From: Sphingomonas sp. URHD0057
GTDB lineage: Bacteria; Pseudomonadota; Alphaproteobacteria; Sphingomonadales; Sphingomonadaceae
DNA length: 64,000 nt
Assembly (NCBI RefSeq): GCF_000620665.1
Contig: NZ_KK211162.1
Location: 827,764-891,763 of the forward strand
Reading direction: 5' to 3'
The first letter of the stretch is position 1; every line of letters begins with the position of its first letter. The notes beneath the pieces are model-generated. The model searched no databases. It saw only the letters and a list, made by a program, of their open reading frames with translations, and had not been told where the DNA came from. The translations under genes were made by a program, and so were the position numbers. This document shows, in pieces, positions 1 through 64,000 of this stretch.

Positions 1-719
1 CGGCCGAGGCGGCGCCAATCCGCCTGCCGCGCGATGCCTCGTGGACACTCGCCCAGCGCATGGCGGCCGAGCGCGACGCCTTCGGCTTCTACTTCTCCGC
101 CCACCCGGTCGATGCGCAGCGGCACCTGCTCGCTGCGCACAAGGTGCGGACCTTCGCCGAGCTCGCCGAGATCCGCATCGGCAACGGCGAACGGGCGGGC
201 GCGACCATGGTCGGGCTGGCCGAGGCGGTCCGCTGGCGCGTCTCCGCCAAGGGCCGCCGCTACATGATCGCCAGCCTGTCCGACCGCTCGGGCCAGTTCG
301 AGGCGACGGTGTTCGATGAGGAACCTGCCACCGCACTCGAAGCGGCGGCCAAGACCGGCGCCTGCGGCTTGCTCACAGTCGAGCTGGACCGCCGGGCCGG
401 TGACGATGTCCCGCGCGTGACGATCAAGCGCTTCCAGCCGCTCGACGCGCTGGCGAAGAAGACGCGGCTGCAGATGATCGTGCGCGTCTCCGACGCCGGG
501 ATGGTCGAGCGAGTGGCGCGCGAGCTCGCCGCGGCGACGGGGGGCAACGGCATGGTTCGCCTGGTCGTGCCGATCACCGGCGGCGGCGAAGCGACGCTCG
601 TGGCGGGCCGGGACTATGCGCTCGACGGCGAGATCGCCTCACGCATCGAGCGCATCATCGGCGAGGGCACCGTCGATTTGTCCGCGCAAGAGCCGCCGAA
701 GCTCGCGCTGGTCGGCTAA
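1..719 (+). CDS. dnaE: DNA polymerase III alpha subunit, C-terminal fragment
   Basis: This is the 3' end of the replicative polymerase catalytic subunit; the 5' part lies outside the window and the frame is open from base 3. The visible part begins just before a DAFGFYFSAHPVD segment typical of the region preceding the OB fold of bacterial DnaE, followed by the OB-fold region (residues with FAELAEIRIGNGERA) and the C-terminal domain. No palm-domain catalytic aspartates are in this fragment. The stop codon overlaps the stop of the convergent hemerythrin-like gene by 4 bp. Identification is by family resemblance; the truncation is the window edge, not a mutation. Confidence 0.9.
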   Translation, partial: AEAAPIRLPRDASWTLAQRMAAERDAFGFYFSAHPVDAQRHLLAAHKVRTFAELAEIRIGNGERAGATMVGLAEAVRWRVSAKGRRYMIASLSDRSGQFEATVFDEEPATALEAAAKTGACGLLTVELDRRAGDDVPRVTIKRFQPLDALAKKTRLQMIVRVSDAGMVERVARELAAATGGNGMVRLVVPITGGGEATLVAGRDYALDGEIASRIERIIGEGTVDLSAQEPPKLALVG

Positions 720-1363
720 GCCATCCAAAACCCGTCGCGGTTGACGAGGCTGGTGATGTGCGCGGTCTGCTCCTCGTCCATGTCCTGCTTGAAGCGCGGG
801 AAGACCTCTTCTTCTTCCATGTGCGCATGTTCGGACACCAGCTGGCGGAACTCGCGAACCTTTTCGAGCCAGTTGGAGGCATCGGGGCCCATTTCATTCA
901 GCTCGAAGATGAAGGTCTTGATGTAGCCGTGCTCGCTTTCGAGATGGTCGGCGGCGGCCGTTTCGTTGGCCTCGCGGAGCGCCGGATAGACCACCATCTC
1001 TTCCTGGTGCGCGTGCTTGTCGAGCGCGTGGGTCAGCTTCATCAGCAGCATCTTGCGCTTGAACGTCTGGGTCTCGTCGGTCGCCAGCATCTTGTCGAAA
1101 ATGGCGAGCGCCATGTCGTGCTCGGCGGCGAGGATTTCGTCCCAGTCGCCCGCGGCGGCTTCCATGCTCTGCATGACGAACTTGCGGCCGAAGTTCGCGG
1201 CCACCCCGATGGCGACACCCGCGAGCGCCGCGCCGAGGACGGGAGCGGCGCCTTCGCTCCACGAAAAGGCGCTCCGGCTGCCGCCGCCACTGCGGTTTCC
1301 GTTGCTGCTGCTGCGGCTCGATGAGCTGCGATTCGACGAACGATTTTGGGTACGCGTGGCCAT
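716..1363 (-). CDS. Hemerythrin HHE-domain protein with low-complexity N-terminus
   Basis: A 215-residue protein. Residues 1-35 are rich in Ser, Arg and Asn, followed by a small hydrophobic Ala/Gly stretch (about 38-58) that may contact the membrane. The rest is a four-helix HHE domain with His/Glu ligand motifs in the order AAEHDMA, HAHQEE, ESEHGY and EHAHMEEEE. Family members bind a di-iron or haem-like centre and are linked to oxygen, NO or iron sensing or storage; the actual role is unknown. A strong Shine-Dalgarno (AAGGAGGAG on the minus strand) sits just before the ATG. It is downstream of mtgA on the same strand with a 95 bp gap, and its stop overlaps that of dnaE. Confidence 0.85.
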   Translation of the reverse strand: MATRTQNRSSNRSSSSRSSSNGNRSGGGSRSAFSWSEGAAPVLGAALAGVAIGVAANFGRKFVMQSMEAAAGDWDEILAAEHDMALAIFDKMLATDETQTFKRKMLLMKLTHALDKHAHQEEMVVYPALREANETAAADHLESEHGYIKTFIFELNEMGPDASNWLEKVREFRQLVSEHAHMEEEEVFPRFKQDMDEEQTAHITSLVNRDGFWMA

Positions 1364-1458
1364 AACTCCTCCTTGGCTGGATTTGCCCGTTTCAACGGTT
1401 GGAGGAGGCGCGGCGTTCCGGTCGTGAGCGGGTCAAAACCACCGCTCGACGCATGGCG

Positions 1459-2427
1459 TCAAAGGCCGTTCGAGGGTTGCTGCGGCTCTTGCGCCGGTGG
1501 CGCCGTTTCGACCTGATTCTCAGGCACAGCAGGCTCGGTCTCCGAAAGGTTGACGGTTTCGGTGGTCGCCGGCGCCGTTTCGTCGACGTCTTCGCTCGGC
1601 GGCGGCGGCTTGGCGGTTTCATATTCCTCGCCTGGCAGTGGCCGCGGCTGCCTGGTGACCGGCGGCGGCGCCTTGTTCACCGGCGCGGTCGTGCCCTTGT
1701 AGACGCAGGCGTCGAGCCCGTCGCGGCCGACTACGCCGAGCCGTGCCGCGATGGTGTTGCCGTAGCGCCGGGTGAAGCCCTTGGGCGCGACCGCGCCGCG
1801 CTTCTTGGGTAGCGGTAGGATGGCGGCGATCCGAGCCGCCTCGGTCGCGCTCATCGCGCTCGCATCATGCCCATAATAGCGCTGTGACCCGGCATTGACG
1901 CCATAGGTCCCGATGCCGCTCTCGGCATTGTTGAGATAGACCTCCATGATCCGCCGCTTGCCCCACAGATGCTCGATCAGGAAGGTGAACCAGGCTTCGA
2001 CACCCTTCCTCGCATAGCCGCCGCCGTTCCACAGGAAGGTGGTCTTGGCGGTCTGCTGGCTAATCGTCGATCCGCCGCGAATTCGCCCGCCCGAGGCATT
2101 CCGTTTCATCGCGTCTTCAATGGCTTCCAAGTCGAAGCCGTTATGCTGGCAGAACTTGCTGTCCTCGGCCGCGATGGCGGCGCGGACCATGTCGCGGTCG
2201 ATCTCGCGGATCGGCATCCAGTCCTTGTGAAGGCCGCGCCCCGCGAACACGTCGCCGATCATGGTGATCGTGATCGGCGGAGGCACGAACCGGTAGATTA
2301 GGACCCACAGGATCGAAATGACGAAGAAGGCGACGACCAGCTTGACGATCCAGCCGAGGATGCGCCCCGGCAGCGAGCGCTTCCGCCGCCGCTTGTATCG
2401 CGGGATTGCTGGGCTGCGCTTCGCCAT
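1459..2427 (-). CDS. mtgA: Monofunctional biosynthetic peptidoglycan transglycosylase
   Basis: A 322-residue GT51 glycosyltransferase that polymerises lipid II into glycan strands at the periplasmic face. A basic N-terminus is followed by one membrane anchor (about residues 23-47). The hallmark motifs are [12 protein letters not shown] (catalytic Glu about residue 88) and [18 protein letters not shown]. There is no transpeptidase domain, so this is MtgA rather than a class A PBP. The C-terminus extends about 80 residues past the catalytic core as a Pro/Glu/Thr-rich tail, longer than in typical MtgA and of unknown role. It is transcribed divergently from alaS; see the promoter entries for a possible leaderless start. 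Confidence 0.93.
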
Positions 2428-2460
2428 GCGCCTCGCCTAGCGGCACTTCGCACGCCGTGC
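2428..2460 (-). promoter_or_regulatory. Predicted mtgA promoter, nearly leaderless
   Basis: Read on the minus strand, TTGGCA is followed after 17-18 bp by CTAGGC/TAGGCG, and the mtgA ATG begins about 6 bp later. That places the expected transcription start at or next to the start codon. A GAGG lies too close to the ATG to be a normal ribosome site. Prediction by eye only. Confidence 0.4.
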
Positions 2461-2472
2461 CAAGCCTTCGCC

Positions 2473-2501
2473 TTGCCGCAGCGCAGCATGACATTTACAT
2501 C
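2473..2501 (+). promoter_or_regulatory. Predicted alaS promoter with leaderless start
   Basis: TTGCCG (2473-2478), a 17 bp spacer and TACATC (2496-2501) lie immediately upstream of the alaS ATG at 2508. The first base of the start codon is 7 bp past the -10 box, which is where transcription would begin. No Shine-Dalgarno is visible before this ATG, consistent with a leaderless mRNA. Prediction by eye only. Confidence 0.4.
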
Positions 2502-2507
2502 GTGGGC

Positions 2508-5165
2508 ATGACCTCGACCAACGACGTCCGCCGCTCCTTCCTCGAATATTTCGAGAAGAACGGGCACGCGCGGGTCGCGTCGGCGCCGCTGGTGCCGCAC
2601 AACGACCCGACGTTGATGTTCGTCAACGCCGGCATGGTGCCGTTCAAGAACGTGTTCACCGGGCTGGAGACACGGCCGTACGTCACCGCCACCAGCTCTC
2701 AGAAATGCGTGCGTGCTGGCGGCAAGCACAACGACCTCGACAACGTCGGCTATACCGCGCGCCACCACACCTTCTTCGAGATGCTCGGCAATTTCTCGTT
2801 CGGCGACTATTTCAAGGATCGCGCGATCGAGCTCGCGTGGAACCTGCTGACCAAGGAATGGGAACTCAGCCCCGACCGGCTGACCGCGACCGTCTATCAC
2901 ACCGACGAGGAAGCCTTCGGCCTGTGGAAGAAGATCGCCGGGCTGCCCGAAAGCCGGATCATCCGCATTCCGACCAAGGACAATTTCTGGGCGATGGGCG
3001 ACGACGGCCCATGCGGCCCGTGCTCGGAGATCTTCTACGACCATGGCGAGAGCGTGCCAGGTGGGCCGCCCGGCAGCCCCGACGAGGACGGTGACCGGTT
3101 CACCGAGGTATGGAACCTGGTTTTCATGCAGTTCGAGCAGGCGGCGGGCGAAATCGTCTCGGAATTGCCGAGGAAGTCGATCGACACCGGCATGGGCCTG
3201 GAGCGCATCTCGGCGGTGCTTCAGGGCACGACCGACAATTACGAGACGGACACGTTCCGCGCGCTGATCCGCGAGAGCGAGGCGCTCACCCACACCAAGG
3301 CGGAAGGCGAGAACAAGGCGAGCCACCGGGTCATTGCCGACCACCTGCGCGCATCGGGCTTCCTGGTGTCCGACGGCGTGCTGCCGGCCAACGAGGGCCG
3401 GGGCTATGTCCTCCGCCGCATCATGCGCCGCGCGATGCGCCACGCGCAGCTGCTCGGGGCCCGCGAGCCGCTAATGTACCGGCTGGTGCCGGCGCTCGTC
3501 GCCGAGATGGGCGCCGCTTACCCCGAGCTGGTCCGCGCACAGCCGCTGATCGAAGCGACGTTGCAGCAGGAAGAACTGCGCTTCCGCCAGACCTTGGTGA
3601 CCGGTCTCAAGCTGCTCGACGAGGCATCCGAAGGTTTGCCTAAGGGCGGCACGTTGTCGGGAGAGACCGCGTTCAAGCTCTACGACACCTACGGCTTTCC
3701 GTACGACTTGACCGAGGACGCCCTGCGCTCCCGCGGCCTGGAGGTCGATCGCTCCGCCTTCGACGCGGCAATGGCCGAGCAGAAAGCTAAAGCGCGGGCC
3801 GCGTGGAAGGGTTCGGGCGCCAAGGCCAATGAGGAAATCTGGTTCGACCTCGTCGAGGAGCATGGTGCGACCGAGTTCACCGGCTATTCGGGCGACGAAG
3901 GCGAGGGCGTGGTGCTGGCCATCGTCAAGGACGGGCTGCGCGTCGAACGGGCGGAGATCGGCGAGACCGTCGACATCCTGCTCAACCAGACGCCCTTCTA
4001 CGGCGAGAGCGGCGGCCAGATCGGCGACACCGGGAAACTGACCACGCTCAAAAGCTTCGTTGGCGAGGTTGAGGATACCTCGAAGCAGCTGGGCAAGCTC
4101 CACGTGCTGCGGACCAAGGTCGTGAAGGGCGAGCTTTCGGTTGGCGAGACCGTGCACCAGCGGGTCGATGCGGAACGTCGCGACCGGGTCCGCGCCAATC
4201 ACAGCGCGACCCATCTGCTCCATGCCGCGCTCCGCCGCCAGCTCGGCACGCATGTGACGCAGAAGGGCAGCCTGGTGGCGCCTGATTATTTCCGCTTCGA
4301 CTTTTCGCACCCGAAGGCGCTCGCTCGCGACGAGATCGACGCGGTCGAGGCCGAAGTGAACGCGCAGATTCGCTCCAATGAGACGGTAACGACCCGGCTG
4401 ATGACTCCCGATGACGCGATTGCGGCGGGCGCGATGGCGCTGTTCGGTGAGAAATACGGCGACGAGGTCCGCGTGCTCTCGATGGGTCAGTTCGACGAGG
4501 GCGATTATTCGGTCGAGCTGTGCGGCGGCACGCACGTGCGCGCGCTCGGCGACATCCAGCTGCTCAAGATCACCTCGGAGAGCGCGGTATCCTCGGGCGT
4601 GCGCCGCATCGAGGCGCTGTCCGGCGAGGCCGCCCGGCTTTGGCTTAACGAACGCGATTCACGGCTGCGCGAGGCGGCGGCGACGCTGAAGAGCGCGCCC
4701 GACGAGGTCCCTGCGCGCGTCGCCGCGCTTGTCGAGGATCGCAAGCGTCTGGAACGCGAGCTTGCCGATGCCAGGAAGGCCCTCGCAATGGGCGGCGGTA
4801 CGGCGAAGTCCGAAGGCCCGGCGACCGAGGACGTTGGTGGTCACAAATTCATTGGCCAGGTCGTGGAAGGCTTCGATCCCAAGGGTTTGCGTGCGGCCGT
4901 TGACGACATGAAGAAGCGCCTCGGCTCCGGCATCGGCGCGCTAATCGCGGTCAACGAAGGCCGCGCCAGCGTCGCCGTCGGCGTCACCGACGACCTCGCC
5001 GGCCAGGTCAGCGCCGTCGAGCTGGTGAAAGCCGCGGTCGCGACCTTGGGCGGGCAGGGCGGCGGCGGTCGTCCCGACATGGCCCAGGGCGGAGGTCCCG
5101 ACGGCGCCAAGGCCCACGAAGCGCTCGAAGCAGTCAGGGACGCGTTGGAGAAGGTTGCGGCCTAG
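2508..5165 (+). CDS. alaS: Alanine--tRNA ligase
   Basis: Full-length AlaRS of 885 residues. It charges tRNA-Ala and edits Ser/Gly mischarging. The N-terminal class II aminoacylation core begins [19 protein letters not shown]. The editing domain shows the zinc motif HSATHLLH paired with CGGTH, and the C-terminal DHHA1-like domain ends the protein. The open frame extends 34 codons upstream, but homology starts at the ATG at 2508, which also fits the promoter position. The stop overlaps that of the convergent antiporter gene by 4 bp. Confidence 0.97.
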
Positions 5166-6937
5166 CCCGCGTCCCGCAGCCGCCGCCCGCCGAGGCGCGG
5201 CGCCACGTCCAGCTCTGCGTCCGCCTTGATCTCGGCGCGTAGCTCGTCGCGCTTTTCGTGGATCGAGGCGATCACCGGGCCCATCGCCACGCCGAGGTCG
5301 ACCAGCACGGCCTCCGACAGCTGCAGCGAGGCTTCCAGAGTCTCAGGGACCGCGTCGCTCGCGCCCGCCTTGTAGAGTTCGGCGGCATGCGCGGTGTCGC
5401 GCGCACGGGCGACGATCGGAAGGTCGGGGAAGGCGTTGCGCAGGGACTTTGCCAGCCGGTTGACCAGCACCGGATTGTCCATCGTCAGAATCAGGGCGCT
5501 CGGCTCGCGCTCGCGCAGCTGCTCGATCAGCTCGGGCCGGCTGACATCGCCGAACAGCACGTCATACCCTTCCTTGCGCGAGGCTGCGACGGCGTCGGTG
5601 TCGCTGTCGATGGCGAGATAATCCTTGGCGTGCATGTCGAGCATGTCGGCGACCATCTTGCCGACGCGGCCGAAGCCGAGGATCACGACCTGCCCGGGCG
5701 CGGCACCGTCGAGCGTCGCATCCATCTGGTTCGCCATCGCCTGGCCGGCGAAGCGGCTCCCGACCCCGCGCCCAAGCCTGGCGAGAAGCGGCGTGACGGT
5801 CAGACCGAGCGCGGTGACGATCTGCCAGAACGCCGCCGTCTCAGCGGTGATGAGCTGCGCAGCCGCGGCCGAGCCAAGCACGATCAGCGTCGTTTCGGAC
5901 GGCGAGGACATCAGCACGCCGGCTTCCGCGGCGACCGCCATGCGCTCTCCGCCGAGCTTGAGCAGGGCTGCCGTCACCAGCGCCTTGATCAGCAGCACGG
6001 CAAACAGCGCCGCCAGCAGCATTTGCCACTGACCGAGCAGGATATCGAAATCGACGCTCATCCCGACGGTAATCAGGAAGATGCCGAGCCCGAGGCCGCG
6101 GAAGGGCGCGGTGATGACCTCGATTTCGCCGCGATAGTCGGTCTCGGCAATGACCATCCCCGCGATGAGAGCGCCCAGTACCGCCGAAAAGCCGATCGCC
6201 GACGTGACCAGGCTGGCGACGATGACCACCAGCAGGCACGCCGACAGGAACAGCTCCGGGCTCTTGGTCCTCGCGGCCTGGGCAAACAGGCGCGGCAGCA
6301 GGATCCGCCCGATAACCAGCATGCCGGCGGCGGTGACCACGCCGATGGTCAGCGTCGTCAGCAGCGAGCCGACGCCCGCACCGGCCTGGGGTGCCATCGC
6401 GCCGAGCAGGAACACGATCGGCACCAGTGCCAGGTCCTCGAACAGCAGCATCGCCAGCGCGGAGCGGCCGACGCGGCTGTGCGTGCCGACCAGGGGAATG
6501 ACGATGGCGGTCGAGGACAAGGCGAGCGCCAGCCCCAGACCGATCGCACCCGCGATGTTCTGACCCGTGACGTAGAGACCGCCGCCGAGGATGATGGCCG
6601 AACCGAGCAGCTCTGCGGCGCCGGCGCCGAACACCAGCCCGCGCATCCCCCACAGCCGGCGGAACGACAACTCGAGCCCGATCGAGAACAGCAGCAGCAC
6701 GATCCCGAGCTCGGCGAACGGCTCGATCGCGTGCGGGTTGGAGATGGTCACATAGTGGAGCCACGGATTGGCCGCGCTCAGCGCGCCAAGGCCATGCGGG
6801 CCGACCAGCATGCCGATCAGGATGAAGCCGATGATCGGACTGATGCGGAAGCGCGCGAAGGCGGGGATGACAATCCCGGCGGCGCCGAGGATCACCAGCG
6901 CATCGGAAAAGCCCGAGGTCGCGAATTCGCCGTTCAT
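5162..6937 (-). CDS. CPA2-family monovalent cation:proton antiporter (KefB/KefC-like)
   Basis: A 591-residue inner-membrane protein. The first ~390 residues form a multi-helix Na+/H+ exchanger-type domain, followed by a TrkA-N (RCK) nucleotide-binding domain with the Rossmann motif [12 protein letters not shown], and a short cytosolic tail. Such proteins exchange K+ or Na+ for H+ under ligand control. No KefF/KefG ancillary gene is adjacent, so glutathione gating cannot be asserted. It is divergent from the FAD monooxygenase with only 47 bp between the start codons. Confidence 0.88.
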
Positions 6938-6984
6938 GCGCTTGCTTCTGCCCTTTTCCCGGGAACGACGGTAGAGGTGACGTC

Positions 6985-8202
6985 ATGACGCCAGATTATG
7001 ACGCGATCGTTGTCGGCGGCGGGCCGGCGGGGATGATGGCCGGGCTTCTGTTCGCGCGCGCCGGCTGCAAGGTCGTGGTGCTGGAGAAGCACGCTGACTT
7101 CCTGCGCGATTTCCGCGGGGACACGGTTCATCCCTCGACGCTCGAACTGCTGCGCGAGCTTGGGCTGCTCGACGAGTTCCTGAAGCGGCCCCACGATAAA
7201 GTTCGGTCACTGACCGCCCGCGTCGCCGACCGGCAGATCACGATCGCGGATCTCAGCCACCTGCCGGTGGAGACCCGCTTCATCGCGATGATGCCGCAAT
7301 GGGAATTTCTCGATTTCCTCGCCGATGAAGCGCGCCGCTACCCGACGTTCAGCCTGCGGATGGAGGCCGAAGCCGTCGACCTCGTCATCGAAGGCGGTCA
7401 CGTCGCCGGTGTTCGCTTGAAGGACGGTGAAGAGCTTCGCGCACGCCTGACACTCGCGGCCGATGGCCGCGGCTCGGTCCTCCGCGACAAGGCCGGCCTG
7501 CCGAAAAAGGATCTCGGCGCGCCGATCGACGTGCTGTGGTTCCGTTTGCCCAAGCAGCCGACGCCGACGAATGAAACCGGCGGCACGTTCGGCGCGGGAA
7601 CGCTGGTCGTCGAAATCGATCGCGGCGATTACTGGCAGTGCGCCTACGTCGTTCCGAAGGGGGCGGCGGAGGAAATTCGCGGCAAGGGCATTGAAACCTT
7701 CCGTGCGGACGTTCGCCGAGCCGCGCCCGATCTTGGTGACGCGGTCGATACGCTCGAGGATTGGGACCAGGTGAAGCTGCTGTCGGTCTCGCTCGACCGT
7801 CTCGAGAGATGGTGGCGGCCCGGGCTGCTGGCGATCGGCGACGCCGCGCACGCCATGTCGCCGGTCGGCGGAGTGGGAATCAACCTCGCGGTCCAGGACG
7901 CCGTCGCGGCCGCCAACATCCTCGCGGCTCCGCTCGCGAGCGGCGGAAACCTCGATCCGCTACTCGAACAGGTCCAGGCTCGGCGGCTGTTCCCGACGCG
8001 GGTGATCCAAGCCGTGCAAAAAGCCGTGCACGATCGGGTGCTCACCCCGCTCGTCGTCCGTCGGGCGGTGCTGCAGAAGGTCCCGCTGCCCCTCAGGCTC
8101 TTTGAACGTTTCCCAATCCTTCGCCGGATTCCCGCGCGTCTCGTCGGGCTCGGCGTTCGCCGGGAGCATATTCGCTCGCCCGACGCAGGCCTCAGGCGCT
8201 GA
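6985..8202 (+). CDS. FAD-dependent monooxygenase (UbiH/PHBH-type)
   Basis: A 405-residue flavoprotein with the class A monooxygenase signatures in order: the GxGxxG dinucleotide site near the N-terminus ([13 protein letters not shown]), a [12 protein letters not shown] segment, the DG motif ([15 protein letters not shown]) and the GD motif ([15 protein letters not shown]). It probably hydroxylates an aromatic or other organic substrate using NAD(P)H; the substrate cannot be read from the sequence. A GAGG ribosome site lies 7 bp before the ATG. The stop overlaps the 3' end of icd by 11 bp. Confidence 0.85.
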
Positions 8203-9421
8203 CGGACCCCTGAGCCATCGCCGCTTCGAGGTGGTGGACGATCGCCTCGAAGAACTGTTCGGTCGTCATCCATGCCTGCTGCGGTCCGACAAGGATGGCG
8301 AGGTCTTTGGTCATTTGGCCGCTCTCGACCGTCTCGATGCAGACGCGCTCGAGTGTCTCGGCGAAGCGGACCACCTCGGGCGTGTCGTCGAACTTGCCGC
8401 GATAGATGAGGCCGCGGGTCCAGGCGAAGATCGAGGCAATCGGGTTGGTCGAGGTCGCCTTGCCCTGCTGATGCATCCGGTAATGGCGGGTGACGGTGCC
8501 GTGCGCGGCCTCGGCTTCGACGGTCTTGCCGTCTGGCGTCATCAGGACTGAGGTCATCAGGCCGAGCGACCCGAACCCCTGCGCGACCTGGTCCGATTGC
8601 ACGTCACCGTCGTAATTCTTGCAGGCCCAGACGAACTTGCCGCTCCACTTGAGTGCGGACGCGACCATGTCGTCGATCAGGCGATGCTGATATTCGATGC
8701 CAGTAGCTTCGAACTTCGTCTTGTATTCGCTGTCGTAAATCTCCTGGAAGATGTCCTTGAAGCGGCCGTCATAGGCCTTGAGGATGGTGTTCTTCGTCGA
8801 CAAATAGAGCGGCCAGCTGCGGTCCAGGCTGTAGTTGAAGCAGGCGTGGGCGAAATCGCGGATGCTGGCGTCGAGATTGTACATGCCCATTGCGACACCC
8901 GAGCCAGGGAAGTCGAACACATCGAAGTCGAGCTCCTGCCCATCCTGGCCGACCCACTTCATGGTGAGCTTGCCCGGGCCCGGAACGCGGAAATCGGTCG
9001 CGCGATACTGGTCGCCGAAGGCGTGGCGGCCGACCACGATCGGGTCGGTCCAGCCCGGAATCAGGCGCGGCACGTTGGAAATGACGATCGGCTCGCGGAA
9101 GATGCAGCCGCCGAGGATGTTGCGGATGGTGCCGTTGGGCGATTTCCACATCTTCTTGAGCTTAAATTCCTCGACCCGCGCCTCGTCGGGCGTGATCGTC
9201 GCGCATTTGACGCCAACGCCATGCTGCTTGATCGCATTGGCGGCGTCGATCGTGACCTGGTCATCGGTGGCGTCGCGATTTTCGACACCCAGGTCGAAGT
9301 AGAGCAGCTCGACATCGAGATAAGGCTGGATCAGCTGCTCGCGGATCCATTGCCAGATGATCCGCGTCATCTCGTCGCCGTCGAGCTCGACGACCGGGTT
9401 TCTCACCTTGATCTTGGCCAT
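8192..9421 (-). CDS. icd: NADP-dependent isocitrate dehydrogenase
   Basis: A 409-residue TCA-cycle enzyme oxidising isocitrate to 2-oxoglutarate. The N-terminus ([20 protein letters not shown]) and the block [15 protein letters not shown] match the homodimeric, eukaryote-like IDH subfamily found in many alphaproteobacteria, not the E. coli type. The open frame runs far upstream to 10291, but that extension is antisense to psd and has no IDH similarity; the ATG at 9421 fits the family start. It is divergent from psd, leaving a ~100 bp shared control region. Confidence 0.95.
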
Positions 9422-9523
9422 TTTCGTTCCCGCGCTTGGAATATGGCCGCGCCTTAGGTTGTGGCCCGTCGCCAGGCAACCGCGCCGTTGTGCCGCCGAT
9501 GGGCGGGCAGTAAGGACCGCCGA

Positions 9524-10264
9524 ATGCCCGAACTCGACAAGCGCGAGACGCCGCTCCCGACCACCACGGTCAAGTGGCGCTTTCCCTCGATCCACCCGGA
9601 AGGCCGCAAATATTTGGTGATCGCCGCCGCGGCGACCTTCCTCGTCTACACGCTGATCAACCATTTCCTTGGCTGGCTGCTGATCGGCGGCACGATCTGG
9701 GTCGCGACGTTCTTTCGCGATCCGATCCGCACCACGCCGCGCGGCGACAAGCTGATCGTCGCGCCGGCCGACGGCCTGATCACGATGATCGCCAAGGTCC
9801 CGCCGCCGCCCGAGCTGCGCGGGCCCGAAGGCCTCGCCGACGGCGAATATACCCGCGTCTCGATCTTCATGAGTGTGTTCGACGTGCACATCAATCGCGC
9901 GCCGATCGCGGGACGGGTGAAACGCATCGCTTATGTGCCGGGCAAGTTCATCAACGCCGATCTCGATAAGGCCAGCGACGACAATGAGCGCCAGCACCTG
10001 CTGATCGAGAGCGCGACCGGCCTGAGGGTCGGTTTCACCCAGATCGCCGGCCTGGTCGCGCGGCGGATCATGGCCTTCGTCAAGGAAGGCGATGCGGTGG
10101 AAGCCGGCCAGCGCGTCGGCCTGATCCGCTTCGGCAGCCGGGTCGACGTCTATCTCCCGCAGGAAGCAGCCCCTCGCGTCGCGCTCGGTCAGCGCTCGAT
10201 CGCCGGCGAGACCGTGCTCGGCATCGTCGGCCTGGACATCGCGGTCGCGGGCGACAGCCAGTGA
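9524..10264 (+). CDS. psd: Phosphatidylserine decarboxylase proenzyme
   Basis: A 246-residue precursor that makes phosphatidylethanolamine from phosphatidylserine. A membrane segment lies near residues 31-62. The self-cleavage and pyruvoyl site is Gly204-Ser205 in [11 protein letters not shown], as in the short bacterial PSD subfamily. The frame is open from a GTG at 9461, but the ATG at 9524 is preceded by TAAGGA at good spacing and starts the conserved sequence. The stop overlaps the pssA start (GTGA), so the two steps of PE synthesis are translationally coupled. Confidence 0.93.
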
Positions 10265-11025
10265 CCGAGGAGGGGCCGCGCGGAATCTCATTCCGCGCGA
10301 TGATCCCCAACGCGATTACCGCGCTGGCGCTGTGCATGGGCCTGACGGGCGTCAGCCTGGCCATTCGCGGGGAGTGGGAAAGGGCGCTGGGCGCGATCAT
10401 CCTCGCCGGGGTCCTGGACGGTTTCGACGGCCGAATCGCGCGGCTGTTGCGCGCGGATAGCAAGTTCGGGGCGGAGCTGGACTCTCTCTCCGACAATATC
10501 GCCTTCGGCACGGCGCCGGCGCTCATCCTGTTCCTGTGGTCGCTGCAGGATGCCCCGCGGTTCGGGTGGATTTCGGCGCTCGCGCTGGCGGTGTGCTGCG
10601 CGCTTCGCCTGGCGCGGTTCAATGCCCGCCTGGATGCCGCCGAACAGCCGCATAAATCGGCGGGGTTCAACACTGGCGTCCCCGCCCCGGCGGGTGCCGG
10701 GCTGGCGTTCGTCCCGATCTATTTGTGGCTGATCACCGGCAACGCGCAGTTCCGCCATTGGCAGCCGGTGATGGCGTGGACGCTGTTCATCGCCGCGCTG
10801 ATGATCTCCAACCTGCCCACCTTCAGCTGGTCGAGCATCCGCATTCGCCAGGGCTGGCGGCTGTTTGCGCTGGCGGGTGTCGCGTTGCTGGGGGCGGCAC
10901 TGATCGTCTCACCGTGGCAGACGCTGCTGCTCGTTTCCGCGCTTTACCTGGTGATGATCCCGGTTGCGCTGGCGAGCTATGCCCGGGTCAGGCAGCGTCG
11001 CGCCAGCGTGGGACGGCGCGCATAG
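10261..11025 (+). CDS. pssA: CDP-diacylglycerol--serine O-phosphatidyltransferase
   Basis: A 254-residue integral membrane enzyme that makes phosphatidylserine, the substrate of the upstream Psd. The CDP-alcohol phosphatidyltransferase signature DG-x2-AR-x8-G-x3-D-x3-D is complete (DGFDGRIAR ... GAELDSLSD). Several hydrophobic helices follow. It starts at a GTG overlapping the psd stop. The 3' end overlaps the small convergent membrane-protein gene by 38 bp. Confidence 0.93.
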
Positions 11026-11209
11026 GCCGACGAACCCGCGAGCGTGCCCGCATCCGGACCGAGGCGAACGCCGGGCGATGCGCGGACTTGCCCTTGAGGG
11101 CAGCGGCGATCCTGGCGCCGCTTTCCTCAAGAACCGCGGCGCCCACGACCGTCAGCAGCCACAAGGTGGCGAGAAAGGCGAGGGTGCCCAAAGGTGCAAG
11201 CATTTGCAT
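10988..11209 (-). CDS. Small single-pass membrane protein, unknown function
   Basis: A 73-residue protein: a short N-terminus, one hydrophobic helix (APLGTLAFLATLWLLTVVGAA), an amphipathic segment and a very basic tail ([14 protein letters not shown]). The open frame is longer (to 11383), but only the ATG at 11209 has a Shine-Dalgarno (AGAAGGAAC), which decides the start. I do not recognise the family. The good ribosome site and clean topology argue it is real. It lies between pssA and rpsB, divergent from rpsB. Confidence 0.6.
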   Translation of the reverse strand: MQMLAPLGTLAFLATLWLLTVVGAAVLEESGARIAAALKGKSAHRPAFASVRMRARSRVRRPMRAVPRWRDAA

Positions 11210-11345
11210 CGTTCCTTCTTGGGAGCGCCTAACCGTTCCGGACCGGCTTTGTTCCGGAGAGCTCGAGTTCGCTCGGTTGAGACGGCATAATGTTCCTCTT
11301 TTGTTCTTCTCTGTCAAGAGCGATCTGCAAGCACTGGCCAAACCC

Positions 11346-11374
11346 TTGAAAGCACAGGCCGGTTCGGCTAGGGC
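11346..11374 (+). promoter_or_regulatory. Predicted rpsB promoter
   Basis: TTGAAA (11346-11351), a 17 bp spacer and TAGGGC (11369-11374). It closely resembles the rpmE promoter element at 27506-27534, with the same spacer length and similar spacer sequence (ACAGGCC...CGGC-TAGGG). The untranslated leader would be about 85-90 nt. Confidence 0.5.
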
Positions 11375-11468
11375 GCCCGGCATTCCACAGACGGAGCTAC
11401 CATACCGGTGCTAGCCGCAAGGCTGGTGACTTGGCTCCGATCGAGGCAGAACCGGAAGGAGAAGACTT

Positions 11469-12224
<756 letters not shown>

Positions 12225-12231
12225 TCGGACT

Positions 12232-12257
12232 GTTCCCCGGCGAAGGCCGGGGTCTAG
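12232..12257 (+). repeat. Palindromic repeat, copy 1, between rpsB and tsf
   Basis: A GC-rich dyad with 7 bp stem arms CCCCGGC and GCCGGGG around GAAG, flanked by GTT and TCTAG. It is an inverted copy of the element at 12274-12297, so the two form a head-to-head REP/BIME-like pair. In RNA each can fold as a hairpin, or the two can pair with each other. No U-run follows, so a classical terminator is unlikely. Confidence 0.75.
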
Positions 12258-12273
12258 GATTTATTTGTTCGCT

Positions 12274-12297
12274 GGACTCCGGCCTTCGCCGGAGAAC
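12274..12297 (-). repeat. Palindromic repeat, copy 2, inverted
   Basis: A dyad with stem arms CTCCGGC and GCCGGAG around CTTC. It matches the reverse complement of copy 1 except at a few positions, one of them a compensated stem pair (C-G to T-A), which is a sign of structural constraint or of an old repeat family. It ends about 17 bp before the tsf start codon, next to the tsf ribosome site (AGGAAGAGG). Confidence 0.75.
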
Positions 12298-12314
12298 TAG
12301 GAAGAGGAATCGAA

Positions 12315-13259
12315 ATGGCTGAGATCACGGCCGCAAGTGTCAAGGAACTGCGCGAGCGCACCGGCGCCGGCATGATGGATTGCAAGAAGGCGCTGGCCGA
12401 GAACAGCGGCGAGATGGAAGCCGCGATCGACTGGCTTCGCGCCAAGGGACTGTCGGCCGCCGCCAAGAAGGCCGGCCGGACCGCGGCCGAGGGGCTGGTC
12501 GGCATCGCCGTCGAGGGCAATCGCGGCGCGATGGTCGAAGTCAATTCCGAGACCGACTTCGTCGCCAAGAACGAGCAGTTCCAGGACTTCGTCGGCAACG
12601 TCGCCAAACTCGCGCTCGCTCATGGCACGGACATCGACGCGCTCGGCAACGCCCAGTATCCGACTGGCGGCACCGTCAGGGAGGCGCTGACCGAGAACAT
12701 CGCCAAGATCGGCGAGAACCAGTCGCTGCGCCGCGCCGCTCTGCTCGAGGTTGGCGAGGGCGCGGTCGTGTCTTACGTCCACAATCAGGTCGCGCCGGGC
12801 CTCGGCAAGATCGGCGTGCTGGTCGCGCTAGAGAGCTCGGCTCCGGCGGAAACGCTCAACGAGCTCGGCAGGCAGATTGCCCAGCACATTGCGGCGGCGC
12901 ACCCGCTGGCGCTCACCGGCGACCAGCTCCCGTCCGAGCTCGTCGAGCGCGAGCGCGGCATTGCAATGGAGAAGGCGAAGGAAAGCGGCAAGCCGCACAA
13001 CATCGCCGAGAAGATGGTCGAGGGCGGCCTCGCCAAGTTCCGCAAGGAAAACGCTTTGATGTCGCAGCTGTTCGTTCGCGACAACAAGACGCCGGTGGCC
13101 GACGTCGTCGCCGCGGCGGCGAAGGAGGCTGGCGCCGAGATCACCGTCAAGGACTTCGTCCGCTTCCAGCTCGGTGAAGGCATCGAGAAGGAACAGAGCG
13201 ACTTCGCGGCCGAGGTTGCCGCTGCCGCGGGAACGGCGAAGGCCGAACCGGTCGCTTAA
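12315..13259 (+). CDS. tsf: Elongation factor Ts
   Basis: A 314-residue guanine-nucleotide exchange factor for EF-Tu. It has the N-terminal UBA-like helix region with the signature [16 protein letters not shown], then the core with the [12 protein letters not shown] motif. Length and order match bacterial EF-Ts. It is separated from rpsB by 90 bp holding the palindromic pair, which may set the rpsB/tsf expression ratio (inference). Confidence 0.97.
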
Positions 13260-13265
13260 GCAATC

Positions 13266-13321
13266 AACTGCCGCTTGGCAGTTGGCAACGGGGCGGCTGC
13301 GCCATAAAGGCGGGGCCGCCC
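13266..13321 (+). promoter_or_regulatory. Two hairpins in the tsf-pyrH gap
   Basis: Hairpin 1 (13266-13283) has 7 bp arms AACTGCC and GGCAGTT around GCTT. Hairpin 2 (13291-13321) has outer arms GGGCGGC and GCCGCCC and inner arms CGCC/GGCG around ATAAA, followed by TTGT. They could act as a processing site or leaky terminator that lowers expression of pyrH and downstream genes relative to rpsB-tsf. There is no long U-run. Structure read by eye, not folded. Confidence 0.45.
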
Positions 13322-13351
13322 TTGTCATATCTGTAAGGACCGTCCGCCAGC

Positions 13352-14080
13352 ATGACCCTGCCGCGCTTCAATCGGATCCTGCTGAAGCTGTCGGGCGAGG
13401 CGCTGATGGGCCCGGGGCAGTTCGGGATCGATCCCGACGCCGTCGCCGGCCTCGCCGGCGAGATCGCCGCGGCCAAGGCGCATGGCCATGAGCTATGTCT
13501 CGTCGTCGGCGGCGGCAACATCTTCCGCGGCATGGCCGCGGCCGCCAAGGGATTTGACCGGGCGACGGCCGACTACATGGGCATGCTGGCGACGGTGATG
13601 AACGCCCTGGCGCTGCAGAACGCGCTCGAGAAGCTCGGCGTCGATACCCGGGTGCAGTCGGCGATCCCGATGTCGAGCGTGTCGGAGCCCTACATTCGCC
13701 GGCGCGCGCTGAGGCACCTGGAAAAAGGGCGCATCGTCCTGTTCGCGGCCGGCACCGGCAATCCTTTCTTCACCACCGACACCGCCGCTGCCCTGAGGGC
13801 GGCGGAGATGGGCTGCGACGCCTTGTTCAAAGGCACCAGCGTGGACGGCGTCTACACCGCCGACCCCAAGAAGGTGAGCGACGCCACGCGCTACGATCAC
13901 GTCGGTTTCAGCAAAGTGCTCAGCGACGACCTCAAGGTGATGGACGCGGCCGCGGTCGCCTTGTGTCGCGACAACAACATTCCGATCGTGGTGTTCAACA
14001 TCCGCCAGCCGGGCAACCTTGCCGAGGTCCTGGCCGGACGCGGAATCGCCACGATCGTTCAGGGTGAGGGACACAAATGA
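13352..14080 (+). CDS. pyrH: UMP kinase
   Basis: A 242-residue hexameric UMP kinase (amino-acid-kinase fold) making UDP. Signatures include [12 protein letters not shown] at the N-terminus, GGGNIFRG, and [20 protein letters not shown]. The stop overlaps the frr start (ATGA), so the two are translationally coupled. Confidence 0.97.
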
Positions 14081-14637
14081 CCACCAGCATCAGGACCGAT
14101 GACCTCAAGCGCCGAATGCACGGCGCGGTGGAAGCGCTGAAGCACGATCTCGCGGGCCTGCGCACCGGCCGCGCCTCGACGGCGCTGCTCGATCCGGTCA
14201 ATGTCGAGGTCTACGGCAGCACGATGCCGCTCAACCAGGTCGCGACGGTGTCGACGCCGGAAGCGCGCATGCTCTCGGTGCAGGTGTGGGACCGCTCCAA
14301 CGTTCAGCCGGTCGAGAAGGCGATCCGCTCGGCCGGCCTCGGCCTCAACCCGATCACCGACGGCCAGATGATCCGCCTGCCGATCCCCGAGCTGACCGAG
14401 GAGCGTCGCAAGGAGCTCGCCAAGCTCGTCGGGCAATATGCGGAAAAGGCACGCATTGCCGTCCGCAACGTCCGACGCGACGGGATGGACCATCTCAAGT
14501 CGGACGAGAAGAAGCACGAGATCAGCGAGGACGAGCGCAAGCGGCTCGAGCATGAGGTGCAGAAGCTCACCGACGACACGATCAACGAGATCGACGAGAC
14601 CGCCGAAGCCAAGGAAAAGGAAATCCTCGGCAAGTGA
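14077..14637 (+). CDS. frr: Ribosome recycling factor
   Basis: A 186-residue RRF that, with EF-G, splits post-termination ribosomes. The three-helix-bundle core contains LRTGRAS near the N-terminus and [26 protein letters not shown], both diagnostic. Length is typical. It overlaps pyrH at its start and uppS at its end (GTGA). Confidence 0.97.
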
Positions 14638-15374
14638 CGCCTGCACCCGCCCCGGAGGGCGTCGCGCAAGTCGCTGGAGCGATTCCCCGTCACGTCGCGA
14701 TCATCATGGACGGCAACGGCCGCTGGGCCGAGCAACGCGGACTGCCGCGCGTCGCCGGTCACAAGGCGGGCGCCGAGGCCGTCCGCCGCGCAATGCAGTC
14801 CGCGGCCGATCACGGGGTAGAGGTCCTCACGCTCTATGCCTTCTCATCGGAGAATTGGCGGCGGAGTGCCGATGAGATCGCCGACCTCACCGGGCTGATG
14901 CGCTTTTACCTCGAGCGCGAGCTCAAGACGCTGGAAAAGGAGCGGATCCGGCTCAAGCTGATCGGCGATTATTCGGCGTTTGGTCCCGACCTCGTCGACC
15001 GGCTCGAACGGGCGCTCGAGCGGACCGCGGGGAACGATCGGCTGACCCTGGTCGTCGCCCTCAATTATGGCTCGCGCTCCGAGATCGCGACGGCGGCGCG
15101 GACCCTGGCCGGCCAGGCCATGACCGGCCAGATCGATCCGGACGAGATCGATGAGCACGCCTTGGCCGCGTACCTGGAGACGGAAGGACTTCCCGAGCTC
15201 GACCTCCTGATCCGCACCTCCGGAGAAGTCCGCCTGTCCAACTTCCTGTTGTGGCAGGCCGCTTATGCCGAGCTCTTGTTCCTCGACCTGCTGTGGCCCG
15301 ATTTCGACGAGGCCGCCTTCGCCGGAGCGCTTGAGCACTACGCGGCGCGTCAGCGGCGGTTCGGCGGCCGGTGA
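14634..15374 (+). CDS. uppS: Isoprenyl transferase (undecaprenyl diphosphate synthase)
   Basis: A 246-residue cis-prenyltransferase making the C55 lipid carrier for peptidoglycan and other glycans. The catalytic Asp is in [17 protein letters not shown], followed by [18 protein letters not shown] and the C-terminal [20 protein letters not shown]. The GTG start overlaps the frr stop. It feeds directly into the envelope functions encoded downstream. Confidence 0.96.
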
Positions 15375-16003
15375 AGGAGCTTCTGGTCCGGACGCTGACC
15401 GGCGTCGTTTTGATCGCGGCCGCGCTGCTTGCTGTGATCCAAGGCGGCAACGTCTTCGCCTATGCAGTGGCGGCGATCGCGACCGTGATGTTTTACGAGT
15501 GGACTCGGATCGCCCGCGGCTGGGGCGCGGCGTGGTACGTCGGAGGCTTCGTTTATGCTGTCCTGCCGGCGCTGGCCCTGTTGTGGGTGAGGGAGCGCGA
15601 CGCGCACGGCCTCGAGCTGCTGCTGTGGATTTTTCTCGTAACCTGGTCGACCGACATTGGCGCCTATTTCGTCGGCCGCGCCATGGGCCGCCGCAAGCTC
15701 GCGCCTTCGATCAGTCCGGGGAAGACGGTGGAAGGGTTGTTCGGCGGGCTGGCCGCGGCCACGCTCGTCGGTGGCGGATGGGCGCTTGCCATGGGCCTCG
15801 GCCACCCGCTCCTGATCCTCGCGCCGTTGTTTGCCCTCACTGCGCAAGCGGGCGATCTGTTCGAAAGCTGGATGAAGCGCCGGGCGGGCGTCAAGGACAG
15901 CGGGAACTGGCTCCCCGGGCATGGCGGAATCCTCGACCGGCTCGACGGGTTGGTGCCGGTGGCTGTGCTAACCGCACTCGCGCAGCTATCGGGTGTGACG
16001 TGA
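15371..16003 (+). CDS. cdsA: Phosphatidate cytidylyltransferase
   Basis: A 210-residue polytopic membrane enzyme making CDP-diacylglycerol, the substrate of PssA encoded at 10261. The C-terminal signature is intact: KRRAGVKDSGNWLPGHGGILDRLDG. It is shorter than the ~270-285 residues of E. coli CdsA, lacking some N-terminal helices, but the catalytic half is complete and the GTG start overlaps the uppS stop, so this looks like a lineage-typical short form rather than a broken gene. Confidence 0.92.
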   Translation: MKELLVRTLTGVVLIAAALLAVIQGGNVFAYAVAAIATVMFYEWTRIARGWGAAWYVGGFVYAVLPALALLWVRERDAHGLELLLWIFLVTWSTDIGAYFVGRAMGRRKLAPSISPGKTVEGLFGGLAAATLVGGGWALAMGLGHPLLILAPLFALTAQAGDLFESWMKRRAGVKDSGNWLPGHGGILDRLDGLVPVAVLTALAQLSGVT

Positions 16004-17160
16004 GACGCAAGATCGCGATCCTCGGCGCAACCGGCTCGGTCGGGTCGTCGACGCTCGACCTGGTCGAACGATCGCCGGACCGGTTCGAGGTCGTCGCCGT
16101 GACCGCCGCGGCGAACGTCGAGTCCCTCGCCGGGATCGCGCGCCGGACCGGTGCCAGGCTTGCCGTCATCGCTGACGAGACGAAGCGCGAAATCCTTGCC
16201 GAACTGCTCGCCGGCACAGGCTGCCGCGTCGAGGCTGGGCCAGGGGCCCTGATCGAAGCGGCGGCGGGCGACGCCGAACTGGTAATCGCCGCGATCGTCG
16301 GCTGCGCGGGCCTGATGCCGGTCATGGCAGCGGTCGAAGCGGGCAAGACCGTCGCACTGGCGAACAAGGAGGCGTTGGTCACGGCGGGCGAGCTGATGAT
16401 CGGCGCCGCCGCCACGCACGGTGCGACGATCCTGCCGATCGACAGCGAGCATAATGCAATTTTTCAATGCCTTGCGGGGAACAACAAAGACACTGTCTCA
16501 AAAATTGTCCTGACCGCGAGCGGCGGGCCGTTTCGGACCGCGTCGGCCGGTTCGCTCGAAGCCGTCACGCCCGCGCAAGCCGTTGCCCACCCCAATTGGT
16601 CGATGGGCGCCAAGATCTCCGTCGATTCGGCGACGTGCATGAACAAGGGGCTGGAGCTGATCGAGGCGCATTACCTCTTCGGTCTGCCTTCGCAGCGGAT
16701 CGAAATCCTGATCCATCCGCAATCCACCGTCCATTCGCTCGTCGAATTCATCGACGGATCAGTACTCGCGCAGCTCGGCGCAGCCGACATGCGCATTCCG
16801 ATCGCTTACGCGCTCGCCTGGCCCGACCGTCTCGAAACCCCGGCGGAGAGGCTGGATCTTGCCGGACTTGGCCGGCTCGATTTCGAGGCGCCCGATCTCG
16901 AGCGCTTCCCGGCGCTGCGGATCGCTCGCGAGGCGCTCGAAGCCGGCGGGGCGGCCCCGATCGTGCTCAACGCCGCCAACGAAATTGCCGTGGACAGCTT
17001 CCTCAAGGGACGGATTCGCTTCCCGGAGATCGCACGGACCGTCGAGCAAGCGCTTGCCGAGTCTGCGGCCGAGGCGCCGCGATCGATCGCCGATGTGCTC
17101 GAAATCGACCGGGTGACCCGTGAGCGGGCTGAAGCGTCGATGAGCGAGGTGTGCCCGTAA
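16000..17160 (+). CDS. dxr: 1-deoxy-D-xylulose 5-phosphate reductoisomerase
   Basis: A 386-residue enzyme of the MEP isoprenoid pathway (DXP to MEP). NADPH-binding motif at the N-terminus (ILGATGSVGSSTLDL), metal and substrate motifs IDSEHNAIFQCL and SVDSATCMNKGLE. The frame stays open to 15265, but the GTG at 16000 overlaps the cdsA stop and starts the conserved sequence. It acts in the same pathway as IspDF encoded at 61812. Confidence 0.96.
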   Translation: MRRKIAILGATGSVGSSTLDLVERSPDRFEVVAVTAAANVESLAGIARRTGARLAVIADETKREILAELLAGTGCRVEAGPGALIEAAAGDAELVIAAIVGCAGLMPVMAAVEAGKTVALANKEALVTAGELMIGAAATHGATILPIDSEHNAIFQCLAGNNKDTVSKIVLTASGGPFRTASAGSLEAVTPAQAVAHPNWSMGAKISVDSATCMNKGLELIEAHYLFGLPSQRIEILIHPQSTVHSLVEFIDGSVLAQLGAADMRIPIAYALAWPDRLETPAERLDLAGLGRLDFEAPDLERFPALRIAREALEAGGAAPIVLNAANEIAVDSFLKGRIRFPEIARTVEQALAESAAEAPRSIADVLEIDRVTRERAEASMSEVCP

Positions 17161-18290
17161 TGCTCCCGCAGCCGCCCCTCTGGCTGATCCTGGTCGCGTT
17201 CATGTGCATGCTCGGCCCGCTCATCTTTTTTCACGAGCTCGGTCACTATCTGGTCGCGCGCCTGTTCCGCATCCCGGCGGAGGCCTTTTCGATCGGCTTT
17301 GGGCACGAAGTGGCCGGCTGGACCGACAAGCAGGGGACGCGCTGGAAGATCGGCTGGATGCCGCTTGGCGGCTACGTCCGCTTCGTCGGCGACATGAGCC
17401 CGGCCAGCAATCCCGTCGACGAAAGCGAGATTCCGCCCGAGGACCGCGACCGGGCCTTCGCCCTCCGCCCCGTTTGGCAACGGTTCCTCGTCGTCCTCGC
17501 TGGGCCAGCAACGAATTTCCTCCTCGCAATCGCGATCTTTGCGGCGTTCTTTGCGACGATCGGGATGCCGAGCACGCCCAATCGCGTCGATGGCTTCTTG
17601 CGCGGCAGCGTGGCTCAAGCGGCGGGCGTCCATGTGGGCGACAGGATCGTGGCGATTGCCGGCCGGTCCACGCCGACCTTTGAAGAATTGTTCAGGGTCG
17701 TGATGTTGCGGCCTGGCGAACGGGTCGACCTGGAAATCCTGCGCTCGGGCAGGCCGATCACCATTCCGGTCACGATCAAGACAGAATTGCAACGCGATCG
17801 CTTCGGCCAGGAATTCAAGATCGGTCGGCTTGGGATCGGGGGCGCGGGCTTCGAATATACCCGCCCGTCCGCGATCCGACTTCTCCCGGAAGCGGTGGTC
17901 TACACTTTTCGCACCACTCGCGGGATGGTCGACGGGCTGGTCCAGATCATCACCGGGCGACGATCGGTCAAGGACGTAGGGGGCCCGATCAAGGTCGCGC
18001 AGGTCGCAGGTCAGCAGGCTTCGCTGGGCCCTTTGGCCTTCGCTCAGTTGCTGGCGCTGTTTTCAATTAATCTCGGATTCATCAACCTCTTGCCAGTCCC
18101 CATGCTGGATGGTGGCCACCTGTTCTTCTACGCAGTCGAAGCCGTTCAGCGGCGTCCGGTCAGTGCAAAGACGCTTGATTGGGCGTTTCGAGGGGGCCTC
18201 GCGCTCATCTTTGCATTGATGGTTTTCCTGACCGTCAATGATTTGGGTTCGCTTGGCCTCTGGGATCGGCTTCAGCGCTTGATTGGCTAG
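17160..18290 (+). CDS. rseP: Site-2 protease, RseP family
   Basis: A 376-residue intramembrane zinc metalloprotease. HELGH motif near residue 22 in the first membrane helix, MPLGGYV loop, a central PDZ domain, and the third metal ligand in NLLPVPMLDGGHL. RseP-type enzymes cleave anti-sigma factors and signal peptides. A GTG at 17151 is in frame, but the ATG at 17160 (TAATG overlap with dxr) has GAGG at 10 bp and is preferred. It precedes bamA as in many proteobacteria. Confidence 0.95.
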   Translation: MLPQPPLWLILVAFMCMLGPLIFFHELGHYLVARLFRIPAEAFSIGFGHEVAGWTDKQGTRWKIGWMPLGGYVRFVGDMSPASNPVDESEIPPEDRDRAFALRPVWQRFLVVLAGPATNFLLAIAIFAAFFATIGMPSTPNRVDGFLRGSVAQAAGVHVGDRIVAIAGRSTPTFEELFRVVMLRPGERVDLEILRSGRPITIPVTIKTELQRDRFGQEFKIGRLGIGGAGFEYTRPSAIRLLPEAVVYTFRTTRGMVDGLVQIITGRRSVKDVGGPIKVAQVAGQQASLGPLAFAQLLALFSINLGFINLLPVPMLDGGHLFFYAVEAVQRRPVSAKTLDWAFRGGLALIFALMVFLTVNDLGSLGLWDRLQRLIG

Positions 18291-18364
18291 TTGGGTTGGG
18301 GCAGGGCGAACAGGGGCATGGCGGTCGGATGCCGCTGCACCCATTGCACAAAAGGCGGGGACGA

Positions 18365-20968
18365 GTGATTTCAAAGACGAAGAGTTTCAGGCGCGCCGGT
18401 GCGCTGCTCCTGGTTGGGACCGTCCTCGGGACATCGGCCACGCAATTGTGCGCCCAAACCGCACCTACACCAGCGCCTACGCCCGCGCCGCCACCTGCAG
18501 CTCCTGCGCCGGAGCGCACGATCCGCTCGATCATCGTTCACGGCAACCAGCGCCTCGAGCCCGAAACCATCCGCGCCTACGCCAACCTGACCCCGGGTCA
18601 GACCTACACCGCGAGCACGCTCGATCAGGCGCTGAAGGACCTTTACGGGACGCAGCTGTTCGCCGATGTCACGATCAGCGGCGCCGACACTGGCGACATT
18701 GTCATCGCCGTCCGCGAAAACCCGGTCATCAACCGCATCATTCTCGAGGGGAACAAGCGCCTCAAGGACGACAAGATCGTGCCTGAGATCAAGCTCGCCC
18801 CGCGGCAAATCTTCACTCGCCCCGCGGCGCGCGCCGACGTCGACCGCATCCTCGAGCTCTATCGCCGCCAGGGCCGTTTCGCGGCGCGGGTCGAGCCGAA
18901 GATCGTCCAGCTCGACCAGAACCGCGTCGACGTCGTGTTCGAAATCTACGAGGGCGACCTCGCCAAGATCCGTGCGATCAACATCCTCGGCAACACAAAA
19001 TTCCCCGATGCACGACTGCGCAAGGAAATGTTCTCGAAGGCCGCCGGTGGCGTGCTCGGCTTCATGAAATCGAACGACACCTATGATCCGGATCGCCTTG
19101 CCGCCGACCAGCAGAAGCTTCGCGCTTTCTATCTGACCGAGGGCTATGCCGATTTTCGCGTGGTCTCGGCACTCGCCGAGCTGACCCCGGATCGGCGCGA
19201 TTTCGTCATCACCTATGTGGTCGAAGAGGGACCGCGGTATAAGTTCGGCTCGGTCTCGGTCGACAGCGCGCTTCGCGACCTGCCCAACGACCGGGTCAAG
19301 CAAATCCTGAAGATCCAGCCGGGAACCTGGTTCAACGCCAAGGAGGTCGAGGACGCCGTCACCGACGTCAATGCGCAGGCGGGCAACCTCGGCTACGCCT
19401 TCGCCGACATCAACCCGGCCTATGACCGCGATCCCGAGAAAAAGTTGATGAACGTCACGCTCAAGATCACGGAGACGCCGCGCGTCTACGTCGAGCGGAT
19501 CGACATCACCGGCAACACCTCGACCCGCGACAAGGTGATCCGCCGCGAGTTTCGCCTCAACGAAGGCGACGCGTTCAACGCACTCAAGCTCAAGCGCAGT
19601 CAGGACCGCATCCAGAGCCTCGGCTATTTCCAGGAAAAGTTGGAGATCAAACAGATCGAAGGTTCGGCGCCGGACCGCGTGGTGCTCGGCCTCGACGTCG
19701 AGGAAAAGCCGACGGGGCAGCTCTCGCTGTCGGGCGGCTATTCGAGCCTCGAGAAGTTCGTCATCCAGCTCGCGGTTTCGCAGAACAACTTCCTCGGCAA
19801 GGGCCAGTCGCTCGACGCCTCGGTGAATTACTCGGCGTATTCGAAGTCCATCGAGCTCGGCTTCGCCGATCCCTATTTCCTCGACAAGTCGATTTTGTTC
19901 GGCGGGCAGCTCTACCGCCGCGACTACCGCAGCTTCAATTTCGTCGGCAACCAGCGCAACACGACCTATTCCCAAGTCAGCACCGGCGGCGGCCTCCGCA
20001 CCGGTTTCCCGCTCACGGAATACTGGACGGTCGGCACGCGCTACAATCTGGTTCAGGACAAGATCTCGCTCGACAAGAGCACGTTCTACACCGATCCAGA
20101 TGGCACCGGACCCCTGGCCCCTCGCTGCGATCCGCTGAAGGCGGGCCAATATCTTTGCGACGAAGTCGGCACCCGGACGACGTCGCTTGTCGGTTATTCA
20201 ACCGCCTACGACGACACCGACGGCATTCACCCGACCAGAGGCCAGCGTGCGGTCTTCAGCCAGGACATCGCGGGCCTGGGCGGCGACGTTAAGTACGGCC
20301 GGCTGCGCGCCGACGCGACCAAGTACAAGAGCTTCGGCGGCTTCATTTTGTCGGCCCATGTCGAGGGCGGCTACATCAAGGCCTTCCAGGCGGCGCCGGG
20401 GCCCAACCGCGATGCGATCCGGCTCACCGACCGCTTCTTCGGGCCTCAGCTCCGCGGCTTCGATATCCGCGGCATCGGCCCGCGGGTCCAGCGCATTCCG
20501 TATAATGCCGACGGCACGCTCGCGACCGATCAGGCGAGGATCGTCGACTCGCTCGGCGGCAAAACCTATTATGCCGGCCGGCTCGAGCTCGAGGTTCCAA
20601 TCAGCTCGGCGCTGCGGAGCGCGGGACTTCGGCCGTCCGCATATGTCGATGCCGGGTCATTGTGGAACATCACGTCGCCGGCGCTGACCGACGCGCTCAG
20701 CATCTGCACCGCGAAGGCCGGAAAGACGGTGCCGACCATCATCCGCCATCCGGGCGATCCCGCTTGCTCGGCCACGGACTATGACATCGCCCCCGGGTTC
20801 AAGGAGTTCTTCCTCGGCAACTCCGCCAAGCCGCGCCTCTCGGTCGGCATCGGCGTCAACTGGGTTTCACCCTTTGGGCCGCTCCGGCTCGATCTCGCCA
20901 AAGCCCTCCTCAAGCAAAAGGGCGACGACACCAAACTCTTCCAATTCAACGTAGGGACTCAATTCTAA
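18365..20968 (+). CDS. bamA: Outer membrane protein assembly factor BamA
   Basis: About 867 residues. N-terminal signal sequence (SFRRAGALLLVGTVLGTSATQLCAQ), a short Pro/Ala/Thr linker, five POTRA domains (from about residue 50, e.g. IRSIIVHGNQRLEPETIR), then the Omp85 barrel ending in a C-terminal aromatic (FQFNVGTQF). It inserts beta-barrel proteins such as the TonB receptors encoded in this window. The frame begins at a TTG at 18296; I chose the GTG at 18365 because it gives a normal signal peptide and has GGGGA just upstream. The exact start is uncertain. Confidence 0.95.
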   Translation: MISKTKSFRRAGALLLVGTVLGTSATQLCAQTAPTPAPTPAPPPAAPAPERTIRSIIVHGNQRLEPETIRAYANLTPGQTYTASTLDQALKDLYGTQLFADVTISGADTGDIVIAVRENPVINRIILEGNKRLKDDKIVPEIKLAPRQIFTRPAARADVDRILELYRRQGRFAARVEPKIVQLDQNRVDVVFEIYEGDLAKIRAINILGNTKFPDARLRKEMFSKAAGGVLGFMKSNDTYDPDRLAADQQKLRAFYLTEGYADFRVVSALAELTPDRRDFVITYVVEEGPRYKFGSVSVDSALRDLPNDRVKQILKIQPGTWFNAKEVEDAVTDVNAQAGNLGYAFADINPAYDRDPEKKLMNVTLKITETPRVYVERIDITGNTSTRDKVIRREFRLNEGDAFNALKLKRSQDRIQSLGYFQEKLEIKQIEGSAPDRVVLGLDVEEKPTGQLSLSGGYSSLEKFVIQLAVSQNNFLGKGQSLDASVNYSAYSKSIELGFADPYFLDKSILFGGQLYRRDYRSFNFVGNQRNTTYSQVSTGGGLRTGFPLTEYWTVGTRYNLVQDKISLDKSTFYTDPDGTGPLAPRCDPLKAGQYLCDEVGTRTTSLVGYSTAYDDTDGIHPTRGQRAVFSQDIAGLGGDVKYGRLRADATKYKSFGGFILSAHVEGGYIKAFQAAPGPNRDAIRLTDRFFGPQLRGFDIRGIGPRVQRIPYNADGTLATDQARIVDSLGGKTYYAGRLELEVPISSALRSAGLRPSAYVDAGSLWNITSPALTDALSICTAKAGKTVPTIIRHPGDPACSATDYDIAPGFKEFFLGNSAKPRLSVGIGVNWVSPFGPLRLDLAKALLKQKGDDTKLFQFNVGTQF

Positions 20969-21555
20969 TGAAGAAATTGCTCGTTTCCGCCGCTGTCGCG
21001 GCGGCCATCCTCACGCCCTCGGTCGCGCTGGCGCAGGCCGTCCCGGCGGCAGTCATCGCGGTCGTCGATCTCGACCGGATCACCACCGAGTGTACGGCCT
21101 GCAAGACGGCGTCCGCCGCGCTGCGCGCTCAGGTCACGTCGCTGCAGAACCGCGAAAAGTCGCTGGCGACACCGCTCCAGACCGAGCAGAAGTCGATCCA
21201 GGCGGCGATCGACGCGCTCCAGGGCAAGGAGCCCGACGCGGCTCTTCAGGCCCGCGTCAAGGCGTTCCAGGCCAGGCAGCAGCAGGGCGCTCAGGAAGTG
21301 CAGGCGCAGCAGGTCCAGATCCAGCGCAACCAGCAATTCATCCAGAAGCAGATCAGCGACAAGCTCGGGCCGATCTATCAATCGGTGATGCAGCGTCGCG
21401 GCGCCAACGTCATGCTCGAGACTGGGGCGACCCTGGCGACGACCACCTCGGTCGACGTCACCAGCGACGTCCTCGCGGCGCTGAACACGGCGATGCCATC
21501 GGTCTCGGTGACAGCGCCGGCGGCGCCCAAGCCGGCCGCGCCGCAGGGCCGCTAA
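20968..21555 (+). CDS. skp: Periplasmic chaperone OmpH/Skp family
   Basis: A 195-residue precursor with a clear signal peptide ([23 protein letters not shown]), a small beta core ([10 protein letters not shown]), and a long Gln-rich coiled-coil pair of helices (about residues 60-130) as in Skp. It carries unfolded outer-membrane proteins to BamA. The start overlaps the bamA stop (TAATG). The C-terminus ends in an Ala/Pro-rich tail. Confidence 0.9.
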
Positions 21556-21562
21556 GCCACCC

Positions 21563-22039
21563 GTGAACGACCAACCGGCCAGCGCCGCCGACACCACGCT
21601 CGATATCCGGCGAGTGATGGCGGCGCTGCCGCATCGTTATCCGATGCTGCTGATCGATCGCGTCGAATCCCTCGTCCGCGACGAGCGGATCGTCGCGGTC
21701 AAGGCGGTCTCGATCAACGAGGAGTTCTTCCAGGGCCACTTCCCGGGAAGGCCGATCATGCCCGGCGTTCTGCAGGTCGAGGCACTGGCTCAGGCGGCGG
21801 GCGTGCTTGCGATCGAAAGCCTTGGGCTCGCCGGTTCGGGCAAGCTGGTTTACTTCATGTCGATCGACGGCGTGAAGTTCCGCAAGCCAGTGGAGCCCGG
21901 CGTGTTGCTGAAGCTCGAAGTCGAGTTCATCCAGAAGCGCTCCCGCGTTTGCAAGTTCGCGGGCAAGGCGACGCTGGATGGCGAGGTTGCCACGCAGTGC
22001 GAGTTCACGGCGATGATCGCCGATCCGCCCTCGGACTGA
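21563..22039 (+). CDS. fabZ: 3-hydroxyacyl-[ACP] dehydratase FabZ
   Basis: A 158-residue hot-dog-fold dehydratase of fatty-acid elongation. Catalytic His and Glu lie in [13 protein letters not shown] and [20 protein letters not shown]. Start is a GTG 7 bp after skp. Unlike E. coli, lpxD is absent between skp and fabZ, and lpxA/lpxB do not follow. The 3' end overlaps convergent btuD by 35 bp, closing the operon. Confidence 0.96.
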
Positions 22040-22733
22040 CCCGCCAGCCGTTCCCAGATCGCAATATTCTGAATGCCTCGGCGAGGACTTCGCTTGCCAG
22101 CATGTCTTCCGGCGGCAAGTCCGCGCGAATCGCGCCGTCCGCGACCAGCAAGGCGCGATCGAAGGCGGGCACGAGCTCGATGTCGTGCAAGGCGACCAGC
22201 GCAGCCGCGCCCGCCGCAACCGTCGAGCGCAGGACCTCAATCATCCGCAGCACCCAATAGGGATCGAGGTTCGACAAGGGTTCGTCGAGCAGCAGCAGGC
22301 GGGGGCGGGGTGCCAGGGTCCGTGCCAGGAGTACGCGAGTCCGCTCGCCGGTCGACAGCCGATCGACCGGCCGATCGGCCAGGCTCTCCAGCTCGAGAAT
22401 GCCGATCAATTCTTCCACCCGGTGGGCATCAGGTGCCGGCAAACCGAGGGCGATGATGTCGCGGGCCAGGATCGGCCAGGCGATCTCGCGGCTAGCCGGC
22501 ATGAAGCCGACGAGCCTGGGGCGCCGCGCCGGCGGGGCGGTGGCGATCGCCTCGCGATCGATCGTCGCCGATCCGGAGCTCGCCTCGATCGCGCCGAGCG
22601 CTCGCAACAGGCTGGTCTTACCGCCGCCGTTGGGGCCGATGACCGCCGTCAGCTGACCCGCTGGTACCTCGAGATCGGTCGCCTGCAGCCGTGCCGCCAG
22701 CGCTATGCCGCGGGCTTCGAAGAGCGCCGTCAT
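22005..22733 (-). CDS. btuD: ABC transporter ATP-binding protein, cobalamin uptake
   Basis: A 242-residue ATPase: Walker [10 protein letters not shown], signature [13 protein letters not shown], Walker [13 protein letters not shown] and switch His ([10 protein letters not shown]). The signature motif is LSTGE rather than LSGGQ, as in some BtuD/FecE relatives. Start is the ATG at 22733, overlapping the permease stop (ATGA). Last gene of the riboswitch-led operon, so its substrate is most likely cobalamin. Confidence 0.9.
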
Positions 22734-23695
22734 GACGTCACCCTCCGCCGCATGGTGACGACGATCCATACGAACAGGGGCGTACCGGCGACCGTTGTCA
22801 GGATGCCCACGGGGATCGTCCGTCCCTCCGGCCCGAAGCGGACCGCGATGTCGGCGACGAGCAGGAGGATGCTTCCGATCAGGCCGGCGGGAACCAGCGC
22901 CTGGCCGGGATGGCCGCGGCTCAGGCGCCGCGCCGCGTACGGCGCCAGCAGGCCGACGAAACCGATCGCGCCGCACACCGATACGCAGGCCCCGATCGCA
23001 ATCGAGGATAGGACAATGACCTGAAGCGCGAGCCGGCGCGGGTCGTAACCGAGCGATGCGAGGACGTCCTCGCCAAGGGCGATCAAGTCCAGGGGGCGGG
23101 AGCGCAGGGCAAGAATCGCGCAGCAGATCGCCGCAGGAATGAGAGCGATCGCGGCCTGGGGCAGGCTGCGGTCGACGAAGCTGCCCATCAGCCAGTCGAA
23201 GCTGTCGTAGAAAGCGAATGGCGAAGGAGCGAGGGCAAGCAGCAGGCTGGTCCCGGCACCCGCCGCAAGCGCGATCGCGATGCCGGCCAGAAGCATCGTT
23301 GTCGTTTCGGCCCGCCTGCCTGCAAGCAACACCATCAGCGCCAGCGCTCCAAGCGAACCGGCGGCGCCCGCTACGGCAAGCGCGAGCGGTTGCGTGGCGC
23401 CGAGCCAGTAAGCGGCGAAGACGGTGCCCAGCGCCGCGCCGCTGCTGCTCCCCGTCACGTCGGGCGAAGCGAGGGGATTGCCGAACAGCGACTGCAGCGC
23501 AGCGCCAGTCATTCCCAGCACAAAGCCATAGCCGAGCACCAGCAGCGTGCGCGGGAGACGAATTTCGAACAGCAATTGCCACGCCGTGTCGGGTGCGCTG
23601 CGCTGGAGCTCCGCGATCGGCGCGAGCGGCGTAACGAGATGCGCCAGCGCCAATGCGAACATCATCATCACCAGCAAGAGGGTCGTTCGGATCAC
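22730..23695 (-). CDS. btuC: ABC transporter permease, FecCD/BtuC family
   Basis: A 321-residue polytopic permease of the vitamin B12/iron-siderophore class. Diagnostic stretches are RLPRTLLVLGYGFVLGMTGAALQ and FVGLLAPYAAR, with GLIGSILLLVADIAVR near the C-terminus. GTG start at 23695 overlaps the stop of the upstream binding-protein gene (GTGA). A cobalamin role is assigned from operon context, since this family also imports haem and siderophores. Confidence 0.9.
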   Translation of the reverse strand: MIRTTLLLVMMMFALALAHLVTPLAPIAELQRSAPDTAWQLLFEIRLPRTLLVLGYGFVLGMTGAALQSLFGNPLASPDVTGSSSGAALGTVFAAYWLGATQPLALAVAGAAGSLGALALMVLLAGRRAETTTMLLAGIAIALAAGAGTSLLLALAPSPFAFYDSFDWLMGSFVDRSLPQAAIALIPAAICCAILALRSRPLDLIALGEDVLASLGYDPRRLALQVIVLSSIAIGACVSVCGAIGFVGLLAPYAARRLSRGHPGQALVPAGLIGSILLLVADIAVRFGPEGRTIPVGILTTVAGTPLFVWIVVTMRRRVTS

Positions 23696-24453
23696 TTCAC
23701 GACTCTCCTCAAGCGTTCGATCTCGGCGATCATCAGCGGGCCCATACAGGTCCAAGCGCGTCCGTCCGTGACGATGCGCCGGGACGTTGCCTGCTGGACG
23801 ATCGGATGCGACAGCCAGCGCACGCCGCCCGACATTTGACCGGATCGATAATCGCTGATTACCAATGCCTTGGGCGGTTCAGTAAGCAAGGTTTCCAAAG
23901 AAACTTTGCCGCCGACGACGGGCCGTTGGCGCAGCCCCGCCAGCCGCAGCCACTGCGCGCCGAGCGAATCCGGGGCGAGGGTGAAGCCGCCACCCGAAAT
24001 CCACATCGCGTCTTCGGCCTTGGTCGGCGCGCTCTGTCGAAGGATCTCGATGCGGCGGACCCACGGGTCGGCTCGATGGACGTCCCCAAGCACAACCGCG
24101 ACGCGCCGCAGGTTCGAGACAACGTCGTCGAGAGTCATTGGAAGCGCGACGTCGACCGGGTGGATACCGATGCGGCTCGCGAGATAGGCCCGCGAGCGGC
24201 CGCCGCCGCCCATGTTGAGAATGACGGCAGGGTGCTCGGCCAGAACCTGCTCAATCGTGCCGTCATTTGCTGGGAAGCGTCGTGCCTTGCGCCACAGCGC
24301 CGTTTCCCGAGGATCGCGCGAGAGGAAGCTGACGCTGGCAATTTCGCCCGGTTTCGCCAGCAACAGGAGCATTTCGTCCGTGCACAGGTTGACCGACGCA
24401 ACGCGCGTTGGTGACGCGGCCGTTACAAGGGCGATGAGGAGAGCAGTTAGCAT
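23692..24453 (-). CDS. btuF: Periplasmic substrate-binding protein of the cobalamin-type ABC importer
   Basis: A 253-residue protein with a short hydrophobic export signal (MLTALLIALVTAASPT) followed by the class III helical-backbone binding fold (RVASVNLCTDEMLLLLAKPGEIASVSFLSRDP). Starts at the ATG at 24453, overlapping the preceding gene by 7 bp. It is the secreted one of two binding proteins in this operon and is the natural partner of the BtuC-like permease. Ligand inferred from the riboswitch and btuB. Confidence 0.82.
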   Translation of the reverse strand: MLTALLIALVTAASPTRVASVNLCTDEMLLLLAKPGEIASVSFLSRDPRETALWRKARRFPANDGTIEQVLAEHPAVILNMGGGGRSRAYLASRIGIHPVDVALPMTLDDVVSNLRRVAVVLGDVHRADPWVRRIEILRQSAPTKAEDAMWISGGGFTLAPDSLGAQWLRLAGLRQRPVVGGKVSLETLLTEPPKALVISDYRSGQMSGGVRWLSHPIVQQATSRRIVTDGRAWTCMGPLMIAEIERLRRVVK

Positions 24454-25382
24454 GACGCGGCCAGGTACGGCGTGAAACGGACCCACGAGCCGTCCTCGGA
24501 TCGCTGAACATCGGCGGGCGCACGGAGCATGTCGGTGACCATTTCGGCCGACTCGACCAGCCGCGGCCCCGGGCGATTGAAGAAATACTGGCCGTCGGCA
24601 ATGAACACACGCCCGTCGCGCACCGCGGTGAGGCTGGCCCAGCCGGCCAGCCGCGTCAACGCCCCCATCTCGGCCAGGCTCTGCTCGACTCGATATCCGC
24701 AGGGCATGACGATGATGACGCCAGGATCCTGCGCGGCTGCGTCCGCCCAATCGACATAGTGCGAATGCTGACCCGCGAGGAGCGGCATCCCACCGGCGAG
24801 CTCGATCAGCTCGGGGATCCAATTGCCGGCGATCATCAACGGATCGACCCATTCAATCGCGAGAACGCGCGAGCGCTCGTCGCCTTTCGGCAGCATCTCG
24901 AGACGTGCCTGCAGCCGACGGACGAGCTCGCGTCCGCGGTCCCCGACGCCGCTCGCGCAAGCGACCGAGGCGATATCACCCCAGACATCGTCCAATGTGT
25001 CGGGCGATAGCGACAACAGCCTGGGCGCCGTGCCCAGCCACGAACCGAGCGCTTCCTCGAGATCCGCCGGTGTCACCGCGCAGACGGCGCACTGCGACTG
25101 GGTCAGGATCACATCGGGCCGGAGACTTCGAAGCAGCTCGGCATCCACTTCGTAGACCGACAGGCCCTGGCGGACGATTTCGTGCACGCGGTCGTCGATC
25201 TGGCGCGAGGTCAGGCCCTTCTCGAGCTTGGTCGAAGTACAGACTGGAAGCCGTTGAACCCATTCGGGATAGTCGCACTCATGCGAGCGGCCGACGAGCT
25301 GCTCGCCGAGACCGAGCGCGACTACGATCTCGGTCGCGCTCGGCAGCAGCGAAACGATCCTCAGGTTTTTCACATCCGCCAT
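24447..25382 (-). CDS. Cobalamin-binding protein without signal peptide
   Basis: A 311-residue class III binding protein (LRIVSLLPSATEIVVALGL) that starts MADVKN and shows no signal peptide. It carries TQSQCAVCAVTPADLEEAL, a Cys-containing block conserved in a BtuF-related subfamily often found beside btuB. Either it acts in the cytoplasm as a cobalamin carrier, or it is exported by an unseen route. The start at 25382 overlaps the 3' end of btuB by 13 bp. Confidence 0.8.
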   Translation of the reverse strand: MADVKNLRIVSLLPSATEIVVALGLGEQLVGRSHECDYPEWVQRLPVCTSTKLEKGLTSRQIDDRVHEIVRQGLSVYEVDAELLRSLRPDVILTQSQCAVCAVTPADLEEALGSWLGTAPRLLSLSPDTLDDVWGDIASVACASGVGDRGRELVRRLQARLEMLPKGDERSRVLAIEWVDPLMIAGNWIPELIELAGGMPLLAGQHSHYVDWADAAAQDPGVIIVMPCGYRVEQSLAEMGALTRLAGWASLTAVRDGRVFIADGQYFFNRPGPRLVESAEMVTDMLRAPADVQRSEDGSWVRFTPYLAASC

Positions 25383-27262
25383 CGCAGGCCTGCATAAGCC
25401 GCCCGGCCCGGCGAGACGAAGCTGAAGACCTGCTCGTAATGCTCGTCGAGGATATTCTCGACGCGGCCGAACAGCTCGAGGTGATCGCTGAGGCGGTAGT
25501 CGGCGTTCCAATTGAGCAAGAGATAGTCGTCGAGCTTGACCCTCAGTGGAGAGCCGAACGGCGGCAAGATGAAGGCGTCGTCGGCCGCCTTGCCGTTGTA
25601 GCGGGCGACGACCGTGGTCCCCCAGCGCTCCCCGGGAACTCGATAATCGACCGCGAGGCTCGCCACGTGCTTCGGCCGGCGGACTTCCTCACGACCCGCC
25701 TCGCGAGCGTGCAGGTAGGTGTAGGCCGCGTCGATTCGCCACGATGGCGTGAGACGCAGGTTGGCGAACGTCTCGACACCGCGTTGCGACGAAACTTCAC
25801 TGCTGTTGGCGCCGACGAAGCCGATGCCCGGCAGGAACGCGAAGATGATCTCGTCGTGCAGCCGGTTGCTGAAATAGGTCGCTCCGATTTGTCCGCGGCC
25901 CGCTCCGAAGTCTTGCTCAATCCCCGCCTCCCAGCCCCGCGACGTCTCCGGCTTGAGATCAGGATTGCCGAGGAATTGACCGTCGACGAAGCCGAACAAC
26001 TCGAAAATTCCGGGATATTTGACTCCCGATCCCGCGGCTGCGCGGAGGCGGGTCCCGCTCGCGAAGCGATAGCTGCCCTGCACCCGGTCGGTCGTGTCGT
26101 TTGCAAAGCGGCTGTTGAAGTCATGGCGGACCGCCGCGCCGAACGCTGCATTGTCGCCGAGGAGAAGTTCGTACTGGCCGACCACACCCGACGTATTGAT
26201 GTGCTTCCAACCGTTGAAGGCGAAGCCGGCAGGGTCGGCATTGCGAAAGGACTCACGCTCACGATCCGCGGCCAGGGTCAGGCGGTGCTTCACGCTGCCA
26301 GTGCCGAAGCGGAACGTCGTGTCGTACGATCCCTTGAACCGACCGCCGCGATCTCCCGAGGTGCGTGCCGACGGGTCGAACGTGTCCCGCTTCACGTCCG
26401 CGAATTGCGCCGACAGCGCGTGGCTCCATCGTCCGTCGAGCAAATCGAGCTCGCCCCGAGCCAATCCATAAAGAGCGTCGTTTTTCAGATACGTGCCCGG
26501 CGAATCGATCGTCTGACCGAAGGTCGGGCTCGCCGGATCGGCCTCGGAGAGGTTGAAGTCGCTCTTGAGCCGTGAGTAGCGCAACACCCCTGTCAGACGA
26601 AAATTGGGAGCGGGGGTCGCGCCGAGCTTCGCCGACGCCGCCTCGCCGTCGGAGCCGAGCTCGCGCGAGCCATCCCTCGCATTGGGTGTGCCGCCGGTCC
26701 GGCGTCCCGTTGCCGTCAGCGCATAGTCGAAGTGCCCGCTGGCGCCGGCCGCGCGTGCGGAGGCGTTCACCGTGGCGAACGACCCGCCTTCCAGTCGCGC
26801 CGAGACGCCCGGCGCCTCGCGACCGCTTGCCGTGATGTACTGCACCACCCCGCCGATCGCATCCGAGCCGTAGATGGCGCTCTGCTGTCCGCGCAGCACT
26901 TCGACCTTGCTTGCCTCATCGGCCTGCAGGCTGCTGAAATCGAATTCCCCGAAGAACGGATCCGAGACCTCGATGCCGTCGATGAGCACCAGCACATGAT
27001 TGCCCTCGGTGCCGCGAAGGCGGATCTGACTTAGTCCCGGGGTACCGGCGACCGCGACGCCCGGCACGTCGCGAAGGGCGTCCGACAGGTCGCGGACCTG
27101 GCGCCGCTCGATCGCGTCGCTGTCGATCACCGTCACCGATCCGCCGATCTGGTCCGCGGGAATGCCCTGGCCGGAGCGGTCGCCAGTGACGACGATCGTC
27201 TGGTCTGGCGGCACCTTCGCTGCAACTGCTTCCGCAGCGATCAAGATGAATGCTGAAATCAT
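25370..27262 (-). CDS. btuB: TonB-dependent outer membrane cobalamin receptor
   Basis: A 630-residue receptor. Short signal sequence, a TonB-box-like QTIVVTG near residue 22, plug domain (SVTVIDSDAIERRQVRDLSDALRDVPGV; RLRGTEGNHVLVLIDGIEVSD), then a 22-strand-type barrel ending WRM, with the C-terminal ILDEHYEQVFSF. Imports vitamin B12 into the periplasm. First gene of the operon. The ATG is preceded by AGGAGG (27270-27275) and by the cobalamin riboswitch, which gives strong support for the substrate. Confidence 0.93.
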   Translation of the reverse strand: MISAFILIAAEAVAAKVPPDQTIVVTGDRSGQGIPADQIGGSVTVIDSDAIERRQVRDLSDALRDVPGVAVAGTPGLSQIRLRGTEGNHVLVLIDGIEVSDPFFGEFDFSSLQADEASKVEVLRGQQSAIYGSDAIGGVVQYITASGREAPGVSARLEGGSFATVNASARAAGASGHFDYALTATGRRTGGTPNARDGSRELGSDGEAASAKLGATPAPNFRLTGVLRYSRLKSDFNLSEADPASPTFGQTIDSPGTYLKNDALYGLARGELDLLDGRWSHALSAQFADVKRDTFDPSARTSGDRGGRFKGSYDTTFRFGTGSVKHRLTLAADRERESFRNADPAGFAFNGWKHINTSGVVGQYELLLGDNAAFGAAVRHDFNSRFANDTTDRVQGSYRFASGTRLRAAAGSGVKYPGIFELFGFVDGQFLGNPDLKPETSRGWEAGIEQDFGAGRGQIGATYFSNRLHDEIIFAFLPGIGFVGANSSEVSSQRGVETFANLRLTPSWRIDAAYTYLHAREAGREEVRRPKHVASLAVDYRVPGERWGTTVVARYNGKAADDAFILPPFGSPLRVKLDDYLLLNWNADYRLSDHLELFGRVENILDEHYEQVFSFVSPGRAAYAGLRWRM

Positions 27263-27269
27263 TGGTCAA

Positions 27270-27295
27270 CCTCCTGAAACGACACGAACATGTCG
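27270..27295 (-). promoter_or_regulatory. Riboswitch expression platform: hairpin plus btuB ribosome site
   Basis: On the minus strand, the hairpin CGACA-TGTTCG-TGTCG (27280-27295) ends 4 bp before the Shine-Dalgarno AGGAGG (27270-27275). Cobalamin riboswitches commonly control a hairpin at this position through a kissing-loop contact, so control of translation initiation is likely. Confidence 0.6.
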
Positions 27296-27353
27296 TCACA
27301 AGAGGGACCTCGCCCTCCGCCCCGCGGCTGCTCCCGGCCGGGAAACGAACGAC

Positions 27354-27475
27354 GGATCAAGGCAAGTGTCTGACTCGAAGGAGCGTGTCGCTCCGTCCTA
27401 CAGTTGCGGGCACAGCGCCGGATTCAACACCGGCTTCCTTGTTAGCCGACGGTCGTAACCGCCGGACCCTGATCC
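27354..27475 (-). promoter_or_regulatory. Cobalamin riboswitch
   Basis: Minus-strand leader of btuB. The closing P1 stem pairs GGATCAGGG (27467-27475) with CCTTGATCC (27354-27362). Inside, in order, are AAGGAAGCCGGTG, ATCCGGCGCTGTGCCCGCAA and CTGTAGGACGGAG, then a short GGAGCG/CGCTCC hairpin and the B12 box GAGTCAGACACTTGCC (27361-27376). These match the conserved core of cobalamin aptamers. The peripheral arm is short, so this is a compact variant. It should shut off btuB and the following ABC genes when cobalamin is plentiful. Confidence 0.93.
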
Positions 27476-27483
27476 TGCGCTCA

Positions 27484-27512
27484 CGGCTGAACCGGCGCTC
27501 GAACCTTGTCAA
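27484..27512 (-). promoter_or_regulatory. Predicted promoter of the riboswitch-btuB operon
   Basis: On the minus strand TTGACA (27512-27507), a 17 bp spacer and CAGCCG (27489-27484). The expected transcription start is near 27477, two bases before the P1 stem of the riboswitch. The -10 box is poor, but the -35 is consensus and the start position fits. The -35 box occupies nearly the same bases as the -35 of the divergent rpmE promoter. Confidence 0.45.
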
Positions 27513-27534
27513 GAACAGGCCCGTCCGCTAGGGG
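27506..27534 (+). promoter_or_regulatory. Predicted rpmE promoter
   Basis: TTGTCA (27506-27511), 17 bp spacer, TAGGGG (27529-27534). It resembles the rpsB promoter at 11346-11374 in both boxes, spacer length and spacer sequence. The leader to the rpmE ATG would be about 50 nt. Confidence 0.5.
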
Positions 27535-27591
27535 CGCGCGACACTTGTTGCGGCTGGTCGGAAACCAGCTGCTAACCCAAGGAAAATCAAG

Positions 27592-27822
27592 ATGAAGTCC
27601 GAAGGCCATCCCGATTATCACATGATCACCGTCGAAATGACCGACGGGACCAAGTTCCAGACCCGTTCGACCTGGGGCAAGGAAGGCGACACTCTCCACC
27701 TCGAGATTGATCCCAAGGTCCACCCGGCGTGGACCGGCGGCAACCAGAAGCTGCTCGATGCTGGTGGCCAGGTGGCGCGCTTCAACAAGCGCTTTGGCGG
27801 ACTCACCCTCGGCAAGAAGTAA
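27592..27822 (+). CDS. rpmE: 50S ribosomal protein L31
   Basis: A 76-residue L31. [24 protein letters not shown] and [15 protein letters not shown] are characteristic. It lacks the CxxC zinc motif, so it is the zinc-independent form typical of alphaproteobacteria. Divergent from the cobalamin operon; the acetyltransferase gene follows after 3 bp. Confidence 0.95.
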
Positions 27823-27825
27823 GCC

Positions 27826-28371
27826 TTGCGGTTCTCGCCGCTGACCTCGGCTCCAGTGCTGGAGACCGAGCGTCTGATTTTGCGCGGATTCGTCGAGGAC
27901 GACCTGCCGTCCCACGCAGCGATGCTCTCCGATCCCGAGGTGATGAAGCATTTCGGCGGCGCGCAGTTCGGCCGCGAGGAGTCGTTCCGCCGGCTGCTCG
28001 GCGGCGTCGGTCTGTGGCAGCTGCAAGGGACGGGGCTGCTCGGTGCCGAGCGGAAATCAGACGGCAAGCTGGTCGGTCACGTCGGATTGTTCGATTACCA
28101 CCGCGAAATGGAGCCGCTGATCGAAGGCGTGCCCGAGCTCGGGTACATCTTTGCGACCGAGGTCCACGGTCAGGGCATCGCCAGGGAGGCGTGCGACGCG
28201 CTGCTCGGCTGGGCCGATGCCCAGTTGGACGCGGATGAGACGGTCGCGATCATTTCGATCGGCAACGACCCGTCGATGAAGCTTGCCGCGCGTTTGGGCT
28301 ACGAGCGCGAGCCCGACGGGGTCTATCGGAACGAGCCGGTCAGCCTGTGGCGGCGCAGACGCCCGGCCTGA
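27826..28371 (+). CDS. GNAT-family N-acetyltransferase (RimJ/RimL-like)
   Basis: A 181-residue acetyltransferase: the N-terminal motif LETERLILRGFVEDDL, a central ELGYIFATEVHGQGIAREA (acetyl-CoA binding region) and ISIGNDPSMKLAARLGY. Related enzymes acetylate ribosomal proteins or small molecules; the target is not evident. It starts at a TTG 3 bp after rpmE, suggesting co-transcription. The stop abuts the stop of the convergent DUF2207 gene. Confidence 0.85.
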   Translation: MRFSPLTSAPVLETERLILRGFVEDDLPSHAAMLSDPEVMKHFGGAQFGREESFRRLLGGVGLWQLQGTGLLGAERKSDGKLVGHVGLFDYHREMEPLIEGVPELGYIFATEVHGQGIAREACDALLGWADAQLDADETVAIISIGNDPSMKLAARLGYEREPDGVYRNEPVSLWRRRRPA

Positions 28372-30270
28372 TCACCAGCCGCCGCCACCGCCGCCACCAC
28401 CGCCACCACCGGAAGACCCGCCACCGCCTGAGCCGCTCGACGAGCCTGGCGCGGTGGACGCCGAACTGATGGTGCTCGACAGGGACGACCCCACGTCGTG
28501 TGTGAACCCGGTCGGATTGTCCCATGGGCTGTTGCTTCCGGCATACCAGACGAACCCCTGATGCCCTTGAGCGGCCGCCGCGGCGAGGACGCCGGCGAAG
28601 CGTTCCGCCCAGCGGTTCTCAACGCCGAGCGCGATCGCATAGGGCAAATAGCGCTCGAAAACCTCGGGCGTGTCCCTGGGCGCGGTCATGCGATCGAGCC
28701 GCTCGGCTTCGGTGATCGAGAGATACTGCTTGAACCCGGCGATATGGTCGAGGACGGTGCGTCCCTCCGGCGTCGGCGCCGAGATCCACCAGAAAGCGGA
28801 AAGCACGAGCGGCGCGGCGAGCGCGGGAAGCGCAACCGGCAGCCACCAGCCGGTGTTCAGCGCTTCGGCAATCATCGGCGCACCGAGGGAAGCCGCGATA
28901 GCCACACCCGCCAGGCTGGCCAGCGAGAGCAGGCATTTGCCGACCGCGGAGTCGTGAAAGACCAGCCACAACAAAGCGACGGCCAAGAGACTTCCGAAGA
29001 TCGCGCCCGCGGTCGAGGGGGCGACTCCGTTTGTCGCTACGACGACGGAAACGGCGCTAAGCCAAAGGCCGGCCAGGAAAAGCAGCAACCCCGCGGCAGC
29101 CCAGCCGTAGTTGCGCTTGAACAGCTTGTCTTCATATTTGACCTTCAGGACTTCCGATAAGGCATTGTTGGCAGCGGAGAAGCTCTCGTGATTTTTCTGC
29201 TCCATCATGATCTCTTCGCCCGGTCGACAAAGACAATCGAGCGCGGCCTCTTCCTCCTCTGGGAGCGGCGTCGGCGCATCGAGGCGTTCGAGCCGCGTAT
29301 GCTTTCCCGAAAGCCAACCGCGGTCTTCCTCGACCATTCGAACATGGCCACGAACGCCCATGTCGACCAGCGCCGAAGCGAAACTCCGATTGTCCGCGCC
29401 CATCCGCGTCACGTACCGCATAGCGGCGGGGCTCAGATCGTCCGGCGGGGAGAAGATCGGCACGACGGTCCCGGCACGCGGATCGCGTCCGGCCCGCTGC
29501 CACGCCACGTAGCAAAATCCGCAAAGCCCAAGCAGGACGAGAAGGCCGAGTGCGGGAGGGCCGTAGTCGGCGAGCCACCAGGCGGCGCGATTTGCCGCGG
29601 CGGCTTCAGCGACGACATCCTTCGGAAAGGCCGCGGCGACGGTCAGGCCTTCGTAGGGGGCAAGGCCTTTCGTCGTCCGGAAAGCGATCTCGCCCGGACC
29701 GTCGGCGATGACTTCGGCGTTCGAGGCCGTCGATCCCTGGGATCCGGTGTACGCCGACGGCTGCGCGAAACTTGCTGATGTTGGCAGGTGAAGACGTGCT
29801 TCAGCCAGATCGATCGGGAATGGCCAACCGTTGCCCGTGGCGTTCCAATAGAGCTCGTCATAGCCCTTGAAGCGGCCGATTTGCCGCGTTGTCCGGTAGT
29901 GAAGCACGAAGCTGTGCTCGCCGACCGGGATGATCCGATCCGGATCGCCGACCTTGATCCTGACGCCGTTTCCGTAAGGCGCGCTACTGGCAGGCACCGG
30001 CGCGCCGTCGAGCGTTGCCCCATCCATGGTGAACCCAACACGAATCTGTCCGCCGCCGCGGGGATTGCGATAGCGCGTCGGAAAATCGCGAAGAATGCCG
30101 TGGTTGATCGTCACATTCTCGACGTTGACGTCGATCGTCTCGGTGACTTCGAGCGAGCTGTCCTTCTGGATTCGGACGTCGCTGAGGAAGCGCAGGATGC
30201 GCTCTTCGGCATGCGCCGACGTCGCGGCGAACAGAAGCAGCGCGGAGACGGCGCGCAGCGCGCGGAGCAT
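28372..30270 (-). CDS. DUF2207-domain membrane protein with Gly-rich tail
   Basis: A 632-residue protein: signal peptide (LRALRAVSALLLFAATSAHA), an extracytoplasmic DUF2207 domain (residues ~20-220), a membrane helix (~235-255), a cytosolic region, two or more helices (~390-490), and a C-terminal run of Gly/Ser ending in Trp. Family function is unknown. It is directly downstream of lemA, a pairing seen in many bacteria, sometimes with TPM-domain proteins. The Gly-rich end is very low complexity, and its length should be treated with care. Confidence 0.85.
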   Translation of the reverse strand: MLRALRAVSALLLFAATSAHAEERILRFLSDVRIQKDSSLEVTETIDVNVENVTINHGILRDFPTRYRNPRGGGQIRVGFTMDGATLDGAPVPASSAPYGNGVRIKVGDPDRIIPVGEHSFVLHYRTTRQIGRFKGYDELYWNATGNGWPFPIDLAEARLHLPTSASFAQPSAYTGSQGSTASNAEVIADGPGEIAFRTTKGLAPYEGLTVAAAFPKDVVAEAAAANRAAWWLADYGPPALGLLVLLGLCGFCYVAWQRAGRDPRAGTVVPIFSPPDDLSPAAMRYVTRMGADNRSFASALVDMGVRGHVRMVEEDRGWLSGKHTRLERLDAPTPLPEEEEAALDCLCRPGEEIMMEQKNHESFSAANNALSEVLKVKYEDKLFKRNYGWAAAGLLLFLAGLWLSAVSVVVATNGVAPSTAGAIFGSLLAVALLWLVFHDSAVGKCLLSLASLAGVAIAASLGAPMIAEALNTGWWLPVALPALAAPLVLSAFWWISAPTPEGRTVLDHIAGFKQYLSITEAERLDRMTAPRDTPEVFERYLPYAIALGVENRWAERFAGVLAAAAAQGHQGFVWYAGSNSPWDNPTGFTHDVGSSLSSTISSASTAPGSSSGSGGGGSSGGGGGGGGGGGW

Positions 30271-30272
30271 GG

Positions 30273-30839
30273 TCAGGCCGCGGGCTGGGCGAATGAAACC
30301 TTGGGTGCGCTCTGGATGCTCGGGTCGTCGTCCTGGTAGAAAGGTTCTTCACGAAAGCCGAGCGGGCCCGCGACCACGACGGCCGGGAAGCTCTGTATGC
30401 TCGAATTCAGGTCACGGACGGTCGCGTTGTAATAGCGCCGCGCGCCCTGGAGCTCGCCTTCGATCGCGGAAAGCTGGCCCTGGAGCTGGAGGAAATTCTG
30501 GTTGGCCTTGAGGTCGGGATAGGCCTCCGCCACCGCGAACAGCCGTCCGAGAATGCCGGTCATCTGGGCATCGGCGTGCGCCGTCGCCTCGACGCTGCCG
30601 GCGTTGACGCTTGCCGCGCGCGCCTTGGTGACCTGCTCGAACACTTCGCGCTCGTGCGTCGCATAACCTTGGACCGTCTCGACGAGGTTGGGGATGAGGT
30701 CGGCGCGGCGCCGCAATTGGACGGTGATCCCGCTGAAGCCTTCCTTCACCAGCGCCCGCAGCCGGACCAGGCGATTGTACAGGCCAATCGCCATCAACAG
30801 CAGCAGGACGATGACGCCCAGCACAATCCAACCAACCAT
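30273..30839 (-). CDS. lemA: LemA family protein
   Basis: A 188-residue protein with an N-terminal membrane anchor (VGWIVLGVIVLLLLMAIGLYN) and the LemA helical core (RRADLIPNLVETVQGYATHEREVFEQV ... AYPDLKANQNFLQLQ). The start is the ATG at 30839, with AGGGGG upstream; the longer frame has no similarity. LemA function is poorly understood, linked to envelope proteins. Forms an operon with the DUF2207 gene 2 bp downstream. Confidence 0.92.
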   Translation of the reverse strand: MVGWIVLGVIVLLLLMAIGLYNRLVRLRALVKEGFSGITVQLRRRADLIPNLVETVQGYATHEREVFEQVTKARAASVNAGSVEATAHADAQMTGILGRLFAVAEAYPDLKANQNFLQLQGQLSAIEGELQGARRYYNATVRDLNSSIQSFPAVVVAGPLGFREEPFYQDDDPSIQSAPKVSFAQPAA

Positions 30840-30895
30840 GATGAAGCCCCCTGTGATCGCCCGAAAGCGACCATAAGGCAGGACGTTGACGCGCG

Positions 30896-32086
<1,191 letters not shown>

Positions 32087-32156
32087 AGTGAAATGCCCCG
32101 CGTTGTCAGAAAGTCGGGGCGCTCTTAGCGGCGCGGCGCCGTCTTCGCCACCCCGG

Positions 32157-34268
32157 CTAGAAGGTGCGCTTTAGGGTCAGCCCGAAATCGACGTGCTTGT
32201 TGCGCGGGCGGAACTCCGACGCCCACGGCACAGGGTTGGTCCGATTGGGCCGGAAGAATGTCCGGTGCCGCAGAGCCTTGGTATTCAACATATTGTCGAC
32301 ATCCAGCGTGACGGTGGTCTTGGAATTGGGACGGAACTCAATGAACGCCGACCCGTAAGCGCCGGCGTTCTTGAAATCATCGATCTCATCGGTGCGGAAC
32401 AAGGTGTAATGGGCACGGTCCTGCAAGGAAGCGCCATAGCTCCACTGCCCCAGGTCCTGGCGGTAATCGACTTGCCACTGCCAGGCCGGCCAGAAATCGG
32501 TCCAGTGGCGCATCTCGTGCGTACTCGGATCTTCGACGCGCGTTTTCTGCAGCGTGCCGGTGGCGGTTAGCCGGCCACCCTTGATCCCCAGGCGGTCGAG
32601 CGGTGCGTTGACATTGATGCTTGCAAAGCGGCGCGTGCCAGTCCCGAGATTGCCCGGCGCGTCGAGACCATCGTCGTTGAGGATGCGGTCCTGGAGCTGG
32701 TTGACCTTGTCGTACCCGAGATCGAGCTTGACCAGGCCGGTCTTGAGCAGCGGGTGCTCGACCGTGAACCGATATTGCCACGTCTGCTGCGGCACGAGGT
32801 TGGCATTGCCGCCGTTGACTCGTCCCGCGGAAATATCGGCGGCACTGATGAAATCATAGAAGTTGAGCTGGGCGACGACCCGCTGCACCGCCGCGCGTGC
32901 GTGCCAGCCATTGTCATTCCAATCGAGCGCGAGGTTCGGCTTGAAGAAGCTCAGCGATCGATCGGCCTCGGCATCGCCGCGCACCTTCAGTTTCGAAGTC
33001 TCGAATCGGACGCCGCCGTCGAGATGCAGGGTCGAGGTCAGTGATCGGCCAACCGTGAGATAGCCCTCGGCGCGCTTCTCGCTGACCGTGGCATTGTCGA
33101 TCGGAAGATCGACGGGCTTCTCGCTGCCATCGGCGTTGATGATCGAAAAAGTGAGGTGATTGTCGAGGTTGTTATAGGCCGCCTCGACTCCGGCATCGAC
33201 GGAGAAGCCCGCGAGGTTCGACCGGGTCCAGCTCAATCGGCCAATGGTCTCGGCCTGTCTGGCTTTCTGCACCTGGCGGAAGCCGCCGAGAACCGGCGGG
33301 CCTCCGGTGTAGATGTCTTCGTAGTCGCGGCGCTTGCGCGTCGCCAACCCGACCAGCTTGATCGCACCGCCGCCGAGCGGGCGCGAAATGTCGCCGCCGA
33401 CTTCGAAGCCGGGCTGATTGTACCGTTGGAACAGCTCGTCATCATGTTCGGGACCGTTCGCCGGGATCACGTGGTTGGTTTGCGGCCGGACGCCGTTCTT
33501 GTCCTCCTGGATGCGGGCGTTGAGATGGATCGTGTGATCGGCGGCCGAGCCAAGCGTCCAGTTGATCGCCGCGAACGGCTGACGGATGTAATAATGATTG
33601 ACCTTGATCCGCCGCTCCGCGGTCGGGCCTTGCGCCGGAACGCGGAAATCGTCGATGCCGTTCTCGATATAGTCGGTGCGGTTGAGACCGGCGGAGAGAT
33701 TGAACTCGGATGGCCCGCGATGCAGCACCACCGAGGCCGTGGCATCGGGCACAAGCAGGTGCTCGTTGGAATAGCGGCGCAGCGAGCCGGTGAAATTGCC
33801 TTCTATGCCGCGTCCGGGAGCGGCGGACAGGATGATGTTCAAAACCTGCGTCTTGCCCGCGTAATCGGCGCCATAGAGATCGCCAGGACCGACTTCGACG
33901 CGCACCACCTGCTGGGCGGGGATGCGGCTTAGCGTCTGCTGCAGGCTTTCGGACTTGCTGCTCGGCCGGGAGCCGTTGAGGACGACGTTGCCGGCGGCCC
34001 CGGCGAACCCGCGGACATTGCTGTCGCCGAGGTCGAGCGCAAAGCCCGGCACGCGCTGCGCTATGTCGAGCGCGGTGCGCGGCGCATATTGCGCAAAGAA
34101 CGCCGCGTCATAGTTGGTCGTGCGCCCGCTTTGCGAAGCCGGCGCCGCTTGCGCCGCCATGGTCGGCGACGGAGCCGGCGCGGATGGCGAAGGCGCCTGA
34201 GCCGTCGCCGAGGTGGCAGTGATCAGCGCGGCGGTGGCGACCGTCGCGAGCAGCACAGCATTAGGCAT
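32157..34268 (-). CDS. TonB-dependent receptor, paralogue 1
   Basis: About 703 residues: signal peptide ([25 protein letters not shown]), a Pro/Ala/Ser linker, plug domain ([58 protein letters not shown]) and a barrel ending in LTLKRTF. No clear TonB box is visible. The ATG at 34268 has AGGGGAC upstream and is preferred over 34292. Substrate unknown. It is a close paralogue of the receptor encoded immediately upstream (34399-36543). Confidence 0.88.
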
Positions 34269-34398
34269 TATATGGTCCCCTGGGGATGGCACCGGAGGGC
34301 ACAGTTACGGGCCCGCACCGACCCGCTCCATCGGGGTTCTACCTATCTGCGGACGGTTCGACGGAACCGCCGTCCAGGTCTGCGAAGGGGCGAAGGGA

Positions 34399-36543
34399 CT
34401 AATGCGCAGCGGCTCCGCTCCCGCCAAAGCTCTGTTTGAAGGTCAAACCGATGCGAACATGGCTATCGCGATGCCGATAATCTTCCAGCGCCGGCTCGGG
34501 CGACGTGCGGTTGGGGATGAACAGCAGCCGGTCGCGGTCGCCGCCGGTATCGGAAATATCGGTCAGGTCGAGCGTCACCGTACTCTTCGTTGACGGACGG
34601 TATTCGACGAACCCGCTGACAAAGGGCTGCGTATTGAAATTGGTGTCGAATTCGTCGGTGCGGAAGAAGGTTATCCGGCGATTGTCGTTGAGGGTGAAGC
34701 CATAAGCGAACTTGCCTGCGTCGCGGCGGATATCGGCATCCCACTGCCAGCGGGGATAGAAACCGCTGAAGTCGCGCGAGCGATGCGAGATCGGATCGTC
34801 GACGCGAGTCCGCTGAACCTGACCGTGAAGCTTGATCCTGAGTCCCGTCCACAGCCGATCGAGCGGCGCGTCGAGCGTCAGGTCGGCATATTGCCGGCGA
34901 CCCTTACCGAGATTGCCCGGGGCGTCGAACGCATTGCCGTCATCGTCAAGAATGAGGATGCGGTCCTGGAGCTTGCTGACAAGGTCGTAGCCGAGTTCGA
35001 GCCGCGCCTTGCCTTGCCCAAAGATCGGGTGCTCGACCAGCAATCGGCTCTCCCACGTCCGCTGCGGCACGAGATTGGCGTTGCCGCCATTGACGCGACC
35101 AACCGACAACTCGGCCGAACTCACGAAATCGAAAAAGTCGAGCTGCGCAACGGTGCGGCGAAGGATCGCCTGGGCGTGCCAGCCGGCGCCGGGCTGCCAA
35201 TCGAAGGTCACGCTCGGCTTCAGGAACTTGAGCGAGCGGTCTTCGGTGGCATCGCCGCGGACCTTGAGCCGTGACATCTCATAGTTCAGCGCCGCGTCCA
35301 TCCTGAGATTGTGGGTCAGCGGACGCCCGGCGTTGACGTAGACCTCGCCGCGCAGCTCTTCGACGGTCGCGTCCTCGATCGGAAGATCGATCTTCGTTCG
35401 GTCACCACCGGGCTCGAGCGAAAAGAAGTCGAGGTGATAGTCAAGGGTGTTCCAGGCGGCCTCGGCGCCGGTTTCGAACCGGAATCCGAGCAAGTCCTGC
35501 CGCGACCAGCTGACCCGACCGATTGACTCATTGCGCTGCGATTGAGTGAGCTGTTCCGAGCCGCCCAGGATCTCGGCTCCGCCCAATGAACGGAAGAGGT
35601 AGGTGTCGCGCGTCGTCTTGTGCTGGCGGTTTGCCAGCCCCACGAGCTTGACCGCGCCATTTGCAAGGGGGCGCGTGACGTCGCCGCCGACCTCATAAAC
35701 GGTGGTCTTGTAATCCTCGACGAGGTTATCGTCCCGCTCGGCATCGCCGACCGGCGTCACATGGTTGTCCTGAAGCAGGAAAAAGGTGCTCGGCGCGACC
35801 CGCGCGTTGAAGTGGACCGATTTGTCATCGGCCTGCTCGAGCGCCCAGCTACCAGACAGATAGGGGTCGTGCGGGTGGATGTGGTTGAACTTGTCGCGGA
35901 ACTCGACGAGATCGCCCGTCGCGAAGTCCGTGACACGATCGAATCCCTCCTCGAAATAGTCGGTTCGTCCGAGATCGCCCGACAAGCTGAACGTGGACGG
36001 ACCTCGGCTCACGAGGATCGACGCGCTGGCGGTGGGGACAACCTTGCCGAACCAGTGGCGCACGGCGCTGACCGTCGCATTGCCGGCAATGCCGCGGTCC
36101 GCCGACAGGAACAGGTTCGCGACCTGGGTTTTGCTGGAATAGTCCGCGCCGTAGAGGTCACCCGGACCAACCTCGACCTTCTTGATGCGGCTTGCGGGGA
36201 TTCGAGCGAGCAATGATTGCAGCGTCTCCGACTTGGAGCTCGGACGCGCTCCGTTGAAGACGACGTTGCCAGCGGTCCCGGAGAAGCCGCGGACGTCGAC
36301 TCCGGTCGCGGCCTCACTGCTGCCGAGGTCGAGGGTGAAGCCGGGAATGCGCTGAACGATGTCGAGCGCGCTGCGCGGTGCATATTGGGCGAAGAAAGCG
36401 GCGTCATAGACCGTCGTCCTGCCGGCCTGCGCCGGGGTTGCCTGCGGCAGCTCGCCCGCGCCCGGAGTTTGGGCAAAGGCAGGGGATGCAGCCAACGCCG
36501 CGACGCAAACGGTGATCAGGAGAATTCGAGCAGACGCAGACAT
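34399..36543 (-). CDS. TonB-dependent receptor, paralogue 2
   Basis: A 714-residue receptor with signal peptide (ARILLITVCVAALAASPAFAQ), plug ([58 protein letters not shown]) and barrel. It matches paralogue 1 block by block, so the pair arose by tandem duplication. After the usual barrel end there is a short extra tail (GGSGAAAH). Lies between a SARP/TPR regulator and paralogue 1, all on one strand. Ligand unknown. Confidence 0.88.
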   Translation of the reverse strand: MSASARILLITVCVAALAASPAFAQTPGAGELPQATPAQAGRTTVYDAAFFAQYAPRSALDIVQRIPGFTLDLGSSEAATGVDVRGFSGTAGNVVFNGARPSSKSETLQSLLARIPASRIKKVEVGPGDLYGADYSSKTQVANLFLSADRGIAGNATVSAVRHWFGKVVPTASASILVSRGPSTFSLSGDLGRTDYFEEGFDRVTDFATGDLVEFRDKFNHIHPHDPYLSGSWALEQADDKSVHFNARVAPSTFFLLQDNHVTPVGDAERDDNLVEDYKTTVYEVGGDVTRPLANGAVKLVGLANRQHKTTRDTYLFRSLGGAEILGGSEQLTQSQRNESIGRVSWSRQDLLGFRFETGAEAAWNTLDYHLDFFSLEPGGDRTKIDLPIEDATVEELRGEVYVNAGRPLTHNLRMDAALNYEMSRLKVRGDATEDRSLKFLKPSVTFDWQPGAGWHAQAILRRTVAQLDFFDFVSSAELSVGRVNGGNANLVPQRTWESRLLVEHPIFGQGKARLELGYDLVSKLQDRILILDDDGNAFDAPGNLGKGRRQYADLTLDAPLDRLWTGLRIKLHGQVQRTRVDDPISHRSRDFSGFYPRWQWDADIRRDAGKFAYGFTLNDNRRITFFRTDEFDTNFNTQPFVSGFVEYRPSTKSTVTLDLTDISDTGGDRDRLLFIPNRTSPEPALEDYRHRDSHVRIGLTFKQSFGGSGAAAH

Positions 36544-36616
36544 TGACGCGAACTCCGAGAGGTTCAGAACCTCTCCGGTTTGCGCGAGCGCCGTCAGCGC
36601 ACGCGGGAAACCAGCG

Positions 36617-39268
36617 TCAATTCTTCGTCAAAAACGTTTTTGAATCGCTGATCCAGGCCTGCCGGCTAAGCGGCGCCAGACCGGCCTTTTGTCGCTGGAC
36701 GTTGATTGCGAGTCGAATGCGATCTTCGATCTCGTCAAAGCGCGGGTCGCTCGCCAGCCATCCAAAGGTCGGGTCGTAACGAAGCGCCATCATTGGGATT
36801 GGAGCAAGCCGGAACGGCTTCACCCGCGACCAATGATCGAGCGCTCCAATGGCGGCCTCGCGATTGCCAGTGAGAGCGGCGACGACACCAACGGAGAAGC
36901 GCTTCTCGTCTCCCAGCAAACCGCCATTTGGAAGGCGATCCTTGGCTTGGCGATACTGCGTGAGGAGACGATCCGCCTCCGCTTGCCGACCAGTCCTGCG
37001 CAACGCAATGATGGTTTCCGGCTGCGCGAGGCGATCGAGCGATATCCGGTCCTCCGCGACAAGCGGTCGTGCCGCGTCGTAAAGCTGAACAAGCGTATCG
37101 CCATGCCCCGAAGCAATGAGTAGCGCTGCGCTGTTCCAATAACCGGACTGGTCCCAATAATGGGGGCCTACAGCCTGCGCCGCAGTCGCAAGCGCGGGCC
37201 AATTGCCGGTCAGCGCGGCGTTGCCAAGGCGATCATAGCCGACCAGCTTTGCAGCAGCCTGATTATTGCCGAGCAAAGAAAGCGTCGATGCCAGGTTCAA
37301 CCGCATCTGCCGCTCTTCAGGATAAGAGCGCTGAAGCGCGGAGGTTGTCTTTAGCTGCCCCGCCAGGTCATCATCGAATTTCTGCATCGACTGAAGGAGC
37401 AGCAACTTGGCGCGCTGGTCGGTGCTGAGATCGAAAAAGCGCTGGACGTATTGCTTCGCCTCCGCATTTCGACCGACCAGATAGAGCGCCCCGATCAGAT
37501 GGTCGTAATTGAGTCCCCATAAAGGGTCGATTTCGACGGCGCGTTTGAACTCGGCAATCGCGTCATCGTAGCGGTTGAGCGCTTCAAGCGTTTGCGCGTG
37601 CCAGCGATGGAATTCGGGGCGCTGAGGGCTGAGTTGGACCGCCTTGCGCATGTAAGGCTCGGCGCTGGCGTCGAGGCTCAGCGAAAGGAACCCGATCGCG
37701 GCGTAGCCGTCCCCGAGGTTCGGATCGAGCGCGACCGCCTTACGGGCGAACGGCTCCGCATCGGCTTGAGCCTGGGAGAAGGGGATCGACCCGTAGGAGG
37801 TCGGGTGATCCGATTCGAGCATGATCAACTGCGCGAGCTCGGCATAAGCCGGGGCGTAACGTGGATCGCGGGCAATCGCTTCGCGCAGCAACCGGTCGGC
37901 CTCCCGCAGCGTCGGCTCGCGCCGCTCGCGGACGAGCTGACGTGCCGCGAGATAGCGATCGTAGACGTCTGGCGTCGTTTCCTGGGGCCGAACGCCGGCG
38001 AAGGATTGCGCGACCCGCGCGGCGACCGCGCCCGCAATATCGCCCTGGACGGCGAAAATGTCGCCCGCCTTGCGCTCATAACGCTCGGACCAGACCTGCG
38101 CCCCGTCGGAAACGCGGGTCAGGCGAGCGATGACAAGAATGCGATCCTGGGCGGTGCGGACGCTGCCGTCGAGGAGATAGGTTACCCCGAGCTTGCGCGC
38201 GGTTTCCAGCGATTGCGCTGGATCGCCAAGCTGCGCCGCCGATGCGCGCCCGAGCACTCGCAGCTGCCGTTGCCGGCCAAGCAGATTGAGGATTTCGTCG
38301 GAAACGCCCGACGCAAAATAGTCTTCGTTCTGTTTCCCGAGGTCGTCGAACGGAAGCACCGCGACGGTCGGGGCCGCCGCGACCGTCGCCGGCCTCATGA
38401 AGCTGAAGGCCAAGGCAGCAGCGACAAGCACAGCAATCGCGACCAGCGCAGGTATGACCCAACGACGTTTGCGCGACTCGGCTGAGCGAGGCGCCACACC
38501 GACGAGCGGAACCGAAGGCGCGGCCTTGGCCTGGTCGAGCAGCGCCTCGGTCTCGGCGGCGGGCCGGATGCCAAGCTCCTGGTCGAGACGACCCGAAAGT
38601 CGGCTGTGCCGGCGCATCGCCGCGGCGCGATCGCCGCCGGCGATGTCCGCGACAATCCCAAGCTGCGCGACACGCTCGTCGAGGGGGTCGAGCCGCTCGA
38701 GCTGGTTGGCGATCCGCCTTGCCGCCGTCACGTCACCGCAGCGCAGGCTTTGCTCGGCAACGCCGAGAGCGCCGCTGACTACGGACGAAGAAATGCGCGA
38801 ACGTTCGTCACGTAACCAGTCGTCGAGCTCGGGCGTGATATCGTCGAGCCCGCCGAGCAATGGTGATTCAACATCATCGAGCGCATCGGCGAGCTCCGCC
38901 GCGTCTCGTTCGTCGATGAGGCGATGAACGGCGCCGATGTCGGTCGAAAGTTTCTTCGCCCCTGGCCCAACGGCCTGCCGATCAGCGACAATGTAGCCAT
39001 TCGAGGATAACGACCGAAGCTCGTAGAGCGCTTGGCGGAGGCTCGCCTTTGCCTGCTCGTCGCCCCGATCGCCCCACAACAAGTCGCTGACGCGTGCTCG
39101 CGACAGGGGTGTCTTCGAAAGGGCGATCAAGGCCACAAGTGCCCGAGTCTTCCGCGATTTGGGGGTGACGTCGTCGCCCGCCGAGCTCACCAGGCGCACC
39201 GGCCCAAGCAGTCCGAGCGTGAGCTCGCTGGTCCAAAGGAGATCGGCCTTGGGCCCCTGGTCGGCCAT
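36617..39268 (-). CDS. Membrane-anchored SARP/BTAD-type regulator with FlgO-like and TPR domains
   Basis: An 883-residue protein. Residues ~15-90 form a winged-helix DNA-binding domain (LTLGLLGPVRLVSS ... SRARVSDLLWGDRGDEQAKASLRQALYELRS), ~95-245 a BTAD helical domain, ~270-290 one membrane helix, ~300-430 a FlgO/TolB-N-like domain (VAVLPFDDLGKQNEDYFASGVSDEILN), and ~440-840 TPR repeats. The topology is CadC-like: DNA binding in the cytosol, sensing outside. Position 73 bp upstream of two TonB receptors suggests it controls them. Signal unknown. Confidence 0.8.
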   Translation of the reverse strand: MADQGPKADLLWTSELTLGLLGPVRLVSSAGDDVTPKSRKTRALVALIALSKTPLSRARVSDLLWGDRGDEQAKASLRQALYELRSLSSNGYIVADRQAVGPGAKKLSTDIGAVHRLIDERDAAELADALDDVESPLLGGLDDITPELDDWLRDERSRISSSVVSGALGVAEQSLRCGDVTAARRIANQLERLDPLDERVAQLGIVADIAGGDRAAAMRRHSRLSGRLDQELGIRPAAETEALLDQAKAAPSVPLVGVAPRSAESRKRRWVIPALVAIAVLVAAALAFSFMRPATVAAAPTVAVLPFDDLGKQNEDYFASGVSDEILNLLGRQRQLRVLGRASAAQLGDPAQSLETARKLGVTYLLDGSVRTAQDRILVIARLTRVSDGAQVWSERYERKAGDIFAVQGDIAGAVAARVAQSFAGVRPQETTPDVYDRYLAARQLVRERREPTLREADRLLREAIARDPRYAPAYAELAQLIMLESDHPTSYGSIPFSQAQADAEPFARKAVALDPNLGDGYAAIGFLSLSLDASAEPYMRKAVQLSPQRPEFHRWHAQTLEALNRYDDAIAEFKRAVEIDPLWGLNYDHLIGALYLVGRNAEAKQYVQRFFDLSTDQRAKLLLLQSMQKFDDDLAGQLKTTSALQRSYPEERQMRLNLASTLSLLGNNQAAAKLVGYDRLGNAALTGNWPALATAAQAVGPHYWDQSGYWNSAALLIASGHGDTLVQLYDAARPLVAEDRISLDRLAQPETIIALRRTGRQAEADRLLTQYRQAKDRLPNGGLLGDEKRFSVGVVAALTGNREAAIGALDHWSRVKPFRLAPIPMMALRYDPTFGWLASDPRFDEIEDRIRLAINVQRQKAGLAPLSRQAWISDSKTFLTKN

Positions 39269-39325
39269 TTCAGGTGTATCGCATAGCTAAAACAGTCTGG
39301 CTTGGCCAGCCACGGGCGTGAGGAT

Positions 39326-40279
39326 CTACCTCGGGTTCACCTTCATTTGCACGAGGTCGTTGACCGGCGGAAGGGGATTGCGCTGGCCCGCGGCCCAGCG
39401 CGCGAAATCGGGGCTGATGTCGAGGGCCTTGAGCTGCACGAGGTCGCTGACGCGCAGGTGAGCGTAGCCAGCGCGCTGCATGCCCGCGACATAGTCCGGC
39501 GTGACATCGAGCGCCTTGAGCTGGACAAGATCTCCAGCGGGGAGGCGGCCGTAGCCGAGGCGGTCGAGCGCGGCGACGTAATCCGCGGTGATATCCAACG
39601 CCTTGAGCTGGACGAGGTCGTCGGCCGGAATGTTGGCATAGCCGAGCCGGGCGAAGCCGCCGATATATTCGGGCGTGATGTCCATCGCGCGAAATTCGAC
39701 CAAATTATGGATTGCCGGTGGGCGGTAGCCCAGCCGGGCGAGGTCGGAGATGTAACGAGCATCCACTCCAACCGCCGTCATTTCGATCAAATTGTTGATC
39801 GTCGGCGTTGGGTACCGCGCGGCGGCGACCGCATCGATAAGCGAACGGCGTACGTCGAGCGCGACCAGGCTGAACGCCTCGTCTCGGCTTGGCTGACCAA
39901 TGCCCCGCGCCGCGAGCAGCTGCTCGAAGGTCGGATCCGACGTCATAGTGCAGGTGCCGCCGGCATAGGATTCACCGCCATGACCGATGCAATCGAGGCG
40001 TCCGGCTTCGCGGATCACGGCGAAGCGAAGCGGTCTGCTGCCGGAAGAGTGAAATGCGGCAAGGTCGAGTCCGGCGAGGTCGGCCGCGCGAAAGGAGCTC
40101 GACCAGTTGTTGTGGTTGCGGCCGTTTCGGTCGTCGCGAAAGTCGGCGCGGATGGTGCCTGCCTCGTGGGAAGGCTCGAGCGTGAAATGAAGCCAGTCGG
40201 CGGGCTGGGCGATGACTGCGGACGACACCGACAGGCCGGCGCAACACAAAGCGAATAGGAAGGCGAGAAAACGGTTCAT
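39326..40279 (-). CDS. Secreted protein with six 29-residue repeats, unknown function
   Basis: A 317-residue protein with a signal peptide (MNRFLAFLFALCCAGLSVSSA). After a ~130-residue N-terminal part, repeats of exactly 29 residues occur with Leu at 164, 193, 222, 251, 280 and 309; the core unit reads DLVQLKALDITxDYVxxL. The same repeat makes up the C-terminal domain of the M56 peptidase encoded just upstream (40383-42218). Two Cys (about 97 and 110) may form a disulfide. Probably exported with, and related to the sensing function of, the M56 protein (inference). Confidence 0.75.
   Translation of the reverse strand: MNRFLAFLFALCCAGLSVSSAVIAQPADWLHFTLEPSHEAGTIRADFRDDRNGRNHNNWSSSFRAADLAGLDLAAFHSSGSRPLRFAVIREAGRLDCIGHGGESYAGGTCTMTSDPTFEQLLAARGIGQPSRDEAFSLVALDVRRSLIDAVAAARYPTPTINNLIEMTAVGVDARYISDLARLGYRPPAIHNLVEFRAMDITPEYIGGFARLGYANIPADDLVQLKALDITADYVAALDRLGYGRLPAGDLVQLKALDVTPDYVAGMQRAGYAHLRVSDLVQLKALDISPDFARWAAGQRNPLPPVNDLVQMKVNPR
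39329..39796 (-). repeat. Protein-coding tandem repeats, 87 bp period
   Basis: The last ~155 codons of the secreted repeat protein consist of five full 29-residue units plus the start of a sixth, i.e. an 87 bp period on DNA. The two central units (DDLVQLKALDIT and GDLVQLKALDVT) are most alike, indicating relatively recent unit duplication. Confidence 0.75.
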
Positions 40280-40382
40280 CTCGGGTCTCCTTGTGCGATT
40301 GATTGGGGCAAAGTTCGCCCGTTCGCCCGGGCCAGGCGCTTTAGAAATCATTGTGGAAGTTCAGTCGGAAGTGGGAGCGGGG

Positions 40383-42218
40383 TTAACCGCCGCCGTCGTC
40401 ATCCGGATCGTTGACCGGATCCCAGTTGGCGGGTGGAACCCTGGGCGGCCTCGGCGGCGCGGGCGGGGCCGGCACCAGGTCGCGCGGCCCGACGCCCACC
40501 GCCCATAGCTCGACCAGCTTGTCGGGGTCGCGGATCACATAGCCAGAGCGGCGCAGCTGCTGGACATATTCCGGCTTCACGCCAACCGCGCGGAGCTGGA
40601 CGAAATCGTCCATGTCGCCAGCCACACCCGCCGATCGCAGCGCGCGAACATAATCGCCGGTCACTCCGACGGCGCGCGCTTCGGTCAGTTCGTCCTCATC
40701 GATCGCGGGAAAACCGGCGGAGGCCAGCGACCGCGCGAACTCCGGTGTTACGCCAACCGATTTCATTCCGGCGAAATCGGATGGAGTGAGGCGAGCGAGC
40801 TTAGGTGAAACGGCGCGCATGGCGCTGACATAATCGGGCGTCACGCCGACGGCCTTCATCTCGATGATCGCATCGATCTGGCGATCGTCGGGTTCGTAAG
40901 CGCGAACAATCGAGCGAGCATGATCGGTTGCGCGATCGGCCTGGGCGAGCGCGGTCTCACGTGCATTGTCGGCCGCTGCAAGCGCATTGGCGACGGCCGC
41001 CGCCCGCGCTTCTTGTGCAGTCATCTTCTGAGTCGGCACGGTCGCGGCAACAGCTGCTGCAACCGAAGTTGAAACACCGTTTGCAATGATGTGCGCGAGA
41101 TCGTTCGGAACCGGCGCGGGCGAATAATAGGGCGCCTGCGTGGTCTTCCCTTTCGACTTCGCGGAGTTGGAGCTGGCTGCTTCCTTGCTTCCGCCCGGAG
41201 CGACGGTCAGTGCAGCAAGCGGCGCCGCAATCAGCACTGCGCCGACAAGGACGCCAAGAGCGAAGGAGCGAGCCACGGGACCGCGCACGGACTTGCCGTC
41301 GAGGACGCGGGCGACACGGCGGGCGAGCGAGCCCTTAGACGGAGCGACGCCATGCGCGCCAAGCAGCAGGCCGGGGCACTCGTGGCGGGCAACGCCGACC
41401 AGCAGCTGGGCATAATCGGTATCGACGATATCGGCCGCAAGCACCGCGTCGTCGGCGGTTTCCTCGCGTAGCTGATGCGCTTCGCGGGCAAGCAGCCACA
41501 CCAGGGGATTGAACCAGAAGAGGGCAGTGGCGACGCGCGCCAGCAGCAGCTTGACCCAATCCATGCGGGCGACATGCGCCAGTTCATGGGCGATGATGGC
41601 TTCGGCCTCGCTCGAGGCTTCGACGGCGCGCGTGTTGAGCACGATCACTGGGCGCATCAGCCCCCAGCTGATCGGCGAGGACAACTCGTCGCTCGTCAGC
41701 AGCGCGGTCCCATGCTTGAACCCCATCCGGCGCTGGGCCCGGGCGAGGGCGCTCAGCCAATGCCCGTCGACGAGGACGTCGGCCCGGGCGCGAAGCGTGA
41801 TCAACCGGCCAAGCGCGAGCAAGGTGATGAACAGCAGGATGGCGGCCGGAACGGCATAGAGCGCCATCGTCGCCGACGTCGCGTTGACCCGAAGGCGCCG
41901 CGCTTGCTGCGGGAGGGTGGCGGTCTTCGCGTTGGCCGCGGGCAGTGACGCGCTCGTCGCATTCGTCGGGGCCGCGATGGTGGGGACTTCCGTCTGTGCC
42001 GTCGTCACCTGACCGAGCAGGGCAGGCGCCTCAACCGTCCAGCTCGTCCAGCTCGGCAGCACCAGTGGCGCGAAGGCGAGGGTCACCAGTGCGAGCAGCC
42101 CCATGTGCGCGACCCATGAGCGTTCAGCCGCGGAGCGCCGTTTCATGAGCTCGAGCAGCCCGAGCGAAACGCCGGCGATGAGCAGCGACTTGAGAGCAAT
42201 GGCGACCAGGACATGCAT
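40383..42218 (-). CDS. M56 (BlaR1-like) membrane metallopeptidase with C-terminal repeats
   Basis: A 611-residue protein. N-terminal membrane helices (~5-25, 38-55, 118-140), M56 catalytic domain with HELAH at residues 211-215, another helix (~315-340), then a periplasmic part with an Ala-rich helical stretch and ~29-residue repeats (xAVGVTPDYVxxM) near residues 450-580, and a Pro-rich tail. In BlaR1/MecR1 the C-terminal sensor is a penicillin-binding domain; here it is replaced by repeats. The start overlaps the BlaI-type gene (TAATG), so the protease presumably inactivates that repressor. Confidence 0.88.
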   Translation of the reverse strand: MHVLVAIALKSLLIAGVSLGLLELMKRRSAAERSWVAHMGLLALVTLAFAPLVLPSWTSWTVEAPALLGQVTTAQTEVPTIAAPTNATSASLPAANAKTATLPQQARRLRVNATSATMALYAVPAAILLFITLLALGRLITLRARADVLVDGHWLSALARAQRRMGFKHGTALLTSDELSSPISWGLMRPVIVLNTRAVEASSEAEAIIAHELAHVARMDWVKLLLARVATALFWFNPLVWLLAREAHQLREETADDAVLAADIVDTDYAQLLVGVARHECPGLLLGAHGVAPSKGSLARRVARVLDGKSVRGPVARSFALGVLVGAVLIAAPLAALTVAPGGSKEAASSNSAKSKGKTTQAPYYSPAPVPNDLAHIIANGVSTSVAAAVAATVPTQKMTAQEARAAAVANALAAADNARETALAQADRATDHARSIVRAYEPDDRQIDAIIEMKAVGVTPDYVSAMRAVSPKLARLTPSDFAGMKSVGVTPEFARSLASAGFPAIDEDELTEARAVGVTGDYVRALRSAGVAGDMDDFVQLRAVGVKPEYVQQLRRSGYVIRDPDKLVELWAVGVGPRDLVPAPPAPPRPPRVPPANWDPVNDPDDDGGG

Positions 42219-42601
42219 TACTGACCCCCTTTGGCCTTCCGGGCGCGGGCGATCATCTCTTCGAGCTGGTCGATCTCGTCTTCCTTCAGGCGGTCCGACA
42301 TTCCAAGCAGGGCGCTCGCGGCGCTGGCCGGTGAGCCGTTGAAGAAGACGCGGACGATTTCGCTCAGGGCGGATTTCTTGGCGACCGAGTCGGACAATAC
42401 CGGGCTGTACAAGAATCCGCGATCGGATTCGCTGCGCTGGACGAACCCCTTGTCCTCGAGCCGCTTCAGCATCGCCCGCACCGCCGAGCCGCTCAGTTGG
42501 TCGGGAAGCGCATCGCAGATGTCCGCGACGGGCAGGGCCCCACGCTCATAAAGGATATCCACGATCTGGCGTTCGCGGGGCGGAAGTTTGCTCAACATCA
42601 T
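42218..42601 (-). CDS. BlaI/MecI/CopY-family transcriptional repressor
   Basis: A 127-residue winged-helix repressor (LPPRERQIVDILYERGALPVADI; SGSAVRAMLKRLEDKGFVQR) with a C-terminal dimerisation helix region. Members are cleaved or inactivated after M56-peptidase signalling. The ATG at 42601 (MMLSKL) is preferred: AAGGG lies just upstream and the family begins here. Two TACA-N2-TGTA operators sit 37-66 bp before the ATG, indicating autoregulation of blaI-M56 and probably of the following repeat-protein gene. Confidence 0.92.
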   Translation of the reverse strand: MMLSKLPPRERQIVDILYERGALPVADICDALPDQLSGSAVRAMLKRLEDKGFVQRSESDRGFLYSPVLSDSVAKKSALSEIVRVFFNGSPASAASALLGMSDRLKEDEIDQLEEMIARARKAKGGQ

Positions 42602-42637
42602 CCTGAATTCCCTTCGGCGCACGACAGACTCGCCGCG

Positions 42638-42649
42638 CTACATTTGTAG
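42638..42649. promoter_or_regulatory. BlaI-type operator, proximal copy
   Basis: CTACATTTGTAG: inverted arms CTACA/TGTAG around TT, matching the TACA-N2-TGTA half-site pattern of BlaI/MecI repressors. It lies 37 bp upstream of the repressor ATG. Confidence 0.8.
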
Positions 42650-42655
42650 TGAGTG

Positions 42656-42667
42656 CTACATTTGTAG
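42656..42667. promoter_or_regulatory. BlaI-type operator, distal copy
   Basis: A second, identical CTACATTTGTAG, extended to GCTACA/TGTAGC arms. The centre-to-centre distance to the first copy is 18 bp, a little under two helical turns, so two repressor dimers could bind on nearly the same face. It lies 33 bp beyond the end of the PP2C gene. Confidence 0.8.
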
Positions 42668-42699
42668 CGTCATTGCAAGCCAAAAATTCTTGGGCGAAA

Positions 42700-43413
42700 T
42701 CAATGGACCTGGGTGAGGACGATCGAGACATTATCGGGAGCGCCGCGCGCAAGCACCAGCTCCACCAGCTTGTCGGCCGCCTTATCCATCGGCGCGGAGG
42801 TCAGCTCCTCGAGGATTTCATAGTCGTCCACCAGGCGGGTCAAGCCGTCGCTGGCGAGGAGGAAGATGTCACCGGAATCGGCATCGCCGGTGGAGCTGTC
42901 CATCTGGAGATCCTCCGACACGCCCACCGCACGGGTGATGACGTTGGCGCTCTCGTGCTTCTCGGCGTCCTCGGCCTTTAGCATCCCGGCATCGACCAGG
43001 TCCTGCACCAGGCTATGGTCGCGCGACAGGCGGCGGATCTGCCCGCTCCGGATGCGATAGGCGCGGCTGTCGCCGGCCCAGAAGCAGCGGAAATGCCCGT
43101 CCGCGATCGCCAGCCCGACGACGGTCGTGCCGATCGTTCGGGAGTGGTCGCCGGATCGGGCAAGTTCGATCAGCTCGCGATTGACGACGTACAGCGCGTC
43201 GATCGCCGCCTCGACCAATTCGTCCAGGCCATAGACGATCGGGAGCGAGCGAAGCGCTTCCACGACTTTGGCGCTGGCCACGTCGCCCGCTTCATGGCCG
43301 CCCATGCCGTCGGCGACGGCCCATAGCCCGCGCTCGGTGCGCTCGAAGATGGAATCCTCGTTGACCTTCCGGCGTAAGCCCACGTGCGTACGGCTGATAC
43401 AATCAAAACTCAT
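42700..43413 (-). CDS. PP2C-family Ser/Thr protein phosphatase
   Basis: A 237-residue soluble phosphatase of the Stp1/PppA type. Metal-binding motifs are complete: KVNEDSIF, VADGMGGHEAGDVAS, LLASDGLTRLVDD and GAPDNVSIV. It probably reverses phosphorylation by the kinase encoded divergently (starts 100 bp apart). The start is the ATG at 43413 where the family begins; upstream extension lacks similarity. Confidence 0.93.
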   Translation of the reverse strand: MSFDCISRTHVGLRRKVNEDSIFERTERGLWAVADGMGGHEAGDVASAKVVEALRSLPIVYGLDELVEAAIDALYVVNRELIELARSGDHSRTIGTTVVGLAIADGHFRCFWAGDSRAYRIRSGQIRRLSRDHSLVQDLVDAGMLKAEDAEKHESANVITRAVGVSEDLQMDSSTGDADSGDIFLLASDGLTRLVDDYEILEELTSAPMDKAADKLVELVLARGAPDNVSIVLTQVH

Positions 43414-43513
43414 CGCCTGCCCCCTGGCGTCCCCTATGGCGGGCAGACTAGCAATTGAGTAACGTGTATGCGATTTGATTTTGCAGACTTTGGTCGGGCG
43501 GGGGCAGCCGGCA

Positions 43514-45418
43514 ATGAATAAAGCGTACAGCAACAAGGCATTGCCTGCCGGAACGGTGTTGCGCGAATGGCGTCTCGAAGAGGTGCTCGGCGTCGGCGGG
43601 TTCGGCATCGTCTACAAAGCGCGCGGAATCTATTTCGACGAGCTCGTCGCGATCAAGGAATACTTCCCGAGCTCGATCAGCGACCGCGATTCCGAGGACA
43701 CCGTGGTCCCCATCGATTCCGATGCGGAGGAAGTCCACGCACTGGGCCTCAAGAAGTTCGTCGAGGAGGCCAAGCTCCTCTGGAACCTCTCGACGCCGAC
43801 CCGCCACCCCAACATCGTCAGCGTTCGCAGCCTCTTCGAGATCCACGGCACCGCCTACATGGTGATGGACTTCGAGGACGGCGTGTCGCTGTCGCGGATG
43901 CTGAAGCAGGGCAGGCGCTTCAACGAGCGCAGCCTGTGGAACATCCTTCGCCCGATCGCGCAGGGACTCGAAAGGGCGCATCGGGTCGGCGTGCTGCACC
44001 GCGACATCAAGCCGCCCAATATCCTCATCAATGAGGACAACCGGCCGGTCCTGATCGACTTCGGCTCGGCGCGCTTCACGACCGCCGAGGCGACCAGCAC
44101 CAACGTCACCTTCCACACGCCGCCGTATGCGGCGATCGAACAATATGTGAAGACCTACGAGCAGGGCCCGTGGACCGACATCTACGCGCTTGGCGTTGTG
44201 ATGTACGAATGCGTGACGGGCGAGAAGCCGGCGGAAGTGCTCGAGCGCCTGCACGCAGGCATGGGCAATCCGCTCGCCGGCGCCAAATGGCCCGGCTACG
44301 GCAAGAAGTTCCTGGCCGCGATCGACGCGGCGATGGTGGTCAAGCCCGAGGACCGGCCGCAATCGATTGGCGACTGGCTGGCGACTTTCGGCAAGAGCCT
44401 CGAAGAAGAGGCGGAAACCGAGGACGGCTCCGACGACGCCACGCGTTTTATTGCCCAGCAGGTCGAGACCGAGGAAATCATACCGGTCGGCACGACCGAC
44501 GCGTCCAACCTCGTGGAGACCGGCGTTCCGGCCGATCCCAAGCAGGTCAAGTTCAAGCGCATGGGGCGCGAGACCACGACGTCCAAGAAGATTCTTGTGC
44601 CGCCCGGGCCGGGCGAAGCCGAAGCCGAAGAGGTCGAGGGTGGTGACGGCGAGGAAGCGGTGGTCGCCGCGACTCCCAAGGCCGAGAAGCCGAGCAAGAA
44701 GGCGCCGGTTGCCAAGGAGTCGGGCAGCAGGCCGAAGCCAGCTCTATTGGTCGGGGCAGGTGCGATCGCGCTGCTCGGAGCGGTCGGCGCAGCCGCGCTC
44801 TTCATGCGCGGCGGCGAGCCCGCTTCGACAGAAACGGTGAACGCGACCTCTGACGTCGGCGGCAACGCCGACCTTGTGCTTGGCGGCGCAACCCCGGACG
44901 CCAATGCGGCGGTCGATGCGAACGCCGTCGGCACAGAAATGCAAAATGCAGCGACCGCGGGCCAAACCGTAACGGAGCCCGATGCAGCCGGCGCTGCGCT
45001 GCGCAAGGAGCAGGCGAAAGCCACGGCCGCCGAGGCTCGGCTGGCGGCAATTCAGAAGGCGCAGGCGAAAGCGGCCGCTCAAAAGCCAGGCACTCCCGCG
45101 GCTGCGACGAAAACCGCTGCGACGGCCCCGAGCGCCGCCGCATCGTCCGAATCCAGCGGCAGCACTAGCGGCGGCGTTTCGTCCTCGAAACTGTCGCAAT
45201 TCTACGGGGTCGTCGACAGCGCCCGCGGCATGGCGAGGCAGGTGATGCGGTCCGGCAATCCGTCCAACGTCCAGCTGGCGCGAAGCTATGACGCCAACCT
45301 CAAGACGCTGAGGGATTCGATCCGAGGGGTGAATTCGGACAAGGACGCCGATCGCCTGATCAAGCAGGCGACGCAGACCCGCGCCTATGTCCAGTTCCTG
45401 GTGAAGCAGTCGCAGTAG
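43514..45418 (+). CDS. Transmembrane Hanks-type Ser/Thr protein kinase
   Basis: A 634-residue kinase. Kinase domain ~20-290: GVGGFGIVYKA loop, Lys48, catalytic Asp164 (HRDIKPPN), DFG at 182-184. An acidic and Thr-rich juxtamembrane segment (~295-405) offers autophosphorylation sites. One membrane helix (~409-432) precedes a periplasmic Ala-rich coiled-coil and a C-terminal helical domain. I prefer the ATG at 43514 over an upstream TTG. It sits between a PP2C phosphatase and a TIR-FHA gene, suggesting a phosphothreonine signalling unit. No type VI secretion genes are present nearby. Confidence 0.92.
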   Translation: MNKAYSNKALPAGTVLREWRLEEVLGVGGFGIVYKARGIYFDELVAIKEYFPSSISDRDSEDTVVPIDSDAEEVHALGLKKFVEEAKLLWNLSTPTRHPNIVSVRSLFEIHGTAYMVMDFEDGVSLSRMLKQGRRFNERSLWNILRPIAQGLERAHRVGVLHRDIKPPNILINEDNRPVLIDFGSARFTTAEATSTNVTFHTPPYAAIEQYVKTYEQGPWTDIYALGVVMYECVTGEKPAEVLERLHAGMGNPLAGAKWPGYGKKFLAAIDAAMVVKPEDRPQSIGDWLATFGKSLEEEAETEDGSDDATRFIAQQVETEEIIPVGTTDASNLVETGVPADPKQVKFKRMGRETTTSKKILVPPGPGEAEAEEVEGGDGEEAVVAATPKAEKPSKKAPVAKESGSRPKPALLVGAGAIALLGAVGAAALFMRGGEPASTETVNATSDVGGNADLVLGGATPDANAAVDANAVGTEMQNAATAGQTVTEPDAAGAALRKEQAKATAAEARLAAIQKAQAKAAAQKPGTPAAATKTAATAPSAAASSESSGSTSGGVSSSKLSQFYGVVDSARGMARQVMRSGNPSNVQLARSYDANLKTLRDSIRGVNSDKDADRLIKQATQTRAYVQFLVKQSQ

Positions 45419-45449
45419 CCGCGTCTGCGTTCAGTATCCCCGTTGGCGC

Positions 45450-46427
45450 TCAGGGCGTCGCTGCGAGGCGCAACCCCCTGCGATTGCCGCCGCCGGGATC
45501 GCTCCAGGCGAGCGCCTCCTGGCGGCTGCGGATCTCATGGGAGAGAGATACCTGACCGACTCTCAACACGGAGCCGATCGGGAGGACGGCAGTGCGGCCG
45601 ATCCGCTGACCGTCAATGTAGGTGCCATTGGTCGAATTGAGGTCCGAGACGATGACCTCGTCGTTTGCCAGGCCCACCCTGCAGTGCTCGCGTGATACGC
45701 TCGCGTGCGCAATGATCGCGTCGGCCGGTGCGGCACGCCCAATCTTGAGGCCCGCAGGTGCGACGACGAAGCATTGCTCAGCTTCCTCATCAATCACGCA
45801 CAGGCAGTGAAATTCGTCGCTCTGCTGCTCGGGCAGCGAAGGTTGAGGTTCGGGAACGTCGATCTCCGGCTCGGGCGGCCCTCCCGTCTTGCGGCTGCTC
45901 GAAGCGAAAATGACATCGTCGTTGCCGGGCCGCAGCCGGTCCCGGGTGGGTGGTGTGGCCATGCGCGACCCGCGCGCGGGTGCGACCGGCTTGAGCGGAG
46001 GCGGCTCGACCAGTCCATCCGCGGCGCTGTTCCTCTGAACCATGCGCTGGACGTCGGTGACGAACGCCCGCCACGCCGAATCCGATGCGTCGCCGGACCA
46101 GCCGGAAAGGTCGGCGGTATGGGTCAGCTCGAAGGCGATCGGACGGTCGCATTCTTCGATGATCGCCGGCACCAGCTTGTTGCGGCGGTCGGCGAGGGTC
46201 GCTTCGGCGCGAACCCAGCGCGAGGTGACCGACCGCGGCGACCACAGGACGACCACCGCCTTCGCTTCTTTCAGGCGCTGCTCGATGACCTCATCGAAGG
46301 TCTGGCCCGACTGAAGCGCGGCGTCCCACCAGACGTCGAGGCCCTCCGCACCGAACGACTCGGCGATATGCCGGGCCGCCGCGCGATCCTCGCGACTGTA
46401 GGACAGGAAAATGTCGATTCCGGACAA
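45450..46427 (-). CDS. TIR domain-FHA domain fusion protein
   Basis: A 325-residue soluble protein. The N-terminal TIR domain (~1-135) begins DIFLSYSREDRAAARHIAESF and includes SRWVRAEA, where Glu75 aligns by eye with the catalytic Glu of NAD+-cleaving TIRs. A Pro/Arg-rich linker (~140-205) follows, then a FHA domain (~215-293) with GR, SREH and STNGTYIDG motifs that bind phosphothreonine. A short basic tail ends the protein. The kinase encoded convergently is the obvious source of phosphothreonine. NADase activity is not proven. Confidence 0.88.
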   Translation of the reverse strand: MSGIDIFLSYSREDRAAARHIAESFGAEGLDVWWDAALQSGQTFDEVIEQRLKEAKAVVVLWSPRSVTSRWVRAEATLADRRNKLVPAIIEECDRPIAFELTHTADLSGWSGDASDSAWRAFVTDVQRMVQRNSAADGLVEPPPLKPVAPARGSRMATPPTRDRLRPGNDDVIFASSSRKTGGPPEPEIDVPEPQPSLPEQQSDEFHCLCVIDEEAEQCFVVAPAGLKIGRAAPADAIIAHASVSREHCRVGLANDEVIVSDLNSTNGTYIDGQRIGRTAVLPIGSVLRVGQVSLSHEIRSRQEALAWSDPGGGNRRGLRLAATP

Positions 46428-46611
46428 AAGTCCCCCTTAAGCGGCCTCAGCAATCATTCGCCCATGATCGGCCGACGACCTGGCCGGCGACCGGATTCAC
46501 GGCCCGGCACGACTCGCACCGATCCAAACGTAAGAATCGGTTAATTATGTTTCGATGTCGAGGGCCAAGTGTTCACCGTCCCGTGATGGGATAGCTTTGT
46601 AATCAGATATT

Positions 46612-46701
<90 letters not shown>

Positions 46702-46713
46702 GATTGGCGCCAG

Positions 46714-46742
46714 CATATCGTTCGGGGAGCCGAGCTGTGCAA
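46714..46742 (-). promoter_or_regulatory. Predicted tRNA-Ser promoter
   Basis: On the minus strand TTGCAC (46742-46737), 17 bp spacer, GATATG (46719-46714). The mature tRNA 5' end is 12 bp past the -10 box, leaving a short 5' leader for RNase P. Confidence 0.5.
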
Positions 46743-46822
46743 GGCGCGCGATGAACCAAGCTGGCCGGGGAGGGGTTTTACCGCTTAGCCTCGGCAGTGA
46801 TGAGGATCGTAAGGTGGCCGGC

Positions 46823-47926
46823 GTGAGCAGTTGGATTGTGATTGGGCTGTCGGCCATGTCGCTCGGGTCGGCGTCGGCGCCGATGGCGCAACCAAAGCCG
46901 GTCCAGCTCGCCCAGACCTATGGGCCGGTAAGCACCGTGCCGTACGGACAGCCGGCCTTTCAGCAGCCGGTCTCGTCGGCTTGGGACACCTACAAGCGGC
47001 GGCTCGCCATCCTCGCCGGGCAGCAAGGCGTACGCGCCACGACCATCCAGGCCTATGTCCCCAACCTTCAAATCAACCAAAGGGTGATCGAGCTCGAGCG
47101 CACCGAGCCGGTCGCGCGCAGCAGCGGAGGCGTCGTCGGCACGCTTGCGCCTTATCTCCGCAGCCACGTCACGCCGTCCCTGATCCAGCGTGGGCAGAGC
47201 AATTACTACGACCATTACCAGGCACTGAAGTCGCTCGAGCTGCGCTTCGGCGTCGATCCGGCGGTGTTGATGGCGATCTGGGGCCATGAGACCAGCTACG
47301 GCACGGTCACCGGCAGCACCGACCTGCTGCAGGCGCTCGCCAGCCTCGGCTACTACGGTCGCCGCCGCGAATTCTTCGAGGGCGAGTTCATTGCCGCGCT
47401 CAAGCTCATCGACCAGGGCGTGCCGCGTTGGCGTCTCAAGGGCAGCTGGGCGGGCGCGACGGGCTATCCCCAGTTCATGCCGTCGGTGGCCCTGAGGCTG
47501 CGGGCGGACGGCGATGGCGACGGCTATGCCGACATTTGGGCCAACGAACTGGATGGGCTGGCGTCGATCGCCCAATATCTTCGCGACGCCGGTTGGAAGC
47601 CGAATGTGGCCTGGGGCGTGCCGGTGCGAACCCCCGCCAACCTCAACCGGGCGGCGATCGTCAATCGCTTGAACGCGCAGCGCTGCCCGCAGGTCTATCG
47701 CCGGCACAGCCGCTGGCTGACGATGAGGGAGTGGCGCTCGCTCGGCGTGACTCCAACCGGTCGTTCGCTGCCGGACAGCGAGATGGCCAGCCTGATCGAG
47801 CCGGACGGTCCCGACGCGCGCGCGTTCCTGATGACCACCAATTACCGGGCGATCCTCGATTACAATTGCTCGAATTTCTACGCGATTTCGGTCGGGGTTC
47901 TGGCGGACGCGATTGCGCGGCGATAG
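46823..47926 (+). CDS. mltB: Membrane-bound lytic murein transglycosylase, MltB family
   Basis: About 367 residues; cleaves peptidoglycan glycan strands. After an N-terminal hydrophobic export segment (SSWIVIGLSAMSLGSASA), the catalytic domain shows AIWGHETSYG (catalytic Glu), GSWAGATGYPQFMPS and DGDGDGYADIW. No lipobox Cys is seen, so it may be secreted rather than lipid-anchored. GTG at 46823 has AAGG 8 bp upstream; GTG 46814 and ATG 46751 are possible alternatives. First of a run of plus-strand genes. Confidence 0.88.
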   Translation: MSSWIVIGLSAMSLGSASAPMAQPKPVQLAQTYGPVSTVPYGQPAFQQPVSSAWDTYKRRLAILAGQQGVRATTIQAYVPNLQINQRVIELERTEPVARSSGGVVGTLAPYLRSHVTPSLIQRGQSNYYDHYQALKSLELRFGVDPAVLMAIWGHETSYGTVTGSTDLLQALASLGYYGRRREFFEGEFIAALKLIDQGVPRWRLKGSWAGATGYPQFMPSVALRLRADGDGDGYADIWANELDGLASIAQYLRDAGWKPNVAWGVPVRTPANLNRAAIVNRLNAQRCPQVYRRHSRWLTMREWRSLGVTPTGRSLPDSEMASLIEPDGPDARAFLMTTNYRAILDYNCSNFYAISVGVLADAIARR

Positions 47927-47967
47927 ACAGGCGCTCGTCCACCTGAATCAAGGATCCCGCCATCTCC

Positions 47968-49146
47968 ATGTCGCGCATTCCCCTGTCCGCAGCTGCCGCT
48001 TCGCTGCTATTCGCAACCGCCGCGCCCGCCGCTGCGCCTCAGTTCGATACGCCGGCCAAGGTCGCGTTCGTGATCGATTTGTCTTCGGGAGCCGTGCTCT
48101 ACCAAAAAAACGCCGATGTTCGCATGCCGCCGGCGTCGATGGCCAAGATGATGACCACCGACGTCGCCTTCGAGCTGATCGACAAGGGCCAGCTTCCGCT
48201 CACCAAGATGTGCACGGTGCGGCCCGAGACCTGGCAGAAGTGGCATGGCCCGCAGGCGGGATCGACCATGTTCCTGTCGCCCAATGAACAAGTCAGCGTC
48301 GAGAACCTGTTGAAGGGCATCGTGACCCTGTCGGGCAATGACGCGTCGGTGGTCCTGGCCGAATGCATCGCCGGGACCGAGCAGGCTTTCGCCGAGCAGA
48401 TGAACACGCTCGGCAAGAAGATCGGCCTCACCAATAGCCATTTCGGAACGGCCAACGGTTGGCCCGACAATGGCGTGACCTATGTGTCGGCCCGCGATCT
48501 CGCGACGCTCGCGCGCTATGAAATCGAGAACCATTACAAGCTCTACAAACAGTTCTATTCGCTGCCGAGTTTCACTTGGGGCAAGACGCTCGGCTCGGGC
48601 CAGGACATCACCCAGCAGAATCGCAACCCGATTCTCGGCAAGGTGTCGGGCGCGGACGGGCTCAAGACCGGCCATACCGATGAGGCCGGCTACGGCTTCA
48701 CCGGTTCGGCGGACCAGAACGGCCGGCGTTTGATCGAGGTCGTTGCCGGGCTGGGAAGCTGGAACGCGCGTGTCGAGGAATCGACGCGGCTGATCCAATG
48801 GGGCTTCAATGCCTGGTCGGCCAAGCCGTTGTTCCAGTCCGGAGCCAAGGTCGGCACCGCGCAGGTCCAGCTGGGCAGCAGCAGCGAGGTGCCGCTGATC
48901 GCCCCCCGCAATCTCGCGGTCACCGTTCCGGCGGGCCTCGCCAGCGGCGCGACCAGCCTCAAGATCCGCTACCAGGGCCCGGTCGCGGCGCCGATCGCCA
49001 AGGGCCAGCATATCGCCGATCTAGTCATCACCACCGGCGACACGCCGCCGCAGGTCGTGCCGCTGGTCGCCGGCGAGGACGTCGGCAAGGCGGGATTCTT
49101 CGGCCGCATCTGGCTCGGCCTCAAGTCGCTGTTTGGAATGGCGTGA
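47968..49146 (+). CDS. dacA: D-alanyl-D-alanine carboxypeptidase (PBP5/6-like)
   Basis: A 392-residue S11 peptidase with signal peptide (MSRIPLSAAAASLLFATAAPAAA). Active-site motifs: SMAK (SxxK), SGN (SxN) and KTGHTDEAG. The C-terminal beta domain ends with an amphipathic helix (GKAGFFGRIWLGLKSLFGM) that anchors such enzymes to the inner membrane. It trims pentapeptide side chains. The stop overlaps the tmk GTG. Confidence 0.94.
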   Translation: MSRIPLSAAAASLLFATAAPAAAPQFDTPAKVAFVIDLSSGAVLYQKNADVRMPPASMAKMMTTDVAFELIDKGQLPLTKMCTVRPETWQKWHGPQAGSTMFLSPNEQVSVENLLKGIVTLSGNDASVVLAECIAGTEQAFAEQMNTLGKKIGLTNSHFGTANGWPDNGVTYVSARDLATLARYEIENHYKLYKQFYSLPSFTWGKTLGSGQDITQQNRNPILGKVSGADGLKTGHTDEAGYGFTGSADQNGRRLIEVVAGLGSWNARVEESTRLIQWGFNAWSAKPLFQSGAKVGTAQVQLGSSSEVPLIAPRNLAVTVPAGLASGATSLKIRYQGPVAAPIAKGQHIADLVITTGDTPPQVVPLVAGEDVGKAGFFGRIWLGLKSLFGMA

Positions 49147-49781
49147 CCGCCCAAGGGCCAAAACGCGGCAGGTTCATTTCCCTCGAGGGCGGGGAGGGGG
49201 TCGGCAAGTCGACCCAGGTTTGCGCCCTCGCCCAGGCGCTGCAGAAACGCGGCCTCGACGTCCTGATCACCCGCGAGCCGGGCGGCAGCGACGGCGCTGA
49301 GAAAATCCGTGAGTTGCTGCTGGCCGGCGGCGCGGACCGTTGGAGCGCGAAAACTGAGGCGCTGCTGTTCGCGGCCGCGCGCGCCGATCATTTCGAGCGG
49401 ACGATCGGCCCCGCGCTCTCCGAGGGACGGTGGGTGATCTCCGACCGGTTCGTCGACAGCTCGCTCGCATATCAGGGCGGTGCGGGCGGGCTCGGCATCG
49501 AAAAGGTGCGCGAGCTCAATGCGATGGCGATCGAAAGCGGCTTCCCCGACCGCACTCTGATTCTGCTTCTCGATGAAGGCGGCGAGCGAGCGCGGGTGCG
49601 GGACAGCGATGGAAGCGACCGCATCGGCGGCCGCGGTGCCGACTATCATCACAAGGTCGAGCTCGCCTTTCGCATGATCGCTGCCGAAGAGCCCGAGCGA
49701 GTAAAGCTGGTCGATGCCTCGGGAGCGCCGCAAGCGGTGACCGAACGCCTGCTGGATGCGATCCAGGACCTGCTCCCGTGA
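49143..49781 (+). CDS. tmk: Thymidylate kinase
   Basis: A 212-residue kinase making dTDP. P-loop GGEGVGKST, the TREPGGS motif and SDRFVDSSLAYQGGAGGLG are diagnostic. Start is a GTG overlapping the dacA stop; the longer open frame upstream is antisense-like and unrelated. The end overlaps holB (GTGA). The tmk-holB-tatD grouping is widely conserved. Confidence 0.95.
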   Translation: MTAQGPKRGRFISLEGGEGVGKSTQVCALAQALQKRGLDVLITREPGGSDGAEKIRELLLAGGADRWSAKTEALLFAAARADHFERTIGPALSEGRWVISDRFVDSSLAYQGGAGGLGIEKVRELNAMAIESGFPDRTLILLLDEGGERARVRDSDGSDRIGGRGADYHHKVELAFRMIAAEEPERVKLVDASGAPQAVTERLLDAIQDLLP

Positions 49782-50758
49782 TCCTGGGGCAGGATCGCGC
49801 CGTTGCGCAGTTCGCCAGTGCCTGGGCGACCCGCCGATTGCACCACGCCTGGCTGCTCGCAGGGCCAAGGGGCGTGGGCAAGGCGAGCTTCGCGCATGCC
49901 GCCGCCCGGCGCGCTCTCGCCGACGCCGCTGGGCCGCCGTCGGAGCTGCCATTCCTAGAGACTCCGGACGATCACCCAATCGTGAAACTGGTCGAGGCCG
50001 GCAGCCACCCCGACATGCGCTGGCTCGAAAGGCTCGCGAACGAGAAGACCGGCAATCTCAACCGCAACATCAAGATCGACCAGGTTCGCGAACTCGGTGG
50101 ATTCATGGCCATGACCGCTGCATTGTCGCCGTGGCGCGTGGCGGTGATCGACAGCGTCGACGACCTTGAGCCCGCGGGCGCCAACGCGCTACTGAAGATG
50201 CTCGAGGAGCCTCCGTCCAATACTCTATTCTTCCTGGTCAGCCACGCCGCCGGACGCCTGCTGCCGACGATCCGCTCGCGCTGCCGGCGCCTCGACTTCC
50301 ATGAGCTTGACGACGACGCCATGACGTCAATCCTGGAAACGCAGGCGCCGAGCCTCAGCGCGGCGGAGCGGCAGAAGATCAGCGGCATGTCCAACGGATC
50401 GGCGGGTAGGGCGCTCGCGTTCGCCGAGCTCGACCTTGCCAGGCTCGAGGACGCCGCGCTCGGCATCCTTCGCCAGGGCGATCCCACCAATGCCCGCCGC
50501 TCTGACCTCGCCGCCGAGCTCGGCAAGAAGGCGGCGGCGGATCGCTATGCAGCGTTCCTCGATCTCGCGCCCTCGCTGATTGCGCGGGAGGCGCGAGGAC
50601 TTGAAGGCCAACCGCGCGAACGGGCGCTCGATGCATATGCAAAGGCCCGCGAGCTGGCGACCATCGCGCCGCGCCTGTCATTGGATCCCGCGGCGACCGT
50701 GTTCCAGATCGGCGGCATCCTCGCCGAAGTTGCGGGGCCCGCTTCCTTGAAGCGCTAG
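49778..50758 (+). CDS. holB: DNA polymerase III delta' subunit
   Basis: A 326-residue clamp-loader subunit. The N-terminal AAA+ segment reads ARRALADA after a Walker A variant GPRGVGKAS; the block LLKMLEEPPSNTLFFLVSHAAGRLLPTIRSRCR is the typical delta' SRC region. Zinc-module cysteines are largely missing, as in many alphaproteobacterial delta' proteins. Translationally coupled to tmk. Confidence 0.92.
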   Translation: MILGQDRAVAQFASAWATRRLHHAWLLAGPRGVGKASFAHAAARRALADAAGPPSELPFLETPDDHPIVKLVEAGSHPDMRWLERLANEKTGNLNRNIKIDQVRELGGFMAMTAALSPWRVAVIDSVDDLEPAGANALLKMLEEPPSNTLFFLVSHAAGRLLPTIRSRCRRLDFHELDDDAMTSILETQAPSLSAAERQKISGMSNGSAGRALAFAELDLARLEDAALGILRQGDPTNARRSDLAAELGKKAAADRYAAFLDLAPSLIAREARGLEGQPRERALDAYAKARELATIAPRLSLDPAATVFQIGGILAEVAGPASLKR

Positions 50759-50785
50759 GCCCGCCCGGCTACGTGCGGCTCGAAC

Positions 50786-52291
50786 ATGGCCGAGCCTTAC
50801 CTCATTACCACTGCGATCAGTTATCCCAACGGTCCGCCCCACATCGGCCACGCCTATGAGGCGATTGCAGGCGACGCGATCGCTCGCTTCCAGCGGAGCC
50901 AAGGGCGCGACGTCCGCTTCGTCGGAGGGACCGACGAGCACGGTCTGAAGATGGTTCAGACCGCGCGCGCGCAGCACCGCGAAACGATCGACCTCGCGGA
51001 TGAAATGTCCGGTTATTTCCGTAAGATGGTCGAGCTCTTTGGGCTCTCTTACGATGCCTTCGTGCGGACCACCGAGCCGCGCCATCACCGCGCCAGTGCC
51101 GCCTTGTGGAAGGCGCTGGAGGAGGCTGGCGACCTCTATCTCGACCGCTACGAGGGTTGGTATTCGGTCCGCGACGAAGCCTTCTACGACGAAAGCGAGC
51201 TGGTCGCCGGCGAGGGAGACGAAAAGCTCTCACCTCAGGGAACGCCCGTGGAATGGACCGCGGAGGAAACCTGGTTCTTCCGGCTGTCGAAGTATCAGGA
51301 GCCGCTGCTCCGGCTCTATCGCGACAATCCTGACTTCATCCGTCCCGAAAGCCGCCGCAACGAGGTTCTGCGCTTCGTCGAGACTGGCCTCAAGGACCTC
51401 AGCGTCTCGCGCACCAGCTTCGACTGGGGCGTGCCGGTGCCGGGTTCCGAGGGGCACGTGATGTACGTCTGGGTCGACGCGCTGACGACCTACATGACGG
51501 CCGTCGGCTATCCCGACGATCAGGCGGAATATGAGCGCTTCTGGCCCGCCGACCTGCACCTGATCGGCAAGGACATCGTCCGCTTTCACGCCGTCTACTG
51601 GCCGGCCTTCCTGATGTCGGCCGGACTGCCGTTGCCCAAGCAAGTGTTCGGACACGGTTTTTTGCTCAGCCGCGGCGAGAAGATGTCGAAGAGCGTCGGC
51701 AACGTGATCGACCCGATGGAGCTCGCCGAGCGGTTTGGCGTCGACGCTGTGCGCTATTTCCTTCTTCGTGAAGTGCCGTTCGGCCAGGACGGAAGCTACA
51801 GCGCGGAAGCCATCGTCGCGCGCGCCAATGCCGATCTTGCGAACAGCTTCGGCAATCTCGCGCAACGAATATTATCCATGGTTCACAAAAATTTGGGCGG
51901 TGTTCTTCCGGCGGCCGGAGAAGCCGCGGAAGACCGTGATCTGCGTGCCCTGGTCGAGACCGCGACCCGCACGGAAGTCCCCGAAGCCTTTGAGCGCCTG
52001 GCCTTCTCGGTCGGCATCGAGGCCTGGCTGCGCGCAGTCTTTGCCTGCAACCAATATGTCGATGTGCAAGCGCCGTGGACGCTGCGCAAGACGGAACCCG
52101 AGCGCATGGCGGCCGTGCTTGGAACGCTCGTCGCCGCAGTGCGCGAGCTGGCACGGGCGATCGCGCCGATCATTCCGGAATCGGCCGACAAGCTGTTGAC
52201 CCTGATCGACGCGGGTGAGGGCGGGGTTCCGATCGCCCAGCCGACGCCCTTGTTTCCCCGGCTCGAGCTGGACGAGGAGGAGGAGGCGTGA
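50786..52291 (+). CDS. metG: Methionine--tRNA ligase
   Basis: A 501-residue class I synthetase. HIGH motif in PPHIGHAYEA, KMSKS in GEKMSKSVGNV. It lacks the C-terminal tRNA-binding dimerisation domain and the four-Cys zinc knuckle, so it is the short form common in alphaproteobacteria. Stop overlaps the tatD GTG. Confidence 0.96.
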   Translation: MAEPYLITTAISYPNGPPHIGHAYEAIAGDAIARFQRSQGRDVRFVGGTDEHGLKMVQTARAQHRETIDLADEMSGYFRKMVELFGLSYDAFVRTTEPRHHRASAALWKALEEAGDLYLDRYEGWYSVRDEAFYDESELVAGEGDEKLSPQGTPVEWTAEETWFFRLSKYQEPLLRLYRDNPDFIRPESRRNEVLRFVETGLKDLSVSRTSFDWGVPVPGSEGHVMYVWVDALTTYMTAVGYPDDQAEYERFWPADLHLIGKDIVRFHAVYWPAFLMSAGLPLPKQVFGHGFLLSRGEKMSKSVGNVIDPMELAERFGVDAVRYFLLREVPFGQDGSYSAEAIVARANADLANSFGNLAQRILSMVHKNLGGVLPAAGEAAEDRDLRALVETATRTEVPEAFERLAFSVGIEAWLRAVFACNQYVDVQAPWTLRKTEPERMAAVLGTLVAAVRELARAIAPIIPESADKLLTLIDAGEGGVPIAQPTPLFPRLELDEEEEA

Positions 52292-53064
52292 GGTTGATCG
52301 ACAGCCATTGCCACCTCAATTACGAAGGCCTGGTCGAACGCCAGGCCGAAGTGCTTGAAAATGCCCGTGATCGCGGCGTTCAGGGTTTCCTCAACATCTC
52401 CACCCGGCAGCGCGAATGGGACGCGATCGTCGGCGTAGCCGAGCGAGAGTCCGATGTCTGGGCCAGCATTGGCGTCCATCCGCACGAAGCCGACGCGCAT
52501 CCCGATCTGGGCGCCGCAGCGCTGGTCGAGGCCGCCGATCATCCACGCGTAATCGCGATCGGCGAGTGCGGGCTCGATTATTATTACGACAAGTCCGACC
52601 GCGCGGCGCAGCGCGAGCGGTTTGAGGCGCATGTCGAGGCGGCGCAGCAAACGGGGCTGCCGCTGGTCGTGCACACGCGCGATTCCGAGGAGGATACCGC
52701 AGAAATTCTAACCCGCGCCGTCAGGGAGAAGGGGGTTAGGGGCGTGCTCCATTGCTTCACGGGCTCGGCGGAACTGGCGAGGACAGGGCTCGATCTCGGC
52801 TTTTACGTGTCGCTGTCCGGGATCGTCACCTTCAAGAACGCTCAGGACCTTCAGGAGATCGCGAAATGGTTGCCCGCCGACCAGATGCTGGTCGAGACGG
52901 ATTCGCCGTTCCTCGCGCCCGTTCCGCACCGTGGCCAGAAATGCGAGCCGGCCTTTGTCGCCGACACTGCCGCCTTCGTTGCCGAGCTTCGTGGCGAGCC
53001 GCTCGAAGAGCTTGCCGAGACCACGACCGCGAACTTCTTCAAGTTGTTCAATAAAGCGGCGTGA
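52288..53064 (+). CDS. tatD: TatD-family metal-dependent hydrolase
   Basis: A 258-residue TIM-barrel hydrolase with metal ligands in DSHCHLN, GECGLDYYY, VVHTRDSEEDT, VLHCFTG and ETDSPFLAP. TatD/YcfH proteins are 3'-5' DNases or hydrolases. Coupled to metG and to the MBL gene by GTGA overlaps; this trio is common next to holB. Confidence 0.94.
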   Translation: MRLIDSHCHLNYEGLVERQAEVLENARDRGVQGFLNISTRQREWDAIVGVAERESDVWASIGVHPHEADAHPDLGAAALVEAADHPRVIAIGECGLDYYYDKSDRAAQRERFEAHVEAAQQTGLPLVVHTRDSEEDTAEILTRAVREKGVRGVLHCFTGSAELARTGLDLGFYVSLSGIVTFKNAQDLQEIAKWLPADQMLVETDSPFLAPVPHRGQKCEPAFVADTAAFVAELRGEPLEELAETTTANFFKLFNKAA

Positions 53065-53825
53065 AAGTCCGGATCCTCGGCTGCGGAACGTCGACCGGCG
53101 TTCCCAAGATCGGCAATGACTGGGGTCGCTGCGACCCGGACGAGCCGCGAAACTACCGCCTGCGCTCGTCAATCCTGGTTCAAAGCGCCGGTGCCAACGT
53201 CCTTGTCGATTGCGGTCCCGACCTCCGCCAGCAGCTGCTTGCCGCCCATGTCGGCACGCTCGACGCAGTTGTGGTCACGCACACGCACGGCGATCACTGT
53301 CACGGCATCGACGAGCTTCGCCCGGTGGCGTCGGCGATGGGGGGACCGGTTCCGCTTTATGCACGAGCCGACGACCTGTCGGAGCTTCAACGCCGCTTTG
53401 CCTACGCTTTCGAGAAAAGCGATTTCTATCGGCCGATCATCGACGGGCGCTCAATCGGAGACGGGGAGCGCTTCGGCGCGGCAACAATGCGAAACGTGCA
53501 GCAGCCGCACGGCGGTCCGACCTCGCTTGGCTTGCGCTTCGATGAAGACCACCGATCGGTCGTCTATGCCATCGACTTCAGCGACTTAACCGACGACATG
53601 GCCGCCTTGTACCAGGGCGCCGACGTGTGGATCGCCGACTGCCTGACGCGAATGCCGCATCCGACACACGCCCATCTCGACGGCGTGTTGGGCTGGGCCC
53701 GTGATTTGCGGATCGGGCAACTCTATCTAACGCATATGGGGAACGGCCTCGACTATCGGACTTTGGTCGCCGAGCTGCCCGATTGGGCGGCGCCAGCCCA
53801 CGATGGCCTGGAGATTGAGCTCTAG
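53061..53825 (+). CDS. MBL-fold metal-dependent hydrolase (PhnP-like)
   Basis: A 254-residue metallo-beta-lactamase-fold phosphodiesterase. Begins VRILGCGTSTGVPKIGNDWGRCDPDEPRN, typical of the PhnP-related subfamily, with the metal motif THTHGDHCHGID and C-terminal His residues (THAHLDG; THMG). Substrate unknown, likely a cyclic phosphodiester. Part of the tatD operon. Confidence 0.9.
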   Translation: MKVRILGCGTSTGVPKIGNDWGRCDPDEPRNYRLRSSILVQSAGANVLVDCGPDLRQQLLAAHVGTLDAVVVTHTHGDHCHGIDELRPVASAMGGPVPLYARADDLSELQRRFAYAFEKSDFYRPIIDGRSIGDGERFGAATMRNVQQPHGGPTSLGLRFDEDHRSVVYAIDFSDLTDDMAALYQGADVWIADCLTRMPHPTHAHLDGVLGWARDLRIGQLYLTHMGNGLDYRTLVAELPDWAAPAHDGLEIEL

Positions 53826-54413
53826 ATGACCAACGATCTCATGCTTGGCGGCGTTTACATCCTGATGGCGATCATGCTTGTCCTGGGCTCGTTGATGACC
53901 CGGCGCGAGCCCGCGGCCAAGCTCGTCACCGTCGCGCTCGCGTGGATCGCGATCTTCGCCGCGGGCTTCGTATTGTTCACGTTCCGCGACGATTTCGGCT
54001 GGGTCACCCAGCGGCTCCAGGCGGAAGCCCTGGGCACGCCGGTGCAGCAAGGGCGAGAAACGCGGATCCCGATGGCAATCGACGGCCATTTCTGGGTCGA
54101 GGGGCGCCTGAACGGCGAGAAGGTCAAATTCCTGGTCGACAGTGGAGCGACCATGACCACGATCGATCGTGACACGGCCTTGCGCGCGGGCGTTGCCGTT
54201 TCGCCGCGCCGCGACCAGTTCGTGCGCACGGGCAACGGCATTATCCGGGTGTCGACAGGCCGCGCCGCCGAACTGGTGGTGGGGGGCATCGCGCGCCAGG
54301 ACGTCGGGCTCCAGGTCGCCGACCATGACGACTTGAATGTCCTCGGCATGAATTTCCTGTCGTCCTTGCGAAGCTGGGGAGTGCAAGGGCGATGGCTGGT
54401 TCTGGTCGCCTGA
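53826..54413 (+). CDS. Membrane-anchored retropepsin-like aspartic protease
   Basis: A 195-residue protein with two N-terminal membrane helices (~6-24 and ~34-52) and a clan AA aspartic-protease domain. The catalytic motif is FLVDSGATMTTI with Asp105-Ser-Gly; the C-terminal LNVLGMNFL is the second conserved block. It is a single-domain, dimer-forming type. It follows the MBL gene with no gap. Targets unknown. Confidence 0.9.
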   Translation: MTNDLMLGGVYILMAIMLVLGSLMTRREPAAKLVTVALAWIAIFAAGFVLFTFRDDFGWVTQRLQAEALGTPVQQGRETRIPMAIDGHFWVEGRLNGEKVKFLVDSGATMTTIDRDTALRAGVAVSPRRDQFVRTGNGIIRVSTGRAAELVVGGIARQDVGLQVADHDDLNVLGMNFLSSLRSWGVQGRWLVLVA

Positions 54414-54479
54414 TGCGCTCTGTAGTTTACATAATGCATATTATCATACTTACAGATTTGCAGAGCGAGGGGCCCCGCC
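54414..54479. other. AT-rich gap with two dyads before mazG
   Basis: A 66 bp gap, strikingly AT-rich for this genome. An inner dyad ATAAT-GCAT-ATTAT (54431-54444) sits inside an outer inverted repeat CGCTCTG (54416-54422) and CAGAGCG (54461-54467). It may hold the mazG promoter (TTTACA at 54426) with an operator, or a terminator-like hairpin for the upstream operon. GAGGGG (54467-54472) is the mazG ribosome site. Confidence 0.5.
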
Positions 54480-55139
54480 TTGGCTAATCTCGCCCGCCTT
54501 GTCGCGATCATGCGCCGGCTCCGCGATCCGGTGAGCGGTTGCGAATGGGATCGCCAACAAAGCTTTGCGACCATCGCCCCCTATACGATCGAGGAAGCCT
54601 ACGAAGTCGCGGACGCGATTGCGCACGACGATATGGACTCACTCGCCGACGAACTCGGCGATTTGCAGCTCCAGATCGTCTTCCACGCCCAGATCGCCGA
54701 GGAAGCCGGTCATTTCGCGCTCGACGACCTGATCGGGCGCATCTGCGACAAGCTGGAGCGCCGCCACCCGCACATTTTCGGCAATGCGAGCCACAGCCCC
54801 GGCTGGGAGGAACTGAAGGCAGCGGAGCGCAAGAAATCCCCCGACGACAGCGCTTTGGCTGGCGTCGCTCTGGCGCTTCCGGCGCTAGAACGCGCCGCCA
54901 AGCTCCAGCGCCGCGCGGCCCGGACCGGTTTCGACTGGCCCGACCAAGCGGGGCCGCGCGCCAAGATCGACGAGGAACTGGCCGAGCTCGATGCCGAGAG
55001 CGAACATCCGCGCATGCTGGAAGAGCTCGGCGACCTGCTGTTCGCGGTCGTGAACCTCGCACGCCATCTCAACATCGAACCGGAAGCCGCGCTTCGCGAG
55101 GCCAATCGCAAGTTCGAGGCTCGCTTCCGCGCGATCTAG
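54480..55139 (+). CDS. mazG: Nucleoside triphosphate pyrophosphohydrolase MazG, C-terminally shortened
   Basis: A 219-residue NTP pyrophosphatase with two MazG helical domains: ExxE...ExxD motif region EEAYEVADAI ... DELGDLQLQIVFH in the first, and DEELAELDAE ... EELGDLLFAVVNLAR in the second. The TTG start is preceded by GAGGGG. The frame stops at TAG (55137-55139), right after FRAI, but the same frame continues for 29 more codons (to 55229) encoding a MazG-like tail with PGFADLSLDEKEALW, so the TAG looks like a nonsense mutation (probably GAG to TAG). Both catalytic domains precede it, so activity may survive. Confidence 0.88.
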   Translation: MANLARLVAIMRRLRDPVSGCEWDRQQSFATIAPYTIEEAYEVADAIAHDDMDSLADELGDLQLQIVFHAQIAEEAGHFALDDLIGRICDKLERRHPHIFGNASHSPGWEELKAAERKKSPDDSALAGVALALPALERAAKLQRRAARTGFDWPDQAGPRAKIDEELAELDAESEHPRMLEELGDLLFAVVNLARHLNIEPEAALREANRKFEARFRAI

Positions 55140-55229
55140 ACCGCGCCGGGCTTTGCGGACCTGTCGCTCGACGAAAAAGAAGCGCTATGGGTCGCGGCCA
55201 AAGCCGCTCAGGCCGATTCCAAGGCCTGA
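55140..55229 (+). pseudogene. Detached C-terminal tail of mazG
   Basis: In frame after the mazG TAG, 29 sense codons then TGA (55227-55229). The translation contains APGFADLSLDEKEALWVAAK, resembling the normal end of alphaproteobacterial MazG. It overlaps the 3' end of hflX by 22 bp, as intact neighbours in this genome often do. Confidence 0.55.
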
Positions 55230-56482
55230 AACCGCGCCCAATTGTCGGGCGACAATCGTACCATGAGCTGAACCTGATCGCGGTCCAGCTGCTGGTCGAG
55301 CACTTCGCCCCGAGCGTGCAACCAAGCGATACGGCCGCCGTCGCTCGCCGGCACCCGCACCTCGTGAACCTGCTCTCCTTGCCTCAATTGCTCTGCCATG
55401 CATTGGCGCAGTTGATCGAGCCCCTCGCCGGTGACGGCTGAGATCGGTACGACATTCTCGCGCCGCGCGGCTTCCTCGAACAACCGATCGCGCTCCTCGC
55501 CAGACAGGAGATCGACCTTGTTCCATGCCTCGATTCGTGGCGGCGCGCCTTCGTCCGCGAGTCCGAGCGATTGCAGCACCTGGTCGACGTCGTCGCGCTG
55601 AGCCTCGTAATCCGGATGGGACATGTCGCGCACGTGCACCAGCAGGTCGGCGGACGCGACCTCCTCCAGCGTCGCGCGGAACGCGGCGATGAGCTCGGTC
55701 GGAAGGTCCGAGACGAATCCCACCGTGTCCGACACTATGACCTTGTCGAAACCAGGCAGCCTGATGTCGCGCATGGTCGGGTCGAGGGTCGCGAACAACA
55801 GGTTTTCCGCAAACACAGCTTCGCCGGTCAGGTGATTGAAAAGCGTGGACTTTCCGGCGTTGGTGTAGCCGACCAGCGCGATCACCGGCCACGGCGCCCG
55901 CTGGCGGCGGTCGCGATGGAGCGAGCGGGTGCGCTTCACCTGGTCGAGCTCGCGGCGGATCTTCGCCATGCGGTCGCGGATCATGCGGCGGTCAGCTTCG
56001 ATCTGGGTTTCGCCGGGGCCGCCGAGAAAGCCGAAGCCGCCGCGCTGGCGCTCGAGGTGGGTCCAGCTGCGTACGAGCCGCCCCGCCTGATATTCGAGGT
56101 GCGCAAGCTCGACCTGCAACTGGCCTTCCGAGCTCGCCGCGCGCTCGCCGAATATTTCGAGGATCAGCCCGGTGCGGTCGATCACCTTGGTCCCCGCCTC
56201 GTCTTCCAGGTTCTTCTGCTGAACCGGCGTCAGCAGCGCATCGACAATCAGCAGGCCGGCATCCTTCTCCTTGGCAAGCGCCCCAATCTCTTCGACCTGG
56301 CCTTTGCCCAGCAGCGTCGCCGGACGCACCGTGCGCACGCGAAACGAGCGCTCGCCGGCAATTACGATGCCGATCGCCTCGGCCAAGCCTTCCGCCTCCT
56401 GCAGACGAGCCTCGACTGACCGGCGCGCGCCCTCGCGCGGCAACTCCGGCACTACCAGCACCGCCCGCTCGCCGCGCGCCAC
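55208..56482 (-). CDS. hflX: GTPase HflX
   Basis: A 424-residue ribosome-associated GTPase. N-terminal HflX domain with RTVRPATLLGKGQVEEI and LEYQAGRLVRSWTHLERQ, then the G domain with GYTNAGKST, DTVGFVSDLP and NKVDLL. It splits stalled or stressed 70S ribosomes. GTG start at 56482, 32 bp after hfq. The hfq-hflX order is the classical proteobacterial one. Confidence 0.95.
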   Translation of the reverse strand: MARGERAVLVVPELPREGARRSVEARLQEAEGLAEAIGIVIAGERSFRVRTVRPATLLGKGQVEEIGALAKEKDAGLLIVDALLTPVQQKNLEDEAGTKVIDRTGLILEIFGERAASSEGQLQVELAHLEYQAGRLVRSWTHLERQRGGFGFLGGPGETQIEADRRMIRDRMAKIRRELDQVKRTRSLHRDRRQRAPWPVIALVGYTNAGKSTLFNHLTGEAVFAENLLFATLDPTMRDIRLPGFDKVIVSDTVGFVSDLPTELIAAFRATLEEVASADLLVHVRDMSHPDYEAQRDDVDQVLQSLGLADEGAPPRIEAWNKVDLLSGEERDRLFEEAARRENVVPISAVTGEGLDQLRQCMAEQLRQGEQVHEVRVPASDGGRIAWLHARGEVLDQQLDRDQVQLMVRLSPDNWARFQALESA

Positions 56483-56514
56483 CTCGATCGCGCCATTGCC
56501 GTCGAATCGCGAGT

Positions 56515-57012
56515 TCAGGCGCTGTCCCCTTTGTCTTCCGGCGCCGGCTCAGCCTCAAGATTTAGGGCGTGGGCGGGCTGAAGCGTCGAGATCGCATGCT
56601 TGTAGACGAGCTGGATCTGGCCTCCCCGCTCGAGCACCAGGGCGAATTGGTCGAACCCGGCGATGTGCCCCTGGAGCATCACGCCATTGACGAGGAACAA
56701 GGTGATGCGCTCGGTCTCGCGTGCGGCGGCGGCGAGGAACACGTCTTGCAAGGTCGCCTTCGCTGCCTCAGCCGGAGTCGCGCTCGCGAGAAAGTCTGGC
56801 GGCAACTCGGACGGCATGATGGTCGAGATGGAATGCTTGTAGACCAGCTGCGACGAGCCTTCGCGCCGAAGCAGCAGCGAGAAAGTGTCGAACCAGGTGA
56901 CGACGCCTTGCAGCTTGACGCCTTTGACGAGGAAGATCGTAACCGGCAACTTCGCGCGCCGCACGCTGTTCAGGAACTGATCCTGCAAACTGAGGGGTTT
57001 CTTTCCAGCCAT
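56515..57012 (-). CDS. hfq: Tandem-domain RNA chaperone Hfq
   Basis: A 165-residue protein with two complete Sm/Hfq domains in one chain. Domain 1 (~8-68): [11 protein letters not shown] ... LVYKHSIST with KH at 59-60. Domain 2 (~88-147): [11 protein letters not shown] ... LVYKHAIST with KH at 138-139. Both keep the Gln-Asp of the proximal face and the Sm2 YKH motif. Ordinary Hfq is a ~80-residue hexamer subunit; this form would build the ring from three chains. A linker of ~20 residues joins the domains and an acidic tail ends the chain. It is placed between ntrX and hflX as usual. Confidence 0.95.
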
Positions 57013-57027
57013 GGCCAGCCTTGGCGG

Positions 57028-58409
<1,382 letters not shown>

Positions 58410-58410
<1 letters not shown>

Positions 58411-60677
58411 CAGCCCTCACCCTCGCCTTCATTGTCTTCGCCATTTTCGTTGGACGCTTCATCGCTTGCCAGTGCGGCAAGTTTTGCCGTGTCGAAGGCA
58501 ATCCGGACGTGAGTCCCGCCGCCGGCCCGGTCGAGAAACGCGATCTCGCCCATATGTTCCTCGACGATCTTCTTGACGATCGCGAGGCCAAGGCCGGTGC
58601 CGCGCACCCGCGTCGTCATATATGGCTCGGTCAGCCGCTCACGGTCCTCGGGCAGCCCGACCCCGGTATCGAGCACGTCGATCACGAGATGATCCTGCTC
58701 CTCGTGGAGCCTGAGCTCGACGCGGTCGCCGGCGAGGCTATGCTCCCCGCGATTGATCCGCCCTTCAATGGCTTCGACCCCGTTCTTCACGACATTTGTC
58801 AGAGCCTGGGCGAGTTGGCGGCGGTCGCAAACCATTGGGAACTCGCCCTGCGGCGGATCGAGCACGAAGCGGATCTTGGGATGTGCGACCTCGTGCAGAA
58901 ACAGCGCCTGGCGCGCGATCTCATGGACGTTCTCCTCGCGAAACGCGGGTTTGGGCATGCGCGCGAAGTTCGAGAATTCGTCGACCATGCGGCGAAGGTC
59001 GCCAACCTGGCGGATGATCGTTCCCGACAGCCGCTCGAACGTCTCCTTGTCCGAGGTGATTTCGTCGCCGAACTTGCGCTGCATCCGCTCGGCGGCGAGC
59101 TGGATCGGGGTCAGTGGGTTCCTGATCTCATGCGCGATGCGCTGTGCGATGTCGGACCAGGCGGCGCGGCGCTGATCGGTCAGTTGGTCGGTGATGTCAT
59201 CGAAGGTCAGCACCGATCCGTCCTGGTAGCGCGCGCGCTTCACCGCGAGCGTGCGCTGGACGCCGTCTGTGGCGACGATGACGTTTGCTTCCGATTGCTC
59301 CCCGCGCATGAATTCGGCAAGATCGGTGGATACCGCGCCGAGATCCTGCCCTTCGACCTCGCCCTGACTCTTCTGCAGCAGCGCCTCGGCCGAGCGGTTC
59401 ACGAGGAGAATGCGGTTTGCGGTATCGAGCGCAATCACGCCCGCAGTGACGCTCGACAGCACGGCCTCCATGAAGGCGCGGCGCGCGTCGAGCTGGATAT
59501 TCGCGGTGCGCAGCGCCCCCGTCTGTTCGTCGAGGCGCCCGGCCATTCGGTTGAAGGCGGTAGCGAGCGTCTGGATTTCGTCCTCGGTGTCATTGGTGAC
59601 GGGGACGCGCGCGGTGAAATCACCCTCCTCGATCCGCCCTGCCGCGCCGACGAGCTCACCGACCGGCCGAACCATACGGTCTGCGAGCTTGAGGGCGGTG
59701 AAGATCGCCAGGCCGACGATGATCAGCGCGCCTAGCAACAAAGCCGCATTGAATTTCAGCTGGTTCGCGCGCGATTTCGCAAGCAGTCCCCGGTAATCCC
59801 TGAGCACGTCGTTGGCGCGCTTCATCTGCGCGCCGACATCCGGATCCACCGCCCCAGCGTACAGATAGGTGTCCGTGTTAGGAATCAGCCTTGTAACGAT
59901 TGAAATTCTATTGGGTGAGCCGGCGTCCGCATATGCGTTGGCAGGTAGATGCTTGAGCTTTGCGATTGCAGCTTTGACGCCTCCGTCATTCATGGCCAAA
60001 CCGTATTGGCCACTCATGACCGCTTGGGTGTGCAACTCCCCAGTGGGTCCAAGCTGAAGGATCGCCGCTTCATTCAGCGCCCGCCGATAGAGCTGGTTTG
60101 CAAGAAACGTCTTAAACAAAGGGTCGTCGGCCGACACCTTACCAAGCGCGTCGTTTACGTCGCTGGCCATGGTCGTTGCTTCATCGCCGATGCGGCGAAA
60201 CTCGTATTGTTCCGCCCCTCGAGCAATCTGGACCGTATTTTCGAGCATGTTCCTAGCGCGGTCGGAGAACCAGAACTCAAGACCGCTCTGGAACAACAGC
60301 GATGCAAAAATCGCGACGAGGACAGTTGGTACGGCAGCGATTGCTGAGAACAGCGCGACCAAGCGGACGTGGAGGCGACCGCTGCCAACGCCGCCCTCCT
60401 CGGCCCGACGGATCGCCACTTTTCGCGAATAGAGCGCCATCAACGCGATTGCCGGGATGAGGTTAGCAACCAGCAGGAAAGCAATGACCGGCGGCGACAA
60501 CAGCGAACCTGGCTCTGCCCCGCCGCGAAGCATCCAGGCGCTGAGGCCCATAATCGCCAGAAGGAACAGCCCGACCGCCAGCGCCACCAAATCGTAGAAG
60601 CGTCCGCTTGCCCGCTGCTGCTGGAGCCAGCGTTCCGCCCTCGAAGTCAAACGCGATTCGGCCGTGCGAGCATCCAT
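58410..60677 (-). CDS. ntrY: NtrY-type sensor histidine kinase
   Basis: About 755 residues: three or four membrane helices in the first ~140 residues and another near 315-335 flanking a periplasmic domain, then HAMP, PAS and the kinase core ([18 protein letters not shown] with the phospho-His; N box [10 protein letters not shown] boxes [10 protein letters not shown] and [11 protein letters not shown]). An acidic tail ends the protein. NtrYX systems respond to nitrogen, oxygen or redox state and envelope signals. The ATG at 60677 is preferred to 60695 because AGGGCGAG lies just upstream. Confidence 0.94.
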
Positions 60678-60746
60678 TCGGGCTCGCCCTAGCACGGCCT
60701 TTAGGGCCGTTGCATCAAAAACACACTTGTGACGATGAAGACCGCG

Positions 60747-61745
60747 TCAGGCGGCCGAACGGGTGAGCCAGGGCGCGTAAAAATCGCGTAGCATTCGCAC
60801 CACAATTGCGGGATCGTCCTGCTGGTTGACGCAGTTCCTGAGCTCGGCCGAACCCGGCAGGCCCTTGGTGTACCAACCGATATGCTTGCGGGCGAGATTG
60901 ACCCCGGTGTGGGTGCCGTAGAGGGCAAGCATCTCATCATATTGGGTCAGCATCGTGTCGAGCTGCTCGTCCAGCTCAGGATCGGGCGCCCTCCCCGTCC
61001 CGGCCAGCTCGGCCATGACCTGCGCGATCAGCCACGGACGGCCGTAAGCGCCACGCCCGATCATCACCCCGTCCGCGCCCGACTGCTCGAGCGCGGTTCG
61101 GGCATCGGCGACCGAGCAGATATCGCCGTTGACGATGACCGGCACGCTGACGGCTTCCTTGACCGTGCGAACGAACGCCCAGTCGGCCTCGCCCTTGTAC
61201 ATCTGGCAGCGGGTGCGGCCGTGGATGGTGATCATCTGCACGCCGAGGTCTTGCGCGATCCGCGCGAGCTCTGGCGCGTTGAGGCTGTCGTGGTTCCAAC
61301 CCATCCGCGTCTTCAGCGTCACCGGGACCTTCACCGCCTTGACGGTCGCGTCGATGATCGCCGCGGCCGCCGTCAGGTCGCGCATCAGCGCCGAGCCGGC
61401 CCAGCCGTTGACCACCTTCTTGACCGGGCAGCCCATGTTGATGTCGATGATCGCCGCGCCGCGCTGCTCGTTAAGCTTGGCAGCCTCGGCCATCACCCGC
61501 GGCTCGCAGCCGGCCAGCTGCATCGCCACCGGCTCCTCCGACGGATCCCACAAGGCCTTCTGCAGCGACTGGCGCGTCTCGCGCACCATCGCCTGGCTGG
61601 CGATCATCTCGGTCACCGTCAGGCTCGCGCCATAGCGCTTGACCGCGCGGCGGAACGGCAGGTCGGTGACGGCCGTCATCGGCGCCAGGATCACCGGCGA
61701 CGCGACCTCGACCGGGCCGATCTTGATGGGCTTCAGCGCATTCAT
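60747..61745 (-). CDS. dusB: tRNA-dihydrouridine synthase
   Basis: A 332-residue FMN enzyme of the NifR3/DusB type: [27 protein letters not shown] (active-site Cys), [21 protein letters not shown] and NGDI ... [13 protein letters not shown]. In rhizobia it heads the nifR3-ntrB-ntrC-ntrY-ntrX cluster; here ntrY follows directly. ATG at 61745 is the family start; the longer frame is antisense to ispDF. Divergent from ispDF with a 66 bp gap. Confidence 0.94.
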
Positions 61746-61773
61746 GGATCGCAGCCAGATAATGGAACAGCCC

Positions 61774-61802
61774 TTGGCGGACAAGGCTAGCGGGCCTAGA
61801 CG
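61774..61802 (+). promoter_or_regulatory. Predicted ispDF promoter, nearly leaderless
   Basis: TTGGCG (61774-61779), 17 bp spacer, TAGACG (61797-61802), ATG at 61812. Transcription would begin at most about 3 nt before the start codon, and no Shine-Dalgarno is visible (only GC-rich CGCCCGCCCG). Confidence 0.35.
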
Positions 61803-61811
61803 CCCGCCCGA

Positions 61812-62954
61812 ATGACTACGACTGCCCTTATCGTGGCCGCCGGCAGAGGCGAGCGCTTGGGCGTGGGCGTGCCCAAGCAATTCCTGTCGATCGCCGGCAA
61901 GCCTGTCCTTCGCTGGGCGGTCGAGTCTCTGATCCGTCATCGCGCGGTGCGATCCGTCCGGGTCGTGATCGGACGTGGCCAGGAAGACGTCGCTGCCTCC
62001 GCCCTCGCGGGGCTCGACGTCGGCGCGTTGATCCCCGGCGGTGCGGAGCGCGCGGATTCCGTCCGTGCCGGCCTTGCCGCGATTGCCGGTGACGCGGTGC
62101 TCGTCCACGACGCCGCCCGGCCATTCTGTCCACCGGAAGTCGTCGATCGGTTGCTGGCGCCATTGGAATTCTACGAAGGCGCGGCGCCGGTGCTCCCGGT
62201 TGGGGACACCCTGGCGCGGATCGGTGAAGAGCTCGGCGAGCCGGTGGACCGGACCGGCCTGGTCCGCGTCCAAACCCCCCAGGCGTTCCGCCTCGATGCA
62301 CTGCGCGCCGCCTACGACCGCTGGACGGGCGATTCCCCGATCGACGAAACCACGGTCGCTCGTGCCGCCGGAATGCGGGTGGCCACGGTCGAGGGCGACC
62401 CGGCACTCGAAAAGATCACCACATCCGCCGACTTCGCGCGCGCCGAGCAATGGCTGGCAGGCAGGCTCACGCCGCGTACCGGCATGGGCTTCGATGTCCA
62501 CGCCTTCGCCGGCGAAGGGCCGCTTATGCTCGGCGGCGTCGCCGTTCCGCACGACCGCGGACTCGCCGGGCACAGTGACGCGGATGTGGTGCTCCATGCG
62601 ATTGCCGATGCCCTGCTCGGCGCCGGCGGGCTCGGCGACATCGGCGAGCACTTCCCGCCCTCGGATCCACAGTGGAAGGGCGCATCGTCAGACCGTTTCC
62701 TCGCTCACGCGGTCGAGTTGCTGCAAGCGAAGGGAGCAATCCTCGATCATATGGATTGTACGATCATCGCGGAGGAACCGAAGGTGGGGCCATATCGCGC
62801 CGCAATGCGGGCACGGATCGCCGAGATCGCCGGCCTCCGCCTCGATCAGGTCAGCGTCAAGGCGACAACCACCGAGGGGCTCGGCTTCACCGGCCGGCGC
62901 GAAGGCATAGCCGCTCAGGCGGTGGCCAGTATCCGTTTGGGGTGGCCGGCGTGA
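61812..62954 (+). CDS. ispDF: Bifunctional IspD/IspF, MEP pathway
   Basis: A 380-residue fusion of two MEP-pathway enzymes. IspD part (~1-220): [30 protein letters not shown]. IspF part (~223-380): [60 protein letters not shown]. It converts MEP to CDP-ME and later CDP-MEP to MEcPP; IspE acts between and is encoded elsewhere. Stop overlaps the pncC start. Confidence 0.96.
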
Positions 62955-63454
62955 AGGACACGCTCCTCCCCGACATCCTGGTCGACAAGGCGCGCGAGGT
63001 GGTCGAGGCCAATATCAAGGCTGGCCGCCGCGTGACCGTCGCCGAAAGCTGCACCGGCGGCCTGGTCAGCGCGGCGATCACGGAAATCCCGGGATCGTCG
63101 GAGATGTTCGAGGCCGGCTACGTGACCTATTCCAACGCCGCCAAGATCCATGAGCTCAAGGTCAGCTCGGAAGTGGTGGAAACCTTCGGCGCGGTGAGCG
63201 TCGCCACCGCCTGGGCGATGGCGCGGGGCGCCCTTGCCGCTTCCGACGCCGATATCGCGGTCGCGATCACCGGAATTGCCGGGCCCGGCGGCGGAAGCCC
63301 GTCCAAGCCGGTCGGAACCGTCGTCTTTGCAACGGCGGAGCGCGAAGCGGATCCGGCGAAGATCGTCGCCGACCAGAAGTTCTTCGACGAGAAGACCCGC
63401 TCGGGCGTCCGGCTTCAGGCCGCGCTTTGCGCGCTCGATCTGCTGATGCCGTAG
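62951..63454 (+). CDS. pncC: Nicotinamide-nucleotide amidohydrolase (CinA C-terminal domain)
   Basis: A 167-residue stand-alone CinA C-terminal domain. VAESCTGGLVSAAITEIPGSS, the catalytic Ser/Lys/Tyr region GYVTYSNAAKI and ITGIAGPGGGSPSKPVGTV are diagnostic. It hydrolyses NMN to nicotinate mononucleotide, recycling pyridine nucleotides. The GTG start overlaps ispDF. The 3' end overlaps convergent coq10-like gene by 40 bp. Confidence 0.94.
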   Translation: MKDTLLPDILVDKAREVVEANIKAGRRVTVAESCTGGLVSAAITEIPGSSEMFEAGYVTYSNAAKIHELKVSSEVVETFGAVSVATAWAMARGALAASDADIAVAITGIAGPGGGSPSKPVGTVVFATAEREADPAKIVADQKFFDEKTRSGVRLQAALCALDLLMP

Positions 63455-63876
63455 AGCGCCGCCGCGCGCTGCTCAAAGGCCGCGGTCATGCGCCTCAGCG
63501 CGCGGTCGAACATCGCACCGGCGAGAGTCTCGAACAACCGCGACTTGAACGCGAAGTCGACCGAGAAATGGACTTCGGTCCCGGCGTCGGCCGCGCGGTC
63601 GAACCGCCATTCGTTGTGCAGATACTTGAGCGGACCCTCGATGTAATCGACGCAGATACGGGTCGGCCGCTCCTTCCTTACCCGGCTGGTGAAGCGCTCT
63701 TTGAAGGCGTTGAAGCCGACCACGAGGTCGGCGATCGTCTCGGCTTCGCTCGACGAGCGGACCCGCACCGCGACCACCCAGGGCAGGAACTCGTCATAGC
63801 GAGCGACATCCGACACGAGGTCGAACAGCTGCTCAGGCGTGTAGGGTAAGTGCTTGGTCTCGCTGTGGCGCGGCAT
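63415..63876 (-). CDS. COQ10/RatA-like START-domain protein
   Basis: A 153-residue SRPBCC-fold protein: HSETKHLPYTPEQLFDLVSDVARYDEFLPW and VDYIEGPLKYLHNEWRF match the ubiquinone-binding COQ10 / RatA family. Likely helps ubiquinone delivery to the respiratory chain; the RatA toxin label in databases comes from one E. coli study. It lies directly after lipA, with the lipA stop overlapping its ATG (ATGA). Confidence 0.9.
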   Translation of the reverse strand: MPRHSETKHLPYTPEQLFDLVSDVARYDEFLPWVVAVRVRSSSEAETIADLVVGFNAFKERFTSRVRKERPTRICVDYIEGPLKYLHNEWRFDRAADAGTEVHFSVDFAFKSRLFETLAGAMFDRALRRMTAAFEQRAAALYGISRSSAQSAA

Positions 63877-64000
63877 CAGCCGTTCAAACGCTCCAGTTGC
63901 GCCAGCCGCGCCGCACGCATCTTCTGGAAGTCGTCGCCGGCGTGATAGCTCGAGCGGGTCAGCGGCGACGCCGCGACCAGCAGGAAGCCCTTGGCGCGGG
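63876..64000 (-). CDS. lipA: Lipoyl synthase, C-terminal fragment
   Basis: Only the last 41 codons are inside the window; the gene enters from the right edge on the minus strand. The translation [20 protein letters not shown] matches the C-terminal end of LipA, a radical-SAM enzyme that inserts sulfur into octanoyl-lipoyl domains. The stop (63876-63878) overlaps the COQ10-like gene. Confidence 0.88.

Follow-up and report, generated by a model that had tools for sequence, protein, structure and literature searches.

Thoeris and the threonine phosphorylation pathway of type VI secretion are among the described systems nearest to the locus analysed here. Thoeris combines a TIR protein, ThsB, with ThsA, which is either a SIR2-SLOG or a TM-macro protein. 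The type VI pathway, according to the abstract of PMC3953482, involves a membrane kinase (PpkA), a PP2C phosphatase (PppA) and an FHA protein (Fha), and the same three activities are encoded as a set in the window, i.e. the whole 64,000-nucleotide stretch of Sphingomonas sp. URHD0057 DNA that was studied, with the difference that here the FHA protein carries a TIR domain. An FHA domain joined to a messenger-making enzyme and preceded by a Thr motif is described for DgcB in the excerpts of PMC6733907, in which the FHA ligand of DgcB, GarA and OdhI is a Thr in the tail ahead of the FHA domain. The cassette has a TIR domain where DgcB has GGDEF and, unlike DgcB, GarA and OdhI, it encodes a dedicated kinase and phosphatase alongside. 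Among the conflict systems of the Aravind group, TIR genes lie beside 2TM SLATT genes (excerpts of PMC9503650) and kinase-PP2C pairs adjoin the GAP1-N2 systems (excerpts of PMC7159879). The excerpted parts of these two accounts do not describe a TIR-FHA protein and, in contrast to the TIR-SLATT, VMAP and GAP1-N2 systems, no vWA, MoxR or GAP1-N2 protein was recognised among the named neighbours of the cassette. No published description of a TIR-FHA protein or of a kinase/PP2C/TIR-FHA trio was found in the open-licence PMC literature. The cassette resembles a Thoeris-type TIR system with a phospho-input like that of type VI secretion, yet it belongs to neither, because no ThsA of a known kind is present and 13 of the 14 genomes with TIR-FHA have no type VI secretion system.

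The cassette is made up of a PP2C-family Ser/Thr phosphatase of 237 aa (42700..43413, minus strand), a divergent intergenic region of 100 bp (43414..43513), a Hanks-type Ser/Thr kinase of 634 aa (43514..45418, plus strand) and a TIR-FHA fusion of 325 aa (45450..46427, minus strand), the last two genes converging across 31 bp (45419-45449). The sequence and the Pfam matches bear out the three open reading frames in the order and spacing claimed by the sequence-only reading, which was also right that secretion genes are absent beside the trio. The 100-bp gap presumes ATG starts at 43413 for PP2C and 43514 for the kinase; these agree with the aligned relatives, and the longest-ORF starts (43608 and 43475) would make the two genes overlap. 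The TTG start codon of the TIR-FHA gene is preceded by AAGGGGGA. Seven PP2C/kinase intergenic stretches were compared by eye for a shared promoter motif, and similarity was seen only among near relatives. The interval treated in the earlier reading ends before a tRNA-Ser (UGA) gene (46612..46701, minus strand, ARAGORN), whose 3' end lies towards the cassette and which forms one of its edges.

In the fusion protein, the TIR domain (Pfam TIR_2, residues 6-113, 46089..46412, minus strand, E 3.2e-23) is followed by the FHA domain (Pfam FHA, residues 228-291, 45555..45746, minus strand, E 6e-17). Fold comparison of the predicted model (md5931bd63942) matched residues 3-132 with the TIR domains of SPARTA and SARM1, and the nearest solved sequences include the NADase AbTIR. 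Glu75 (codon 46203..46205, minus strand) sits within SRWVRAE; its aligned counterpart in solved TIRs, among them 7uxr and the plant protein 5teb, is a Glu which we take to be the catalytic residue there. Hence both marks of a NADase TIR, a Glu in the SxWxxxE region and the TIR fold, are found. This putative catalytic Glu is invariant in all 14 TIR-FHA genomes (SRWVRSE in one), and the FHA core of GR, SRxH and STNGT is likewise present in 14/14 (LGR replacing IGR in one), so the GR/SxxH/NG core of phosphothreonine-binding FHA domains is intact throughout. The two domains and their intact motifs are thus as the sequence-only reading had claimed. The TIR domain is probably enzymatic; NADase activity of the fusion and phosphothreonine binding by its FHA domain are predicted from these motifs.

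In the kinase (Pfam Pkinase, E 3.6e-37) the catalytic domain is followed by an acidic linker, a single hydrophobic segment recognised by eye (44741..44806, plus strand), which is presumably membrane-spanning, and a C-terminal region recognisable in most relatives. The VAIK, HRDIK and DFG motifs of active Hanks kinases are intact in the window and in all 14 TIR-FHA genomes. The phosphatase (Pfam PP2C, E 3.1e-12; also aligned with relatives) scores 207 bits against the NCBIfam Stp1/IreP model, below its cut-off of 230, and in 19 PP2C genes ADGMGG was found in 19, SDG[LV]T in 17 (two have TDG) and PDN in 18. A linker motif, [DE]xT[RKQ][FILV], is common to 14/14 kinases (shuffled mean 0.45, maximum 4), and T[QA][FL] occurs in the TIR-FHA linker in 11/14 (shuffled mean 0.94, maximum 5); both patterns were picked after the alignments had been viewed, so the shuffle controls flatter them. 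The TIR-FHA motif is missing in Sphingomonas segetis, in G274 and in the window protein, which has no TQF in its linker. Since the ligand in DgcB, GarA and OdhI is a Thr in the tail, the Thr motifs in the linkers of the kinase and the FHA protein are candidate docking sites. In the window kinase, Thr310 (codon 44441..44443, plus strand) in DATRF may accordingly be considered a candidate site for autophosphorylation and FHA docking.

Absence of the three genes together from relatives had been set beforehand as the refuting test, and the co-occurrence was found to hold. Some match to the TIR-FHA protein is present in 89 of 298 family genomes; among the matches listed these are mostly to the TIR alone, within other fusions, and the FHA profile was negative on 20 other TIR frames (228-482 aa) among them (0/20), all three control loci being FHA-positive. 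TIR and FHA in a single frame occur in 10/298 (G000, G077, G145, G238, G274, G058, G138, G221, G232 and G234), and the kinase (E <= 1e-80) in 12/298, namely these 10 together with G178 and G270 (Fisher p = 5e-17 for co-occurrence). G178 has FHA-SpoIIE instead of TIR-FHA. The G270 kinase is degenerate at three catalytic motifs (VAIQ, HRDIT, GFAAG), and PP2C and TIR-FHA were not found within the 18 kb read around it. A wider pattern-based contig scan, in which the best 80 of 536 relatives were kept, added S. segetis, Croceicoccus bisphenolivorans, an Erythrobacteraceae isolate and an Altererythrobacter MAG, which brings the total to at least 14 genomes, each of which has the kinase as well as a nearby PP2C. 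In these counts five scan rows are merged with genomes already named (L059=G221, L061=G145, L063=G232, L065=G138, L093=G178) and a contig-truncated copy, L066, is excluded from every count of 14. The TIR-FHA cluster itself contains PP2C in 14/14 and the kinase in 12/14. The Erythrobacteraceae isolate has its kinase close to one contig's end and its PP2C close to the beginning of a different contig; their separation may thus be an assembly break. C. bisphenolivorans has its kinase on a separate contig, adjoining a second PP2C; this kinase clusters with that of C. gelatinilyticus, which is of the FHA-SpoIIE type (100/98). At E <= 1e-55 the class-wide search of 385 genomes found no genome other than that of the window; 12 plasmid records match, none covering 80% of the query, and phages gave no match.

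Five genomes of one genus, the window's included (G000, G077, G145, G238 and G274), have exactly one Pfam Pkinase and one FHA match, both in the trio; a sixth genome of the genus, G197, lacks the trio and also both matches. If the FHA domain reads a phosphothreonine made by a Hanks kinase, the pair in these five genomes must be that of the trio. Together with the co-occurrence, this exclusivity backs the earlier proposal that kinase, phosphatase and FHA protein form one pathway, and a functional link between kinase and FHA is highly probable. S. segetis has two Pkinase and two FHA matches, the second FHA being on a contig that bears VipB.

Like Thoeris, the cassette has a TIR protein and, in 8 of the 14 genomes, a SLOG-type membrane protein nearby; a TPR-S/SLOG-like/cyclase protein is found in a further 3/14. 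In contrast to Thoeris, its TIR forms one protein with FHA and is linked to a kinase and a phosphatase, and the SLOG partner of the relatives bears membrane helices, not SIR2. The SLOG fold of the partner proteins was supported, and DUF4231 was above cut-off in 1/4 of those scanned; the DUF4231 region after SLOG may be a 2TM SLATT domain. No ThsA, whether SIR2-SLOG or TM-macro, lies among the window neighbours, the relatives having the SLOG-membrane or TPR-S/cyclase proteins instead, and neither of these was found near the window locus. The nucleotide-signal output proposed earlier therefore gains from the SLOG-type neighbours of the relatives but not from the window, which has no adjacent SLOG partner. 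Of the partner proteins, three with SLOG and membrane helices and one with TPR-S and cyclase domains had no match in PADLOC. Assignment to a known defence system was rejected, as PADLOC yields partial matches only, to the TIR and the kinase (SAVED-TIR, ThsB, PD-T4-6, mad6). A TIR of the ThsB kind was also rejected: Pfam ThsB_TIR scores 25.5 bits (cut-off 21.2) against 82.9 for TIR_2, the PADLOC ThsB match is partial (best E 4.6e-7), and no NCBIfam Thoeris model reaches its cut-off, the type III model ThcB4 scoring 37.5 bits against 220.

We propose, with about even confidence, a reading of the cassette as a Thoeris-like TIR signalling switch gated by phosphothreonine. On a putative trigger, the membrane kinase, countered by PP2C, would phosphorylate the Thr within the [DE]xT[RKQ][FILV] stretch of its linker and also, where the TIR-FHA linker has T[QA][FL] (11/14 relatives), the Thr of this second motif. 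The FHA domain would dock on the resulting phosphothreonine, by which the TIR domains may be clustered or released, and these would then act on NAD+ to give ADP-ribose-type products. A SLOG-type protein of the same cluster (11/14 genomes) would read the product, as SLOG does in Thoeris, and where such a neighbour is present this is somewhat favoured. In the window genome the reader may be the unlinked SLOG membrane protein, or the output may be the loss of NAD+ itself. A membrane outcome, as with the TM-macro ThsA of Thoeris, is plausible for the cassette as well; growth arrest or death would be the expected result, and PP2C would reset the switch. More tentatively, the cassette could be an undescribed immune or cell-death module in which the transmembrane kinase and the phosphatase gate a TIR NADase through FHA and the ADP-ribose-type messenger opens a SLOG membrane effector or activates a SLOG-linked cyclase. 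A role in phage defence is equally a tentative suggestion, at somewhat less than even chance.

The same biochemistry may instead serve an envelope-stress or growth-control circuit, the C-terminal region of the kinase sensing the membrane or wall and TIR-FHA tuning NAD+ or a nucleotide signal. The cassette neighbours in the window fit this, being BlaI/M56, a lytic transglycosylase (SLT_2) and a gene which we take to be D-Ala-D-Ala carboxypeptidase-like, with no defence genes among them; PADLOC matched one of ten neighbours from six related loci, a helicase-type protein. A further argument comes from the FHA-SpoIIE loci (L047, L088, L091 and L094), where a kinase with a domain 80-84% identical and a divergent PP2C accompany an FHA protein 48-55% identical in its FHA to TIR-FHA, with SpoIIE phosphatase where the cassette has TIR. 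TQ[IF] stands ahead of FHA in 4/4 of these proteins, and a linker motif of the [DE]xT[RKQ][FILV] type is lacking in 2/4 of their kinases (N. flavum and a Novosphingobium MAG). No SLOG partner was seen at the four loci, and their platform ends with a STAS/HATPase pair, which is suggestive of general regulation. Against the envelope circuit stand the patchy distribution (10/298), the changes of place among genomes of the genus and the SLOG-membrane partners, all commoner in conflict systems, and we consider it possible but rather doubtful.

It is unlikely that TIR-FHA is a non-enzymatic scaffold, in which phospho-docking drives TIR-TIR assembly and recruits another protein while NAD+ stays uncut. 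The residue and structure check of the TIR domain came out partly in favour of an enzyme, through the Glu of SRWV[RK-like]xE retained in 14/14, AbTIR among the nearest solved sequences and the SPARTA/SARM1-like fold; the adaptor TIRs MAL and MyD88, however, align about as well as the enzymatic ones, a point in favour of the scaffold. A type VI phosphorylation pathway, surviving as a remnant or in variant form, would account for the identical trio of activities and for a weak match of the NCBIfam TagH model to the FHA domain (32 bits, cut-off 120). VipB, the type VI marker, was sought in the 14 TIR-FHA genomes, G178 and G197 and found in 1/16, S. segetis, where its contig bears a separate FHA gene; with VipB missing from 13/14 and 15/16 genomes, type VI membership was rejected and such a remnant is very improbable. 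That the genes are chance neighbours of unrelated function, as convergent and divergent genes outside a single operon might be, is contradicted by their co-occurrence and by their clustering at differing chromosomal places, and is hardly credible.

Thoeris TIR proteins are themselves described as infection detectors in the excerpts of PMC11204291; if the proposed switch is correct, control of a TIR by a membrane kinase and phosphatase would bring in reversible phosphorylation as a further input. It would place an immune-type or cell-death signal, made by a TIR enzyme akin to those of bacterial and plant immunity, under a phosphorylation-controlled switch, and would amount to a bacterial receptor-kinase-to-TIR pathway. 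Signalling logic of this kind in animals and plants offers a parallel. The switch is unusually testable, as writer (kinase) and reader (TIR-FHA) are nearly forced partners in the five genomes where each is the sole match of its kind.

The trio occupies a 3.9-kb interval adjoining tRNA-Ser (42685..46611), which is empty in S. segetis; there BlaI follows directly after tRNA-Ser, and blastn homology to the window breaks at about 42684 and restarts at about 46612. In G197 and G238 the trio is likewise missing beside tRNA-Ser. Copies within the genus occupy differing gene contexts, and the cassette appears to relocate within sphingomonads. A single origin of the kinases at TIR-FHA loci was unsupported in the tree (4 changes). 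The FHA of TIR-FHA is related to that of the FHA-SpoIIE proteins, a group apart (97/96), and a kinase/PP2C/FHA platform may have exchanged SpoIIE for TIR, though the trees leave the direction undecided. In the TIR tree the 14 cluster (95/99) together with L066 and with L075, which has a long branch, so a single fusion at the origin of TIR-FHA is likely, though not proven. The TIR domain is nearest to the TIRs of TIR-TolB/TPR proteins.

FHA-SpoIIE proteins, accompanied by STAS and/or HATPase genes, are encoded next to a trio-type kinase and PP2C at L047:7920-12927 and also in L088, L091 and L094, all of them loci from related genomes, and this arrangement is an alternative output of the kinase/PP2C/FHA platform. 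A solitary relative of the trio kinase was located at L179:6145-8610; all three of its catalytic motifs are degenerate and no PP2C or FHA gene was found near it in 18 kb.

Croceibacterium salegens carries, in tandem, four TIR proteins with TolB/TPR-like C-termini (L048:6497-13137); their TIR domains have 55-62% identity to the window TIR. The whole genome harbouring the window gave seven TIR_2 matches, which is many for a genome as small as this one (2.79 Mb). It also contains, on contig 4 (L150:5304-9796), a second TIR/SLOG pair in which a TIR protein adjoins a SLOG membrane protein. The same pair is found in L151, L152 and L154, with two small proteins separating its members in L151 and L154; over these loci the TIR protein measures 690-726 aa. 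Elsewhere, the SLOG membrane protein gene is adjoined by that of a small Ion_trans_2 channel protein (L041:10405-10890, L043:5093-5548 and L153:8564-8944).

Outside the trio, the window encodes a protein with BTAD and TPR (36617-39268), and the central portion of this protein is similar to the C-terminal ends of TIR-TolB/TPR fusions. At 39326-42218, a BlaR1-like M56 peptidase has C-terminal repeats of the GVTPEYV kind in common with the protein encoded next to it, and a BlaI-type repressor adjoins the two.
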